Shown here piece after piece: positions 1-40,349 of a DNA stretch of 40,349 nucleotides (within the stretch, counting starts at the first letter, position 1; each line of letters starts with the position of its first letter). This stretch comes from a virus, in IMG/VR virus record IMGVR_UViG_3300037493_002359, positions 1 through 40,349 of that record; one strand, written 5' to 3'. The notes below the pieces were generated by a model. It was not told where the DNA came from, ran no database searches, and saw only the letters and a program-made list of their open reading frames with translations. A program made the translations under genes and the position numbers.

Positions 1-54
1 GGTTTCCGCCTCGCGCGCATTATTTGCGCTCTTGAGACCAAATCTCAATAGTAT
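1..54. repeat. Imperfect direct repeat, copy 1
   Basis: The first 26 bases are identical to 40201-40226, nine bases then differ in part, and about 19 bases (gaccaaatctcaatagtat) match again. Copy 1 starts exactly at the window edge, 40200 bases before copy 2. It contains a perfect inverted repeat TTGAGA (32-37) / TCTCAA (43-48), which is degraded in copy 2. Because the copies differ inside and diverge completely afterwards, this is not a simple terminal redundancy from a circular assembly. A duplicated control site or att-like site is possible; no integrase is present. Confidence 0.75.
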
Positions 55-124
55 TTTACATCAAACAATTCCAACCGGATAAAAAAACTCAAAAAACAAT
101 GATATTGAGTTTGCGTCTCAATAG
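32..124. promoter_or_regulatory. Cluster of inverted repeats upstream of the first gene
   Basis: Three overlapping symmetric elements are visible: TTGAGA/TCTCAA (32-37/43-48), AAACTCAA/TTGAGTTT (85-92/105-112) and ATTGAG/CTCAAT (104-109/117-122). TCTCAATAG occurs at 43-51 and 116-124 here and again at 40243-40251. Reuse of the same half-site (TTGAG/CTCAA) suggests an operator array for a DNA-binding protein controlling the rightward genes. I see no convincing -35/-10 pair. The role is inferred from symmetry and position. Confidence 0.4.
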
Positions 125-172
125 CGTTAGTGGTAAATCCAGATCATCGACACCGATCATCCAGTTTTCCAA

Positions 173-643
173 GTGGCTGCACCCGAGTACGTGGAGGCAC
201 CAGAAGACATCCTCGCCGAGCGCATCGTGCGGCGGTGGAAGCAACACGCGGATCTCAGCCGACAGCAGGCGATCGACATTGTGAAGCAAGAGTACGTGCG
301 CTTTCAGATCGAGCGTGAAGCGCGCGACCTCGACCACTACAGCTACGCCAAGGGGATCAGCGCAGTCCTGGCCTACATCGCCGACTCAGCCACTCCGATG
401 GTCGAGCTGGATGCGGTCGCCTACTGCTACGGACTGATTGGCCGGGCCGAAGAGTCGATGGACCAGATCGCCAAGCGCCATCGGATTTCCAAGCAGGCGT
501 TCAGCAAGAAGGTGGAGAAAACGCTAGAGAGCTTCCACCTCAAACCCCAGCACGGGATGCGGCCACAACCTCAGCGGAAGATTTACGAGTCCGTCCACAA
601 CGCAAAGTGGGAGCACATCGAACAAGACGCACCAAGATCATGA
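173..643 (+). CDS. Helix-turn-helix protein, sigma region 4-like
   Basis: A 156-residue soluble protein read from a GTG; no ATG in frame gives a better start. Residues about 110-135 (ESMDQIAKRHRISKQAFSKK) look like a sigma-70 region 4 type helix-turn-helix: a short acidic turn, QIA, then a recognition helix after IS. The N-terminal half is charged and helical. As the first gene of the rightward block it could be a transcriptional regulator or a DNA-recognition subunit. Its stop overlaps the next start (ATGA), indicating translational coupling. The family is not identified; the HTH is judged from pattern only. Confidence 0.6.
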   Translation: MAAPEYVEAPEDILAERIVRRWKQHADLSRQQAIDIVKQEYVRFQIEREARDLDHYSYAKGISAVLAYIADSATPMVELDAVAYCYGLIGRAEESMDQIAKRHRISKQAFSKKVEKTLESFHLKPQHGMRPQPQRKIYESVHNAKWEHIEQDAPRS

Positions 644-1098
644 CGACATACATTGCAATCGACCCTGGAGTAAACGGAGGCATCGCGTGGGACGGCGCGG
701 CGCTCGCATCCTGTATGGGGATGCCTGGCAGCGACACCGAGATCGCAGAAGAGATCGGCCTGCTCTACAGTATGCGTCCCGGCGTGAAGTGCATCATTGA
801 GGACGTGCCCAAGTTTGTCGGCAGAGCATTGCCGGGCAGCACAATCTTCCCTCTCGCGTTCAATTGCGGCCTTGTGCGGGGGATTGCGGTGTCTCTGCGA
901 ATGCCGGTCATCCTCGTTCGGCCACAAGACTGGCAAAAGCATTTCCGTCTCGGCACCAAAGGCGACACAGCCGGCACCACGGAATGGAAGAATAAGCTCA
1001 AGGCCGAGGCACAGCGGCGCTACCCACATCTGAAGGTCACACTAAAGACTGCGGATGCTCTGCTTCTGCTGGCCTACGCACAGGAAAAACAACTCTAA
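640..1098 (+). CDS. RuvC-like Holliday junction resolvase
   Basis: A 152-residue protein with an RNase H-fold resolvase signature. IAIDPGVNGGIAW near the N-terminus supplies the first catalytic Asp and the glycine-rich beta turn, CIIEDVPKF supplies the Glu, and the C-terminal TADALLLLAYA supplies the last acidic residue. Length and motif order match RuvC-type enzymes carried by phages, which resolve branched DNA before packaging. The ATG at 640 overlaps the upstream stop; a longer reading from 607 would add 11 residues before the conserved core and is less likely. Placement just before the terminase genes suits a role in preparing concatemers. Confidence 0.75.
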   Translation: MTTYIAIDPGVNGGIAWDGAALASCMGMPGSDTEIAEEIGLLYSMRPGVKCIIEDVPKFVGRALPGSTIFPLAFNCGLVRGIAVSLRMPVILVRPQDWQKHFRLGTKGDTAGTTEWKNKLKAEAQRRYPHLKVTLKTADALLLLAYAQEKQL

Positions 1099-1103
1099 CC
1101 ACC

Positions 1104-1304
1104 ATGTTCACACCCATCAAACTCGAAACCAGAAAGAACGTCTCACGTTTCAAAAACATGCAAGTCGGCGAAGTGCGAGAGCTTGGCGCTAGGTCAAGGT
1201 CTCAAGCGGTCGCAACGCTTCGCTTCCGGATGAAGAAGTACGTGCATGAGATCTACACGCTCGACGATTCATCCATGCCTTTCCGTTTCCGCCGCGACGC
1301 CTGA
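1104..1304 (+). CDS. Small basic hypothetical protein
   Basis: A 66-residue, Arg/Lys-rich protein starting five bases after the resolvase. It has no transmembrane segment or signal peptide. The spacing of RSRSQAVATLRFRMKK, followed by a YTLDDS beta segment, resembles the small phage proteins that hold a short helical DNA-binding segment next to beta strands, but I do not recognise the family. The next gene follows after three bases, so it is a tight operon member. Confidence 0.55.
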   Translation: MFTPIKLETRKNVSRFKNMQVGEVRELGARSRSQAVATLRFRMKKYVHEIYTLDDSSMPFRFRRDA

Positions 1305-1307
1305 CTT

Positions 1308-1874
1308 ATGCAACTAGCATTACCTAATTTTGAGTCGTTCGACTCCGATCAACTCCAAGAGTATGCGGCACGAGAGCTGGGCATCATGCGGGATGAGGCG
1401 CAGATGGCGGCTGGTATATCAGCGACGGCATTCACTCGTGCGTGGGCTGTTGGTAAAGCGTGCGTTAAGCTCAAGGATGCAGTCGGGGAAGACGCGTGGG
1501 AAGAATACGCGTCACAGAATATCGGCGGTGGCGACTACTATGCGGTCTATCGTTGTATGCGTCTGGCGCGCATGTCACCGGAAGCGCCGCCGCTACAGAA
1601 GACAGGAAGCAGCCAGTACAAGCAGCTCCAGATTGCGATGGGGTTAGAGGCTGCGCCAAAGACGACACCACGCAAAACGGACGTGCTGAAATTTCAGAAC
1701 CTGATGGCATCACTCGGCTGCATCAAGCGGTGGTGGCGTGAGGGGCACGTCATCGAGACGCTCGATGCGGAGATGATAGCGGAGATCCTTGAAGACATGC
1801 AATTCCTGCAAGAAATCTATGAAACACTCACGAAGCAGATTCCCGAAGCCACCGACACCACCTCAAGTGGATAG
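1308..1874 (+). CDS. Hypothetical helical phage protein
   Basis: A 188-residue, mostly helical protein. Residues about 30-75 (GISATAFTRAWAVGKACVKLKD, read as two shorter motifs AFTRAWAVGKA and KLKDAVGEDAW) resemble DUF3102-like proteins found near plasmid and phage DNA-handling genes. That relation is weak and from memory of the pattern. The C-terminus is acidic with a predicted helix (AEILEDMQFLQEIYETL). It lies in a tight row between the resolvase and the terminase genes. Function unknown. Confidence 0.6.
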   Translation: MQLALPNFESFDSDQLQEYAARELGIMRDEAQMAAGISATAFTRAWAVGKACVKLKDAVGEDAWEEYASQNIGGGDYYAVYRCMRLARMSPEAPPLQKTGSSQYKQLQIAMGLEAAPKTTPRKTDVLKFQNLMASLGCIKRWWREGHVIETLDAEMIAEILEDMQFLQEIYETLTKQIPEATDTTSSG

Positions 1875-1881
1875 AGAGATC

Positions 1882-2076
1882 ATGTTGGGCGAGGTGCCGA
1901 AGCGGATGCAGCAGACCATGGATGTGACACGCGACACGCCGGCACCCGCGCGACCCGACATGCAGAATCATTCCGTCTTGCTAGAGGAGTGGGTGTCTTG
2001 GTGCCGAAGCACAGGCCGGGAGGCTCACGCTGCGGATCTAATCGAGCGGACGCGGGCGGAGCTGCGCAATTCCTGA
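1882..2076 (+). CDS. Small hypothetical protein before terminase
   Basis: A 64-residue protein from ATG 1882, seven bases after the previous stop. The reading frame is open back to 1789, but that part overlaps the upstream gene, so the inner ATG is preferred. The C-terminal half (LLEEWVSWCRSTGREAH) forms one amphipathic helix with Trp and Cys. There are no recognisable domains. Five bases separate it from the small terminase gene. Confidence 0.5.
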   Translation: MLGEVPKRMQQTMDVTRDTPAPARPDMQNHSVLLEEWVSWCRSTGREAHAADLIERTRAELRNS

Positions 2077-2080
2077 AAGC

Positions 2081-2785
2081 ATGGATGCAACCACCGCCGA
2101 GGACACACAGAAGAAGCTGCAAGACCTGCTCACGCGGGTGAAGGCGGGCCATCCGTTGTCTTATGCGGAAAGCGAGTTTCTGAAGAGCCGCAACACCGAG
2201 CCGCGATATGAGACGCTCAAAGATGTCGCCGCCTTCTTCTCGATCACGCCCGGTGCTCTGCGTCGGTGGGAGGAGAAATATCCTGATGCGTTCGAGAAAG
2301 GTTCAAACGGGTACAATATCGAGAAGATCAAGGCCGCAAGGCAGCAGTTTCTGGCCAGCGGTAATTATACGCGACTAAACGACGGTGACACGATTAACGT
2401 GGAAGGCGTGCAGGATGTGGCATCGCTCAAGGCGCGCAAGATACACTTGGAATGTCAGAAGCTGGCTACGCAGATCGAGATCCTACAGGCGAAATACGTC
2501 TCGGTTGATGAAGTGCTGGCACAGGTGCGGGCCGTGATGTACGCGATCAAGGAGAAAATCAAACGCATCCCGCCGGAGATGGCTTACGAAGTCAGCGGCG
2601 TGTCACCTGCGGAGGCTGAAGAGCGGCTTTTGACCTGCATCGACAAGATCCTGCGGGAGATGGAACAGGAGGATTACATCAAGATCGAGGAGCAGCTCAA
2701 GGCAAAGAAGGTGGACGTTGAGATGATGGAAGTCGAGATCGCGCCAACCGAGCCAATAAAGCGAGGGAGACCGCGCAAGAGCTGA
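2081..2785 (+). CDS. Terminase small subunit-like DNA-binding protein
   Basis: A 234-residue protein directly upstream of, and overlapping (TGATG), the large terminase gene. Residues about 45-75 (LKDVAAFFSITPGALRRWEE) form a winged-helix/MerR-like HTH as in Nu1-type small terminases. The middle (KARKIHLECQKLATQIEILQ) is a long coiled coil for oligomerisation. The C-terminus ends in a basic AT-hook-like RGRPRKS. In this family the small subunit recognises the packaging start on phage DNA and hands it to the large subunit. The assignment rests on position, HTH and architecture. Confidence 0.75.
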   Translation: MDATTAEDTQKKLQDLLTRVKAGHPLSYAESEFLKSRNTEPRYETLKDVAAFFSITPGALRRWEEKYPDAFEKGSNGYNIEKIKAARQQFLASGNYTRLNDGDTINVEGVQDVASLKARKIHLECQKLATQIEILQAKYVSVDEVLAQVRAVMYAIKEKIKRIPPEMAYEVSGVSPAEAEERLLTCIDKILREMEQEDYIKIEEQLKAKKVDVEMMEVEIAPTEPIKRGRPRKS

Positions 2786-4593
2786 TGGCATTCTCGATCT
2801 ACTCGCTGATGGCGGAGGTTTGGCGGCCAACGCCGAAGCTCCCGGTGGATGAGTGGCTGCGGACTCACGTCAGATTCGAGCGCGGGCCGATCCTCGGATC
2901 TTTCGACGTGCGCAATTCCCCGTGGATCAAAGCGCCGCTCGAAGAGCTGCGGAACCACGAGACGCGGGAGATCATCTGCGCGTGCTCGGTGCAATCAGCG
3001 AAGACCGCCCTGGCCGAGGGCGCCATGTTGTACCTGATCGCGGAAGAGGGCGGTGACATGTGTCTGTACCTCCAGACGGACGAACACGCCGACGAGTTCC
3101 TTGATACGCGGTTCAAACATCGCATTCTCGACTGCAAGCCAGTGCGTGCGATGCTCAACAAGGGGGACAAGAGCATCCAGAAGCGGACGGTGGCATTCGC
3201 TCACATGACCCAATACGTGATGGGTGCCAGCAACATCCACAACTTGCAGAGTAAAGCGGCGCGCTACGTCATCGGGGACGAAGCCGCCTACTGGACGCAC
3301 GGGCACATCGACGAGTCACGCAAGCGGACGACCTCGTTCGATGCGCGGAACTCCAAGCGCATCTACGTCTCAACGCCGATGAACAACAGCGGCGAGTTTT
3401 ACGAGAGTTTTTCCGCCGGGTCATGCAGCGAGTGGCACGTCGCTTGTCCTGCCTGCGGAGAAAAGTGGCCGATGGTGCTGGGTCAGCTCAAGTGGGACGG
3501 CGAAGGCGCCAAGTTGGCGGATGGCAAGTACGACCTCGCGCGGATCAAAAACACGGTGAGATACGAGTGCCCCGCGTGCAAGGTCCACCTAAAAGACGAG
3601 CCGCAGGTGCGCCGTCAGATCGCAAACAGCGGATTTTACGAGAATCAAAACTCCGCACCAGATCCGCGCGTCAAGAGTTACCACTGGAATGCGCTGACCG
3701 TGCCGTGGGTCGCATGGGACACGATAGCCAGCGAGTTCCTCAAAGCCGAACACGCTCGCAAGTTGGGCGATTACTCGCCGCTCGCAGAGTTTGTACGCAA
3801 ACGACTGGGTGAGTTCTGGGATATGCGGGAGTTCCAGAGCGAAGAGGTCAATTTATCGGGAGGATTCGCCATGGAGGAACCATGGGAACAAGAATACCGG
3901 CGTTATATGACGGTCGATGTGCAGCGCGACTATTTCCGGGTGATCATCCGGATGTGGGCGCAGAATGGAGAATCAAGACTGTTTTACGCGGGCGAGCTGC
4001 ACACTTGGGCTCAACTGCGTGACCTACAGAAGAAATACGAGGTCACCGACAGGCGCGTGTTCGTCGATTGCGGATTCGAGCGGTATCAAGGTGAGGTGTA
4101 CAGGCAATGTGCGGCCAATGACTGGTTTGCACTCAAGGGGGACAAGGCGCAATTCTTTACTTGGACACTCATGGACAAGCGGACAGGCCGCAGTCGGTCA
4201 GTCAAACGTCCATATTCGCAGATCCAGCACGTCGATTCGGGTGTGGGGCTTGCAAGATCCAAGGTGCGCAACGCTCGACAGGCCGACTTGTGCGACCGCA
4301 TCGTCTGGAGCAGCGACTACATCAAACTGGTGCTGCATCGGCTCCGCTCCGGCCAGGGAGCATCATGGCAGATCGCGCACAATGCGCCGAAGTGGTACTT
4401 CAAAGAGATCCAAAACGAGGTGTTTGTCACCGAGAAGGACAAGAGGACCGGCAAGAACAAGACGTTCTTCAAAAAGCTGGGCGAGAACCACTCTTTCGAC
4501 GCCGAAGCGATGCAGGTTCTGGCCGCCTGCATCGAAAAGATCATCGGGCAGGCCGAAATCATCACAAACGAGGTAGAGTCTGTCAACGCTTGA
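2785..4593 (+). CDS. Terminase large subunit, GpA family
   Basis: A 602-residue packaging motor and nuclease. The ATPase shows a variant Walker A, SVQSAKT (68-74), a Walker B hydrophobic strand ending D165-E166 (YVIGDEAAYW) and a coupling STP at 196-198. Between the domains a zinc-ribbon-like pair CPAC (221-224) and CPAC (262-265) is typical of GpA proteins. The RNase H-like nuclease supplies VDVQ (D378), FVDCG (D428) and a late HSFDAEAM Asp. It cuts concatemeric DNA and pumps it through the portal. Its stop TGA is embedded in the TTGACA motif that precedes the next gene. Confidence 0.95.
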   Translation: MAFSIYSLMAEVWRPTPKLPVDEWLRTHVRFERGPILGSFDVRNSPWIKAPLEELRNHETREIICACSVQSAKTALAEGAMLYLIAEEGGDMCLYLQTDEHADEFLDTRFKHRILDCKPVRAMLNKGDKSIQKRTVAFAHMTQYVMGASNIHNLQSKAARYVIGDEAAYWTHGHIDESRKRTTSFDARNSKRIYVSTPMNNSGEFYESFSAGSCSEWHVACPACGEKWPMVLGQLKWDGEGAKLADGKYDLARIKNTVRYECPACKVHLKDEPQVRRQIANSGFYENQNSAPDPRVKSYHWNALTVPWVAWDTIASEFLKAEHARKLGDYSPLAEFVRKRLGEFWDMREFQSEEVNLSGGFAMEEPWEQEYRRYMTVDVQRDYFRVIIRMWAQNGESRLFYAGELHTWAQLRDLQKKYEVTDRRVFVDCGFERYQGEVYRQCAANDWFALKGDKAQFFTWTLMDKRTGRSRSVKRPYSQIQHVDSGVGLARSKVRNARQADLCDRIVWSSDYIKLVLHRLRSGQGASWQIAHNAPKWYFKEIQNEVFVTEKDKRTGKNKTFFKKLGENHSFDAEAMQVLAACIEKIIGQAEIITNEVESVNA

Positions 4594-4595
4594 CA
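4590..4595 (+). promoter_or_regulatory. TTGACA gene-start motif, N14 before ATG 4610
   Basis: TTGACA overlaps the terminase stop codon and stands exactly 14 bases before the ATG of the gpW-like gene. It is part of a small palindrome (CTGTCAACGCTTGACAG). No -10 box follows at 16-18 bases, so a sigma70 promoter is unlikely. Confidence 0.6.
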
Positions 4596-4609
4596 GGCTG
4601 GATGACTTT

Positions 4610-4885
4610 ATGGGCGGACCATCAATTCTACGATATGCGTCTTTGCAGTACTGCGAAACGCTCTATGAGCAGTGCCTCGCGGCGCTGGCTGATGGTCAGG
4701 GCACCATGGTCATTTCGACTTCGGGCGGTGGTGAGTCTGAGACTCGATCCAGCGGCAATGACGGGGGTATTCCGGTCATGACTTTGATGCGCGCAGTCAT
4801 GCGACGGATGCACCATCTCGACCCAGTCAAGTATCCAGCCATCTCCAACCGACTCAAATCAGATTTCAGCACACTCGTTCTATGA
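4610..4885 (+). CDS. Head-tail joining protein, gpW-like
   Basis: A 91-residue protein between terminase and portal, the usual place of lambda gpW-type head completion proteins. The N-terminus is helical (SLQYCETLYEQCLAALADG), a Gly/Ser-rich linker follows (STSGGGESETRSSG), then a basic helix (MRAVMRRMHHLDP). gpW proteins stabilise filled heads at the portal and are about 70 residues with two helices. The match is positional and by size rather than by a strict motif. The stop overlaps the portal start (ATGA). Confidence 0.55.
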   Translation: MGGPSILRYASLQYCETLYEQCLAALADGQGTMVISTSGGGESETRSSGNDGGIPVMTLMRAVMRRMHHLDPVKYPAISNRLKSDFSTLVL

Positions 4886-6534
4886 CCTACCTCGAATCCA
4901 TGATCCGCGCAGTAAACCCCAAGCTCGCTTTGGAGCGCGCGCGTGCGAAAGCGGCTCTCGATGCGGGAGAAAGAGTCGGATTCTGGCGGGTCGGTGCGCA
5001 ATCGAGCACAAACCGCAAAGCCAGCGGCCAAACGCTCGATCAGCCGGATTCATCGCGAAATCACACGGATCGGGTCACTTTGATTCGTGAGGCTCGATGG
5101 CTGGAGGAAAACAGCAGCGTAGTCAAGTCGATCCTGCGGAAGTACCGGACCTTTTCGGTCGGTCGGCTCCAGTACGTCGCACGCACGAACAATGAGGCGG
5201 TGAATAAGCAGATTGGCGCATACGTTGAGCGGTGGATGGCTAACGCAGACGCGAGCCAGCGGCACCATTTTCGCACGCTGGCGGGGCTTGGCGTGACCAG
5301 TATGAAGCGCGACGGCGATATTGGCTTCATTGTGCTGGAAGAGCCGATGACTCCTCTCGAACAGATGATGATGGTGTCTCCCATCCGTATCCAAGCCATC
5401 GAGGCAGACCGGATCGGTTCAATCGTGAACCGTGAAGGCCTTGATACGCGCCCGTTTAAGCCGTTGAAAAAGAACGAGCAGGATTTCTCCGGCGTTGTGG
5501 TGAATGGTGCAGGCAAGCCGATCCGCTACCGCATCTACAACCGAAGCCGGACAGGTGAGATGATGACACCGGCGCTCGAAGTGCCTGCGCAAGACTTTCT
5601 TCACCTGTTCGACCCGACGCGGCTCGATTCATATCGCGGCTTCTCCGTGTTCGACGCGGCGGTGACCGACATCAAGGATCTGATGGAGATTCTGGCGTGC
5701 GAGAAGATGTCGGTAAAGATGCTCTCCAGTATCTCGGGCGTGGTCAACAACTCGGACGGGTCAGCGGATCAGGACGTATCGCTGGACATCTCGCATGACT
5801 ACAATCCGGATGCGGATCGTCTCAAAAAGATTGAGCCGGGCACCATCGAGTACCTGGCTGAAGGTGAAAGTTTCAACCCGGTTGAAAGCAACCGCCCGTC
5901 GCCTACCTTTAACGGATTTCTTGACTCTCTCATTCGCAACTGCGGCATGGCGACGAACCTGCCGTTCGGCTTTATCTACTCATGGGCTGGGCAAGGGACG
6001 GCAGTGCGGATGGAAGCGGCACAGGCGGCGCGTGAGTTTGAAATGACTCAGCTCACACTGGAGGAAAAGCTACTGAATCCTCTGGTGCGGCGCGTCATCG
6101 CTCGTGGGATGCAACTCGGGCACCTTCCCACGGTTCCAGATTTTGACTCCGGTGAATGGCGCTATCCTGCAAAGGTCACGGCGGATGTGGGACGTGAATC
6201 TAAAGCTCTAATCGACGAGACCATGGCCGGGATCATCTCGAAGACGCAGATTGCGGCGGATCGAGGTGAGGACCGCACCATTATTCGGGATCTCCTGCGG
6301 GCCGAAGCCATGGAGCTGGTCGAAGACGCGAAGATGGTACAAGAAGCGTCTGGCGGGGTGCTGGATCTGCCTACAGCTATCTATATGCTGGAGCGGCGGG
6401 CGCCTAACGCGCCAACTATTGCTGCGCCTGCGGCTGCCCCGGCGGAGGACGATAACAGTCCTGACGAGGTAGAGGATACCGCCGAGGATGAGGTTGAGGA
6501 TATTGCTGAGGGCGACACCGAGGCAGACTCATAA
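4882..6534 (+). CDS. Portal protein, lambda-type
   Basis: A 550-residue protein of the lambda gpB-type portal family, the dodecameric ring through which DNA enters the capsid. Supporting features are the early ARAKAALDAGERVGFWR region, the ARWLEENSSVVKSILRKY helix, the FLHLFDPTRLDSYRGFSVF core block and the later FGFIYSWAGQGTAVRMEAA segment typical of portal clip/stem regions. The C-terminal 40 residues are very acidic and Ala/Pro-rich, so probably disordered. The gene sits between the gpW-like gene and the protease/scaffold gene, the canonical order. Confidence 0.92.
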   Translation: MTYLESMIRAVNPKLALERARAKAALDAGERVGFWRVGAQSSTNRKASGQTLDQPDSSRNHTDRVTLIREARWLEENSSVVKSILRKYRTFSVGRLQYVARTNNEAVNKQIGAYVERWMANADASQRHHFRTLAGLGVTSMKRDGDIGFIVLEEPMTPLEQMMMVSPIRIQAIEADRIGSIVNREGLDTRPFKPLKKNEQDFSGVVVNGAGKPIRYRIYNRSRTGEMMTPALEVPAQDFLHLFDPTRLDSYRGFSVFDAAVTDIKDLMEILACEKMSVKMLSSISGVVNNSDGSADQDVSLDISHDYNPDADRLKKIEPGTIEYLAEGESFNPVESNRPSPTFNGFLDSLIRNCGMATNLPFGFIYSWAGQGTAVRMEAAQAAREFEMTQLTLEEKLLNPLVRRVIARGMQLGHLPTVPDFDSGEWRYPAKVTADVGRESKALIDETMAGIISKTQIAADRGEDRTIIRDLLRAEAMELVEDAKMVQEASGGVLDLPTAIYMLERRAPNAPTIAAPAAAPAEDDNSPDEVEDTAEDEVEDIAEGDTEADS

Positions 6535-6536
6535 GA

Positions 6537-6542
6537 TTGACA
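6537..6542 (+). promoter_or_regulatory. TTGACA gene-start motif, N14 before ATG 6557
   Basis: It reads TAAGATTGACA, where TAA is the portal stop. Exactly 14 bases separate the hexamer from ATG 6557. This decides the protease start over the longer open reading frame from 6488. Confidence 0.65.
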
Positions 6543-6556
6543 TTGCGGCGGCGAGT

Positions 6557-7468
6557 ATGCCAGTCACCGAAGAGCTTCAGACATTCGCCGCATTCCAAGG
6601 AAAGGTTTCAGGGAATACCATTATGGGCGTTTCCTTGATCCAAGAAGGCCCGGCACTCGGTCACGGCGTGTTCGTGGATCGCAAGTCGCTTGGTCAGTTC
6701 AAGGCTCTTGCGATGGCCAAGGGACGGGTAAAGGCAAAGCTGAATCACTTCTCTTCGGTGCAGGACACGGTAGGTTACTACGAGAATTTTCGTGTCAGCA
6801 AAGGTAAACTCCTAGCCGATCTGACTCTCTTTGAAGCGCACGAAGGCAAAGACATGTTGCTCGAAATGATCAACGAAATCCCGTCTGCTTTTGGCGTCAG
6901 CTTGATGTTTGCGGCTGACTCTCCAGAACTGGACAAGGAGAGTGGCAATTACATGACCCGCCCGCGTGGCTTGTACTCAGCAGACTTTGTTGATACTCCT
7001 GCGGCCAATGCGGATGGCGTGTTCTCGGCTGATCAGATTGACAGCGAGGAAAATGATATGCCTACAGAACAGGTGGCTCCTACGCCAGAACCTCAAGTTG
7101 ATTTCTCCGCTTTGATTGCGGAGCAGTTCGCAGCGTTTACCGCTAAGTTCGATGCGGTGGCTACGCAATTTGCTGAAGACAATGCCAAGGTGCTTGCCGA
7201 GTGTGAAGCACTGAAGGGCGAACTCAAAGCGTTGCAGGCCAGTGAGCGCGAAATCGACTTGCAGGCCAAGCTTCTGGCCGCTGCTCCTCCGGTCGCCAGC
7301 TTTGCTGCTCCGATCAACGAGCCGGAAGTGAAAGGGCCATCGGTCTCGTATCATGAGGCCAAGAATCAAGCCATCGGCACCGCCACCGGCCTTGATCGTC
7401 TCAAAGCCGTTCGTGCGTTCACCGAAAAATTCCCCACCGAAGCTGACTACGTTTCGGCCAACTCATAA
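6557..7468 (+). CDS. Prohead protease with C-terminal scaffold
   Basis: A 303-residue fusion. Residues about 1-160 match prohead serine proteases: a candidate catalytic His in KLNHF (H64), a candidate Ser in AFGVSLMF (S115), and the conserved closing strand YSADFVDTPAAN (140-151). Residues 168-303 are acidic, Ala/Glu/Lys-rich and coiled-coil, as expected of scaffold. Proteins of this kind template shell assembly and are then cleaved and removed. The frame is open back to 6488, but the ATG at 6557 follows the portal stop and carries the TTGACA-N14 signal. An internal start at codon 168 is listed separately. Confidence 0.85.
   Translation: MPVTEELQTFAAFQGKVSGNTIMGVSLIQEGPALGHGVFVDRKSLGQFKALAMAKGRVKAKLNHFSSVQDTVGYYENFRVSKGKLLADLTLFEAHEGKDMLLEMINEIPSAFGVSLMFAADSPELDKESGNYMTRPRGLYSADFVDTPAANADGVFSADQIDSEENDMPTEQVAPTPEPQVDFSALIAEQFAAFTAKFDAVATQFAEDNAKVLAECEALKGELKALQASEREIDLQAKLLAAAPPVASFAAPINEPEVKGPSVSYHEAKNQAIGTATGLDRLKAVRAFTEKFPTEADYVSANS
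7038..7043 (+). promoter_or_regulatory. Internal TTGACA motif, N14 before in-frame ATG 7058
   Basis: Inside the protease/scaffold gene AGATTGACA stands exactly 14 bases before ATG 7058, the first codon of the scaffold part. The bases between include GCGAGGAAA, a weak SD-like stretch. This coincidence of motif, spacing and domain border is strong evidence for a nested start. Confidence 0.65.
7058..7468 (+). CDS. Nested scaffold protein (internal start)
   Basis: A 136-residue product from the in-frame ATG at 7058, sharing its C-terminus with the protease gene. It would contain only the low-complexity, coiled-coil scaffold part beginning MPTEQVAPTPEPQ, comparable to lambda Nu3 nested in gene C. 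Support comes from the TTGACA-N14 signal, the domain boundary and the precedent of nested scaffolds. A nested product would supply scaffold in excess over protease, as capsid assembly needs. Protein evidence is lacking. Confidence 0.6.
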   Translation: MPTEQVAPTPEPQVDFSALIAEQFAAFTAKFDAVATQFAEDNAKVLAECEALKGELKALQASEREIDLQAKLLAAAPPVASFAAPINEPEVKGPSVSYHEAKNQAIGTATGLDRLKAVRAFTEKFPTEADYVSANS

Positions 7469-7486
7469 CAACTTTCTACCAAGACC

Positions 7487-8443
7487 ATGCCACAAGCCAA
7501 TCTTCTCGATATTGCAAAGCTCAACGGCTCCGACACCATTGTCGGGCTGATTGAAGAGACTCTGACCTACGCTCCCGAGGTTCAGATCATGCCAGCGCGC
7601 ACCATTCGCGGCACCAGCTACAAGATCGCTTCCCGCGTCTCGTATCCCGGTGTTGGCTTCCGTGCCGCTAACGAAGGGTCGACCCCGAGCAAATCGGAGT
7701 TCGAGAATCAACTCATTGAGTGCTACATCCTGTCGGGTGCGGTGCAAGCCGACGTTGCAGTCGCCCGCGCTTATGAGGACGGGGAGCAAGCGTGGAAAGA
7801 CATTGAGTCGATCGGCGTCATGCGTCAGGCGATGATTGAACTGGGCTCCCAAGTCATTTACGGGACATCGGTCGATGCTAAAGGCTTCCCTGGCCTGCAA
7901 GCTATCCACACCGCCTTCAACTCCGGCCTCGGCGCTTCCGCTCTGACGGTGGATGCGGGCGGGACCGCCGCTGGCACTGGCTCTTCGGTCTACGGCATCA
8001 ACACCGACACCCAAGGCGTTCAGCTCGTCTTTGGTGCTGGTACGACCTTTGAACTGGGTGAGTGGCGCATTGAGAACGTCGGCACCTCCTCGGTGTATCC
8101 GGCTCACGTCGCCAACCTGACCGCTTGGGTGGGGATGCAAGTCGGCAGCAAGTACAGCGTGGGTCGCCTCAAGGACGCAACCGAAGATTCAGGGTTCGGC
8201 GTTACCGATGCTAAGTTGGCCGCCTTGCTCAGTAAATATCCAGTGGGCTACCGTCCAAACTACTGGCTGATGAACCGCCGCTCTGCCTATCAGCTCCAAG
8301 TCAGCCGCTCTGCAACCACCATTCAAAGCGGTGTCAAAACTTCAAGCGGTTCTGAGATCTTTGCTCCGCTGCCTACTGAGTCGAATGGCATCTCAATCGT
8401 TATCACCGACTCCATCCTCAACGATGAAGCTCTCACCGCCTAA
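7487..8443 (+). CDS. Major capsid protein (HK97-fold)
   Basis: A 318-residue protein following protease/scaffold. It carries features of HK97-fold capsids: an N-arm, an extended loop around SYKIASRVSYPGVGF, a spine helix (GEQAWKDIESIGVMRQAMIELG) and a late A-domain segment (YPVGYRPNYWLMNRRSAYQLQ, quoted here as PNYWLMNRRSAYQL). Length is in the usual 300-400 range. It forms the shell hexamers and pentamers. It starts 18 bases after the scaffold stop, without a clear SD. Confidence 0.88.
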   Translation: MPQANLLDIAKLNGSDTIVGLIEETLTYAPEVQIMPARTIRGTSYKIASRVSYPGVGFRAANEGSTPSKSEFENQLIECYILSGAVQADVAVARAYEDGEQAWKDIESIGVMRQAMIELGSQVIYGTSVDAKGFPGLQAIHTAFNSGLGASALTVDAGGTAAGTGSSVYGINTDTQGVQLVFGAGTTFELGEWRIENVGTSSVYPAHVANLTAWVGMQVGSKYSVGRLKDATEDSGFGVTDAKLAALLSKYPVGYRPNYWLMNRRSAYQLQVSRSATTIQSGVKTSSGSEIFAPLPTESNGISIVITDSILNDEALTA

Positions 8444-8462
8444 CCTTTAAGAATCTAAGACC

Positions 8463-8873
8463 ATGCCTAACGAATTCTCTCGAAACATTCAGGACGCCGA
8501 CCTGACGAAGGCTCGGCTTCTGACCGCCGCTGACGGCAACGTCACTTCTCCTGACCTCGACCTTGGAACAAACTCAAAAGGGTTTTTCCCTGAGAATACC
8601 GAAGTCGAAGTTTTGATTCCTGCGTTGACTGCTACTCAGCTCGCTTCGGCGGACACTCTGACCATTCTGTTGCAGGGTGGATCGGCGGTCACTCCGACGA
8701 CCAGCTTGGGCCTGTCGGCAGTGCTGACCGGAACAGGAAGCGCAATTCCTCAAACATCCTTCCGCTTCCGGCTGCCTTCTCCTGCTCCGCGCTATGTGAA
8801 CGCCAAGTTCACCACAGCCGGCACTACGGGCGACATGAGCGCGGTGAGCGCCTCAGTCAGACTGCTGACCTAG
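8463..8873 (+). CDS. Capsid decoration or stabilising protein
   Basis: A 136-residue, beta-rich, Thr/Ser/Ala-rich protein directly after the capsid gene and before a terminator. Repeated strands (TEVEVLIPALTATQL, SFRFRLPSPAPRYVNAKF) and length resemble small capsid-surface proteins such as the Bbp16-like family. It would bind mature shells from outside. The role is inferred from position and predicted fold. Confidence 0.6.
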   Translation: MPNEFSRNIQDADLTKARLLTAADGNVTSPDLDLGTNSKGFFPENTEVEVLIPALTATQLASADTLTILLQGGSAVTPTTSLGLSAVLTGTGSAIPQTSFRFRLPSPAPRYVNAKFTTAGTTGDMSAVSASVRLLT

Positions 8874-8901
8874 TTTTTGGTGTTGGGGTGTTTTCATGTG
8901 G

Positions 8902-8940
8902 GCGGCTGACAGGGTTTCTATCCTTGTCAGCCGCTTTTTT
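8902..8940 (+). terminator. Rho-independent terminator after the head genes
   Basis: The stem GCGGCTGACA (8902-8911) pairs perfectly with TGTCAGCCGC (8925-8934), with a 13-base loop and a run of six T. It separates the head genes from the connector genes. The next ATG lies only two bases after the T run, so some read-through or a separate promoter must serve the tail genes. Confidence 0.9.
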
Positions 8941-8942
8941 GT

Positions 8943-9302
8943 ATGACCTACGCATCACGCATCGCCGCCGCGCATGGCCGCATCCGGAACAAATTCGGTG
9001 CGGTGACGCAGACTGATAACCTTTATATCTGGCACCAAGGCGCGCAGATCCCGTGCTACGAATCAACTGGCCGCACTCAGCGTGATCTGCTGGCGTCAAT
9101 AGTGGTCAAGGATCAAACGCTAACCGTAAACGCTACCAAGGCTGCATTCACGACCGCGCCGCAGACCGGCGACGAGGTGAAGTTTGGCACGATCTTGGCA
9201 ACGGCAGTCACTCTTCGCATCGACAGCATCCAGACGAATACAATTCGTCCGTTCTATGCTCTCGATCTCATCGACCCAAACAAGGAGGCAACAGCGGCAT
9301 GA
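8943..9302 (+). CDS. Head-tail connector-like protein
   Basis: A 119-residue protein between capsid and tail completion genes. The first third is helical and basic (RIAAAHGRIRNKFG), the rest beta strands (TLTVNATKAAFTTAPQTGDE, ATAVTLRIDSIQ). Its place and size fit a head-closure or stopper protein, but I see no diagnostic motif. It starts at once after the terminator T run and overlaps the next gene by four bases. Its end holds AAGGAGG, an unusually good SD for the gene at 9299. Confidence 0.5.
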   Translation: MTYASRIAAAHGRIRNKFGAVTQTDNLYIWHQGAQIPCYESTGRTQRDLLASIVVKDQTLTVNATKAAFTTAPQTGDEVKFGTILATAVTLRIDSIQTNTIRPFYALDLIDPNKEATAA

Positions 9303-9922
9303 GTGCAACAATCACATTTGACGATGCCGAATTGCGGCGCGCCCTTTCACAATACGGGCAAATGAAGAACAAGACTGATGCCGATGTGGTAAATAAAGCC
9401 ATGCGGTATTGGCTACCTTTTGCGGCGAAGCGCGTTATTAAGAAAACTCCCGGTCGTAAGCGTGTCACAAGGGATTTAATGGCTAGAGCTAAAAACCCCA
9501 AGAAATCAAACAATTTAGGGCAGTACAATAATACGGTTGCAGCAGCGATTATCTTTGATCGTTTAAAAAAAGCAGGCAGGCCGGTGCCCGTCAATATCGT
9601 GGAAAAGATAGACAATTTCTTTCACGCTAAAAACAACTCAGTCAATTTCTTGCGAGCTGGATTTATTCCAGCATATCGACTTTTCAAAGTGCCGGGAAAA
9701 GGGCCAGCCAATCAAAGAGTTTTCAAAGGCAGAAGCCAAGGAAAAATTGCCGTACAATCAGTCTTTTTTAAAGTTGAAGCGTTTGCTCGCAACGCACGAG
9801 AAGGAGCCACAAAGCTCGCCCCTGAAGCGTTTCGTGAGGCTCTTCCAGAAGTAACAGCGATTTTCATCAAGTTCATGAACCAAGATTTACAAAGAATCGC
9901 AAATAGCACAGGTTTCGCGTAA
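9299..9922 (+). CDS. HK97 gp10-like tail completion protein
   Basis: A 207-residue basic protein resembling the HK97-gp10 family. The N-terminal FDDAELRRALSQYGQM helix is followed by NKAMRYWLPFAAKRVIKKTPGR, where a chain of neck subunits usually carries basic helices, then beta strands and a C-terminal helix. Members adapt the neck to the tail. This is one of the few genes here with a strong SD (AAGGAGG, 9282-9288), which lies in the upstream coding sequence. The gene is more A/T-rich than its neighbours. Confidence 0.65.
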   Translation: MSATITFDDAELRRALSQYGQMKNKTDADVVNKAMRYWLPFAAKRVIKKTPGRKRVTRDLMARAKNPKKSNNLGQYNNTVAAAIIFDRLKKAGRPVPVNIVEKIDNFFHAKNNSVNFLRAGFIPAYRLFKVPGKGPANQRVFKGRSQGKIAVQSVFFKVEAFARNAREGATKLAPEAFREALPEVTAIFIKFMNQDLQRIANSTGFA

Positions 9923-10407
9923 TGAACACTTATCCCATTAACCCAAGCGACAGATTACAACGCCGCATCTGTAGCGTTCTCACGAATGACCTCATTTCGC
10001 TGCCGTTGTTCTTGGGCTTTTCTGCACGGAACGGGAGAGAGTTCACGCAGGAGAAATATCCGTTTTTCTCAGTTCAGGTCACGGATAATCAAGAAGTGTT
10101 TCCAGGCTCAAATGCTTGGCGTATTGGAGTCACGGTGGCGATGGTTGAAGACAGAGAAGAGGCAAACCAGACATTTGGAGCCGACACACGCCCAAGGCAT
10201 GAGTTGCGCGGAGAGAACGTCACCGCTCGGCTGTTTGGCGTCTGGAATGGCTTGTCGCTGCCTGATGCGATCAACGCCATCAACAACACAGAGGACATTT
10301 ACGTGGTGAAGATGTACGCAAAATCTCAGGCAAACGGCACCATGAGCGAGGACGAGATTTCAACCGAGTACAGTTTCACGGTGGTTTGCGCTACAACAGA
10401 ACAGTAA
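9922..10407 (+). CDS. Tail terminator-like protein
   Basis: A 161-residue protein between the gp10-like gene and the tail-tube candidate, where phages encode the tail terminator (lambda gpU type). Features are FSARNGREFTQEKYPFFSVQ, beta strands with RIGVTVAMVEDRE, and a C-terminal EDEISTEYSFTVV strand. Lambda-type terminators are about 130-160 residues and cap the tail tube for head joining. No exact signature was recognised; the call is positional. The start overlaps the previous stop (TAATG). Confidence 0.55.
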   Translation: MNTYPINPSDRLQRRICSVLTNDLISLPLFLGFSARNGREFTQEKYPFFSVQVTDNQEVFPGSNAWRIGVTVAMVEDREEANQTFGADTRPRHELRGENVTARLFGVWNGLSLPDAINAINNTEDIYVVKMYAKSQANGTMSEDEISTEYSFTVVCATTEQ

Positions 10408-10409
10408 GA

Positions 10410-10415
10410 TTGACA
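10410..10415 (+). promoter_or_regulatory. TTGACA gene-start motif, N14 before ATG 10430
   Basis: TAAGATTGACA, with TAA the upstream stop, stands exactly 14 bases before the start of the tail-tube candidate gene, a product needed in many copies. No -10 box lies at the expected distance. Confidence 0.65.
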
Positions 10416-10429
10416 CACTCCTCAATAAT

Positions 10430-10831
10430 ATGGCCGCCGTCCAAGCAATCATTCGATATGGAGACATTCCTTCAACCACTCTGTTGAATGAATCAAATTC
10501 TGTGACTCCTGAAATTTTGGTGCAGTCACTAACCACCACTGCTACTCGTGATGAAAAAGCCTATTTGGACGCGCGCGGCGTGACCTTTGCCCTAGAGTAC
10601 CGCAACCCAACCATTTCCTTTGCTTTTGACGGATATATCAGCAACCGGACCGGATCGCTCTCTAATGGCCATCCGGGCGAGCAGGTGATGGCATTGGCAA
10701 ACTTTACTACAGACATTTTTGGCTTTGATCCATCCGACGGCGTGATGGTCTACCTTGACCCGACGCGCTCCGAGACAAACGAAGAAATTGCAAAGACGAC
10801 CTTTACAGTGAAGCAATATCCATTTGTTTAA
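10430..10831 (+). CDS. Major tail tube protein (candidate)
   Basis: A 133-residue beta-rich protein upstream of the chaperone and tape-measure genes. It contains an N-terminal strand (QAIIRYGDIP), a central TFALEYRNPTISFAFDGYIS block and a C-terminal DPTRSETNEEIAKTTFTVKQ. Small tail-tube proteins of siphoviruses have this size, fold tendency and location. Hexameric rings would stack along the tape measure. Only gene order and composition support this call. Confidence 0.6.
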   Translation: MAAVQAIIRYGDIPSTTLLNESNSVTPEILVQSLTTTATRDEKAYLDARGVTFALEYRNPTISFAFDGYISNRTGSLSNGHPGEQVMALANFTTDIFGFDPSDGVMVYLDPTRSETNEEIAKTTFTVKQYPFV

Positions 10832-10834
10832 TGG

Positions 10835-11236
10835 ATGCACACTTGGATTCCATGCAATGACCTAGATCTAGCGGCGGCGTTTGGCACAATCGGGGTTCCC
10901 ATGAAGCCTGACGTGCAAGTCAGGGCAGACACGGGCAAGGAATATGTGACAGTGTTCCTTGCCACTGAAAGCGCCACAAATCCTGCCTATCGGACCGGCG
11001 AGTTGATGAAGATGCTAAAAAGCGGAGACCTTGAAAAGCTCGACCCAGAGCACCCGCTGCTTTATGCAATTACTGCCGTTAAGAACCGGCACGCCGTCAC
11101 CCGTGCGGTTCAAGCAGCAGAACGCATGATCCTGATCAGCATTAAAGGCAGCAAGCGGACTGCCTACGTGCGAGAAAATATCACAGGTGAGGGGCTTGCA
11201 ATGGCAGAGCGTTTCCTGCATACTGGGCGACCATGA
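10835..11236 (+). CDS. Tail-region hypothetical protein
   Basis: A 133-residue protein three bases after the tail-tube stop. It combines an alpha-helical part (YRTGELMKMLKSGDLEKLDPE) with a beta/helix C-terminus (VTRAVQAAERMILISIKGSK). I do not recognise it. Its place, one gene before the chaperone pair, fits a tail assembly accessory protein. The start is the ATG at 10835; another ATG at 10831 is out of frame. Four-base overlap with the next gene. Confidence 0.55.
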   Translation: MHTWIPCNDLDLAAAFGTIGVPMKPDVQVRADTGKEYVTVFLATESATNPAYRTGELMKMLKSGDLEKLDPEHPLLYAITAVKNRHAVTRAVQAAERMILISIKGSKRTAYVRENITGEGLAMAERFLHTGRP

Positions 11237-11685
11237 CCGCTCTTGCTGAAAGAAACATTTCCATTCTTGATCTTCCTACGGAGGAGGCCGCCGAGAAAAA
11301 GAGAGAAGCCGCCTTTAACAGCGGCTATTCATGGGATGGGAAACAGTTTGAAGGGCTGACTTCAGCTAGGAAGGATCTCTGGTCTTCCTTGTGCCACAAG
11401 GCCGGATTTCCTTTATTAAGTCAGTGTTTTGACGATGTGGTTCTTTTCACACCATTAGCAAAGGCCATCATTTTCGTATGCTCAACACCTAAAGCAGATC
11501 TCAAGCAGATGCGGTCGCAGGGAATGCAGTCTGTCTTAGACGCTTTTGAGGACTGGTGCGACGATAAAGTGCCGATCAGAATGGAGTCTGAGGCCATATC
11601 GCTTGGCATTAGAATCCTAAACGATTCATCTGCAAATCAATCTGAAGTTCTACCAGCGGAAGGTGTTGAGGTAAAAAAGCCTTAG
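11233..11685 (+). CDS. Tail assembly chaperone G-like (zero-frame product)
   Basis: A 150-residue, mostly helical protein ending in VEVKKP just after a slippery A AAA AAG heptamer. It begins ITALAERN-like and contains helical blocks (SARKDLWSSLCHKAG, LKQMRSQGMQSVLDAFEDW). As in lambda G, the zero-frame product binds the tape measure with its frameshifted longer form. Position (between tail tube and tape measure), length and the shift site all fit. Sequence similarity to a named family is not visible to me. Confidence 0.7.
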   Translation: MTALAERNISILDLPTEEAAEKKREAAFNSGYSWDGKQFEGLTSARKDLWSSLCHKAGFPLLSQCFDDVVLFTPLAKAIIFVCSTPKADLKQMRSQGMQSVLDAFEDWCDDKVPIRMESEAISLGIRILNDSSANQSEVLPAEGVEVKKP

Positions 11686-11918
11686 CGTATCCGGTCTGGT
11701 CAGCCTATTACGTCGCCTTAGTGCATCAAATGACCGGGCTGGATGAGGATTCCATTCTCTGGGATCTTCCTTTGTCACGAGGATTGGCCTACATGCACGT
11801 CTCCTACCTAATGCAGGGCAATGAGACTCAATGGCCAAGCGACGGACGAGAAAGCCTTGCAATGGCCGACGTTCGTAAAATGCTAAAAGACAAGCCTTGG
11901 CGTAGGCTTGACATTTGA
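11233..11918 (+). CDS. Tail chaperone GT-like frameshift fusion
   Basis: A -1 slip at A AAA AAG (11673-11679; zero-frame codons AAA AAG) joins 149 codons of the upstream gene to 79 codons that run from 11679 to the TGA at 11916-11918. The product is about 228 residues. The -1 frame is open from the slip site, continues through ALAYPVWSAYYVAL and the segment MTGLDEDSILWDLPL, and ends KPWRRLDI. This mirrors the lambda G/GT system, where the T extension recruits tail tube to the tape measure. The downstream frame alone could start at GTG 11721, but the open reading through the slip site makes a fusion far more likely. Confidence 0.8.
11673..11679 (+). promoter_or_regulatory. -1 ribosomal frameshift site A AAA AAG
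   Basis: This classic heptamer, of the kind used in E. coli dnaX, is in the correct phase (zero-frame codons AAA, AAG) and four bases before the zero-frame TAG. The -1 frame is open beyond it. I see no obvious strong downstream stem-loop, so the efficiency cannot be judged. Confidence 0.8.
11908..11913 (+). promoter_or_regulatory. TTGACA gene-start motif, N14 before ATG 11928
   Basis: GGCTTGACA lies exactly 14 bases before the tape-measure ATG. A second TTGACA (11915-11920) overlaps the GT stop and is 7 bases from the ATG. Confidence 0.6.
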
Positions 11919-11927
11919 CAATCAGCA

Positions 11928-13454
11928 ATGGTCTCTCTTGATGCAACACTCAGGTTAAACTCTGCCGACTTTCAAGGCGGGCTGAATCGCGCAATTATTG
12001 CGTCAAACTCCGCTGTGTCGCGGATGTCTAGTCAATTCAACTCGCTGCGCAATGTGGCGGCGTTTGGTGCGGTGGGCGCGTCTGTTGGTATTTTAGGTGA
12101 CAAAATTATTGAAAGCACTGTAAGTTTTGAAAAATACAAAAGGCAGTTAGCTTTGGTGACGGGAGGAATTGAATCAGCTAACAAGAAATTTAAGGAGCTG
12201 CAAAAGGTCGCTTTGCAGCCGGGGATGGATCTGGCATCCACAGTTGATGCGCAGATCCGTCTGCAAACCATGGGCTACACTGCGGAAGAAGCCACTGGGC
12301 ATATTCAAACACTCGGCAAAAATGTCGCAGCGTTTGGCGGCGGTGGCGAACAGATGAAAGGCGTCATCTTGGCGTTTTCTCAAATCAGCTCAAAAGGCAA
12401 AGTATTTGCGGAGGAAATCAATCAGATTGCGGAACGGCTGCCAACCGTTCGCAATCTGATGAAGCAGGCGTTCGGGACAAGCAATACCGAAGATCTGCAA
12501 AAGATGGGTCTTTCTGCGAAGGATTTTACAGACAAAATCCTAAACGGAATGGCCAACGCTCAGCCGGTGGCCGCCGGATTGGACGAAGAGCTGAAAAAGA
12601 TAAAGATGACGATGGCGTCAATAATGGCTGATGAGAATGGATTTCTCTCTTCTTTTCTGGGCGGCGTAAACGAAGGGATTACCAAAGCCAATGATTTTCG
12701 TAAAGCTCTGATTTCTGTTTATGAGACGTTTTTGATCAACGAAGATCAATTAAACTCCTATCGTGATTCTCTGGCGTTTTCCGTAAAAATGCAGGAAAAA
12801 TTAACGGCGGCTCAATCACAAACAAAAACAGACGCCGAGAAAAAAGAAGCCGACGAGAAGAAATCGACTGCCGATAAGATAAAGAGAGAAGCAGAATACA
12901 TTAAGACGTTAAACGAAAGGATGAAGGTGATGTCGCTCAGTACTCAAAATGTTGAGGACGATCAAACCAAGCTCGACATGGTAAACAAGGAGATTGCATC
13001 CATTTACCACATGAACGATCTCATTTTGAAGCTAAACAAAGCAAGAGAGAATGGAACAGCCTTGACTGAAGCCGACGCAACTGCGGTCGGAAGAGCTTTA
13101 GGGCTTTTGAAGCAAAAGGACGGACTAGAGAAATCCATTCTTGAAAAGAAAAAAGCGCAGTTTGAGAAGGACGTAAATCAGCAGATGCTAGGGCCAAGAG
13201 AACGCAGAGAGCAGATGCGTAAAGAGAACGACCGCAAGCGGGCAGAAAAACTTGTAGGCAGAAGAGGCTTTGAAAAAGAGGTCAATGATGAATGGAAGCG
13301 AATGCAGAAGGAAGGAAACATTGATCCGTTTATGAACAAAGAAAGATTACGACGAGACATGGCAAAAGAGAAAGTTGGCAACGAGGATCAGAAAAAAGCC
13401 AACGAAACGCTCCAGAGTATTTTTAACGTCTTAACCCGTCTCGCGACCGCTTAA
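11928..13454 (+). CDS. Tail tape-measure protein
   Basis: A 508-residue, largely helical protein with the tape-measure N-terminal pattern. SLDATLRLNSADFQGGLNRA is followed by SFEKYKRQLALVTGG and the FAEEINQIAERLPTVRNLMK block shared by phage tape-measure N-terminal domains. The C-terminal half is highly charged coiled coil (RERREQMRKENDRKRAEKLV). Length sets the tail length; at about 0.15 nm per residue this suggests a short tail near 75 nm. The tape also guides tube assembly with the chaperones. It has no peptidase or muralytic domain. Confidence 0.88.
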   Translation: MVSLDATLRLNSADFQGGLNRAIIASNSAVSRMSSQFNSLRNVAAFGAVGASVGILGDKIIESTVSFEKYKRQLALVTGGIESANKKFKELQKVALQPGMDLASTVDAQIRLQTMGYTAEEATGHIQTLGKNVAAFGGGGEQMKGVILAFSQISSKGKVFAEEINQIAERLPTVRNLMKQAFGTSNTEDLQKMGLSAKDFTDKILNGMANAQPVAAGLDEELKKIKMTMASIMADENGFLSSFLGGVNEGITKANDFRKALISVYETFLINEDQLNSYRDSLAFSVKMQEKLTAAQSQTKTDAEKKEADEKKSTADKIKREAEYIKTLNERMKVMSLSTQNVEDDQTKLDMVNKEIASIYHMNDLILKLNKARENGTALTEADATAVGRALGLLKQKDGLEKSILEKKKAQFEKDVNQQMLGPRERREQMRKENDRKRAEKLVGRRGFEKEVNDEWKRMQKEGNIDPFMNKERLRRDMAKEKVGNEDQKKANETLQSIFNVLTRLATA

Positions 13455-13456
13455 CC

Positions 13457-14095
13457 ATGCCAATTTCTTCCAGTGAAACATTTTGGCCAGGATCAACAGA
13501 TCCAGTTCTTGCTGAGAACGGCCTGCGCTTGTCCGTCTCAGAAAGCGGCTGGGATACCATGACGCTGAAGTACTGGGGCAGGACCGACGCGCCATCTACA
13601 TATGCCGCAACCCACTTCGCCACAGGGGCACAGCCAGCACTGTACCCGAACATGTACTACAACGGGGTGAGTGTCTCACAGGAGGGATCGAACATCTACT
13701 CGTTCGACGTGCAGGCGGCGGGGCTACTTGGCTCGCAAGCGGTGAAGCGCACGGTGTCGAGCAAGATCCAAAGTTACAAGACTGGTCTAGGCACAGTGCC
13801 GGGGACAGGCAACGTCGGCGAGATCCAAGGGCAGTACATTAATCTTTCCTGCACGTTTCATCAAGTCACCGAGTTTTTCCCAAACACGGCCACAAGACCC
13901 GAGAACGCTATTGCGCTAGGGCCGCTGCCGCCGTTCCCAACAAACCCGTTCACCTCAATCACAACTCCAATCTACAACTTCCCCTACGGGTGGATTCAGG
14001 ATGGATTAGAGATCGAGACCATCAACGGCGACGGCGTGTCGATTTACCTCGTGAAGCAAAGCATGGTCTACATCTATTCCGTGATGCCTGGCTGA
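13457..14095 (+). CDS. Distal tail protein (hypothetical)
   Basis: A 212-residue, beta-rich protein rich in Ser/Thr/Tyr/Gly, two codons after the tape measure. It reads as a compact jelly-roll-like domain (SSSETFWPGSTDPVLAENGLR split as SETFWPGSTDPVLAENG; FPYGWIQDGLEIETINGDG). Phages place the distal tail or baseplate hub here. I do not recognise the family. An A/C-rich TTAACC precedes the ATG and no SD is present. Codon usage and GC return to the high-GC style after the more A/T-rich tape measure. Confidence 0.5.
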   Translation: MPISSSETFWPGSTDPVLAENGLRLSVSESGWDTMTLKYWGRTDAPSTYAATHFATGAQPALYPNMYYNGVSVSQEGSNIYSFDVQAAGLLGSQAVKRTVSSKIQSYKTGLGTVPGTGNVGEIQGQYINLSCTFHQVTEFFPNTATRPENAIALGPLPPFPTNPFTSITTPIYNFPYGWIQDGLEIETINGDGVSIYLVKQSMVYIYSVMPG

Positions 14096-14096
14096 T

Positions 14097-14975
14097 ATGC
14101 TGCCACAACTCCCAGTCATAGACCCGAAGGTCAACGGTGCGCGGTCGGGCGGACTGCTCAACCGTCTGGTGGATCGCATCAAGATGCAGCGGCTTCTCAG
14201 CTCGGAGACGGTCATCATCACCGAGACCAAGGACGGGCAGATCATCGACCGGCTTGGCTCCGGCGGGGTGGCCGCTCCTTTCGCTCTAGGCTTTGCTGTG
14301 TCGCTCGACGGCACTAATGTGGTAGTCGCACCCGGCAGGCTGCTGTATCCGCTCTGGGGTGCCATTCTAGGCGACAATCCGACGCCGGGCGACTGGCAAA
14401 AGGAAGTCAATTACATCGGCGGCACCTTGACTGGCACGGTGACGCAAGTCTGGCTCAGCGTGCTGTGGTCAGAGAGCGATACCACTACGACCGGACCACT
14501 CGGCACGACCACCTACAACATCTCGGGAGCGGCTGGCGGACGAGGCGGTGGTGGTGGCGGTGGTGGCGCGGCTGCGGGCCTGCAACCCGATATCCGTGGG
14601 ACTGCGGGAGATGCGGGCGAGAATGGCGACGGGACCGGCCTAGGCGGCAACGGAGGCATCGTGCTCGATTACGACACTGACCCGCCGACGCCGGTGACCG
14701 GGCTCGGCAACAGCTATGGCGCCAGCGGTGGAGCTGGCGGTGTGGGTGGTGCTGGTGGCGCAGGTGGAAGCACCACGTTTACCCGCGCAACCAAGGCAAC
14801 CGCGCAGATCCGCAAATGGAGTATTAACGGCATCTCGCTACACACAGCAAAAGGCGCCGCCAGCCAAGCGGCATCATGGATTCAACTGGCGACCATTAGC
14901 GGCACCAGTATCACGCAGCATGTGGCGGGCAGCATCTCAATCACGCCCCCGGCCATCACTTTTATCATCACCTGA
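14097..14975 (+). CDS. Glycine-rich tail protein 1 (tandem paralogue)
   Basis: A 292-residue protein, first of three tandem paralogues. The shared N-terminus is MLPQLPVID, then a helix with RLVDRIKMQR and an ETKDGQI strand. A glycine-rich core follows (GGRGGGGGGGGAAAG and the GGAGGVGGAGGAGGS run), then a C-terminal beta domain (QIRKWSINGISLHT, ISITPPAITFIIT). Gly-rich stretches of this type form polyglycine-II bundles in phage adhesins such as gp38, so it probably sits at the tail tip. Start ATG 14097 is one base after the previous stop. Confidence 0.65.
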   Translation: MLPQLPVIDPKVNGARSGGLLNRLVDRIKMQRLLSSETVIITETKDGQIIDRLGSGGVAAPFALGFAVSLDGTNVVVAPGRLLYPLWGAILGDNPTPGDWQKEVNYIGGTLTGTVTQVWLSVLWSESDTTTTGPLGTTTYNISGAAGGRGGGGGGGGAAAGLQPDIRGTAGDAGENGDGTGLGGNGGIVLDYDTDPPTPVTGLGNSYGASGGAGGVGGAGGAGGSTTFTRATKATAQIRKWSINGISLHTAKGAASQAASWIQLATISGTSITQHVAGSISITPPAITFIIT

Positions 14976-15868
14976 TGCTGCCAGACATTCCCAACTTTAA
15001 CCTCGGCGACGTGTACGTCTTGACCGGCAAGACACTCGAAAAGATCGTGCGGCGGATCAAGATGCAGAGGCCAATCGAAGGTGCCAACATCCGACTGGAA
15101 GAGACGAATGCGGGCATTCTCCTACATGCTGACCAGCAGGTCGAGGTGGCGCCAACGGTTGCAATCAATCACGACTTTAAGGCAACGTCACCCGCATTCA
15201 ACACGCTCGATATTGCTGCTGGCAAAGTTTACGGCATCGAGTGGGGAACGCCAAGCATGAGCAACCCGCTACCAACAAACTGGCTGGCGCAGCAGGCGAG
15301 CATTGGGCTGACCACTCTTTCGGTTCCGTCTGGCAGTAGTGTATGGCTGCGCATCCAGCTCTCACAGGTCGATGTGAACATGAGCGGTGCGCTCTCGGCT
15401 ACGGGCGCGACAACGCTATCGGTGACGACCGGCGGCGGCGGTGCAGGTGGTGACGGTGGTGGCGGCGGCGCCGGCGGAGATGGCACAGCCGGCTATGCAG
15501 GTGCTGCGGGTGAAGCTGCATCCGGCCAGACCGCCGGAGATCCGGGGACAGGCACCCTGGGCGGAAGCAACGGGAACGAGAACTCAGGCACAGCGGCGGA
15601 AGGTGGAGATGGCGGAGATGGGGCTGCGGGTGGTGACGGACAGGTTAAATCGTTTACGCACTACACAACTCTGTTGATGGTGTTTCGCCGCTGGCAAGTC
15701 ACGTCTGCAAGCCTTGAGGTTCACGCAACCAAGCCAACCGCATCGCCTGCCAGCAACATCTACATCCGCATCGCGTCACAGACTGACGGAGTGGTGACAC
15801 AGTACCACGCGGGTTCCTATCACATCACGCTGCCAGCAGCCACTTTTATAAGCTCTCTTGTTCCCTGA
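14975..15868 (+). CDS. Glycine-rich tail protein 2 (tandem paralogue)
   Basis: A 297-residue paralogue of its neighbours: MLPDIPNFNLGDVYVLTGK, then RRIKMQRPIEGANIRLEET, matching RIKMQR and E-T in protein 1. The glycine core is GGGGAGGDGGGGGAGGDG and the end is a beta domain with FRRWQVTSASLEVHATKPTA. The C-terminal W-V-S-LEVH pattern recurs in protein 3. Start and previous stop share a base. Tandem copies of adhesins usually mean alternative or hetero-oligomeric tips. Confidence 0.65.
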   Translation: MLPDIPNFNLGDVYVLTGKTLEKIVRRIKMQRPIEGANIRLEETNAGILLHADQQVEVAPTVAINHDFKATSPAFNTLDIAAGKVYGIEWGTPSMSNPLPTNWLAQQASIGLTTLSVPSGSSVWLRIQLSQVDVNMSGALSATGATTLSVTTGGGGAGGDGGGGGAGGDGTAGYAGAAGEAASGQTAGDPGTGTLGGSNGNENSGTAAEGGDGGDGAAGGDGQVKSFTHYTTLLMVFRRWQVTSASLEVHATKPTASPASNIYIRIASQTDGVVTQYHAGSYHITLPAATFISSLVP

Positions 15869-16736
15869 TTTTCCCAACTTCTTCGGCAACTTGCATTATT
15901 TCCTCAAGGGGAAGACGCTGGCCATGTTTCGCAAGGCGATTTATGAGCAGATGCCGATTGCTGGCAACGGTATCACTCTGCAAGAGACCGACGACGGCAT
16001 CATCGTCTCAAGCAAACAGGGTAAAGCGACGGCTACCTCCAGCGTTATCGACTTTACCGGCGTCTTGTCCGGCGAGAACGTCATCATCCAAGGCGGCAAA
16101 GTGCTGGGCGTCTCGTGGAGCACTTACACGCCAAACAATCCCAGTAGTGGCGGGTGGACCGAGACGGTGGCGACGGTAGCAGGCACAACCTTGGCGGTGG
16201 CCACCGGCTTCACGATCTGGCTCAAGATCACATTTGTACCGACAACAAACCCGGTGGTGGGCGCGCTCTCATCGGTTGATCAAGAAACGCTGACCGTGCT
16301 CGGTGGGACAGGAGGTGGTGGCGGAGGTGGTGGCGGAGGTGCTGCGGGTGGCAGAACGACCGGCGGCGATGGAGTGAATGGCACAGTCGGAGCCAACGGA
16401 ACAGCCGGCACTCCTGGAGCAGGTGGTGCAGGCGGATCGGCTGGCACCAATTCGCCAAGTTCCGGCGGCGGAGAAAAAGGCGGAATCGGCGGATCTGGTG
16501 GCTACGGCGAAGGCGGTGACACAGGCCTAGAGGTCTTTTTCCAGAACTACGCCAATGCCGCAGCACAGATTCGGCGGTGGACGGTATCGGCTGCGGTGCT
16601 GGAGGTGCACTCATCGGCGCCAGCGGCAAGCGCAACTGTCGCATATCTGCCGATGCTGACCCGATCCGGATCGACCATCACGCACCACCAAGTCGGCAGC
16701 GTGTTTATCAGCCTGCCGAGCGTGACCTTCATCTAA
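15858..16736 (+). CDS. Glycine-rich tail protein 3 (tandem paralogue)
   Basis: A 292-residue paralogue read from TTG 15858, overlapping the previous gene by 11 bases. The start gives MFPDFPNFFGNLHYFLKGK, which aligns with MLPDIPNF of protein 2, so TTG is preferred over the later ATG 15924. It has a Gly core (GGTGGGGGGGGGAAGG), a second Gly/Ala stretch, and a C-terminal beta part with QIRRWTVSAAVLEVHSS and ending ISLPSVTFI. The shared termini suggest the core is the variable part. Confidence 0.65.
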   Translation: MFPDFPNFFGNLHYFLKGKTLAMFRKAIYEQMPIAGNGITLQETDDGIIVSSKQGKATATSSVIDFTGVLSGENVIIQGGKVLGVSWSTYTPNNPSSGGWTETVATVAGTTLAVATGFTIWLKITFVPTTNPVVGALSSVDQETLTVLGGTGGGGGGGGGGAAGGRTTGGDGVNGTVGANGTAGTPGAGGAGGSAGTNSPSSGGGEKGGIGGSGGYGEGGDTGLEVFFQNYANAAAQIRRWTVSAAVLEVHSSAPAASATVAYLPMLTRSGSTITHHQVGSVFISLPSVTFI

Positions 16737-16738
16737 GA

Positions 16739-16744
16739 TTGACA
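16739..16744 (+). promoter_or_regulatory. TTGACA gene-start motif, N14 before ATG 16759
   Basis: TAAGATTGACA follows the stop of the third glycine-rich gene. Exactly 14 bases separate it from ATG 16759. Confidence 0.65.
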
Positions 16745-16758
16745 CAACGCCGCATTTT

Positions 16759-17502
16759 ATGCCGAACATCTTCGCGTTGACGCTTAAAGCGCAAAATAGC
16801 TATCCGGGCAACTCGGTCATTCCCTCCGCAACTCAGCAGGTGCCGGATGTGATCGTGCGGCAGGAGGATCTCATTTCGGGCGTGTTTGAGGCTTATGGAA
16901 GCGGCCAGGTAAATACGCTGACTCTGAGCGGAACAACAGTGAACTCAGTACTTAACGGCGGATCGGCTGTGGCTCTCACTAATCCGATCACTAATGCGAC
17001 TCTGGCATTTACAAACTTTTTTGGACTGTATGTGACCGTGACGCGACGCGACCCGACAGTCGCTCCAACATCAACAATCACAACTCCTATTGCTGCGACT
17101 CTGTCTCTGACGCCCAGTACTGGATCAAAGGTTTTTGTTGTTGCTGCCTCGCTAGCGGCGCTTGTCGTTAATATGCGCGTTCGCATCACATCGACCACTT
17201 TTCCAAACGAGTACATCGAAGGCATTGCCACCGTTTATTCTGGAACGAATTTGACTGTGGTAGTGGATAGGTTTTCAGGCAGCAACGCAAGCACCAACTG
17301 GACAATCACTGGAGTCATTTGCGCTCAAGTCAGTTCTACTGATTTTGGAGGCATCACCTTTACAACCGTACCACTTCGGGAAAATGCCGCTTTTGCTTTT
17401 TCTGCTCCTGCCGCTATCAAGGCGATTACAGGGAACAATCTGAGTGTTTTCCTTAATGGAACAACCGGCCTGAACGCCAACGTGTTGGTCATCGGCTCAT
17501 AA
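16759..17502 (+). CDS. Tail-associated beta protein A (paralogue pair)
   Basis: A 247-residue, Ser/Thr/Val-rich beta protein. N-terminus MPNIFALTLKAQNSYPGNS aligns with the next gene (MPSTFKLSTILQNSFTGSA); the C-terminal FLNGTTGLNANVLVIGS aligns with IGLSGTTGYKVSVVA. About 80 extra residues in the middle (SLTPSTGSKVFVVAASLAAL region) are absent from the shorter copy and may be an inserted domain. Function unknown; probably a tail or virion surface protein. Confidence 0.6.
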   Translation: MPNIFALTLKAQNSYPGNSVIPSATQQVPDVIVRQEDLISGVFEAYGSGQVNTLTLSGTTVNSVLNGGSAVALTNPITNATLAFTNFFGLYVTVTRRDPTVAPTSTITTPIAATLSLTPSTGSKVFVVAASLAALVVNMRVRITSTTFPNEYIEGIATVYSGTNLTVVVDRFSGSNASTNWTITGVICAQVSSTDFGGITFTTVPLRENAAFAFSAPAAIKAITGNNLSVFLNGTTGLNANVLVIGS

Positions 17503-17506
17503 TCTT

Positions 17507-18001
17507 ATGCCATCCACATTCAAACTTTCCACGATCCTCCAGAATTCGTTTACCGGTAGCGCGGTCCGCGCGCCGATTGCGCATTCGATTCCTCCAGTCA
17601 ATGCCTCACTGACCAATGCGTGGAGCATCGCGGCGGAGTTTACTGGCACCTCTAACAAGACGATTATCCTGTCGTCTAGCTCAATCCTTGTGGACAGCGT
17701 GGCGCAGGTTGATCCAATTACCCGCGCAACGATTGCGGTGGCTCAGATTAAAGGCTTCATCGTTTACGTTGCGCGCGCGGTCGATGTTACCGCGCCAAGT
17801 GCGACAGCACCAACAGTGACCTGTGCTGGCTTCGGCAAGCTGACGAACACGGCGGTATCGGTGCCAGAAGGCGGAGTTTTTTCGCTCCACCTGCCGACGA
17901 CAACCGCAGCCGGCGCGACCGACTCTCTCATCATCGGCCTCTCTGGAACGACTGGCTACAAGGTCAGTGTTGTCGCTTACGGCACTGTGGTACCTGCATA
18001 A
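17507..18001 (+). CDS. Tail-associated beta protein B (short paralogue)
   Basis: A 164-residue paralogue of the upstream 247-residue protein, lacking its central insertion. Both share the opening MPxxFxL...QNS and the closing GTTG-L-V pattern, and a common core (DPITRATIAVAQIKGFIVYV vs NPITNATLAFTNFFGLYVTV). It is four bases after its neighbour. The pair probably arose by tandem duplication and then gained or lost a middle domain. A tail-tip role is inferred from location only. Confidence 0.6.
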   Translation: MPSTFKLSTILQNSFTGSAVRAPIAHSIPPVNASLTNAWSIAAEFTGTSNKTIILSSSSILVDSVAQVDPITRATIAVAQIKGFIVYVARAVDVTAPSATAPTVTCAGFGKLTNTAVSVPEGGVFSLHLPTTTAAGATDSLIIGLSGTTGYKVSVVAYGTVVPA

Positions 18002-18003
18002 CC

Positions 18004-18067
18004 TTGGCCGGGGAGGCCCACGCAATCCTTCGCTATTGCGTAGCAGGTTCAAGTCCTGCTGGCCAAC
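18004..18067 (+). ncRNA. tRNA-like element, atypical 64 nt
   Basis: A cloverleaf-like fold can be drawn. The acceptor TTGGCCG (18004-18010) pairs with TGGCCAA (18060-18066), with one G-U pair. A six-base stem CGCAAT/ATTGCG (18021-18026/18035-18040) carries an eight-base loop. A perfect T arm is GCAGG-TTCAAGT-CCTGC (18043-18059). The D arm is reduced to GGG/CCC with a three-base loop, and the total is nine bases short of a tRNA. The centre of the loop could read TCG or TTC as anticodon, but loop size is wrong. It may be a degenerate tRNA, a tRNA mimic, or a tRNA-derived attachment site. Confidence 0.45.
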
Positions 18068-18096
18068 AACGGAGAGGTGGACGCCCAGCACACCTC

Positions 18097-18384
18097 ATGA
18101 ATCCCACACAATTGGAAGAACTAGAGGAGCGGCTGCGAGATCTCAATCTTGTGGTCAAGGTTGGCCAAGGACTGCTCTTTGGCGCGTTTGGTCTAGGTGT
18201 CTGGGTCACTACAATCCAGATCAAGATCAATTCGCACGATCAAAAAGTAGACGAGGCATCCAAGCTGCGAACTGCGGATGTGGCAGCCATCCGGGCGCTG
18301 GAGCTGAAGGATAGCGCAGACACGCAACTCCTGCGGTCGATAGTGGAGAAGCTCGACAAAATTGACAGGAAGCTCAATCCGTAA
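18097..18384 (+). CDS. Small membrane protein of the lysis region
   Basis: A 95-residue protein from ATG 18097. The frame is open to 18004, but that part is the tRNA-like element, so the inner ATG is preferred. It has an amphipathic helix (LEELEERLRDLNLVVKV), one membrane segment (LLFGAFGLGVWVTTIQI, about residues 27-43), then a coiled coil (RALELKDSADTQLLRSIVEK). This layout resembles XhlA-like or holin-accessory proteins. It overlaps the next gene by one base. Confidence 0.6.
   Translation: MNPTQLEELEERLRDLNLVVKVGQGLLFGAFGLGVWVTTIQIKINSHDQKVDEASKLRTADVAAIRALELKDSADTQLLRSIVEKLDKIDRKLNP
18362..18367 (+). promoter_or_regulatory. TTGACA motif, N16 before ATG 18384
   Basis: AAATTGACA lies 16 bases before the next start. 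The spacing differs by two bases from the N14 cases, and here the hexamer is also in-frame coding (KIDRK), so this copy is less certain. Confidence 0.35.
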
Positions 18385-18737
18385 TGCCTAGTCCTGGACA
18401 ACCACCAATCCACAAGAACGTGGCCAAACCATTCTGGGCGCACAAGGCACCTGTGGCGATTAAGCGCAAGAAGCCGAACCTGATCAACCGCACTGCCATG
18501 AACTGGGTATCAAAAAAGATCCTTCCCTTCCTGTTGAACTGGAAGACGACGCTGGCCGGTGTCGCTCTTATTCTGCATGGGTGCAGCGCAATTGTTCAGG
18601 CGCTGCTCGATGTCACCGATGGCACGTCCCTCACGCTCGACAGTCTTCAACTCGCGGTCGGTGAGATCATCGCTGGTGCGGGGCTGATTGCTGCGCGGGA
18701 TGCGAACAAATCCAGCCAAGACTCAAGCGTGCGATGA
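18384..18737 (+). CDS. Holin-like membrane protein
   Basis: A 117-residue protein. Residues 1-40 are basic and hydrophilic; two hydrophobic segments follow, TLAGVALILHGCSAIVQAL (about 55-73) and LAVGEIIAGAGLIAA (about 90-104), with a charged C-terminal tail (RDANKSSQDSSVR). Small proteins of this type next to an endolysin gene are usually holins or holin-like proteins. The ATG shares a base with the previous stop and its own stop overlaps the lipoprotein start (ATGA). Confidence 0.65.
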   Translation: MPSPGQPPIHKNVAKPFWAHKAPVAIKRKKPNLINRTAMNWVSKKILPFLLNWKTTLAGVALILHGCSAIVQALLDVTDGTSLTLDSLQLAVGEIIAGAGLIAARDANKSSQDSSVR

Positions 18738-18898
18738 AAACCATTCTCCTAATCCTCGCTCTGGGCTCGTGCTCATGCGTCAGCGTCCAACAAATGCCTG
18801 ACGACTCACTCTTTCCAGACAAGAGCACTGACTGGCGTGACGGCTTCAAGGCTGGCATGATGGAAGGCTTGCTTTTGTCGGTGACTATTGCTTGGTGA
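18734..18898 (+). CDS. Small lipoprotein, spanin-like
   Basis: A 54-residue protein overlapping the holin-like gene by four bases (ATGA). It begins MKTILLILALGSCSC, a signal peptide with lipobox-type ALGSC, so Cys13 is probably acylated in the outer membrane. The mature part is short and polar (QQMPDDSLFPDKSTDW) with a weak hydrophobic end. Small lipoproteins between holin and endolysin are often outer-membrane spanins of Gram-negative phages. No clear inner-membrane partner is identified. This suggests a Gram-negative-type host envelope. Confidence 0.6.
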   Translation: MKTILLILALGSCSCVSVQQMPDDSLFPDKSTDWRDGFKAGMMEGLLLSVTIAW

Positions 18899-18902
18899 CC
18901 TT

Positions 18903-19211
18903 ATGAAATTCTTTAACTGGTTCAAGACTCTGTGGCACCGCGATGCGGTCGCCAAAGCAACGCAGACGGCGCAGCTCCTCGTGCAGGGGCTAACAGCGGA
19001 CCAATTTAACATTGTCATCGACAAGGTGGTTCACGCTAGCCAGTTACCAGTCAGTGGCCTTGATAAAGCGATGCGCGTGAGGGAAGTCGTCACGTCGCCG
19101 CACTTTGTGCAAAGCTACAAGCTCCCACCATGGGTGCAGCAGGGCATTGATTTCGCTAGCGTGGTGGTGCAGCTCGCGTGGGTTGTGGCCAAACTAACTA
19201 AGCGCATCTAA
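18903..19211 (+). CDS. Lysis-region hypothetical protein
   Basis: A 102-residue protein from ATG 18903. The frame extends to 18888 but overlaps the lipoprotein. The N-terminus is aromatic (MKFFNWFKTLWHRD), the middle helical (AQLLVQGLTADQFNIVIDKV), and the C-terminus hydrophobic (DFASVVVQLAWVVAKLTKRI). It could associate with the membrane as a lysis accessory protein. No family recognised. One-base overlap with the next mini-gene. Confidence 0.55.
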   Translation: MKFFNWFKTLWHRDAVAKATQTAQLLVQGLTADQFNIVIDKVVHASQLPVSGLDKAMRVREVVTSPHFVQSYKLPPWVQQGIDFASVVVQLAWVVAKLTKRI

Positions 19212-19312
19212 TGCCAACGCTCCCCGCATTCTTTCACGCTGCGTTCTTTGCACTCATGTTTGTATGCTGGTTTTTTATGCTTGGCTGGATACTCAATTCG
19301 TTTTCCCCATGA
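19211..19312 (+). CDS. 33-residue single-pass membrane protein
   Basis: A very small gene whose ATG overlaps the previous stop (TAATG) and whose TGA overlaps the endolysin start (ATGA). The product is almost entirely one hydrophobic segment: AAFFALMFVCWFFMLGWIL, flanked by MPTLPAFFH and NSFSP. It is strictly within the translational chain of the lysis cassette. It could be a mini-holin, pinholin or antiholin. Perfect coupling on both sides makes chance unlikely despite the size. Confidence 0.6.
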   Translation: MPTLPAFFHAAFFALMFVCWFFMLGWILNSFSP

Positions 19313-19869
19313 CGAAACGCGACATCCAACTCATGCAGGAAAAGATTGGCGTGGTTCCCGATGGCGTGTGGGGGCCGGCGTCGCGCGCCGCCTGCAAGAA
19401 GCACCTCGACCGCCTGCTGCCAGTGCCAGTTCAATGGCCAATGCAGGACGACCAATCACTGATCGCGTTCTACGGCCAGCCGGGAAATGAGAACAATCTG
19501 GTGAATCTATCGGTGGCTGACCTCGGAGTTCACTACGAGAACCAAGCGGTCAAAAGCATCCGCTGCCATACGCGCGTCGCATCGAGCTTATTTCGCGTGC
19601 TGACCGCAATCAGCAAGACCCATCCATACGTGCTCAATCAGTACGCGGGATGCTTCAATGATCGCAACATGCGCGGCGGGTCACGCAAGTCGCTTCATGC
19701 TTGGGGTGCGGCGATTGACTTCATGCCAGGATCAAACGGCAATCACACTGCCTGGCCGACTGACTCATCCATGCCGCTGGAGATCATGGAGTACTTCGCT
19801 GACGAAGGCTGGCTTTCCGGCGGCGCATATTTCGGGCGGGATGGGATGCACTTTCAAGCAACACGATGA
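19309..19869 (+). CDS. M15-type endolysin (peptidoglycan peptidase)
   Basis: A 186-residue enzyme. The N-terminus (residues 4-33; VVPDGVWGP) is a peptidoglycan-binding-like domain. The catalytic part shows the M15 zinc motifs SLHAWGAAIDF (H130, D137) and DGMHFQ (H181), as in D-Ala-D-Ala carboxypeptidase / L-Ala-D-Glu endopeptidases that degrade host wall at lysis. The frame is open to 19264, but that region is the small membrane gene; the ATG at 19309 is coupled to it. No signal peptide is present, so release would depend on the holin. Confidence 0.88.
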   Translation: MTKRDIQLMQEKIGVVPDGVWGPASRAACKKHLDRLLPVPVQWPMQDDQSLIAFYGQPGNENNLVNLSVADLGVHYENQAVKSIRCHTRVASSLFRVLTAISKTHPYVLNQYAGCFNDRNMRGGSRKSLHAWGAAIDFMPGSNGNHTAWPTDSSMPLEIMEYFADEGWLSGGAYFGRDGMHFQATR

Positions 19870-20429
19870 CTCGCACAATCTCACTTTCTGAATCGACCGC
19901 TGACCTCGGGATGCTGCCGGTGTTCTCCACAACGCCGCTGCTAATCACCGGCGCAGTCCCAGCCGCTCCAGCAATGTCGCAGTGGGTGCTTGAACTGTGG
20001 AAGCGCCAGAATGACGCCCGAGAGGTGGGAGCGACTCCGCTGGCATCATCGGCTGGATATGTGGCTGGAGGCGCCGTCACGTTCGTCCTGACGGCAGCAC
20101 AGATGAATCTGGTGCTCTCGGACGAGATCAATAGTAACAACTACTGGATAGCCATTGGCGGGCTCGACAGCAACGGATTCCCGGCATTGCTGAGATCCGG
20201 CAACATCGAGGTTATCCCGTCGGGCTTGTCGCTGACACCGACAACCACCATCGCTTTCTCAGTGGTCAATGAGGTTGTATCGTTTGCATACAACGGAGCA
20301 ATCTACCGCTTTGATGCGGTGACCGACACACCACCCGGCCCGATTGACGGGACCGTTGTGGTTATTGATGGAATGATCGTCGTCACCGTCGATGGTGTCA
20401 GTTATTCCGTCCCTGCTGTTTCTCCATGA
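19866..20429 (+). CDS. Fibre-associated hypothetical protein
   Basis: A 187-residue, beta-rich protein overlapping the endolysin stop. Features are MTRTISLSESTADLGMLPVF, then SQWVLELWKRQNDAREVG, then an Ig-like strand pattern (SGLSLTPTTTIAFSVVNEVV) and a final VVVIDGMIVVTVDGVSYSVP hairpin repeat. It lies directly before, and overlaps, the large spike gene. A tail attachment or adaptor role is plausible. No exact match recognised. Confidence 0.55.
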   Translation: MTRTISLSESTADLGMLPVFSTTPLLITGAVPAAPAMSQWVLELWKRQNDAREVGATPLASSAGYVAGGAVTFVLTAAQMNLVLSDEINSNNYWIAIGGLDSNGFPALLRSGNIEVIPSGLSLTPTTTIAFSVVNEVVSFAYNGAIYRFDAVTDTPPGPIDGTVVVIDGMIVVTVDGVSYSVPAVSP

Positions 20430-23400
20430 GCACCGTAACAAACCCCACGAATGTCGCAATCATCCAACGTGACGCCACTGGCGACAACGATTGGGTGGAT
20501 CTTCTGGGGAGTGCAAATCCGAATAAGTCGATTGGGTTTAATGGATCTGGCGTGGTGTCGGCACTTGCCACTCCGCTGCTGACGGCGGCCAACACGTTCA
20601 CCACTGACCAAACGGTGCAGGGGAAACTAACCGCTCGGTCACTCGTCGGCACTGTGGTGGCAATTGCCGCCGCTTCTATTGATTGGGCTGCGGGTAGCAG
20701 CTTCTCTAAGACTCTTTCGGCGAACACGACGTTCACATTTGCCAACACGGTATCTGGCCAGTCGATCACGGTTGCGGTGACCAATACGGCAAGCAACTAC
20801 GCGGTGACGTGGCCCGGCGGCATTAAGTGGCCCGGAGGTTTAGCTCCGACACAAAGCACAGGCGTTCAGACGGACGTATACACATTCAAGAATATTGGGG
20901 GAGTATTTTACGGGGCCGTTGATCAAGGATTGCTTCCAGTGCAGCACGTACAAACGTGGCCACAGTTGCAGGCTGCTTTAGCGGCTGTTGGGGCGGCTAA
21001 CGGCGGTGTGATCTACATTGATGGCGTTATCGAGATCGAACCTTATTCTGCAGGAGGCTGGAACAACGGAGGCATTACTCTCAATAAGCCGAATGTTGTT
21101 CTTACTGGACCATCTAATGGTAAATCTGTTCTAAAATTAAAAGCAGGCGTAAATTATAATGCTTTTAATAATTACACGATTAACATCCTTAATTCCAATA
21201 TCGTAATTGAAAACATTACGATTGAAGGAATTACTAGTTTGTTCAAGCCAACTGGATCTGCTGCCGCGTATTTGCCTAATACGCCATATGGTATTCACAT
21301 TGCACGAGGTGCTAACGGTTCTGGTATTGCCGACAATTCTGGTGTCAGCAATATCACGATCAGAAACGTAACGTTTCGAGAGCTTTCCAGAGCTGTTGCT
21401 GTAACTGGAGGACCAGCCACATCTGATGGGGTGGCTCCTTTTTATGGTGCTGCAGCAACAATTAAAAATCTCAGTATCCTGAATAATAAAGTCAGGAACT
21501 GTGGAGGAGGCTTTGATATCTCTTGGGGGGCTGACGATCTTTTGATCGACGGCAACAGCATCATTGGAGATGGGGCTATTTTTGATAAACTCAAATTTTC
21601 TTACTATAACGCAATTTGGGTAGGTGAAGGCATTAGCAATATTCGCATTGTAAACAATTACTGCGCAAACCACCAAAGGATTGGGATTGAAGTATTTATC
21701 CCGTTTGCCAACCTAAGTAATATTAATCAAAAAAGGCATCCAGTCTCGTATGGTCAAAATGATGTTGGTTTTGTTGTCGCCAACAACACAGTAAAAACCA
21801 TGGGATCTATGGGGATCTCGTTTACCGGAGCGCGTAATAGCGTTGTTGCTAACAACACCATTACCGACTGCGGCGACATCGGTTTGGAAATTGTAGGAGA
21901 CGACAAGCACGTAAATTCTCAACGGCCAGATCTTGTTGTAAATGTGCTTTGCGTCGGCAACACAATCAAAAACGTTAATGGCTTTGCACGTCGTCCAAAT
22001 CCGATTACCCCTACCACCACAGATTACGGCTATTCGGCTATTCCGCTGAATCCGAACAGCGCGGTAGTCACGACTTCACTTAGCAATAAAGTTGCTCTTG
22101 TAGGTCAAACAGCTTTTTCTACAGGCACAAAAACTTTTACCTTTAACTCTCCCCCACAAACGTATCCGGAATTTGCCGAAGGGAAAGAAGTTCAACTTAA
22201 ACTTCAAGTTGATCCGAATTACGTAATGACCGGAACGGTTGATTCAAATGATGGGACTACTATAGTAATAACCATTCCTGCAGGGGGCCTAAACTCACTA
22301 ACATTGGCCGGCCCTTATGATGTTTTGCTTTGCCCTTATGGACTGCATACGCTTACTCTGGTTCCCTCACAACTTGAATGGGCAGCCAATGAAGGTTTGG
22401 TCAATAATATTCCTGTCGCCGGAACCGAGATCGGAACGTTTTTAACAATTCAAAGCAGCGTCGGAAGTTCCGAGAGGAGTATTTATTTTGCGGCTACTCT
22501 TAGGTCTTACGTTCTTGGTGCCTCGACTTGCAATGTTTACATTACAGCATCTGGGCCGGGAGCGTGTAACCAAAAAACAACTTGGTGGGCTGGTACAAGA
22601 AGGCCTTGTGCTGGTATGACCATTGATAAAATTGATGGTGCTAAAGTGATCGGGAACACCATTGATACGGTGTTAGACTCTAATTCATCTCAAAGGTTTG
22701 GGTGTCAGATTATCAGCTCCAAGAACGTTATATTTGAAAACAACTTGATAACCCGAGGAGGCAATCGGTATTTGCAGGTCAATATTTCCAACAGCGTTAT
22801 TGTCAGAAACAACGTGTTTCGTTCAGGGGAAGCGGTTATGGTTCGCGATGCTGCGACAAGAGCCATCACTATACTTGGAGAAGATATAACTTGGCCAGAA
22901 GATTATCTCAACGATTCAAGTGTCGCTGCACCAAGCGGCTTTTATGCTATTTATAGCCATCTAGCAGTAGATTACAACGCAGGCGTGCCATATAACAATT
23001 GCCGTTACATCGTTAAGGACAACACTTTTATCCCAAGAGTGAATCCTATACGCCCGTATGTAAACGGAGCCGCTATTTTCTCGGATCAATTCTCACGCCC
23101 AGAGACTCAGTTTAACGGAGCGATTGATCTAAAGCACAACACTTTTACCGACGGGTATTACGTGACGGTGGACTTCCCCAGTCCGGTGTTGGACTACTCC
23201 CAGAAGTGGAATAACTCTTCTGCTACTGAAGCCTTTATTGGATACAGATTCCACGCTGACCCGGCCATTTCTCCGGCTGCGTCCCGAATTTTTGATGTTG
23301 CCAGCATTGACGAGACGTACTTGTATCTGAGGCGGTATACTTCGGTTACTTCTCACAATATATCGTCAGGGGAAAAAACGTTTACCATCTCGTCTCCAGC

Positions 23401-23863
23401 TACTCCTACGTATCAGTACCCGGCTCTTTCTACGTTCCAGTTGGCTGCCATTCCACAAGGGACCTTTGTTCGATGCGTGTCCGGAACCTTGCCGACAGGG
23501 CCCAATTTTATAGAAGGACGAGTAAAAACAGCTATACCGGTCGGCTCGACTTCTTTTATTATTGAGGTAACAAATACCGGAGGGTCTGGGACTGGGTTAA
23601 ACTCTTGGAACATCGTTTTTGATGGTTCAGTCCTCTTCGTCGATAAGCTTTCCAAGCTCAACCTCCGCTCTGACGTAGTGCTCGACTACCACACTGGCAC
23701 CAAGATCGGGACGGCGGCGACGCAGAAGCTGGGGTTCTGGAATGCGACGCCTGTGCCGCAGCCAGCGGCGGTGGCTGATGCAACTGATGCAGGCACGACG
23801 CAGACGCAGCTAAACGCCCTCCTCGCGCGACTGCGGACCGCTGGCATCATCGCCGCATCCTAA
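20426..23863 (+). CDS. Receptor-binding spike with beta-helix (depolymerase-like)
   Basis: An 1145-residue virion spike. The N-terminus is a Thr/Ser-rich adaptor (SLVGTVVAIAAASIDWAAG, FTFANTVSGQSITVAV). After about residue 175 a parallel right-handed beta-helix follows (NITIEGITSL, NNKVRNCGGG, NSVVANNTITDCGDIGLE, VRNNVF), as in pectate-lyase-fold depolymerases. Two related beta modules appear near residues 570 and 970 (TKTFTFNSPP, EKTFTISSPA). The C-terminal LLARLRTAGIIAAS resembles a common fibre trimerisation end. The centre (about 21060-23640) is clearly A/T-richer than both ends, indicating mosaic acquisition. Confidence 0.85.
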   Translation: MSTVTNPTNVAIIQRDATGDNDWVDLLGSANPNKSIGFNGSGVVSALATPLLTAANTFTTDQTVQGKLTARSLVGTVVAIAAASIDWAAGSSFSKTLSANTTFTFANTVSGQSITVAVTNTASNYAVTWPGGIKWPGGLAPTQSTGVQTDVYTFKNIGGVFYGAVDQGLLPVQHVQTWPQLQAALAAVGAANGGVIYIDGVIEIEPYSAGGWNNGGITLNKPNVVLTGPSNGKSVLKLKAGVNYNAFNNYTINILNSNIVIENITIEGITSLFKPTGSAAAYLPNTPYGIHIARGANGSGIADNSGVSNITIRNVTFRELSRAVAVTGGPATSDGVAPFYGAAATIKNLSILNNKVRNCGGGFDISWGADDLLIDGNSIIGDGAIFDKLKFSYYNAIWVGEGISNIRIVNNYCANHQRIGIEVFIPFANLSNINQKRHPVSYGQNDVGFVVANNTVKTMGSMGISFTGARNSVVANNTITDCGDIGLEIVGDDKHVNSQRPDLVVNVLCVGNTIKNVNGFARRPNPITPTTTDYGYSAIPLNPNSAVVTTSLSNKVALVGQTAFSTGTKTFTFNSPPQTYPEFAEGKEVQLKLQVDPNYVMTGTVDSNDGTTIVITIPAGGLNSLTLAGPYDVLLCPYGLHTLTLVPSQLEWAANEGLVNNIPVAGTEIGTFLTIQSSVGSSERSIYFAATLRSYVLGASTCNVYITASGPGACNQKTTWWAGTRRPCAGMTIDKIDGAKVIGNTIDTVLDSNSSQRFGCQIISSKNVIFENNLITRGGNRYLQVNISNSVIVRNNVFRSGEAVMVRDAATRAITILGEDITWPEDYLNDSSVAAPSGFYAIYSHLAVDYNAGVPYNNCRYIVKDNTFIPRVNPIRPYVNGAAIFSDQFSRPETQFNGAIDLKHNTFTDGYYVTVDFPSPVLDYSQKWNNSSATEAFIGYRFHADPAISPAASRIFDVASIDETYLYLRRYTSVTSHNISSGEKTFTISSPATPTYQYPALSTFQLAAIPQGTFVRCVSGTLPTGPNFIEGRVKTAIPVGSTSFIIEVTNTGGSGTGLNSWNIVFDGSVLFVDKLSKLNLRSDVVLDYHTGTKIGTAATQKLGFWNATPVPQPAAVADATDAGTTQTQLNALLARLRTAGIIAAS

Positions 23864-23865
23864 GA

Positions 23866-23871
23866 TTGACA
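23866..23871 (+). promoter_or_regulatory. TAAGATTGACA motif, N19 before ATG 23891
   Basis: The same TAAGATTGACA follows the spike stop, but ATG 23891 is 19 bases away instead of 14. No start codon lies at 14. Included because the eleven-base core is identical. Confidence 0.5.
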
Positions 23872-23890
23872 TCCCACACGCAATTAAGCC

Positions 23891-24136
23891 ATGGCCACAC
23901 TTTACTCAGACACTCTCGCCGCCGGTGTTACCAGCACCAGCATCACGGTCGTCCAGGGCACGATCGTCGGCATCCAAGCGACGCAGCCGGTGTACGTCCT
24001 TGCCTCGAATGGCGCACTCATTGCGGAGCTGGGCGTGAAGGATGCGGCGAACATCATCCCGACCAACACGCCGATCACGATCAAGGCGAAGGAGCTGAAC
24101 ACCGCATCGAGCGTGATCACTGTCATCGGGCAATAA
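23891..24136 (+). CDS. Small virion-associated protein
   Basis: An 81-residue, mostly beta protein (TSTSITVVQGTIVGIQATQP, PITIKAKELNTASSVITVIG). It follows the spike gene and the TTGACA motif. A similarly placed frame at 23866-24216 is a shadow. Composition (Thr, Val, Ile, Ala rich; few charges) suggests a small capsid or tail surface module. No family recognised. Three bases separate it from the next gene. Confidence 0.5.
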   Translation: MATLYSDTLAAGVTSTSITVVQGTIVGIQATQPVYVLASNGALIAELGVKDAANIIPTNTPITIKAKELNTASSVITVIGQ

Positions 24137-24139
24137 GGC

Positions 24140-24349
24140 ATGACCTCCCGCATCACATCCTTCATTGCGCCGGCGCTCCCGGTGCAGATTCCGGTGGCCT
24201 ACTCGCCCACGGATGAGCTGTTGATGCTGATTGGTGCAGCGACGAGCGGGGGTGCTCCTCCGGCACCAACCTATCACGTTCTTGTGCAGGCTGGCGCTTT
24301 GCACAAGGTGCTCTATCATGGACCGGGAGACCTAGTAGTTTACCAATAA
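24140..24349 (+). CDS. Small hypothetical protein after spike
   Basis: A 69-residue protein with Pro- and Ala-rich beginning (MTSRITSFIAPALPVQIPVAY), a hydrophobic short helix (LLMLIGAATSG) and a C-terminal strand (YHVLVQAGALHKVLYHGPGD). Not recognised. Four bases separate it from the following fibre gene. It belongs to a run of small genes between the spike and the second fibre. Confidence 0.5.
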   Translation: MTSRITSFIAPALPVQIPVAYSPTDELLMLIGAATSGGAPPAPTYHVLVQAGALHKVLYHGPGDLVVYQ

Positions 24350-24353
24350 TTTT

Positions 24354-25232
24354 ATGGCCAATCTCAACCTTTCCGAGTTTACCGAGAAGCTCTTTGTCGC
24401 TGATGCCGATCACACGTTCATCTGGGACACGGCTGCGTCGATCAGCAAGCGGGTGTCGCGGAATTCGTGGTTGTCTGGAACGACTGCCAACTGCCGACTT
24501 GGATTGGCTGACGCAGCCGCGCCAGTAGCGCAAACAATATCAGTGCAGTCAGTAGTGGCTGGCACGAGCAACACGGCAGGTGCAAACCTCAGCATTAACG
24601 GATCGCAGGGGACCGGCACAGGCGCAGGCGGAGCACTGCTCTTGCGCACGGCTCCGGCTGGAAGTTCAGGCACTACACAGAATGCGCTAGTGACTGCGGT
24701 CGCTATTACGTCTGCAGGAAACGTCGGCATCGGGACGACCTCGCCCACGTCGAAGTTGCATGTTGCTCTGAACCCAGCAACCAACTACACCACGGAAAAA
24801 GTCCAATTTGGAAATGTTTTCTTTGGGAATGGAGTAAGCGATTACTCCTTCATGTGGATAGGAGGTATAGCGACACCGCTTACTTTATCTAATTCAAATT
24901 ATGTATTAGGCAGTGACGGAAGCGGAACAATGTTAAATTCCCCTTCCACAAGTGGAATTACTTTTCAGGTGGCTGGGTCTAACAAATGGTCTTTACCAAA
25001 CACGGGGCACCTGCTGGCCGCAGCAGACAACACCTACGACATCGGCGCGAGTGGTGCGAATAGGCCGAGGAATGTTTATGTGGGAACGAATGTAATTTCA
25101 CGCCCTGCGGCTTCAATAACTCCAGCCAACAATGGCGAGTTTGTTGTCGAAGCCACGTCAAACACCACACTCACTTTCAAACTGAAAGGCACTGATGGAA
25201 CGGTCCGTTCGGGCACTATCACCTTGGCTTAA
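24354..25232 (+). CDS. Tail fibre-like protein with GIGTTSP motif
   Basis: A 292-residue fibre. Residues about 120-140 read NVGIGTTSPTSKLHV, a motif widely found in phage fibres and surface beta-proteins. Later LLAAADNTYDIGASGANRPR and NVYVGTN repeat the style of fibre shaft segments. The stretch around 24780-25000 is A/T-richer than the rest, again suggesting exchange of the central part. It may form a second receptor-binding protein or a side fibre. Confidence 0.7.
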   Translation: MANLNLSEFTEKLFVADADHTFIWDTAASISKRVSRNSWLSGTTANCRLGLADAAAPVAQTISVQSVVAGTSNTAGANLSINGSQGTGTGAGGALLLRTAPAGSSGTTQNALVTAVAITSAGNVGIGTTSPTSKLHVALNPATNYTTEKVQFGNVFFGNGVSDYSFMWIGGIATPLTLSNSNYVLGSDGSGTMLNSPSTSGITFQVAGSNKWSLPNTGHLLAAADNTYDIGASGANRPRNVYVGTNVISRPAASITPANNGEFVVEATSNTTLTFKLKGTDGTVRSGTITLA

Positions 25233-25256
25233 TCCATTTACCCACCAAACAAACTC

Positions 25257-25574
25257 ATGCCCATCGAACCAGAACAACCCATCGTCGTCCCCGCCGTTCC
25301 CGAAAAGACTTACACGGAACAGTGGGTCTATAACCTAGTCGTCCACGCGCCCACGCTCACGACCGGCAACGTGCGCATCGAGCTGCTGCCCTACGATCCA
25401 GACACGCAGGAGATCGGACCCGGCACGCTCAACCAGCCGGTCTACACCGATCAGCTCTGGGAAGCCGTCGCTGAGGTGCCCGAGGTGGCCATCGCGTTCC
25501 AAGCCGTCATCGACTGCGTCGCTCCGCTGCGGACGTGGATCGAAGCGCAGGCCGCGCTTCCTCCTGCTGAATAG
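25257..25574 (+). CDS. Hypothetical protein, Pro/Glu-rich start
   Basis: A 105-residue protein: a Pro/Glu-rich beginning (EPEQPIVVPAVPEKT), then strands YNLVVHAPTLTTGNVRIELL and helices AVAEVPEVAIAFQAVIDCVA. Similar small proteins follow fibre genes and can assist assembly, but I do not recognise the family. It is preceded by an A/C-rich leader (CCATTTACCCACCAAACAAA) without SD. Confidence 0.5.
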   Translation: MPIEPEQPIVVPAVPEKTYTEQWVYNLVVHAPTLTTGNVRIELLPYDPDTQEIGPGTLNQPVYTDQLWEAVAEVPEVAIAFQAVIDCVAPLRTWIEAQAALPPAE

Positions 25575-25615
25575 CGGCTTGATTTCCATCCCTCCCTCTT
25601 CATCCTAGGTGCTCT

Positions 25616-25813
25616 ATGGAACCACAAGCCACAATCACGCTGACTGAAAAAGAAGCCGTCGCACTCAGCAACCTCCTCGATGTCGCGGTCAAGGCCGCCG
25701 GTATTCAATCCGCCGCACCAGCCGCGCACCTTCATCAAAAGCTCTTTGATGCGTGCTCGATCTTCCGCAAGGAAGAAGCCGCACCACTAGTTGATGCTGA
25801 GGTGGTCGGCTAG
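25616..25813 (+). CDS. Hypothetical protein, last of late block
   Basis: A 65-residue helical protein (LTEKEAVALSNLLDVAVKAAG, quoted as EAVALSNLLDVAVKAAG). It closes the structural block about 50 bases before a terminator. Charged ends and one amphipathic helix are visible. Not recognised. Confidence 0.5.
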   Translation: MEPQATITLTEKEAVALSNLLDVAVKAAGIQSAAPAAHLHQKLFDACSIFRKEEAAPLVDAEVVG

Positions 25814-25863
25814 GTAACCATCCTTCCACTCGGAGGTCGGGGGGACCAGAACCGGGTGAAGCG

Positions 25864-25900
25864 ACCCGCATTCCTGTAAAAAGGGGATGCGGGTTTTTTT
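25864..25900 (+). terminator. Rho-independent terminator at the end of late genes
   Basis: The stem ACCCGCAT (25864-25871) pairs with ATGCGGGT (25887-25894), extended by T-G and C-G pairs to about 11 bp, and is followed by a T7 run ending at 25900. It closes the structural and fibre block before the small-gene block begins. Confidence 0.9.
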
Positions 25901-25956
25901 ATGTGATGTGATGTTTTTTTGTTGACTATGTGTGCAAACCGCCCACAAATGACCAC

Positions 25957-26094
25957 ATGCAGATCGACACATTCATCACCCTGCGCGTCACAGCGGAGCT
26001 TCGCGAGCAGCTTAAGGCTGCTGCCAAGCAAGCCGACATGCCCATGAGCGTCTTCCTCAGAATCCTTCTTACCCGTATTGTAAAACAGAAATGA
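25957..26094 (+). CDS. Ribbon-helix-helix DNA-binding protein (45 residues)
   Basis: A short gene beginning MQIDTFITLRVTAELREQLK and ending FLRILLTRIVKQK. The fold reads as one N-terminal beta strand (TFITLRV), a helix (AELREQLKAAAKQAD), a turn with MPMS, and a second helix (VFLRILLTRIVKQ): a minimal Arc/CopG-type ribbon-helix-helix. It stands first after the terminator, so it could autoregulate this block. TTGACT (25922) and a poor ACAAAT (25945) form a possible weak promoter with 17-base spacing. The stop overlaps the next start (ATGA). Confidence 0.75.
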   Translation: MQIDTFITLRVTAELREQLKAAAKQADMPMSVFLRILLTRIVKQK

Positions 26095-26297
26095 AACCAC
26101 AGCCGACACGAGACATGACGGCGGTCTACGCAGCCGCCGCATCACGCCGCCGCCGAATGCTGCGTGACGCCAAGAGCGAAGCCGCATCCTGGTATCGCGA
26201 TAACCCGGACGACGGGCCGGGTGGGTGCGTGTGCATCCTGTTTATTACGATCGTGGCAATCGTCGTCTACAGCGCGCTTTTCTTCTGCTGGATATGA
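26091..26297 (+). CDS. Small membrane protein with basic N-terminus
   Basis: A 68-residue protein, starting within the stop of the RHH gene. The first 30 residues are basic (AAASRRRRMLRDAKSEAA), and the C-terminus is one hydrophobic segment (VCILFITIVAIVVYSALFF), a likely membrane anchor. The type is a small tail-anchored membrane protein. No function recognised. Confidence 0.55.
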   Translation: MKPQPTRDMTAVYAAAASRRRRMLRDAKSEAASWYRDNPDDGPGGCVCILFITIVAIVVYSALFFCWI

Positions 26298-26470
26298 GCT
26301 GGTACGAGAACAAAACCTACAAGGTGGTCATTCTCACGATGACCGGTCGCATCCTTACCAAGCAATACAAAGCGATCAACAGCGGCTCCGCACGCAAGAA
26401 GGCGCTCATGCCGAACGATGTTGAAAGAATTTTAGCAGTCGAAGAAATACACGAACCCCAACCAAAATGA
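26294..26470 (+). CDS. 58-residue module protein A
   Basis: A 58-residue protein from ATG 26294, overlapping the previous stop. The sequence (YKVVILTMTGRILTKQYKAI, then a basic helix) is related to both halves of the next protein: an aromatic-x-V strand, a G-x-I turn, a strand, a helix with R/K, and closing RILAVEEI. The three copies look like one small duplicated alpha/beta module. Function unknown. Confidence 0.6.
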   Translation: MSWYENKTYKVVILTMTGRILTKQYKAINSGSARKKALMPNDVERILAVEEIHEPQPK

Positions 26471-26820
26471 AGCACTATCAAGCAAGAGTACAAACTGAGA
26501 GCGGCGCCGTCATTAACCTAACGGTCAAAGCACTCGACGAGCGGCTGGCGGTCGCAGCAGTCAAACGCAAGGACAGCATTTTTCGCGTGATCTCGATCAC
26601 GGAGACGGAGGCGCCGGCGAGCATGGCTGCTGCAAACAAACGGTTCTGGGTTGTGGCGGCCAAGAACATGGCAGGCGATACAATCGAGATCTTTGTATCT
26701 GCCAACTCGCAGAGCAATGTGCGCAACAAGATGGAGATGCACAGCCAGTGTGCGCACATCGTTCGGATTACGGAGACCTGCGAGAGCGATTGGCTCAAGC
26801 GCAAGAATACAAAATCATGA
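26467..26820 (+). CDS. Two-module protein (tandem copies of module A)
   Basis: A 117-residue protein with two internal repeats. Copy 1 is about residues 3-48 (YQARVQTESGAVINLTVKAL ... VISITET), copy 2 about 59-105 (FWVVAAKNMAGDTIEIFVSA ... HIVRITET). Both align with the preceding 58-residue protein. Duplication to a dimeric form may double a binding surface. No catalytic residues are visible. Confidence 0.6.
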   Translation: MKHYQARVQTESGAVINLTVKALDERLAVAAVKRKDSIFRVISITETEAPASMAAANKRFWVVAAKNMAGDTIEIFVSANSQSNVRNKMEMHSQCAHIVRITETCESDWLKRKNTKS

Positions 26821-26969
26821 GAAATCCTGTAAGCGGTGAGAGCAGCGCCAGAGGTTGCTTCAGCCTCATATTGCGTTTGACCGGGCAGACGTGGCAATCC
26901 GCCGCCCCGGAACTTTGGGAACGCTTGGAATCTGGCGTGGCTGGGCGTGGCGGGGCAGGGCCAGGCTAG
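26817..26969 (+). CDS. Possible 50-residue ORF running into repeat array 1
   Basis: ATG 26817 overlaps the upstream stop (ATGA), giving MRNPVSGESSARGCFSLILR and then GLY/ARG/ALA residues dictated by the GGCNN array, ending at TAG inside the array. The coupling is suggestive, but the last 12 residues are low complexity. A leader-peptide role is possible. Weak support. Confidence 0.25.
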   Translation: MRNPVSGESSARGCFSLILRLTGQTWQSAAPELWERLESGVAGRGGAGPG

Positions 26970-27035
26970 GCTTGGCAAGGCAAGGCGTGGCATGGAATAT
27001 GGCGGGGCAAGGCGCGGCTCGGCGCGGCACGGAAC
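26934..27035 (+). repeat. GGCNN period-5 array 1
   Basis: GGC stands at every fifth base from 26934 to 26989 (12 units), then GGAATAT gives a two-base phase break, and six more units follow from 27001 to 27026, with a closing GGAAC at 27031 and then TTGGGCTGG. The NN dinucleotides are different in nearly every unit, so it is not a simple satellite. It lies in an intergenic position and is followed by an A/C-rich leader. Similar design at 28275. Confidence 0.9.
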
Positions 27036-27110
27036 TTGGGCTGGCGTCACAACCAGCAAACACAAAACACACACGGAACAAGGAACACAACACAACACAA
27101 CACTAGACAC

Positions 27111-27779
27111 ATGTACCAGAAAAACTACGCAGTCACACTAACAGGAGCAACTGACCTCCTAATGCACAGAGACAACATCGACTTCGGGGCCAAGACCCGC
27201 GCATGGCAGAAAGATCCTGCCAACAAAAAGATGTCGGTGGCCGGAGACGACCGCTCGCCAGCGTGGAGCTGGTTATCGTGTCTCTACACAGCCGGCGGTC
27301 AGGTAGTCATCGACAGCGACAACATCATGTCGATGCTGCGCGACGGCGGAAAGAAGTGCTCGGCGCCTACTGGCCGGGGCTCAATGAAAGCGCAGACGCA
27401 ATCAGGCATCATCTGCAATGAGATCGGATGGCCGATCACCCTGGCCGATGGGCGCAACATCGACAGCAACGCGCTACTTGCGATGGTGAAGGAGAGCGAG
27501 TTTGAAGAGCACGAGAAGGCGGCGCAGGAAGCGGGATTCGTTCTGTTCGTGAAGCGTGCGCGGGTCGGCACATCCAAACACGTCCGCGTTCGTCCGCGCT
27601 TCTCGAACTGGTCGGCCAGCGGAACGCTCACGGTGGTCGATCCAAGTATCACACTTGAGATGCTCCAGCACATCCTGACCTTCGCGGGCTGCTTTTGCGG
27701 TGTGGGCGATTGGCGACCATCGTCACCGACACCCGGTCAATTCGGTCGGTTCACTGCAACCATCACAAAGCTCCCTTAA
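27111..27779 (+). CDS. Hypothetical protein, conserved GDWRPSSP type
   Basis: A 222-residue protein from ATG 27111. The frame is open upstream to 27036 but only through the array and leader, so the later ATG after CACTAGACAC is used. Motifs: YAVTLTGATDLLMHRDNIDF, SWLSCLYTAGGQVVIDSDN, LFVKRARVGTSKHVRVRPRF, and a closing GDWRPSSPTPGQFGRFTATI. The last piece recalls a glycine-rich loop, vaguely RAMP-like. I do not recognise a characterised family. The A/C-rich leader upstream (27061-27110) has no SD. Confidence 0.65.
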   Translation: MYQKNYAVTLTGATDLLMHRDNIDFGAKTRAWQKDPANKKMSVAGDDRSPAWSWLSCLYTAGGQVVIDSDNIMSMLRDGGKKCSAPTGRGSMKAQTQSGIICNEIGWPITLADGRNIDSNALLAMVKESEFEEHEKAAQEAGFVLFVKRARVGTSKHVRVRPRFSNWSASGTLTVVDPSITLEMLQHILTFAGCFCGVGDWRPSSPTPGQFGRFTATITKLP

Positions 27780-28219
27780 TGATTACGACCATGACACTCG
27801 TCACAGGCATTCCCACCAAGATCGACGTCAACAAGCTGATGGAGGCAATCAAGCCACTAGAGGAGGGAGACCTATTCTCTTATGACACAATCGCGCAGAC
27901 CATCGGTGTTGACCGCACCAGCAAACGCTTCCAGTCGGTCATGGGTGCATTCCGCAACCGGCTGATGCGCGAGCGCAACATCTACCTCGTCTGCGAACCA
28001 CGCGAAGGATACCGCTTAGCCGATCCGGATCGACGGATTACGGTGGCCGCCAACAAGGTCACCTATGGTAAGCGCATGATTTTCCGGGCAAGCAGTCTGG
28101 CAATGACAACGGACACCAACCGCCTGACCGGAGACAACCGCAAGCTGCAACAGCATCTGGCAACGCTACCAGTGCGCATGAAGCTGGCCGCATTGACCGC
28201 ACCAAAGGAGATCGACTAA
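27779..28219 (+). CDS. Possible winged-helix DNA-binding protein
   Basis: A 146-residue protein; ATG 27779 overlaps the previous stop (TAATG). Residues about 25-75 (FSYDTIAQTIGVDRTSKRF, MGAFRNRLMRERNIYLVCEP) look like a winged HTH with a wing (EGYRLADPDRR). The basic C-terminus (RKLQQHLATLPVRMKLAA) may bind nucleic acid. A regulatory role is likely but not proven. The longer frame from 27695 lies inside the upstream gene. Confidence 0.55.
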   Translation: MITTMTLVTGIPTKIDVNKLMEAIKPLEEGDLFSYDTIAQTIGVDRTSKRFQSVMGAFRNRLMRERNIYLVCEPREGYRLADPDRRITVAANKVTYGKRMIFRASSLAMTTDTNRLTGDNRKLQQHLATLPVRMKLAALTAPKEID

Positions 28220-28274
28220 GATGACAAACCCGGAGGCATTATTCGGAGTGGTGCCTTTCGGGCGCGTGGATTTT

Positions 28275-28397
28275 GGCTGGGCGGGGCGCGGCGCGGCATG
28301 GCTCGGCCGGGCTAGGCACGAGCGAGGCAAGGAATATGGCACGGCCCGGCGCGGCGTGGCGTGGCAAGGCAGGGCCCGTCGAGGCAGGGCATGGAAC
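28275..28397 (+). repeat. GGCNN period-5 array 2
   Basis: GGC stands every five bases from 28275 to 28315 (nine units); after a GAG variant and a one-base slip comes GGC 28326, then GGAATAT gives the same phase break as in array 1. Eight units run from 28338 to 28373, followed by a GTC variant, two more units, and a closing GGAAC at 28393 with AAGGGCGGG. The internal and terminal landmarks are the same as in array 1, while the NN positions differ. Confidence 0.9.
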
Positions 28398-28446
28398 AAG
28401 GGCGGGCACATCCGCAAGAACAACAAACCAACAACAACACAACCGT

Positions 28447-28689
28447 ATGACCAAAAAAGATTGGCAACCATTTGAAACTGCTCCCAAAGAGATAAACACC
28501 GTCGTCTTGGCTACTTGGGGCACCCGCAATTTTGTGGGTGGATACATCACTATCGCTAAAAACGAGTCAGGATGGGAAGACACTCTGGACCGCACCAGAC
28601 AGTTTAACGAAGTTGGAAAAAACATTAAGGATAATGGTTATTGGCTTTTGCAATGGACACCAATCGCCAAAATTTTTATTTGGTCATGA
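28447..28689 (+). CDS. DUF551-like protein 1
   Basis: An 80-residue protein from ATG 28447, after array 2 and an A/C-rich leader. The opening MTKKDWQPFETAPKEINTVVL fits the DUF551 pattern W-P-x-x-TAP, and the end is a YWLLQWTPIA strand. It has two paralogues at 31459 and 32557. The stop overlaps the next start (ATGA). Function of the family is unknown. Confidence 0.7.
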   Translation: MTKKDWQPFETAPKEINTVVLATWGTRNFVGGYITIAKNESGWEDTLDRTRQFNEVGKNIKDNGYWLLQWTPIAKIFIWS

Positions 28690-29318
28690 TTGTAATGCCT
28701 TCAAACAACACGGGATTTGCCGCCGGATTTCTTTTTGGAAAGCATCCGGGACGACTTGGCCACTTGCACTCTGTGGAATCACCACGCGAACCAGTCCAAG
28801 GAATTCCTTGGGCTATGGACAACGGTGTTTTTGGTGCATGGTCTTCTGGTAAGCAATGGAGCGAGGAGCCGTTGTATCGCTACCTCGACGATTACGCTGC
28901 ATGGAAACCGCTGTGGGTCGTTGTGCCTGACTGGGTGGGTGACAGAGACGAGACACTGCGTCGATGGGATCAGCACGCGCCGGCGCTACAGTCTTTCGGC
29001 GTGCCACTCGCGATGGCAGTGCAAGACGGGATGACTCCCCCCGACGTGCCGAAAGAATGTTCTGTGCTGTTTGTGGGAGGCTCCACTTCGTGGAAATGGC
29101 GCAGTCTACCCATGTGGACATCCTCATTTCCTCGTGTTCATGTGGGACGAGTTAATTCCATCCGCTTACTGTTGATAGCGGAAAACGCTGGGGCCGAGTC
29201 TTGCGATGGGACCGGTTGGTTTAGAGATCCAAGACGCACGGCAGAACTAGCCAGCTACCTTTCGCACGATCACAACCACCCTGACCTATGGAATGCCCCG
29301 ATTGCGAATACGAAATGA
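28686..29318 (+). CDS. DpdA-like DNA base-exchange enzyme (TGT superfamily)
   Basis: A 210-residue protein from ATG 28686. Diagnostic pieces in order: FLFGKHPGRLGHL, IPWAMDNGVFGAW (D45), VPDWVGDRD, MAVQDG (112-115), FVGGSTSWKW (131-), VHVGRVNSIRL (151-), and AESCDGTGWFRD (candidate nucleophile D174). These recall the tRNA-guanine transglycosylase fold used by phage DpdA enzymes to insert 7-deazaguanines in DNA. No preQ0 synthesis genes (FolE/QueD/E/C-like) are seen here, so the precursor would come from the host. Substrate is unproven. Confidence 0.75.
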   Translation: MIVMPSNNTGFAAGFLFGKHPGRLGHLHSVESPREPVQGIPWAMDNGVFGAWSSGKQWSEEPLYRYLDDYAAWKPLWVVVPDWVGDRDETLRRWDQHAPALQSFGVPLAMAVQDGMTPPDVPKECSVLFVGGSTSWKWRSLPMWTSSFPRVHVGRVNSIRLLLIAENAGAESCDGTGWFRDPRRTAELASYLSHDHNHPDLWNAPIANTK

Positions 29319-29506
29319 ACGAACCGACGTCCGACTTCTGGGGCTATTGCTGCGCCGAGTGCGGACATTTTCAACCACTTTATGAACATATACGAAACTG
29401 CCCACCAAGCTGCATGTCCGAACGGGGATTTGATGGATACCTACAAGATCACGATCCGCTCACAATCCACCATCATGGCGGAGGAGATTCTGCGGACATT
29501 GAATGA
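29288..29506 (+). CDS. Zinc-ribbon-like mini-protein
   Basis: A 72-residue protein: MECPDCEYEMNEPTSDFWGY, then CAECGHFQP and NCPPSC. Two CxxC pairs (CPDC, CAEC) suggest a zinc ribbon. It overlaps the end of the DpdA-like gene by 31 bases and overlaps the next gene in another frame, so its C-terminal third may not be functional. Reasonable, not certain. Confidence 0.5.
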   Translation: MECPDCEYEMNEPTSDFWGYCCAECGHFQPLYEHIRNCPPSCMSERGFDGYLQDHDPLTIHHHGGGDSADIE

Positions 29507-29624
29507 AACACCGCCAGAAATTTATCAAGAGAGTTTAGCGACTTTCCTGCGTGCTAAACTTGGCGCAGAAGTCACCGTCGAAGGGTGGCACCACGGCATT
29601 AAAATTACCAGCATTAGACTTTAA
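29433..29624 (+). CDS. Small hypothetical protein
   Basis: A 63-residue protein from ATG 29433; a longer start at 29382 would add 17 residues and overlap the zinc-ribbon gene more. MDTYKITIRSQSTIMAEEIL, then helices and WHHGIKITSIRL. The beta-alpha pattern resembles a small ACT/ferredoxin-like module. No function recognised. Confidence 0.5.
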   Translation: MDTYKITIRSQSTIMAEEILRTLNETPPEIYQESLATFLRAKLGAEVTVEGWHHGIKITSIRL

Positions 29625-29631
29625 CAACACA

Positions 29632-29850
29632 ATGGAGACAAAACACAGCAAAGCGCTGCTGGCCTACGCAGGCCAGCTCTACGACGCATACATGACCGGA
29701 TGCGGCGGCATCGACTGGCTCGACAAGCCACTGCCTTCCTGGTCGGATTACGTCTGCAATCCGAACAATAAACGCAGGGTCGAAGCGTGGGTCGATGTGG
29801 CTCGGGTAGCCATCAAGATCGAGACGGAGGTGCGAGACGGGCAGCTATGA
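29632..29850 (+). CDS. Small hypothetical protein, Tyr/Trp-rich
   Basis: A 72-residue protein from ATG 29632 after the leader TTTAACAACACA. KALLAYAGQLYDAYMTGCGG, SWSDYVCNPNNKRRVEAWVD. Helical, not recognised. Coupled to the next gene by four bases. Confidence 0.5.
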   Translation: METKHSKALLAYAGQLYDAYMTGCGGIDWLDKPLPSWSDYVCNPNNKRRVEAWVDVARVAIKIETEVRDGQL

Positions 29851-30035
29851 GCACGGACAAACCAAACCCGAGATGTTGCAGCGAGTGCGTGCATTACCGT
29901 GGGTCTTTGATTCCTGACCGGGGAGAATGTTGGGCTCCGACTCCGTGGTGGCTTAATGTATCCGATCTGGACAGTATAATCCATCTACCAGAAACGCTGG
30001 CCCATAATTGCCCCTGCTTTACCCCCAAACCCTGA
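29847..30035 (+). CDS. Cysteine-rich mini-protein 1
   Basis: A 62-residue protein from ATG 29847. CCSECVHYRGSLIPDRGECW, then HNCPCF near the end: a C-x-x-C-x-H/Y ... G-x-C-W ... H-x-C-x-x-F pattern, likely to bind one zinc. The protein at 31731 has the same frame (CMTCDHWHP ... GWCTKWD ... HFTCVEHVP), so they are paralogues or share a fold. Function unknown. Confidence 0.55.
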   Translation: MSTDKPNPRCCSECVHYRGSLIPDRGECWAPTPWWLNVSDLDSIIHLPETLAHNCPCFTPKP

Positions 30036-30037
30036 CT

Positions 30038-30271
30038 ATGGGAACCTACTACACAAAAGACGAGCACGGAAAGGTCAACGGCATCATGACCGTTGCCAAC
30101 GTCTACAAGTTCAAGGGTTTCACTTTTGAGTACAGCGATTTCCTTGGGCCGCTCAAGGTGAATAAAAACTTTGAACCGGCTGCCGCGATGGGGCGGAAGT
30201 TTTACAAGGTTTACCGGGAGTGGAACAAGCTTACCACGGAAGAGAAGGCATCAACGCAGATATTCGGATGA
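30038..30271 (+). CDS. Small hypothetical protein
   Basis: A 77-residue protein starting MGTYYTKDEHGKVNGIMTVA, with beta hairpins (FKGFTFEYSDFLGPLKV) and a C-terminal helix with basic residues (GRKFYKVYREWNKL). Single soluble domain. Not recognised. Overlaps the next gene by four bases. Confidence 0.5.
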   Translation: MGTYYTKDEHGKVNGIMTVANVYKFKGFTFEYSDFLGPLKVNKNFEPAAAMGRKFYKVYREWNKLTTEEKASTQIFG

Positions 30272-30468
30272 CCACCAAACAAGCACTCATCGACATCATG
30301 CTCCAGCAGCGAGAGACGATCAATTGGCTGCGGGCGTACGATCGAAGCATCTATGAAATCAGCCGGGAGGCGATTGAGCATCACCAAGGAGAGCGAGACT
30401 ACTGGAAGGTGCGGTGTGCGTCAGCCGAGGACGAGCTAATCAACATCAAACTATTTGGAAAATCATGA
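30268..30468 (+). CDS. Small helical protein
   Basis: A 66-residue protein from ATG 30268 (MTTKQALIDIMLQQRETINW), largely helical and charged (REAIEHHQGERDYWKVRCAS). Possibly a coiled-coil protein. Function unknown. The next ATG lies in its stop (ATGA). Confidence 0.5.
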   Translation: MTTKQALIDIMLQQRETINWLRAYDRSIYEISREAIEHHQGERDYWKVRCASAEDELINIKLFGKS

Positions 30469-30752
30469 GCGGCGGACGATTCGACTACGACCAGAACAAA
30501 CTCCAGTACCTAGCGGAGGACATCCAAGAGATCATCGAGCGGAACAACCCGCTCAACCAGGGGGACCGGCACAGCCCGGAGATCATCGCGCGGTACAAGG
30601 AGGCCTCTTACAACCTCGAACGCACCTATCAAATGGTGCAACGGATCGACTGGCTCGAAAGTTGTGACGACGGACCAGAGTCCTTCATCGAGCGATGGGA
30701 TGCGGAGGTTCCACCGAGCTGGGAGGAGACGTTTAAATCAAAACAACCATGA
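30465..30752 (+). CDS. Conserved small phage protein (MSGGRFDY type)
   Basis: A 95-residue protein opening MSGGRFDYDQNKLQYLAEDI, a start (MSGG-F-Y) seen in small phage and bacterial proteins of unknown function. It is rich in Asp/Glu and Arg and helical. The stop overlaps the next start. No catalytic residues are evident. Confidence 0.55.
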   Translation: MSGGRFDYDQNKLQYLAEDIQEIIERNNPLNQGDRHSPEIIARYKEASYNLERTYQMVQRIDWLESCDDGPESFIERWDAEVPPSWEETFKSKQP

Positions 30753-31090
30753 CCAAAATGAACTACTACCACGGGACAACACAAATCCGACCACGAGTAT
30801 TTTGCGCTGACGGCGTGTCACTCAGCGTCCAAGCGAGCGAATATGCTTACTGTTCGCCGAGACAACGTCTTCAGCGACCATGGAATGCATACGGACTCGT
30901 CGAGGTCGGCTACATCTACGACAAGGATAATCAACCGTTTTCCCCGCCGGACGTTTGGAGAGAGTATCAAAGCGGAGACGATGAGATATGGGCCTACGTG
31001 CCCATCTCTATGGTCAAAGAATTTATCGCAGACCATGGTGGCGAGGTAGAAGCACCCCCGGCGCCTTTGGTGGAGCAGATCATCGAGTAA
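30749..31090 (+). CDS. Hypothetical protein
   Basis: A 113-residue protein: MTKMNYYHGTTQIRPRVFCA, beta strands GLVEVGYIYDKDNQPF, DEIWAYVPISMVKEFI, and a Pro-rich acidic tail. It could be a small beta/alpha domain. YYHGT near the start recalls ADP-ribosyltransferase-like sequences, but too little supports that. Not recognised. Confidence 0.5.
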   Translation: MTKMNYYHGTTQIRPRVFCADGVSLSVQASEYAYCSPRQRLQRPWNAYGLVEVGYIYDKDNQPFSPPDVWREYQSGDDEIWAYVPISMVKEFIADHGGEVEAPPAPLVEQIIE

Positions 31091-31102
31091 CCAAGCACAA
31101 CC

Positions 31103-31462
31103 ATGACCACCTCAATAAACCCGATCAAGGAAGCCGTGCAGGCGGCTATATATTTCGCACGATACAAGGAGTCCACCCTGTCGGAGTATTGCTGGTCCTG
31201 CGACAAAATGGAACGCGAGATAACGGATGGAGACAGGGAGCGAGTGTGCTCGCAGCTCGCCGCCGCTGCGCGGATTCTAGCTGACGAAGTTGAGCGGCTG
31301 CGTGCGGTGCAACAGCAACAAGGCATCGCTCTTTCCGACTGCTGCGAGGCACCAGCCGTGGTTGCGGGCAAGCCGGGATCAACTCAATGGTATGTTTGCC
31401 AGCATTGCTGCCAGCCGTGCGACGTTTTTATCAGGGAAACAACAACCCAACAACAACCATGA
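31103..31462 (+). CDS. Helical protein with C-terminal zinc finger
   Basis: A 119-residue protein. The N-terminal 75 residues are helical (AVQAAIYFARYKES, ARILADEVERLRAVQQQQG). The C-terminus has DCCEAP and, after STQWYV, CQHCCQPC: a zinc-ribbon-like pair. The gene is preceded by CCAAGCACAACC. Its stop overlaps the next start. Function unknown. Confidence 0.55.
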   Translation: MTTSINPIKEAVQAAIYFARYKESTLSEYCWSCDKMEREITDGDRERVCSQLAAAARILADEVERLRAVQQQQGIALSDCCEAPAVVAGKPGSTQWYVCQHCCQPCDVFIRETTTQQQP

Positions 31463-31734
31463 CCACAAAAACACAATCGGATCCGTTAGGATCATCCCGC
31501 TTAATATTTTGGAAACCCATCGAAACCGCGCCGAAAGACGGCTCCGAGATCCTAGCGGCAGTGCACTACCCAAACAAAAACTTTTATCAGACCTACTTTT
31601 TGTATTGGATTGATACCTTGAAAGGGTATCCCGACGGGGTGTGGACGTTGGACTACAAAACACCGGTGACCTACGGAACGCCTGCATATTGGATGGAAGT
31701 GCCCCAGTACGTGGAACCAAAAACTCAACCATGA
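31459..31734 (+). CDS. DUF551-like protein 2
   Basis: A 91-residue protein from ATG 31459 with leader CAACAACAACC. The core FWKPIETAPKDGSEILAAVH is the DUF551 hallmark (W-P-I-E-TAPKDG). C-terminal YWMEVPQY resembles the paralogue at 32557 (WMEIPKY). The stop overlaps the next start (ATGA). Confidence 0.75.
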   Translation: MTTKTQSDPLGSSRLIFWKPIETAPKDGSEILAAVHYPNKNFYQTYFLYWIDTLKGYPDGVWTLDYKTPVTYGTPAYWMEVPQYVEPKTQP

Positions 31735-31925
31735 ACCCCACCCCCATCTGCATGACCTGCGATCACTGGCACCCGCTTCACCCATTGGACGGCTGGTGCA
31801 CTAAATGGGATGGAGTTTCATCAAGACATTTCACGTGCGTTGAGCACGTGCCAGTCAAAATCGAGCCAATCGACAAGCTAAAAAATACGCCGCAACCCGT
31901 TGATAAAGAAGAGTGGTTTAGCTAA
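31731..31925 (+). CDS. Cysteine-rich mini-protein 2
   Basis: A 64-residue protein: MNPTPICMTCDHWHPLHPLD, then GWCTKWDGVS, SRHFTCVEHVP and an acidic tail. Pattern C-x-x-C-x-H ... G-x-C ... H-x-x-C matches the protein at 29847. A zinc site is likely. Function unknown. Confidence 0.55.
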   Translation: MNPTPICMTCDHWHPLHPLDGWCTKWDGVSSRHFTCVEHVPVKIEPIDKLKNTPQPVDKEEWFS

Positions 31926-31957
31926 AACCCAAACTAAAACAAACTAACTACAAGCTA

Positions 31958-32560
31958 ATGAACGACGAACATCCTTTTACCGCATTCCCGAAGATGGCCC
32001 GTTTGCAACGCGAGGTCATCGTCACCGAGAAAATAGATGGCACCAACGCACAGATACACATCACCGACGACGGTAAAATGCTGTTTGGTAGCCGCACCCG
32101 TTGGATCACCCCCGGGGACGATAATTTTGGATTCGCACGGTGGGCCACCGACCACACGGACGAGCTGATGCAACTCGGGCCGGGCCGCCATTTTGGCGAG
32201 TGGTGGGGCCGTGGCATCCAGCGCAACTACGGACTCAATTATCGCAAGTTCAGCTTGTTCAACGTCATCCGTTGGTGCCCGCATGGGGAAGAACCAAAGC
32301 AGATCCCGACCGCTGACCCACGCAACGTCAAATTGCAGGACATGCTCCCCTCCTGCTGCCATTTGGTCCCGATCCTTTGGCAGGGGTTGTTCACCTCAGT
32401 GATTCCCACGGTGCACCTTTGGGAGCTAAGCCAGACAGGCAGTAAAGCCGCACCCGGTTTTGCTCGCCCTGAAGGCATTGTGCTGTTCCACGTCGCCGGG
32501 AACGTCGGATTCAAAATGACCTTGGACAATGACGGAGTACCTAAATCCACTTTGAAATGA
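31958..32560 (+). CDS. RNA ligase family nucleotidyltransferase
   Basis: A 200-residue enzyme with ligase motifs in order: motif I EKIDGTNAQIH (Lys25 as adenylation site), FGSRTR, motif III FGEWWGRGIQRNY (79-91), motif IV RPEGIVLF (170-177) and motif V GFKMT (Lys186). This is the core of the Rnl2-like RNA ligase family that seals nicks in RNA, often repairing host-cleaved tRNA. The C-terminal domain is short. A DNA-ligase role is less likely. An A-rich leader (AAACTAAAACAAAC) precedes the ATG. Confidence 0.85.
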   Translation: MNDEHPFTAFPKMARLQREVIVTEKIDGTNAQIHITDDGKMLFGSRTRWITPGDDNFGFARWATDHTDELMQLGPGRHFGEWWGRGIQRNYGLNYRKFSLFNVIRWCPHGEEPKQIPTADPRNVKLQDMLPSCCHLVPILWQGLFTSVIPTVHLWELSQTGSKAAPGFARPEGIVLFHVAGNVGFKMTLDNDGVPKSTLK

Positions 32561-32889
32561 AACAGACCGCACAAGAACTGATCGAGTATTTCGAGAATTA
32601 TAACAAGCACCGGTTATACTCGATTCTTGACCGTCACCATGGCAGTGCTCTTGACCAAGCCATTCATATACTCAAGAAAATGACGTGGCAACCGATGGAG
32701 ACCGCACCCAAGGATCGCGAGTTCCTTGGTGTGTGGGGCAGTCCCATGGATGTGCAGGATAAATCAGTTGATCTGTTTCGCTACGATCAAGATTCGCAGC
32801 AGTACGTGTGGTCCAATTACGGAGGTGCGGTCTATGTGCCTAGCGCGGAGCTTTTTGCTTGGATGGAGATTCCGAAATACGAAGGATAA
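32557..32889 (+). CDS. DUF551-like protein 3 with N-terminal helices
   Basis: A 110-residue protein overlapping the RNA ligase by four bases. The first 40 residues are helical (MKQTAQELIEYFENYNKHRL), then WQPMETAPKDREFLGVWG gives the DUF551 mark, and the end is WMEIPKYEG. It is the longest of the three copies in this block. Function unknown. Confidence 0.75.
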   Translation: MKQTAQELIEYFENYNKHRLYSILDRHHGSALDQAIHILKKMTWQPMETAPKDREFLGVWGSPMDVQDKSVDLFRYDQDSQQYVWSNYGGAVYVPSAELFAWMEIPKYEG

Positions 32890-32935
32890 AAGATTTTTCC
32901 TCCCGACAAACCAAACCAAAAACCAGAACCAAACC

Positions 32936-33670
32936 ATGAACGAACTAATTCTAAGCACAAAATCACGCGAATACGCGCCTCACCCTGAAACGCAGGGATT
33001 AATCAAAGGCGTTATTGTAGACGTGACCCCACTAAAAATGATGACCACCAAATTCGGAGACAAGAACGTATTCAAGATCGTCTACGAGACCGAGCACATC
33101 GACACAAATGGCCGCTGCGGGCTTATGTTTAGCGCACCCTATAGTCCAAGCCTGCATGAGAAATCATCGCTTAGGCGCGATCTAAAGAAGATCCGCGGGC
33201 GCGATCTTACCGCGGAGGAAGAGCGAGAGTTTCGCCTTGAAGAGATCCTGCTGGGATTTGCCGTTCAACTGATCGTGACGCATGAACTCAAGGGAGATCG
33301 GACGTATGCACAGATCAGTTTCATGCAGCCAGACAAGTCTAGCGAGCCGTTAAAGCCGTCCGGCAGTTACGTTCGGGTCAAGGACAGACCGGAGAAGGAG
33401 GCGGGCGGCACCTACAAAAAAGCATCTGATGCGCAAGATGACGATTCCGCAGGGCGGGAGGACTGGCAAAAGGTTAAAGTGCACATCGGCAAGTATGCAG
33501 GTCAGGAAGTCGGGGACCTCCCCGCGGACGCCATTATGGCTCTGCACGATAAGTGGATACCGAGCATTGACCCGGTGAAACCAAAGGCGGACGACAAGCG
33601 CCTGGACGCAGCAATCAAACAAGCAGTGGCCATTCTCAATGCTGAACCTCAACCCACTGAACTATTTTGA
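32936..33670 (+). CDS. Candidate single-strand DNA-binding protein
   Basis: A 244-residue protein from ATG 32936, after an A/C-rich leader (CCAAACCAAAAACCAGAACC); the frame is open further upstream only over neighbouring genes. The N-terminal half holds beta strands as in an OB-fold (GVIVDVTPLKMMTTKFGD, NVFKIVYETE, CGLMFSAPYSPSLHEKS, TYAQISFMQPD). The C-terminal half is charged, with a DDDSAGRED acidic patch and DLPADAIMAL. Next to an exonuclease and helicases this fits an SSB-like or annealing factor. Not proven by a named family. Confidence 0.5.
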   Translation: MNELILSTKSREYAPHPETQGLIKGVIVDVTPLKMMTTKFGDKNVFKIVYETEHIDTNGRCGLMFSAPYSPSLHEKSSLRRDLKKIRGRDLTAEEEREFRLEEILLGFAVQLIVTHELKGDRTYAQISFMQPDKSSEPLKPSGSYVRVKDRPEKEAGGTYKKASDAQDDDSAGREDWQKVKVHIGKYAGQEVGDLPADAIMALHDKWIPSIDPVKPKADDKRLDAAIKQAVAILNAEPQPTELF

Positions 33671-34344
33671 AAACCTGCCTTTTTGACATCGAGACCGGGC
33701 CATTACCGCTGGACCAGATCGAACACTTGTGTCCGGAGTTCAAAGCGCCGGCCAATTATAAAGACGCGGCCAAGATTGCCGAGAACATCGCAGAGCAGAA
33801 AGTCACATGGATCGAGCGTGGCGCCTTGTCTGCTTTAACGGGTCGAGTGATTGCTATAGGTCTTCGCACTGATGGCGTTACCACCATCCTGCAAGATGAC
33901 GACGAAGCGGTAAACCTGCGCGCATTCTGGGCATGGTTAGAGGATCGAGTGCGTGAACGTCGGGCGGTTGTCGGATTTAACTCCAACAAATTCGACATTC
34001 CCTTTCTTACGCGAAGAAGCTGGGCTCACGGTATTGCCATTCCCTCGGGCGTTTACATGACGCGCGGATACGTGAATCAAAGCGTGTTTATTGATCTAGC
34101 ACTGGAATGGCAGTGCGGCGACCGAATGGAGTGGGTAAAACTCGACACGGTGTGCAAGTTTCTAGGCTTGCCAGCCAAAAACGGCAGCGGCAAAGAGTTT
34201 GCCGGTTTGTGGATCAGAGACAGGGCCAAGGCTTTGGAGTACCTGCATAATGATATGGCCATCACAGCAAAGGTGATGGAGCGGATGCTTAGCATCTCCG
34301 AGGTGCCAACGCCTGCACCCGTGGCCGCTGACCTTGATTACTAG
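33667..34344 (+). CDS. 3'-5' exonuclease (DnaQ/PolB-like fold)
   Basis: A 225-residue nuclease from a TTG start (stop of the previous gene overlaps). ExoI: CLFDIETGPLP (D7, E9). ExoII: VVGFNSNKFDIPFL (D110). ExoIII: YLHNDMAIT (D196). This layout is the PolB-associated predicted 3'-5' exonuclease type, which trims DNA in replication or recombination. A proofreading role is possible since no polymerase is encoded here. Start codon TTG is chosen because MKTCLFDIE begins just before the first motif. Confidence 0.85.
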   Translation: MKTCLFDIETGPLPLDQIEHLCPEFKAPANYKDAAKIAENIAEQKVTWIERGALSALTGRVIAIGLRTDGVTTILQDDDEAVNLRAFWAWLEDRVRERRAVVGFNSNKFDIPFLTRRSWAHGIAIPSGVYMTRGYVNQSVFIDLALEWQCGDRMEWVKLDTVCKFLGLPAKNGSGKEFAGLWIRDRAKALEYLHNDMAITAKVMERMLSISEVPTPAPVAADLDY

Positions 34345-34347
34345 GCC

Positions 34348-34934
34348 ATGACCATGAAAGAAATCGCGGCTGCTCAAGCAGCCGCTGCGGCGGAAGCTCA
34401 AAAAAAAACGCCGCCGCTCGTTTTGGGCGTCTTGCATCCAGTCCCGTCAAGGCCGAGGGAGTTGCCGATACGACCAGAACGAGCACCTTCGCACCTATCG
34501 CCTTGCGAAGAAGATCGGCTTCTAGCAACCGAGAACCTGACCGACGTGATTCCCAACTTTCCGCCGAAGAGCAACGACGCGGAAAAACTGTGGAATCAAG
34601 CCTGCCTGCTCCCACACAGCAATCTGGGGATTATTATGGCACATTCGAGCCAAACCGCGTGGATCGCGTGCTCAAGGATTGGGAAGCCGCCATTGCTTCT
34701 CTTTCCGCTGCCACTGTTGGGACGCCTTCCAGAAATGCCGCTCGACCCGCTGCTCCCGCCGGAACAGTGACCATGGGACAGATCGCATGGTTTCATCAAG
34801 TCAACAAGATGATGGATCATATACCTGAAGCCTATTGCCCAACATGCTGGGTTAGGTGGAATAAGCAACTTTGGCCGTCTTCGTGCGTGTGCACGGGGGC
34901 GGTTTCTTTGCAATTTAACATGCCACGACTTTAA
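34348..34934 (+). CDS. Frameshifted gene with A9 slip site, zinc-finger end
   Basis: The frame starting at ATG 34348 gives MTMKEIAAAQ and an Ala-rich helix to the A9 run (34400-34408). A -1 slip there continues in the frame that ends at 34934: NAAARFGRLASSP, YYGTFEPNRVDRVLKDWEAA, and a zinc-finger-like CPTCWVRWNK...CVC. The zero frame past A9 reads low-quality Pro/Leu sequence to 34770. Total length would be about 195 residues. The slip may be programmed (A AAA AAA in phase), polymerase slippage, or a sequencing deletion of one A. A strong hairpin (34366-34385) lies just upstream. Confidence 0.55.
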
Positions 34935-34935
34935 C

Positions 34936-36270
34936 ATGACACTCGAAACACCACTATTACCAACCGAAATCATACTCGACACCAGCCAGCAGCCAGCAGT
35001 CAACACAATGCGCCGAGGCACGAACGTCTTTCTAACCGGTAACGCCGGGACTGGAAAAAGCACGGTCATTACGCAGTTTATCGCCGGAAACAAAAACTCG
35101 ATTACGGTGACAGCCACTACCGGCATTGCCGCGCTCAACCTGCGTGATCAGATTTACGCAAATTCGCGCGTCAGCGTGATCGCAAACACGATCTATCGGT
35201 GGTCGGGCATTGGACTCGGGCCGCAGCCGCATGAGGACGATGAACAATGCTGGGACCGTCTTTGCGCGGAAATGACCAAGCCGCCGCTCAGCATATCAAG
35301 GAACAATGCCTTTGCTCGCATCAAGCGATGCGAGTGCTTAATCATCGACGAGATCAGCATGTTGCCTGGCCGGACGTTTCAGTTCTTGGAGTTCTTGTGT
35401 CGAAGGCTGCGGGGCAACAACTATCCCTGGGGCGGTATCCAGATCATTTGCGTCGGGGACTTCCTGCAGCTCCCGCCGGTGAGCAAGACGGGCAAATATG
35501 ACTGGGCGTTTTTGAGTTCAACATGGAAGATGACGGACTTTGAGCATGTGGTGCTGCAGAAGATCCATCGACAGGACAATGATGTTTTTAAAGATCTGCT
35601 CAACAACGTGCGTATCGGCACAATACAGCCGCGGCACTTAGAAATAATGGCCAAGCGTGTGGCGCGTTTTCCGCGGGCTGACCTGCTCAGACTTTTTACG
35701 CACAACGTGCAGGTCGATAAATACAACAACATGATGCTGGAAGGCATTGAGGAGTCTTTGCACGTGTACCGCATGAGCAACAGTGGTCATGCCGCTTGTG
35801 ATTGGATGATCAAAAACATGCTGACGCCTGAAAGGCTGCAACTTAAGGTGGGCGCACGAGTAATGGTTACGGCCAATCTGACAGAGAAAAACAGCGGAGG
35901 AGCACTCAGCGCCGTCAACGGCAGCCTTGGTACAGTGTGCGATTGCGAGAATGACGACGTGACGGTAAAGCTGGATTCCGGCGATTTCCTACACGTAGGA
36001 GATTATAAATGGAACATTGACCCAAGCGACGACAAACAAGGCTGGGTCATGCAGATACCGCTCAAACTGGCATGGGCTGCCACCATCCACAAAAGCCAAG
36101 GGCTCAGCCTTGATTCTGCCTTAATCGACGTTCGAGCAACACGAGAACCGGGACAGACATACGTCGCACTCAGCCGGGTGCGCTCTCTGGCCGGTTTGTA
36201 TTTGAAGGACGTTTTCAAAGGCGTCTGGGTATCGCAGGAGGCTATTCAGTTCACAAAATCCATTTCATAG
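34936..36270 (+). CDS. Pif1/Dda-like SF1B helicase
   Basis: A 444-residue helicase. Walker A GNAGTGKST (35-43), a TATTGIAA Ia motif, Walker B LIIDEISML (135-143), motif III GDFLQLPPV (174-182), KIHRQ IV, and late motifs TIHKSQGLSLDSALID and YVALSRVRS. These are typical of Pif1/RecD2/Dda helicases, which unwind 5'-3' and help replication initiation and recombination. It starts two bases after the upstream stop and is three bases from the primase gene. Confidence 0.92.
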   Translation: MTLETPLLPTEIILDTSQQPAVNTMRRGTNVFLTGNAGTGKSTVITQFIAGNKNSITVTATTGIAALNLRDQIYANSRVSVIANTIYRWSGIGLGPQPHEDDEQCWDRLCAEMTKPPLSISRNNAFARIKRCECLIIDEISMLPGRTFQFLEFLCRRLRGNNYPWGGIQIICVGDFLQLPPVSKTGKYDWAFLSSTWKMTDFEHVVLQKIHRQDNDVFKDLLNNVRIGTIQPRHLEIMAKRVARFPRADLLRLFTHNVQVDKYNNMMLEGIEESLHVYRMSNSGHAACDWMIKNMLTPERLQLKVGARVMVTANLTEKNSGGALSAVNGSLGTVCDCENDDVTVKLDSGDFLHVGDYKWNIDPSDDKQGWVMQIPLKLAWAATIHKSQGLSLDSALIDVRATREPGQTYVALSRVRSLAGLYLKDVFKGVWVSQEAIQFTKSIS

Positions 36271-36272
36271 CC

Positions 36273-38795
36273 ATGATCACTATCACCACCACCGAAAACA
36301 CGCACCCGCAGGAAGCCGAAGTAGCAGGTACAGCAGAGGCGCAAATTACATGGTTCCCGGAAGCCACAGCGGTCACGCCTGTCCGCACTGGATCGCTTCA
36401 AGAATACATCGACCAATGCAGGAGCGGCACCTACCAAGACATCGTGCTAAAGATCCGGCAGGCAGCCGCGGCAAACGAGACAGCCAAAGTGGGAATGCTC
36501 AAAAGGCGCCTGCCCGCGGCAACCTTGTCTTGCAGTATGGTCAGCCGCTCCAAGAATGCGCCAATACGGGCGCGCACTCACAGCGGGTGGCTTCAGTGCG
36601 ACTTTGATGGCAAGGAGAACCTAGGCCTAGTGCAGAGCGATATACGGGCACGCCTGCAGGATGACCCACACGTGGGCGCCGTGTTCGTCGGACCGTCTGG
36701 CGTTGGCATTAAATGCGCCGTTCGTATCGACGGCACGCGGCACCTTGCCAGCTTCAACAGCGCCAAGGATTACTTCGCAAAGGAGTACGGCCTGCAGCTT
36801 GATAAAGCCTGCAAGGACATCGAGCGGTTGTGCTTCCTGTCGTTTGACCCGGAGGCATGGTGCAGACAAGGCGGAACCAAGGTGCTGCCGGTGACGGAGC
36901 TGGCCGAGAAGGAAGTAGTGCGCGCCAAGCCGGTCAATGCAGATCTGACACCGTTTGCAGCAGAACAGCACGACATGAGCATCGCTGACGTTCGGGAGAT
37001 TCTGACGTATATACCGAAAAGGCCGGATTACGACACTTGGCTGCGAGTTGCATCTGGAGTGTTTAGCGTGCTGCCCCTGGGTGCGGCGTGCGCGGTGTTA
37101 AACGAGTGGGCGCCTGAAGAGCATCCGGGCGAGTACGAGAAAAAGCACAAGAACCGCCTGAAGAACGTCACGATTCGGACTGTGATTCACTATGCTCAGC
37201 AGCAAGGATTTGACGCACGAGCAGCAGCCAAGCGCAAGACGTGGATGGGGCGCCTACTTTTCGGTGACACGGGTGCTTCACACTCGGATCTGCTAGAGGG
37301 AGATCCGTCGCCACCTGATCTGACCGAGGAGGAAAAGCAGATCGTCGGTGAGGACGGCGGCATGGACCTAGAAAGTGTCGTCAAACTTTACACGCGGGAG
37401 CAGGTCGGAGACGCGACAGTATTCTTGAGGAGTGGCTGCAATGACTTTGCATACGATCCGTTGTCGCAGGTATGGCGGAAGTACGCCGAGAATACCGGAC
37501 TCTGGACGAAAGACAGCGTGGGCAGCACCATTCACGATATGTCGGCCCGCATCATCTCAGCATATGATGTGCTGATCAGCACCGCGGAGGCCGAGGCCAA
37601 AGCGGCCAAGAACAAGGAAGTAACTAAGGCCAACATGGCCGAGATCCAGCAGATGCGCCAACGCTGCGGAAGCCTGCAAAAGGCGCCGTACATGGCCAAC
37701 GTGCTGGGATTAGCTCAAAAGTTTGATCGCTTGTGCAGGCCGGCTACCGACTACGATCAGCACAGGCACTTGCTTGGACTGAAAAATGGCGTGTGTGTGG
37801 ATTTTCGAGAGAAGAAGGTGCGGCCAACTGAACGGGCGGATCTGCTCAGCGTGGCGTGTCCGGTCGTTTACGATGCGGACGCAACGTGTCCATATTTCGA
37901 TGCGTTTATTCAGCGGGCATTTGGCGGAGACGCGGACATGATCGACTATTGGTGGCGAATTGTCGGGTATAGCCTCACCGGATTCGTCGATCATGATGCG
38001 CTCTTTTTCTGTTATGGGCTGGGCGCAAATGGCAAGAGTACGGGATTGATGGCGCTTCGTTATTTGCTGGGTGATCAGCTAAGCACTATGGTGGATGTGA
38101 ACACGCTTCTGGGCACTAGCGGCGATGCAACGATGGACTACAAAAAAGCCATGCTTGAAGGGAAGCGGCTGATCATTACCGACGAGCTGCCAGACAACAA
38201 AAAGATCAACGAGAGCATGGTCAAAGGACTGCTGGGCGGTGAGGACATTGTGGCTCGCAGGCCGTATGAGCGGCCTTATACGTTTTCGCCGACGCACAAG
38301 ATCTGGATGGTCGGCAATCACAAGCCGAAGATTTCAGGCGTTGATCACGGCATTTGGCGCCGCATTCACCTCATTCCTTGGGAAGTGACGATTCCCGTGG
38401 CCGAGCGCAAACCGCGGTCGGAGATCTGGGACATCTTCAAACAGGAGCTGCCTGGCATGTTGCTACGTGCGATTGATGGGTATTTGGATTTTGAGGAACG
38501 CGGTGGTTTGTGCCCGCCCGCGATGGTCAAAGCTGCAACCGAGGAATACCGCATGGAAGAGGACAGCCTGCAGCAGTTTATGAGCGAGCGAGTGATCGAA
38601 ATGCCTGGTGCTCACTTTCCGATGCGTGACCTGTTTACCGAATATAAGAACTGGTGCGCCGCCTCCGGCGAGACATCGGTTGTGGATACTGCAAATAAGC
38701 TCACTAGAGCACTCAAACAAGCGCCATACAGCATTTCTATTGGTTATGACAGTTCAAAGGTAAATGTCATGCAAAACCGCATCTTGAGGAGCTGA
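36273..38795 (+). CDS. Primase-helicase (BT4734-like, PriCT-2, SF3)
   Basis: An 840-residue replication protein. Residues about 95-170 (GWLQCDFDGKEN, VGAVFVGPSGVGIKCAV) match the BT4734/VirE N-terminal type primase-polymerase-like domain. Residues about 232-315 (MSIADVREILTYIPKRPDYD, TWLRVASGVFSVL) match PriCT-2. The C-terminus is an SF3 D5-like helicase: Walker A GLGANGKST (582-590), Walker B LIITDELPD and motif C KIWMVGNHKP. It would prime and unwind at the origin just downstream. No polymerase domain. Confidence 0.9.
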   Translation: MITITTTENTHPQEAEVAGTAEAQITWFPEATAVTPVRTGSLQEYIDQCRSGTYQDIVLKIRQAAAANETAKVGMLKRRLPAATLSCSMVSRSKNAPIRARTHSGWLQCDFDGKENLGLVQSDIRARLQDDPHVGAVFVGPSGVGIKCAVRIDGTRHLASFNSAKDYFAKEYGLQLDKACKDIERLCFLSFDPEAWCRQGGTKVLPVTELAEKEVVRAKPVNADLTPFAAEQHDMSIADVREILTYIPKRPDYDTWLRVASGVFSVLPLGAACAVLNEWAPEEHPGEYEKKHKNRLKNVTIRTVIHYAQQQGFDARAAAKRKTWMGRLLFGDTGASHSDLLEGDPSPPDLTEEEKQIVGEDGGMDLESVVKLYTREQVGDATVFLRSGCNDFAYDPLSQVWRKYAENTGLWTKDSVGSTIHDMSARIISAYDVLISTAEAEAKAAKNKEVTKANMAEIQQMRQRCGSLQKAPYMANVLGLAQKFDRLCRPATDYDQHRHLLGLKNGVCVDFREKKVRPTERADLLSVACPVVYDADATCPYFDAFIQRAFGGDADMIDYWWRIVGYSLTGFVDHDALFFCYGLGANGKSTGLMALRYLLGDQLSTMVDVNTLLGTSGDATMDYKKAMLEGKRLIITDELPDNKKINESMVKGLLGGEDIVARRPYERPYTFSPTHKIWMVGNHKPKISGVDHGIWRRIHLIPWEVTIPVAERKPRSEIWDIFKQELPGMLLRAIDGYLDFEERGGLCPPAMVKAATEEYRMEEDSLQQFMSERVIEMPGAHFPMRDLFTEYKNWCAASGETSVVDTANKLTRALKQAPYSISIGYDSSKVNVMQNRILRS

Positions 38796-39134
38796 AATGG
38801 CAATTCCCGGTAAACCGGTAAATTCGGTAAAAATTCCCAGCCTTTTTATAATATGGGCACTTTCATTTTACCCAAATTCCTAGAAGCCTAGGAATACAGC
38901 CTTCATTTACCGGTTTACCGTAATACTATCTCTTCTCTTTATAAAGAAAAGAGATATTATAGTAATTAAAGCGGGGATTTGCAGGTTGAGTCGTTTTTTG
39001 CCGTTTTTACCTTTGCGGAGCACTGCCATTTCTCTCGTGTAGCGCCGCGATTTTCCGGAGCTTTTTTTAATAGGTGTTTTTTTGAGTGCTATATAACACA
39101 CCCATAAAAACTATACAGCAACTAAAGAACAATA
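38796..39134. other. Candidate replication origin (AT-rich, mirrored GGTAAA)
   Basis: A 339-base gap without genes, A/T-rich. GGTAAA occurs three times forward (38809, 38817, 38826) and three times inverted as TTTACC (38867, 38906, 38914). A 16-bp perfect inverted repeat spans 38808-38823 and 38905-38920. A nested hairpin ATTCCTAG/CTAGGAAT (38876-38883/38888-38895) and an A/T-rich imperfect hairpin near 38925-38965 follow. A TATATAAC stretch precedes the next gene. Iterons next to a primase-helicase gene fit an origin; operator use by the 39135 protein is an alternative. Confidence 0.55.
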
Positions 39135-39569
39135 ATGAAAAAAGAAACTATAAAAGAGCCGACACAATATGCTTTGAGAATGGAAAAGCGCCGTCTTGCT
39201 AGTGAGGCCAGAGTGATGGAGCTGCTACACAATGCGGACAAGGCGCAATTAGAACGCGACTTCGCTTCTTTGCAGAGACAGCGCGAAAAAACCGCGGTTG
39301 AGCGCGAATGGTCAGAAATCACGCAGCCAGCCGACAAACCGCAATTCGCAGTGCACAAAAAGCTAGTATTGCAGGCGACAACAAAAAACAAGGCAGGAAG
39401 GCCCGCGGAAGCGTGGACAGACCTCGATGCGAGACATTACGGCGAGAAGGTCAAGAACGGGCTAGAAATGGCACTGTGGGCCAAGTACAAGGGCAGCAAA
39501 GGACATGCTCACCGTATCCTAGAAAGAACAGACGTGATATTAGTCATGCCGCGGGAGTTGAGGCAGTAG
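39135..39569 (+). CDS. Charged helical hypothetical protein
   Basis: A 144-residue, highly charged helical protein (ALRMEKRRLASEARVMELLH, LERDFASLQRQREKTAVERE). The C-terminal part is AGRPAEAWTDLDARHYGEKV, WAKYKGSKGHAHRILERT, with an AT-hook-like AGRP. It is flanked by the origin candidate and a terminator, so it may be a DNA-binding replication or regulatory protein. Not recognised. ATG 39135 follows AAAGAACAATA, no SD. Confidence 0.6.
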   Translation: MKKETIKEPTQYALRMEKRRLASEARVMELLHNADKAQLERDFASLQRQREKTAVEREWSEITQPADKPQFAVHKKLVLQATTKNKAGRPAEAWTDLDARHYGEKVKNGLEMALWAKYKGSKGHAHRILERTDVILVMPRELRQ

Positions 39570-39573
39570 ACAC

Positions 39574-39618
39574 AAAAAAAAACCCCTACCAGCACTCACT
39601 GGTAGGGGCTCCCCTTTT
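39574..39618. terminator. Bidirectional Rho-independent terminator
   Basis: The stem CCCCTACCAG (39583-39592) pairs perfectly with CTGGTAGGGG (39599-39608) around a six-base loop. An A9 run (39574-39582) lies before and CTCCCCTTTTT after. Thus it can end rightward transcription of the 39135 gene and leftward transcription of the minus-strand unit. Confidence 0.9.
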
Positions 39619-39641
39619 TACTGACGCCCGTTTTCCGTAGG

Positions 39642-39905
39642 CTACGGAAATAACGCGGCGTCGGGCTCAGTGTCAAGAGCGATGCGTGGGAGCAGTTCAC
39701 TATCCTCGGTCTGCTGGTGCTGGACTGGACGCGCAGGCCGGTCGGGCGGTGGGGCGATAAAGATTGGCGTGTCTGATGCGGGTGTGTCGTATGGGTGCAG
39801 GAAGACGGTGGGATTCCGCTCGGTCAACCGGGCTTCGAGCGAGACAATCCATGTGAGGCTGCTGGCTTGGGAGACAAGGAGGGTGATGAGGATGATGTTT
39901 TTCAT
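39642..39905 (-). CDS. Secreted or membrane-anchored Pro-rich protein
   Basis: An 87-residue product on the minus strand: MKNIILITLLVSQASSLTWI is a signal or anchor segment, then a Pro/Asp-rich region (APPPDRPARPVQHQQ). It is convergent to the rightward genes, with a shared terminator. The minus-strand leader before its ATG is A/C-rich (CACCCACCACCACCCCGAT), as in other genes here, supporting reality. No known family; it could be a surface or superinfection-exclusion protein. Confidence 0.6.
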   Translation of the reverse strand: MKNIILITLLVSQASSLTWIVSLEARLTERNPTVFLHPYDTPASDTPIFIAPPPDRPARPVQHQQTEDSELLPRIALDTEPDAALFP

Positions 39906-39963
39906 ATCGGGGTGGTGGTGGGTGTTGGGTGATTAAAGGGAGGGAGTGGGAGGGTTTTGGTGG

Positions 39964-40020
39964 TTACTTGCGGTATACGGTGCCGTCTGCTAGTGGCTGG
40001 GTGGTGGTGGTCTTGGTCAT
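39964..40020 (-). CDS. Leaderless mini-ORF (18 residues) of minus unit
   Basis: On the minus strand ATG (40018-40020) opens MTKTTTTQPLADGTVYRK and stops at 39964-39966. It is the first ORF downstream of a sigma70-like promoter and starts only nine bases after its -10 box, so it could be read leaderless. Its Thr-rich start suggests a leader peptide. Very short; low certainty. Confidence 0.35.
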   Translation of the reverse strand: MTKTTTTQPLADGTVYRK

Positions 40021-40029
40021 GAGGTGGTG

Positions 40030-40057
40030 ACTATACTCTGATGGGGGATGCGGTCAA
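40030..40057 (-). promoter_or_regulatory. Minus-strand sigma70-like promoter
   Basis: On the minus strand TTGACC (40052-40057) and TATAGT (40030-40035) are spaced by 16 bases. The -35 is one base off consensus and the -10 one base off. It drives the leftward mini-ORF and the 87-residue gene. It is the clearest sigma70 promoter in the window. Confidence 0.65.
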
Positions 40058-40058
40058 T

Positions 40059-40200
40059 GGGGATTGGGTGAGGTATGCAGGTTTTCGCGTTGAACACTGT
40101 TCAATTGATCAAGGCAAACCCATAATGTTCAGAAATGTTGATAATTGCCATAGACACCATACCCACCATAAGTAATCTCTTGAACATGTCACAAAAAGCA
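40059..40200. other. Intergenic control region without genes
   Basis: About 140 bases between the leftward promoter and direct-repeat copy 2. Besides the palindromes I see no ORF of interest and no clear rightward promoter. Confidence 0.4.
40090..40112. promoter_or_regulatory. Palindromic operator TTGAACA-C-TGTTCAA plus TTGATCAA
   Basis: A perfect 7-1-7 inverted repeat (40090-40104) is followed at once by the palindrome TTGATCAA (40105-40112). Further half-sites TGTTCA (40126) and TTGAACA (40180) lie nearby. It sits just behind the leftward promoter, so a repressor could control leftward transcription and possibly rightward transcription too. Confidence 0.55.
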
Positions 40201-40254
40201 GGTTTCCGCCTCGCGCGCATTATTTGTACTGTTGCGACCAAATCTCAATAGTAT
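40201..40254. repeat. Imperfect direct repeat, copy 2
   Basis: The first 26 bases equal 1-26 and the block gaccaaatctcaatagtat is shared; the inverted TTGAGA half is changed to TTGCGA. The flank after it (TATACTAATGAC) differs from copy 1. TATACT (40252-40257) is a good -10 box, without a clear -35 at 16-18 bases. Confidence 0.75.
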
Positions 40255-40341
40255 ACTAATGACTAATTATAAGCGATTTACGGATGTGATACTGTGGGCC
40301 ATGTTTAAGCGGGTTTGAGCTATCAAAGTGGGGCAGTCCGA

Positions 40342-40347
40342 TTGACA
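40342..40347 (+). promoter_or_regulatory. TTGACA motif at the window end
   Basis: CCGATTGACATC ends the window. If the N14 rule holds, a gene would start at 40362, just outside. This suggests the sequence continues and the window is not a closed genome end. Confidence 0.4.
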
Positions 40348-40349
40348 TC

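Follow-up and report, generated by a model that had tools for sequence, protein, structure and literature searches.

Two arrays in which GGC returns at every fifth base, with two variable letters (NN) between successive triplets, flank a pair of genes in an IMG/VR virus record (IMGVR_UViG_3300037493_002359), which raises the question of what kind of element would hold the spacing of a triplet constant and leave the letters between free. We analyzed the whole 40,349-nt stretch, referred to here as the window, and consider it about 95% probable that the locus is a phage-borne VIPR (Viral Interference Programmable Repeat) system close to type II. This identification is based on the homology of two proteins (Vipr and Vap), conservation of the GGC lattice combined with turnover of the NN letters, conserved array tails, and genetic linkage. 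According to the account in a preprint of April 2026 (PMC13142463), VIPR is an RNA-guided DNA-binding system that consists of a RAMP protein together with an accessory protein and guide RNAs in which GGY alternates with NN; the NN letters pair with DNA, with one target base skipped between pairs. The experiments it reports for Escherichia phage SUSP1 cover RNA expression, RNP formation, the skip rule, and repression. That description supersedes the original prediction that no described element has this exact form; literature searches for GGCNN or pentanucleotide phage repeats found nothing relevant by those descriptions.

Architecture of the two arrays

A scan of the window with the pattern (GGCNN)3GGC, allowing up to 1 mismatch, gave 30 matches, compared with 0.37 expected from dinucleotide shuffles (shuffle maximum, 2 matches). 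The two period-5 arrays and the phase break they share are therefore real and nonrandom. Every one of the 28 matches within the arrays falls on the + strand, which is also the sense strand for the flanking genes, and the GGC run lies outside genes; open reading frames overlapping it are mechanical. Array 1, vipr, vap, and array 2 follow one another in that order, and all features given below are on the + strand.

Array 1 (26934-27030) follows a lead-in at 26908-26933 (CGGAACTTTGGGAACGCTTGGAATCT), has GGAATCTGGC as its head, and consists of 12 GGCNN units at 26934-26993 (NN = GT TG GT GG AG CA TA TT AA AA GT AT), a GGAATAT separator at 26994-27000, and 6 units at 27001-27030 (NN = GG AA GC TC GC AC). 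Its 3′ tail (27031-27057; GGAACTTGGGCTGGCGTCACAACCAGC) starts with GGAACTTGGGCTGG. Array 2 (28275-28392) follows a lead-in at 28225-28274 ending in GGGCGCGTGGATTTT and comprises two 11-unit segments, counting the variant units GAGC and GTC, with GGAATAT between them at 28331-28337. The first segment (28275-28330) contains 9 GGCNN units (TG GG GC GC AT TC CG TA AC) followed by GAGCGA and GGCAA. In the second (28338-28392; AC CC GC GT GT AA AG CC GA AG AT), GTC replaces GGC in one of the 11 units, the one carrying GA. The tail of array 2 (28393-28415; GGAACAAGGGCGGGCACATCCGC) starts with GGAACAAGGGCGG. Segments of 12, 6, 11, and 11 units (variants counted) are thus found on both sides of vipr and vap, and the 6-unit segment is below the range of 9 to 16 tandem units given for VIPR arrays (PMC13142463).

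As first described, both arrays close with GGAAC..GGGC and lead into an A/C-rich leader and an ATG; we also found a small hairpin in each tail. In the array 1 tail, GCTGG (27040-27044) faces CCAGC (27053-27057), with an RNA folding energy of -7.9 kcal/mol (z = -1.26 versus shuffles), and in the array 2 tail, GCGG (28402-28405) faces CCGC (28412-28415), at -6.6 kcal/mol (z = -1.93). These energies are just 1.3 to 1.9 standard deviations below shuffles for the two arrays, and one T-A pair of the array 1 hairpin is missing from both strands of the array 2 hairpin. The hairpins are only suggestive of conserved secondary structure. An Rfam search gave no match.

Proteins encoded between the arrays

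The vipr gene (27111-27779), between arrays 1 and 2, encodes a 222-aa RAMP protein of phrog_4652, as indicated by profile searches, BLASTP, and AlphaFold/Foldseek. Searched against PDB sequences, the phrog_4652 family profile had a single strong match, SUSP1 Vipr (36pp; E = 4e-44), which the window protein also matched in a single-sequence search (E = 4e-10) and in BLASTP (26% identity over 214 columns; E = 3e-18). An AlphaFold model of the protein (pLDDT 94.6) returned top PDB folds in Foldseek that were all CRISPR RAMPs (probability up to 1.00); 36pp was absent from these matches, in a fold library that ends on 8 April 2026. Judged by alignment and predicted fold, the product is a Vipr homologue: a single small RAMP-fold protein with a G-loop, carrying the conserved C-terminal motif G.GD.RP...GRF. 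Pfam and NCBIfam contained no family for Vipr or Vap, and PHROGs lists phrog_4652 without known function.

The modeled fold resembles CRISPR RAMPs such as type VII Cas7 and Csm3, whereas sequence homology is to Vipr only. Class 1 CRISPR-Cas was rejected as an assignment: only the GGC triplets repeat, and vipr is followed by a vap1-like gene. No CRISPR repeats or other cas genes were found adjoining the arrays, and the genes tested around the arrays had no match to cas families in Pfam, NCBIfam, or PHROGs. CRISPR itself has been proposed to descend from VIPR as its RNA-guided ancestor. An annealing protein (RecT/Redbeta, ~5 nt per subunit) was also considered, on the basis of one array neighbor that matched RecT and of Cy-LDV1 arrays near bet/exo genes, and was dropped once the profile matched SUSP1 Vipr.

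Next to vipr lies vap (27779-28219; 146 aa), whose product is homologous to that of the SUSP1 gene after vipr (ALH47068.1; E = 3e-11; both phrog_5926), the latter gene being taken as vap1 from its place. The Vap model looks winged-helix-like, with weak PDB matches. Since this gene is homologous to its SUSP1 counterpart and the order array-vipr-vap-array is as in SUSP1, a type II phage in the preprint, we call the locus type II-like; published types are also defined by Vipr phylogeny, so that an assignment made from vap1 homology and order places the locus close to type II. At the gene level, the type II layout of vap1 next to vipr, with vrRNAs on both sides, is present.

The likeness to SUSP1 extends to a phage-borne locus with homologous Vipr and Vap, GGY/NN pentamer arrays on either side of vipr and vap, and a 3′ hairpin tail. 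In SUSP1, one vrRNA is upstream and three are downstream of vipr and vap (PMC13142463). The two loci differ in that the lattice is mostly GGT in SUSP1 and GGC in the window, and in that SUSP1 is described with a pseudoknot tail and one tail per vrRNA, whereas the window has a simple hairpin and GGAWTNT-separated segments that share a terminal tail. With Vipr just 26% identical to that of SUSP1, the window locus extends VIPR by a divergent type II-like system.

By analogy with SUSP1, we infer that the window arrays act as the SUSP1 arrays do. Each array would be transcribed to yield guide RNAs (vrRNAs), and the RNA would be lined by Vipr subunits at a spacing of five bases, each gripping a constant GGC. 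In every unit, the two variable positions would pair with target DNA, with a 1-nt skip between pairs. The complex would repress transcription of its target by binding double-stranded DNA that belongs to a competing phage, a prophage, or a satellite, assisted by Vap as a small putative DNA-binding protein. GGAATAT would separate guides having one structured tail in common.

Probable guide turnover among sibling phages

Three IMG/VR phages (L251, L252, and L253) encode Vipr proteins 99% identical to that of the window, and we refer to these and the window phage as the four siblings. Across the four, 209 of 216 GGC lattice letters are identical (97%), compared with 51 of 144 NN letters (35%; 26% expected by chance). 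L251 and L253 have a guide in common, and omitting their array 2 pair gives an NN identity of 40/132 (30%). The proposal that selection acts on GGC spacing while the NN letters are free is well supported by this comparison. The flanks are conserved as well: tail letters are identical at 213/216 positions for array 1 (98.6%) and 210/216 for array 2 (97.2%), the array 2 lead-in is 96% identical, and the array 1 lead-in has a mean identity of 88.5%, against 35% for the NN letters it adjoins. The vipr coding sequence is 92% identical at the DNA level, with differences almost all at third codon positions. Array 2 contains 2, 5, 5, and 6 segments across the four siblings, with summed segment lengths of 118, 300, 270, and 351 nt (window, L251, L252, and L253, respectively), and length differences between sibling arrays are not divisible by 3. 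A conserved scaffold with a replaced code is the pattern expected of guides, and the retention of the lattice with replacement of NN is, as far as sequence comparison can tell, the signature of guides under turnover. The four close phages amount to a natural experiment in which guides are almost wholly different while scaffold, tails, and proteins are fixed, and such sibling sets make guide acquisition or replacement without a Cas1-like gene testable.

The same comparison bears on whether the arrays are a transcription or translation leader, i.e., an untranslated spacer bound by Vipr/Vap that autoregulates the vipr operon and is not a guide. One array immediately precedes vipr and the other a downstream gene, and the leaders are conserved, as such a role would have it. 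Autoregulation, however, predicts conserved NN letters, yet these are replaced, and sibling array 2 differs in segment number (2, 5, 5, and 6) with letters almost wholly different. We regard this explanation as very improbable and retain the reading of the arrays as guides.

The motif GGAATATGGC, originally read as a phase break landmark, is shared by both arrays as a separator, but it is local to this phage clade and not general. GGAWTWTGGC occurs three times in the window, at both separators and at the array 2 head, and GGAWTNT, with a few variants, marks the majority of segment borders and array heads in the four phages. Because of this recurrence, GGAATATGGC is better interpreted as punctuation, presumably a separator between guide segments. 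Other phages have a 4-nt unit, GGCA, instead (A in 125 of 133 four-base units among the matches listed in an IMG/VR scan), and successive GGCAGGY marks are 5n + 4 apart, with n mostly 7 to 14. GGCA seems to have the same punctuating role as GGAWTNT. Many loci have this 4-nt unit every 7 to 14 pentamers (e.g., L099, L055, and L249).

We suggest tentatively, at somewhat below even odds, that the arrays are polyguide RNAs, in which a short separator (GGAWTNT in the window clade, GGCA in many other phages) joins tail-less guides ahead of one terminal tail, and that the complete set of guides turns over from one phage to another where Vipr is 99% identical. If so, both the polyguide layout and the rate of guide turnover would go beyond the description of type II VIPR in the main text of the preprint (PMC13142463); the layout may be what its fig. 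S18 calls "staggered arrays."

Searches for targets with the 1-nt skip rule found nothing above chance. Exact skip-1 scans of IMG/VR with three window guides gave 2, 0, and 0 matches, and the two failed on extension; no skip-rule target was found in the window genome or the sibling phages. Among 388 genomes of the phylum of a Lentisphaerae MAG (L165), searched with up to 3 mismatches, one 3-mismatch match was found, about the estimated chance level. A guide common to two siblings had 5 matches, with ~9 expected by chance (estimate), in differing coding contexts. In a local test over 1.2 Mb, the mean best match was 0.804 for skip 1 versus 0.796 to 0.799 for other skips, with no separation.

Arrays and Vipr across genomes

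A pattern search of other genomes, proposed as a check on the original prediction, recovered similar arrays. At least 120 stretches in IMG/VR matched (GGCNN)5GGC, and those listed were mostly long arrays with free NN letters, usually on the sense strand, where they follow closely on a stop codon and precede the next start. Their 2,891 five-base units use all 16 NN dinucleotides, and neighboring units are nearly independent. Broken units among the listed matches are mostly GGT, as expected for a GGY lattice. The pattern provides a simple DNA-level finder for VIPR loci. phrog_4652 dominates the neighbors of the listed arrays (25/83 downstream and 29/71 upstream), and Vipr is present at 79 of 110 NN-diverse viral loci listed, counted within the fetched stretch, some of the remaining loci being short or cut.

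Starting from the protein, we listed 24 loci by their Vipr gene, and each of the 24 had a sense-strand GGY/NN array; out of 12 units, these arrays scored 7 to 12 on one or both sides and at least 8 on the better side, compared with at most 4 antisense and at most 6 in shuffles. These loci comprise the window, its siblings, Mycobacterium, Gordonia, Escherichia, and Salmonella phages, and IMG/VR relatives; the window, Quico, Cy-LDV1, L267, and L272 (the last two from contigs of the array scan) were first noticed via arrays and the rest via protein searches. Like the window, Cheoctovirus (Mycobacterium phages Quico, Saal, Brocalys, and Donkeykong) and Gordonia phages (Pipp and ODay) carry sense-strand NN-diverse GGC/GGT arrays beside a Vipr homologue. 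They differ in their 4-nt GGCA punctuation, where the window clade has GGAWTNT, and in Quico the gene after vipr is phrog_15946, not phrog_5926.

These distributions also bear on the idea that the arrays are a structural element, with GG at every fifth base of the sense strand forming two-layer G-quadruplexes or R-loops that regulate the downstream gene, an arrangement in keeping with the intergenic position of the array at most loci, past one stop codon and ahead of the following gene. Such an element predicts neither a strict C/T at position 3 (broken units mostly GGT; SUSP1 GGT), nor free and rapidly replaced NN letters, nor linkage to a RAMP gene, and its probability is accordingly very low. 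The same lattice is mostly GGT in SUSP1 and Mushroom, which argues for a GGY/NN RNA code; neither the G-quadruplex or R-loop function first proposed nor the suggested alternation of helix faces is supported.

A microsatellite or decayed coding repeat might be suspected, as bacterial chromosomes often contain perfect GGCNN microsatellites and the pattern there is mainly of this ordinary kind. The bacterial examples, however, have 1 to 3 NN types and no Vipr nearby, whereas the window arrays are NN diverse. On bacterial contigs, Vipr accompanied 5 of 16 NN-diverse arrays versus 0 of 104 low-diversity GGCNN microsatellites (P = 2e-5). Sibling length differences that are not multiples of 3, and a lattice kept while the letters between change, refute this origin, whose likelihood is negligible, and leave VIPR guide arrays as the preferred reading.

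Several further observations were made in these searches. Perfect GGCNN microsatellites (L129-L248), common in actinobacterial and proteobacterial chromosomes, are false positives in VIPR pattern searches. NN-diverse GGC arrays with no phrog_4652 anywhere in the record were found in L024 (105 kb), L031 (56 kb), L115 (48 kb), L103 (36 kb), and L015 (35 kb); these have either a Vipr of a divergent type or orphan, guide-only vrRNAs. An Alphaproteobacteria MAG contig (L201) has two Vipr genes ~2.2 kb apart. Vipr-array loci in cultured actinophages are annotated as hypothetical proteins (Quico, L249; Donkeykong, L280; Brocalys, L281; Saal, L283; Pipp, L278; ODay, L279), and the Donkeykong gp048 coding sequence (36870-37256), called across the array, is probably spurious. 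By terminase, the nearest isolated relative of the window phage is Verrucomicrobia phage P8625 (24% identity). The window also encodes an RNA ligase homologue at 31958-32557 (phrog_548; E = 8e-30).

Follow-up and report, generated by a model that had tools for sequence, protein, structure and literature searches.

A phage contig from IMG/VR encodes, side by side, a short relative of the guanine transglycosylase DpdA and an 80-residue protein with the predicted fold of archaeosine synthase QueF-Like (QueF-L). By analogy with characterized enzymes, we tentatively propose that the pair is a minimal module for phage DNA modification, which would use host preQ0 to place 2'-deoxyarchaeosine (dG+) in phage DNA. 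This caution applies to the module as described, taken as a whole, and allows for the fact that its steps are correlated. The proposal draws on the predicted folds, on residue conservation, selection and gene linkage, and on the absence of FolE, QueD, QueE and QueC. The window, by which we mean the whole stretch of DNA analysed, comprises the 40,349 bases of an IMG/VR virus record; because it is a linear virus contig, it is possibly a fragment of a genome. Its features are collected in Table 1.

Table 1. Position of the features of the window discussed in the text
Feature	Position	Strand	Remarks
Predicted short DpdA-like guanine transglycosylase	28686..29318	+	210 aa; phrog_15826; key residues D45, D82, Q113, G131-G132, D174, R180
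Upstream ORF, function unassigned	28273..28689	+	stop (TGA) overlaps DpdA ATG as ATGA
T-fold protein like archaeosine synthase QueF-Like	29382..29624	+	80 aa; phrog_37496; C12, D19, E34, E50
Zinc-ribbon-like ORF, two CxxC	29288..29506	+	72 aa; overlaps DpdA end and QueF-L start, in different frames
RNA ligase	31958..32560		phrog_548, E 8e-30; early gene region
G-rich leader of GGCNN pentamers	26934..27032		5' of ORF 27036..27779
G-rich leader of GGCNN pentamers	28275..28378		5' of the putative DpdA transcription unit
Imperfect 54-bp direct repeat	1..54 and 40201..40254		contig ends; no exact terminal repeat

A short sister family of phage DpdA

The ORF named in the original prediction is present as described, with the TGT-fold motifs MDNGVF (D45), VPDWVGD (D82), QDGM (Q113), FVGG and ESCDGTGW (D174). 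Relatives were found on 101 stretches in IMG/VR, and 22 GenBank phage records encode one, some annotated as 'DpdA-like tRNA-guanine transglycosylase'. Comparison with the nearest relative (L002) gave a pS of 0.74, which puts synonymous changes close to saturation, and a pN of 0.049; the window DpdA is a real gene under strong purifying selection, and a chance ORF at this position is ruled out by the homologues together with selection. Because the stop codon of the upstream ORF overlaps the DpdA start, the arrangement suggests that the two belong to one transcription unit.

Searches of Pfam, NCBIfam and PDB sequences with the window protein gave no match. Against PHROG, it matched phrog_15826 (E 9e-32), which is annotated as of unknown function, whereas the value for canonical phage DpdA, phrog_887, was 0.15; some of its short relatives match phrog_887 at 1.7e-5. 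By these comparisons, phrog_15826 is a short sister family of canonical phage DpdA and not a member of phrog_887. A comparison by hhalign of the short family with a profile of ten canonical phage DpdA proteins gave an E of 3e-7 and paired D45 and D82 with D63 and D105 of CAjan DpdA; direct comparison of the family with E. coli TGT was uninformative. Fifteen members, reaching down to about 30% identity, share D45-N46-G47, P81-D82, Q113-D114-G115, G131-G132, H152, G154, N157 and D174-G175 without exception. By eye, the spacing from D174 to R180 equals that from D264 to R270 of E. coli TGT.

The AlphaFold2 model (pLDDT 90) matched Zymomonas TGT in Foldseek (E 3e-6), and VIA-align superimposed it on tRNA-guanine transglycosylase, a TGT-type TIM barrel, with a Z of 15.0 over 201 residues. 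It also matches several phage queuine tRNA-ribosyltransferases, the nt-1 protein R9TGF0 and a Cellulophaga phiST protein. D174, which had been singled out beforehand for structure prediction, fell on D206 of CAjan DpdA in the full-length alignment. Of the DpdA-like identity first proposed, the TGT/DpdA fold and the catalytic layout stand; the protein is not a canonical DpdA. By analogy with these enzymes, the window gene very probably, as a rough judgement, encodes a guanine-type transglycosylase.

With the canonical proteins (phrog_887; 9g, CAjan, Iggy and Sonali gp87) the window protein shares the motif order DSGAF/DNGVF, LDxIGD/PDxVGD, GG, SCDSSSW/SCDGTGW. It differs from them in being about 90 residues shorter, in belonging to a separate PHROG, in lacking a full preQ0 cluster alongside it in the window, and in carrying Gln113 at the place that, by motif order, corresponds to H132 of CAjan DpdA, the conserved DpdA1 histidine. 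The short and canonical forms are different things, and both are found in Arthrobacter phage Sonali and Vibrio phage R29Z, whose genomes also contain QueC, QueD, FolE and a radical SAM (QueE-type) gene. The other five short-form cultured phages tested have no QueC, PTPS, FolE or radical SAM gene. The likeness to bacterial TGT (E. coli, Z. mobilis) lies in the barrel and, by inspection, in the D89/D264-type motifs; in contrast to TGT, the window protein has no Zn-binding and tRNA-binding parts, and identity is 14%.

It had been suggested that the small size of the protein might mean a different target. This argument is weak because the published DpdA of Salmonella phage 7-11 is also short, at 234 residues, and the whole of phrog_15826 falls at about 205-215 residues. 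The 7-11 protein is nevertheless nearer to canonical DpdA (E 3e-13) than to the short family (E 1.5e-6).

Among the bacterial occurrences, Verrucomicrobia bacterium LW23 has an identical short DpdA on two large contigs (L092 and L093), one of them near a Mu-type portal gene, and the pair is for this reason probably a duplicated prophage.

An 80-residue partner with a predicted QueF-Like fold

The locus had been described as lacking a precursor pathway, a description that overlooked a previously unannotated ORF starting 64 bp 3' of DpdA. Its product matches a PHROG family annotated as of unknown function, and no Pfam family, PF14489 (QueF) included. The AF2 model (pLDDT 94) has a bbaabb topology, and its top 13 PDB matches in Foldseek were all QueF-L (E 2e-5 to 1e-4). 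In VIA, QueF-Like ranked first, with a Z of 13.1 and 1.4 Å over all 80 residues, compared with Z values of 11.6 for GTP cyclohydrolase I (FolE) and 9.5 for QueF. A profile search of all PDB sequences also placed QueF-L first, but weakly (E 0.018), and hhalign against a single phage QueF was uninformative. By inspection, the alignment of the mini protein contains no stretch of the type ESKSLKLY, which we take to be the NADPH-binding motif of QueF and which is present in the phage QueF Funsized gp2.

Cys12 and Asp19 align with Cys21 and Asp28 of QueF-L and are invariant in 16 IMG/VR members. Selection on the gene is purifying (pS 0.54-0.88, pN 0.09-0.21). In QueF-L, preQ0 becomes bound to Cys21 as a thioimide, an aspartate serves as acid/base, and nitrogen is donated by free ammonium (PMC5485725); by analogy, we judge in rough terms that the mini protein probably acts on the nitrile of preQ0. 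Compared with the archaeosine synthase QueF-Like of Pyrobaculum calidifontis (5jyx/5k0p), it keeps the T-fold along its entire length and the Cys/Asp pair, but identity is about 20%, it has 80 rather than about 100-109 residues, and it is phage-borne beside DpdA, whereas the archaeal enzyme belongs to a tRNA pathway.

When the window sequence alone was used as the query, a search of IMG/VR gave no relatives of the mini protein, whereas the family alignment retrieved 19 loci, with a short DpdA just upstream in 18 and QueD 3' of the mini protein in 8. In the clade of the window and L002-L005, as well as in L025 and L046, DpdA is followed by an 80-residue protein; next to the remaining short-DpdA genes, the search gave no QueF-L homologue. 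ORFs similar to the zinc-ribbon-like ORF that overlaps both genes lie in the corresponding position in L025/L242 and L249, and probably in L241 and L237.

Two cultured phages also carry the mini protein. In Rhizobium phage RHph_X2_30 a distant copy lies directly upstream of a DpdA-type protein, within a row (L253; MW980061.1 55474-57173) that runs from a YhhQ-family transporter through a small ORF and the mini T-fold protein to the DpdA-type gene. The transporter belongs to Vut_1 (DUF165), the family of the preQ0 importer YhhQ, and this gene row is likely a salvage operon. In Pseudomonas phage Epa33 a copy lies directly upstream of another DpdA-type protein. Both of these DpdA-type proteins match the canonical branch; the mini protein is therefore paired with more than one branch of DpdA. 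Neither copy keeps the aligned Asp19, which calls for caution.

Precursor genes in the window and its relatives

No FolE, QueD, QueE or QueC turned up when 60 ORFs of the window were searched against Pfam, or when the contig was screened, with positive controls included, for the QueC, PTPS/QueD, GTP cyclohydrolase I and radical SAM families, in agreement with the original prediction. In this the window resembles the singleton-DpdA phages (group 3 of Hutinet et al. 2019, including Orion and 7-11), for which no QueF-L partner was reported, and differs from the phage preQ0 clusters of groups 1-2.

Most short-DpdA relatives have QueD and no QueE or QueC. PTPS/QueD was adjacent or close in 60 of the 80 short-DpdA IMG/VR loci and in none of 80 control loci, which came from contigs picked for an unrelated repeat and were similar in total length; QueD was a neighbour in 22 of 27 informative clusters when DpdA was clustered at 90% identity. 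These neighbours are of two types: in type A the QueD signatures CxxxHGH and Glu are intact, while type B is without the catalytic Cys and Glu, retains the Zn histidines and lies beside a nucleoside 2-deoxyribosyltransferase-like gene (PF05014). The order QueD-like, nucleoside 2-deoxyribosyltransferase-like, short DpdA was seen in about 30 loci (L023, L049-L081 and L090; for example, L076:5235-6639).

The tree groups the window with L002-L005 in one clade (97% SH-aLRT) that is nested in QueD-A-linked lineages, and a search for QueD elsewhere in the contigs of this clade found none. This nesting indicates that QueD has probably been lost or replaced there. QueC is present in six of the seven bacterial genomes that hold a relative.

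Proposed pathway and alternatives

We infer enzyme activities, a DNA target, a host source of preQ0 and a dG+ product; for the residue roles, TGT and QueF-L serve as the analogues. The host would provide preQ0 (7-cyano-7-deazaguanine); in rough terms such a supply is very likely, and the earlier suggestion that the phage uses host preQ0 is plausible. The short DpdA would then exchange guanines in phage DNA, very probably its target by the same rough reckoning, for preQ0; D174 would carry the covalent intermediate, D45 would act as the acid/base, and D82, Q113 and GG131-132 would hold the base. Cys12 of the mini QueF-Like protein would attack the nitrile, assisted by Asp19, and the addition of ammonia would turn the nitrile into a formamidine. 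The product would be dG+, the base of phage 9g, which on a rough estimate we consider on balance likelier than dPreQ1 and which would protect the phage DNA from restriction.

The same module might end instead in dPreQ1 or plain dPreQ0, with the small T-fold protein serving as a nitrile reductase or as a preQ0 carrier to DpdA. Phage proteins earlier called QueF-L, those of Dp-1 and HVTV-1, mostly yielded dPreQ1, and among singleton-DpdA phages Orion had no modification and 7-11 had 50 dADG per million nucleotides (PMC6884629), so that dPreQ1, dPreQ0 or no modification is also possible for the window phage. That Asp19 is not conserved in the RHph_X2_30 and Epa33 relatives likewise favors dPreQ1 or dPreQ0. 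Nevertheless, we regard such an end product as rather unlikely, since the predicted structure is closer to QueF-L than to QueF, Cys and Asp are invariant across the IMG/VR members, and the presumed NADPH motif of QueF is absent. An action of the pair on RNA, placing archaeosine or preQ0 in host or phage tRNA, would fit the tRNA-guanine transglycosylase fold of DpdA, the likeness of Gln113 to the TGT glutamine rather than the DpdA1 histidine, and the work of archaeal QueF-L on preQ0-tRNA (PMC5485725). It is nonetheless improbable: the 210-residue protein is without a Zn/tRNA-binding domain, no tRNA genes were found in the window, and the proven phage DpdA relatives modify DNA (PMC6884629).

Comparably improbable is that the locus is an orphan remnant whose QueD has been lost and whose actual host makes no precursor, leaving the phage DNA unmodified as in Orion; the position of the QueD-less window clade among QueD-linked relatives is compatible with this, but strong purifying selection on DpdA, purifying selection on the mini QueF-L gene and intact active-site residues argue against it. 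It seems very improbable that the base inserted by the short family comes from a source other than preQ0, such as a pterin or CPH4. The presence of QueD with no QueE or QueC in most relatives, and of QueD-like proteins without the catalytic Cys and Glu beside the deoxyribosyltransferase, would suit such a base, whereas the partner of QueF-L fold found in the window clade speaks for preQ0 and the bacteria holding relatives usually have QueC. A broader reading, which we consider doubtful, takes phrog_15826 as a separate guanine-transglycosylase subfamily with interchangeable partners, at least one combination of which installs an undescribed DNA base. The window clade would have the mini QueF-L as its partner, many others would have QueD, and a third clade would have the QueD-like protein lacking Cys and Glu together with the deoxyribosyltransferase-like protein.

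Of the phages in the published 7-deazaguanine survey, those with a lone DpdA make up the largest group and the one least well explained, and their modification status was described as hard to predict (PMC6884629). The locus described here shows that a DpdA which looks solitary has, in at least one case, an 80-residue partner that had gone unrecognised and that predicts a specific base, dG+; the occurrence of the same partner family in other phages, two of them cultured, makes this prediction readily testable. If the dG+ module is real, it would be a deoxyarchaeosine kit of two genes, a much smaller set than that of phage 9g. By analogy, the phage likely disguises its DNA with this minimal kit, borrowing the raw material from its host.

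Other features of the window

The window also encodes an RNA ligase, and its ends carry an imperfect direct repeat (Table 1). The two G-rich leaders consist of GGCNN pentamers in uninterrupted runs of 12, 6, 9 and 8 units, which did not occur in any of 50 shuffles; for the G-rich leader, folding did not surpass that of shuffles (z -0.48). As a host marker, the GGCNN arrays were found in 0 of the 7 bacterial genomes holding relatives. Runs of nine GGC units were present in at least 120 stretches in IMG/VR contigs.
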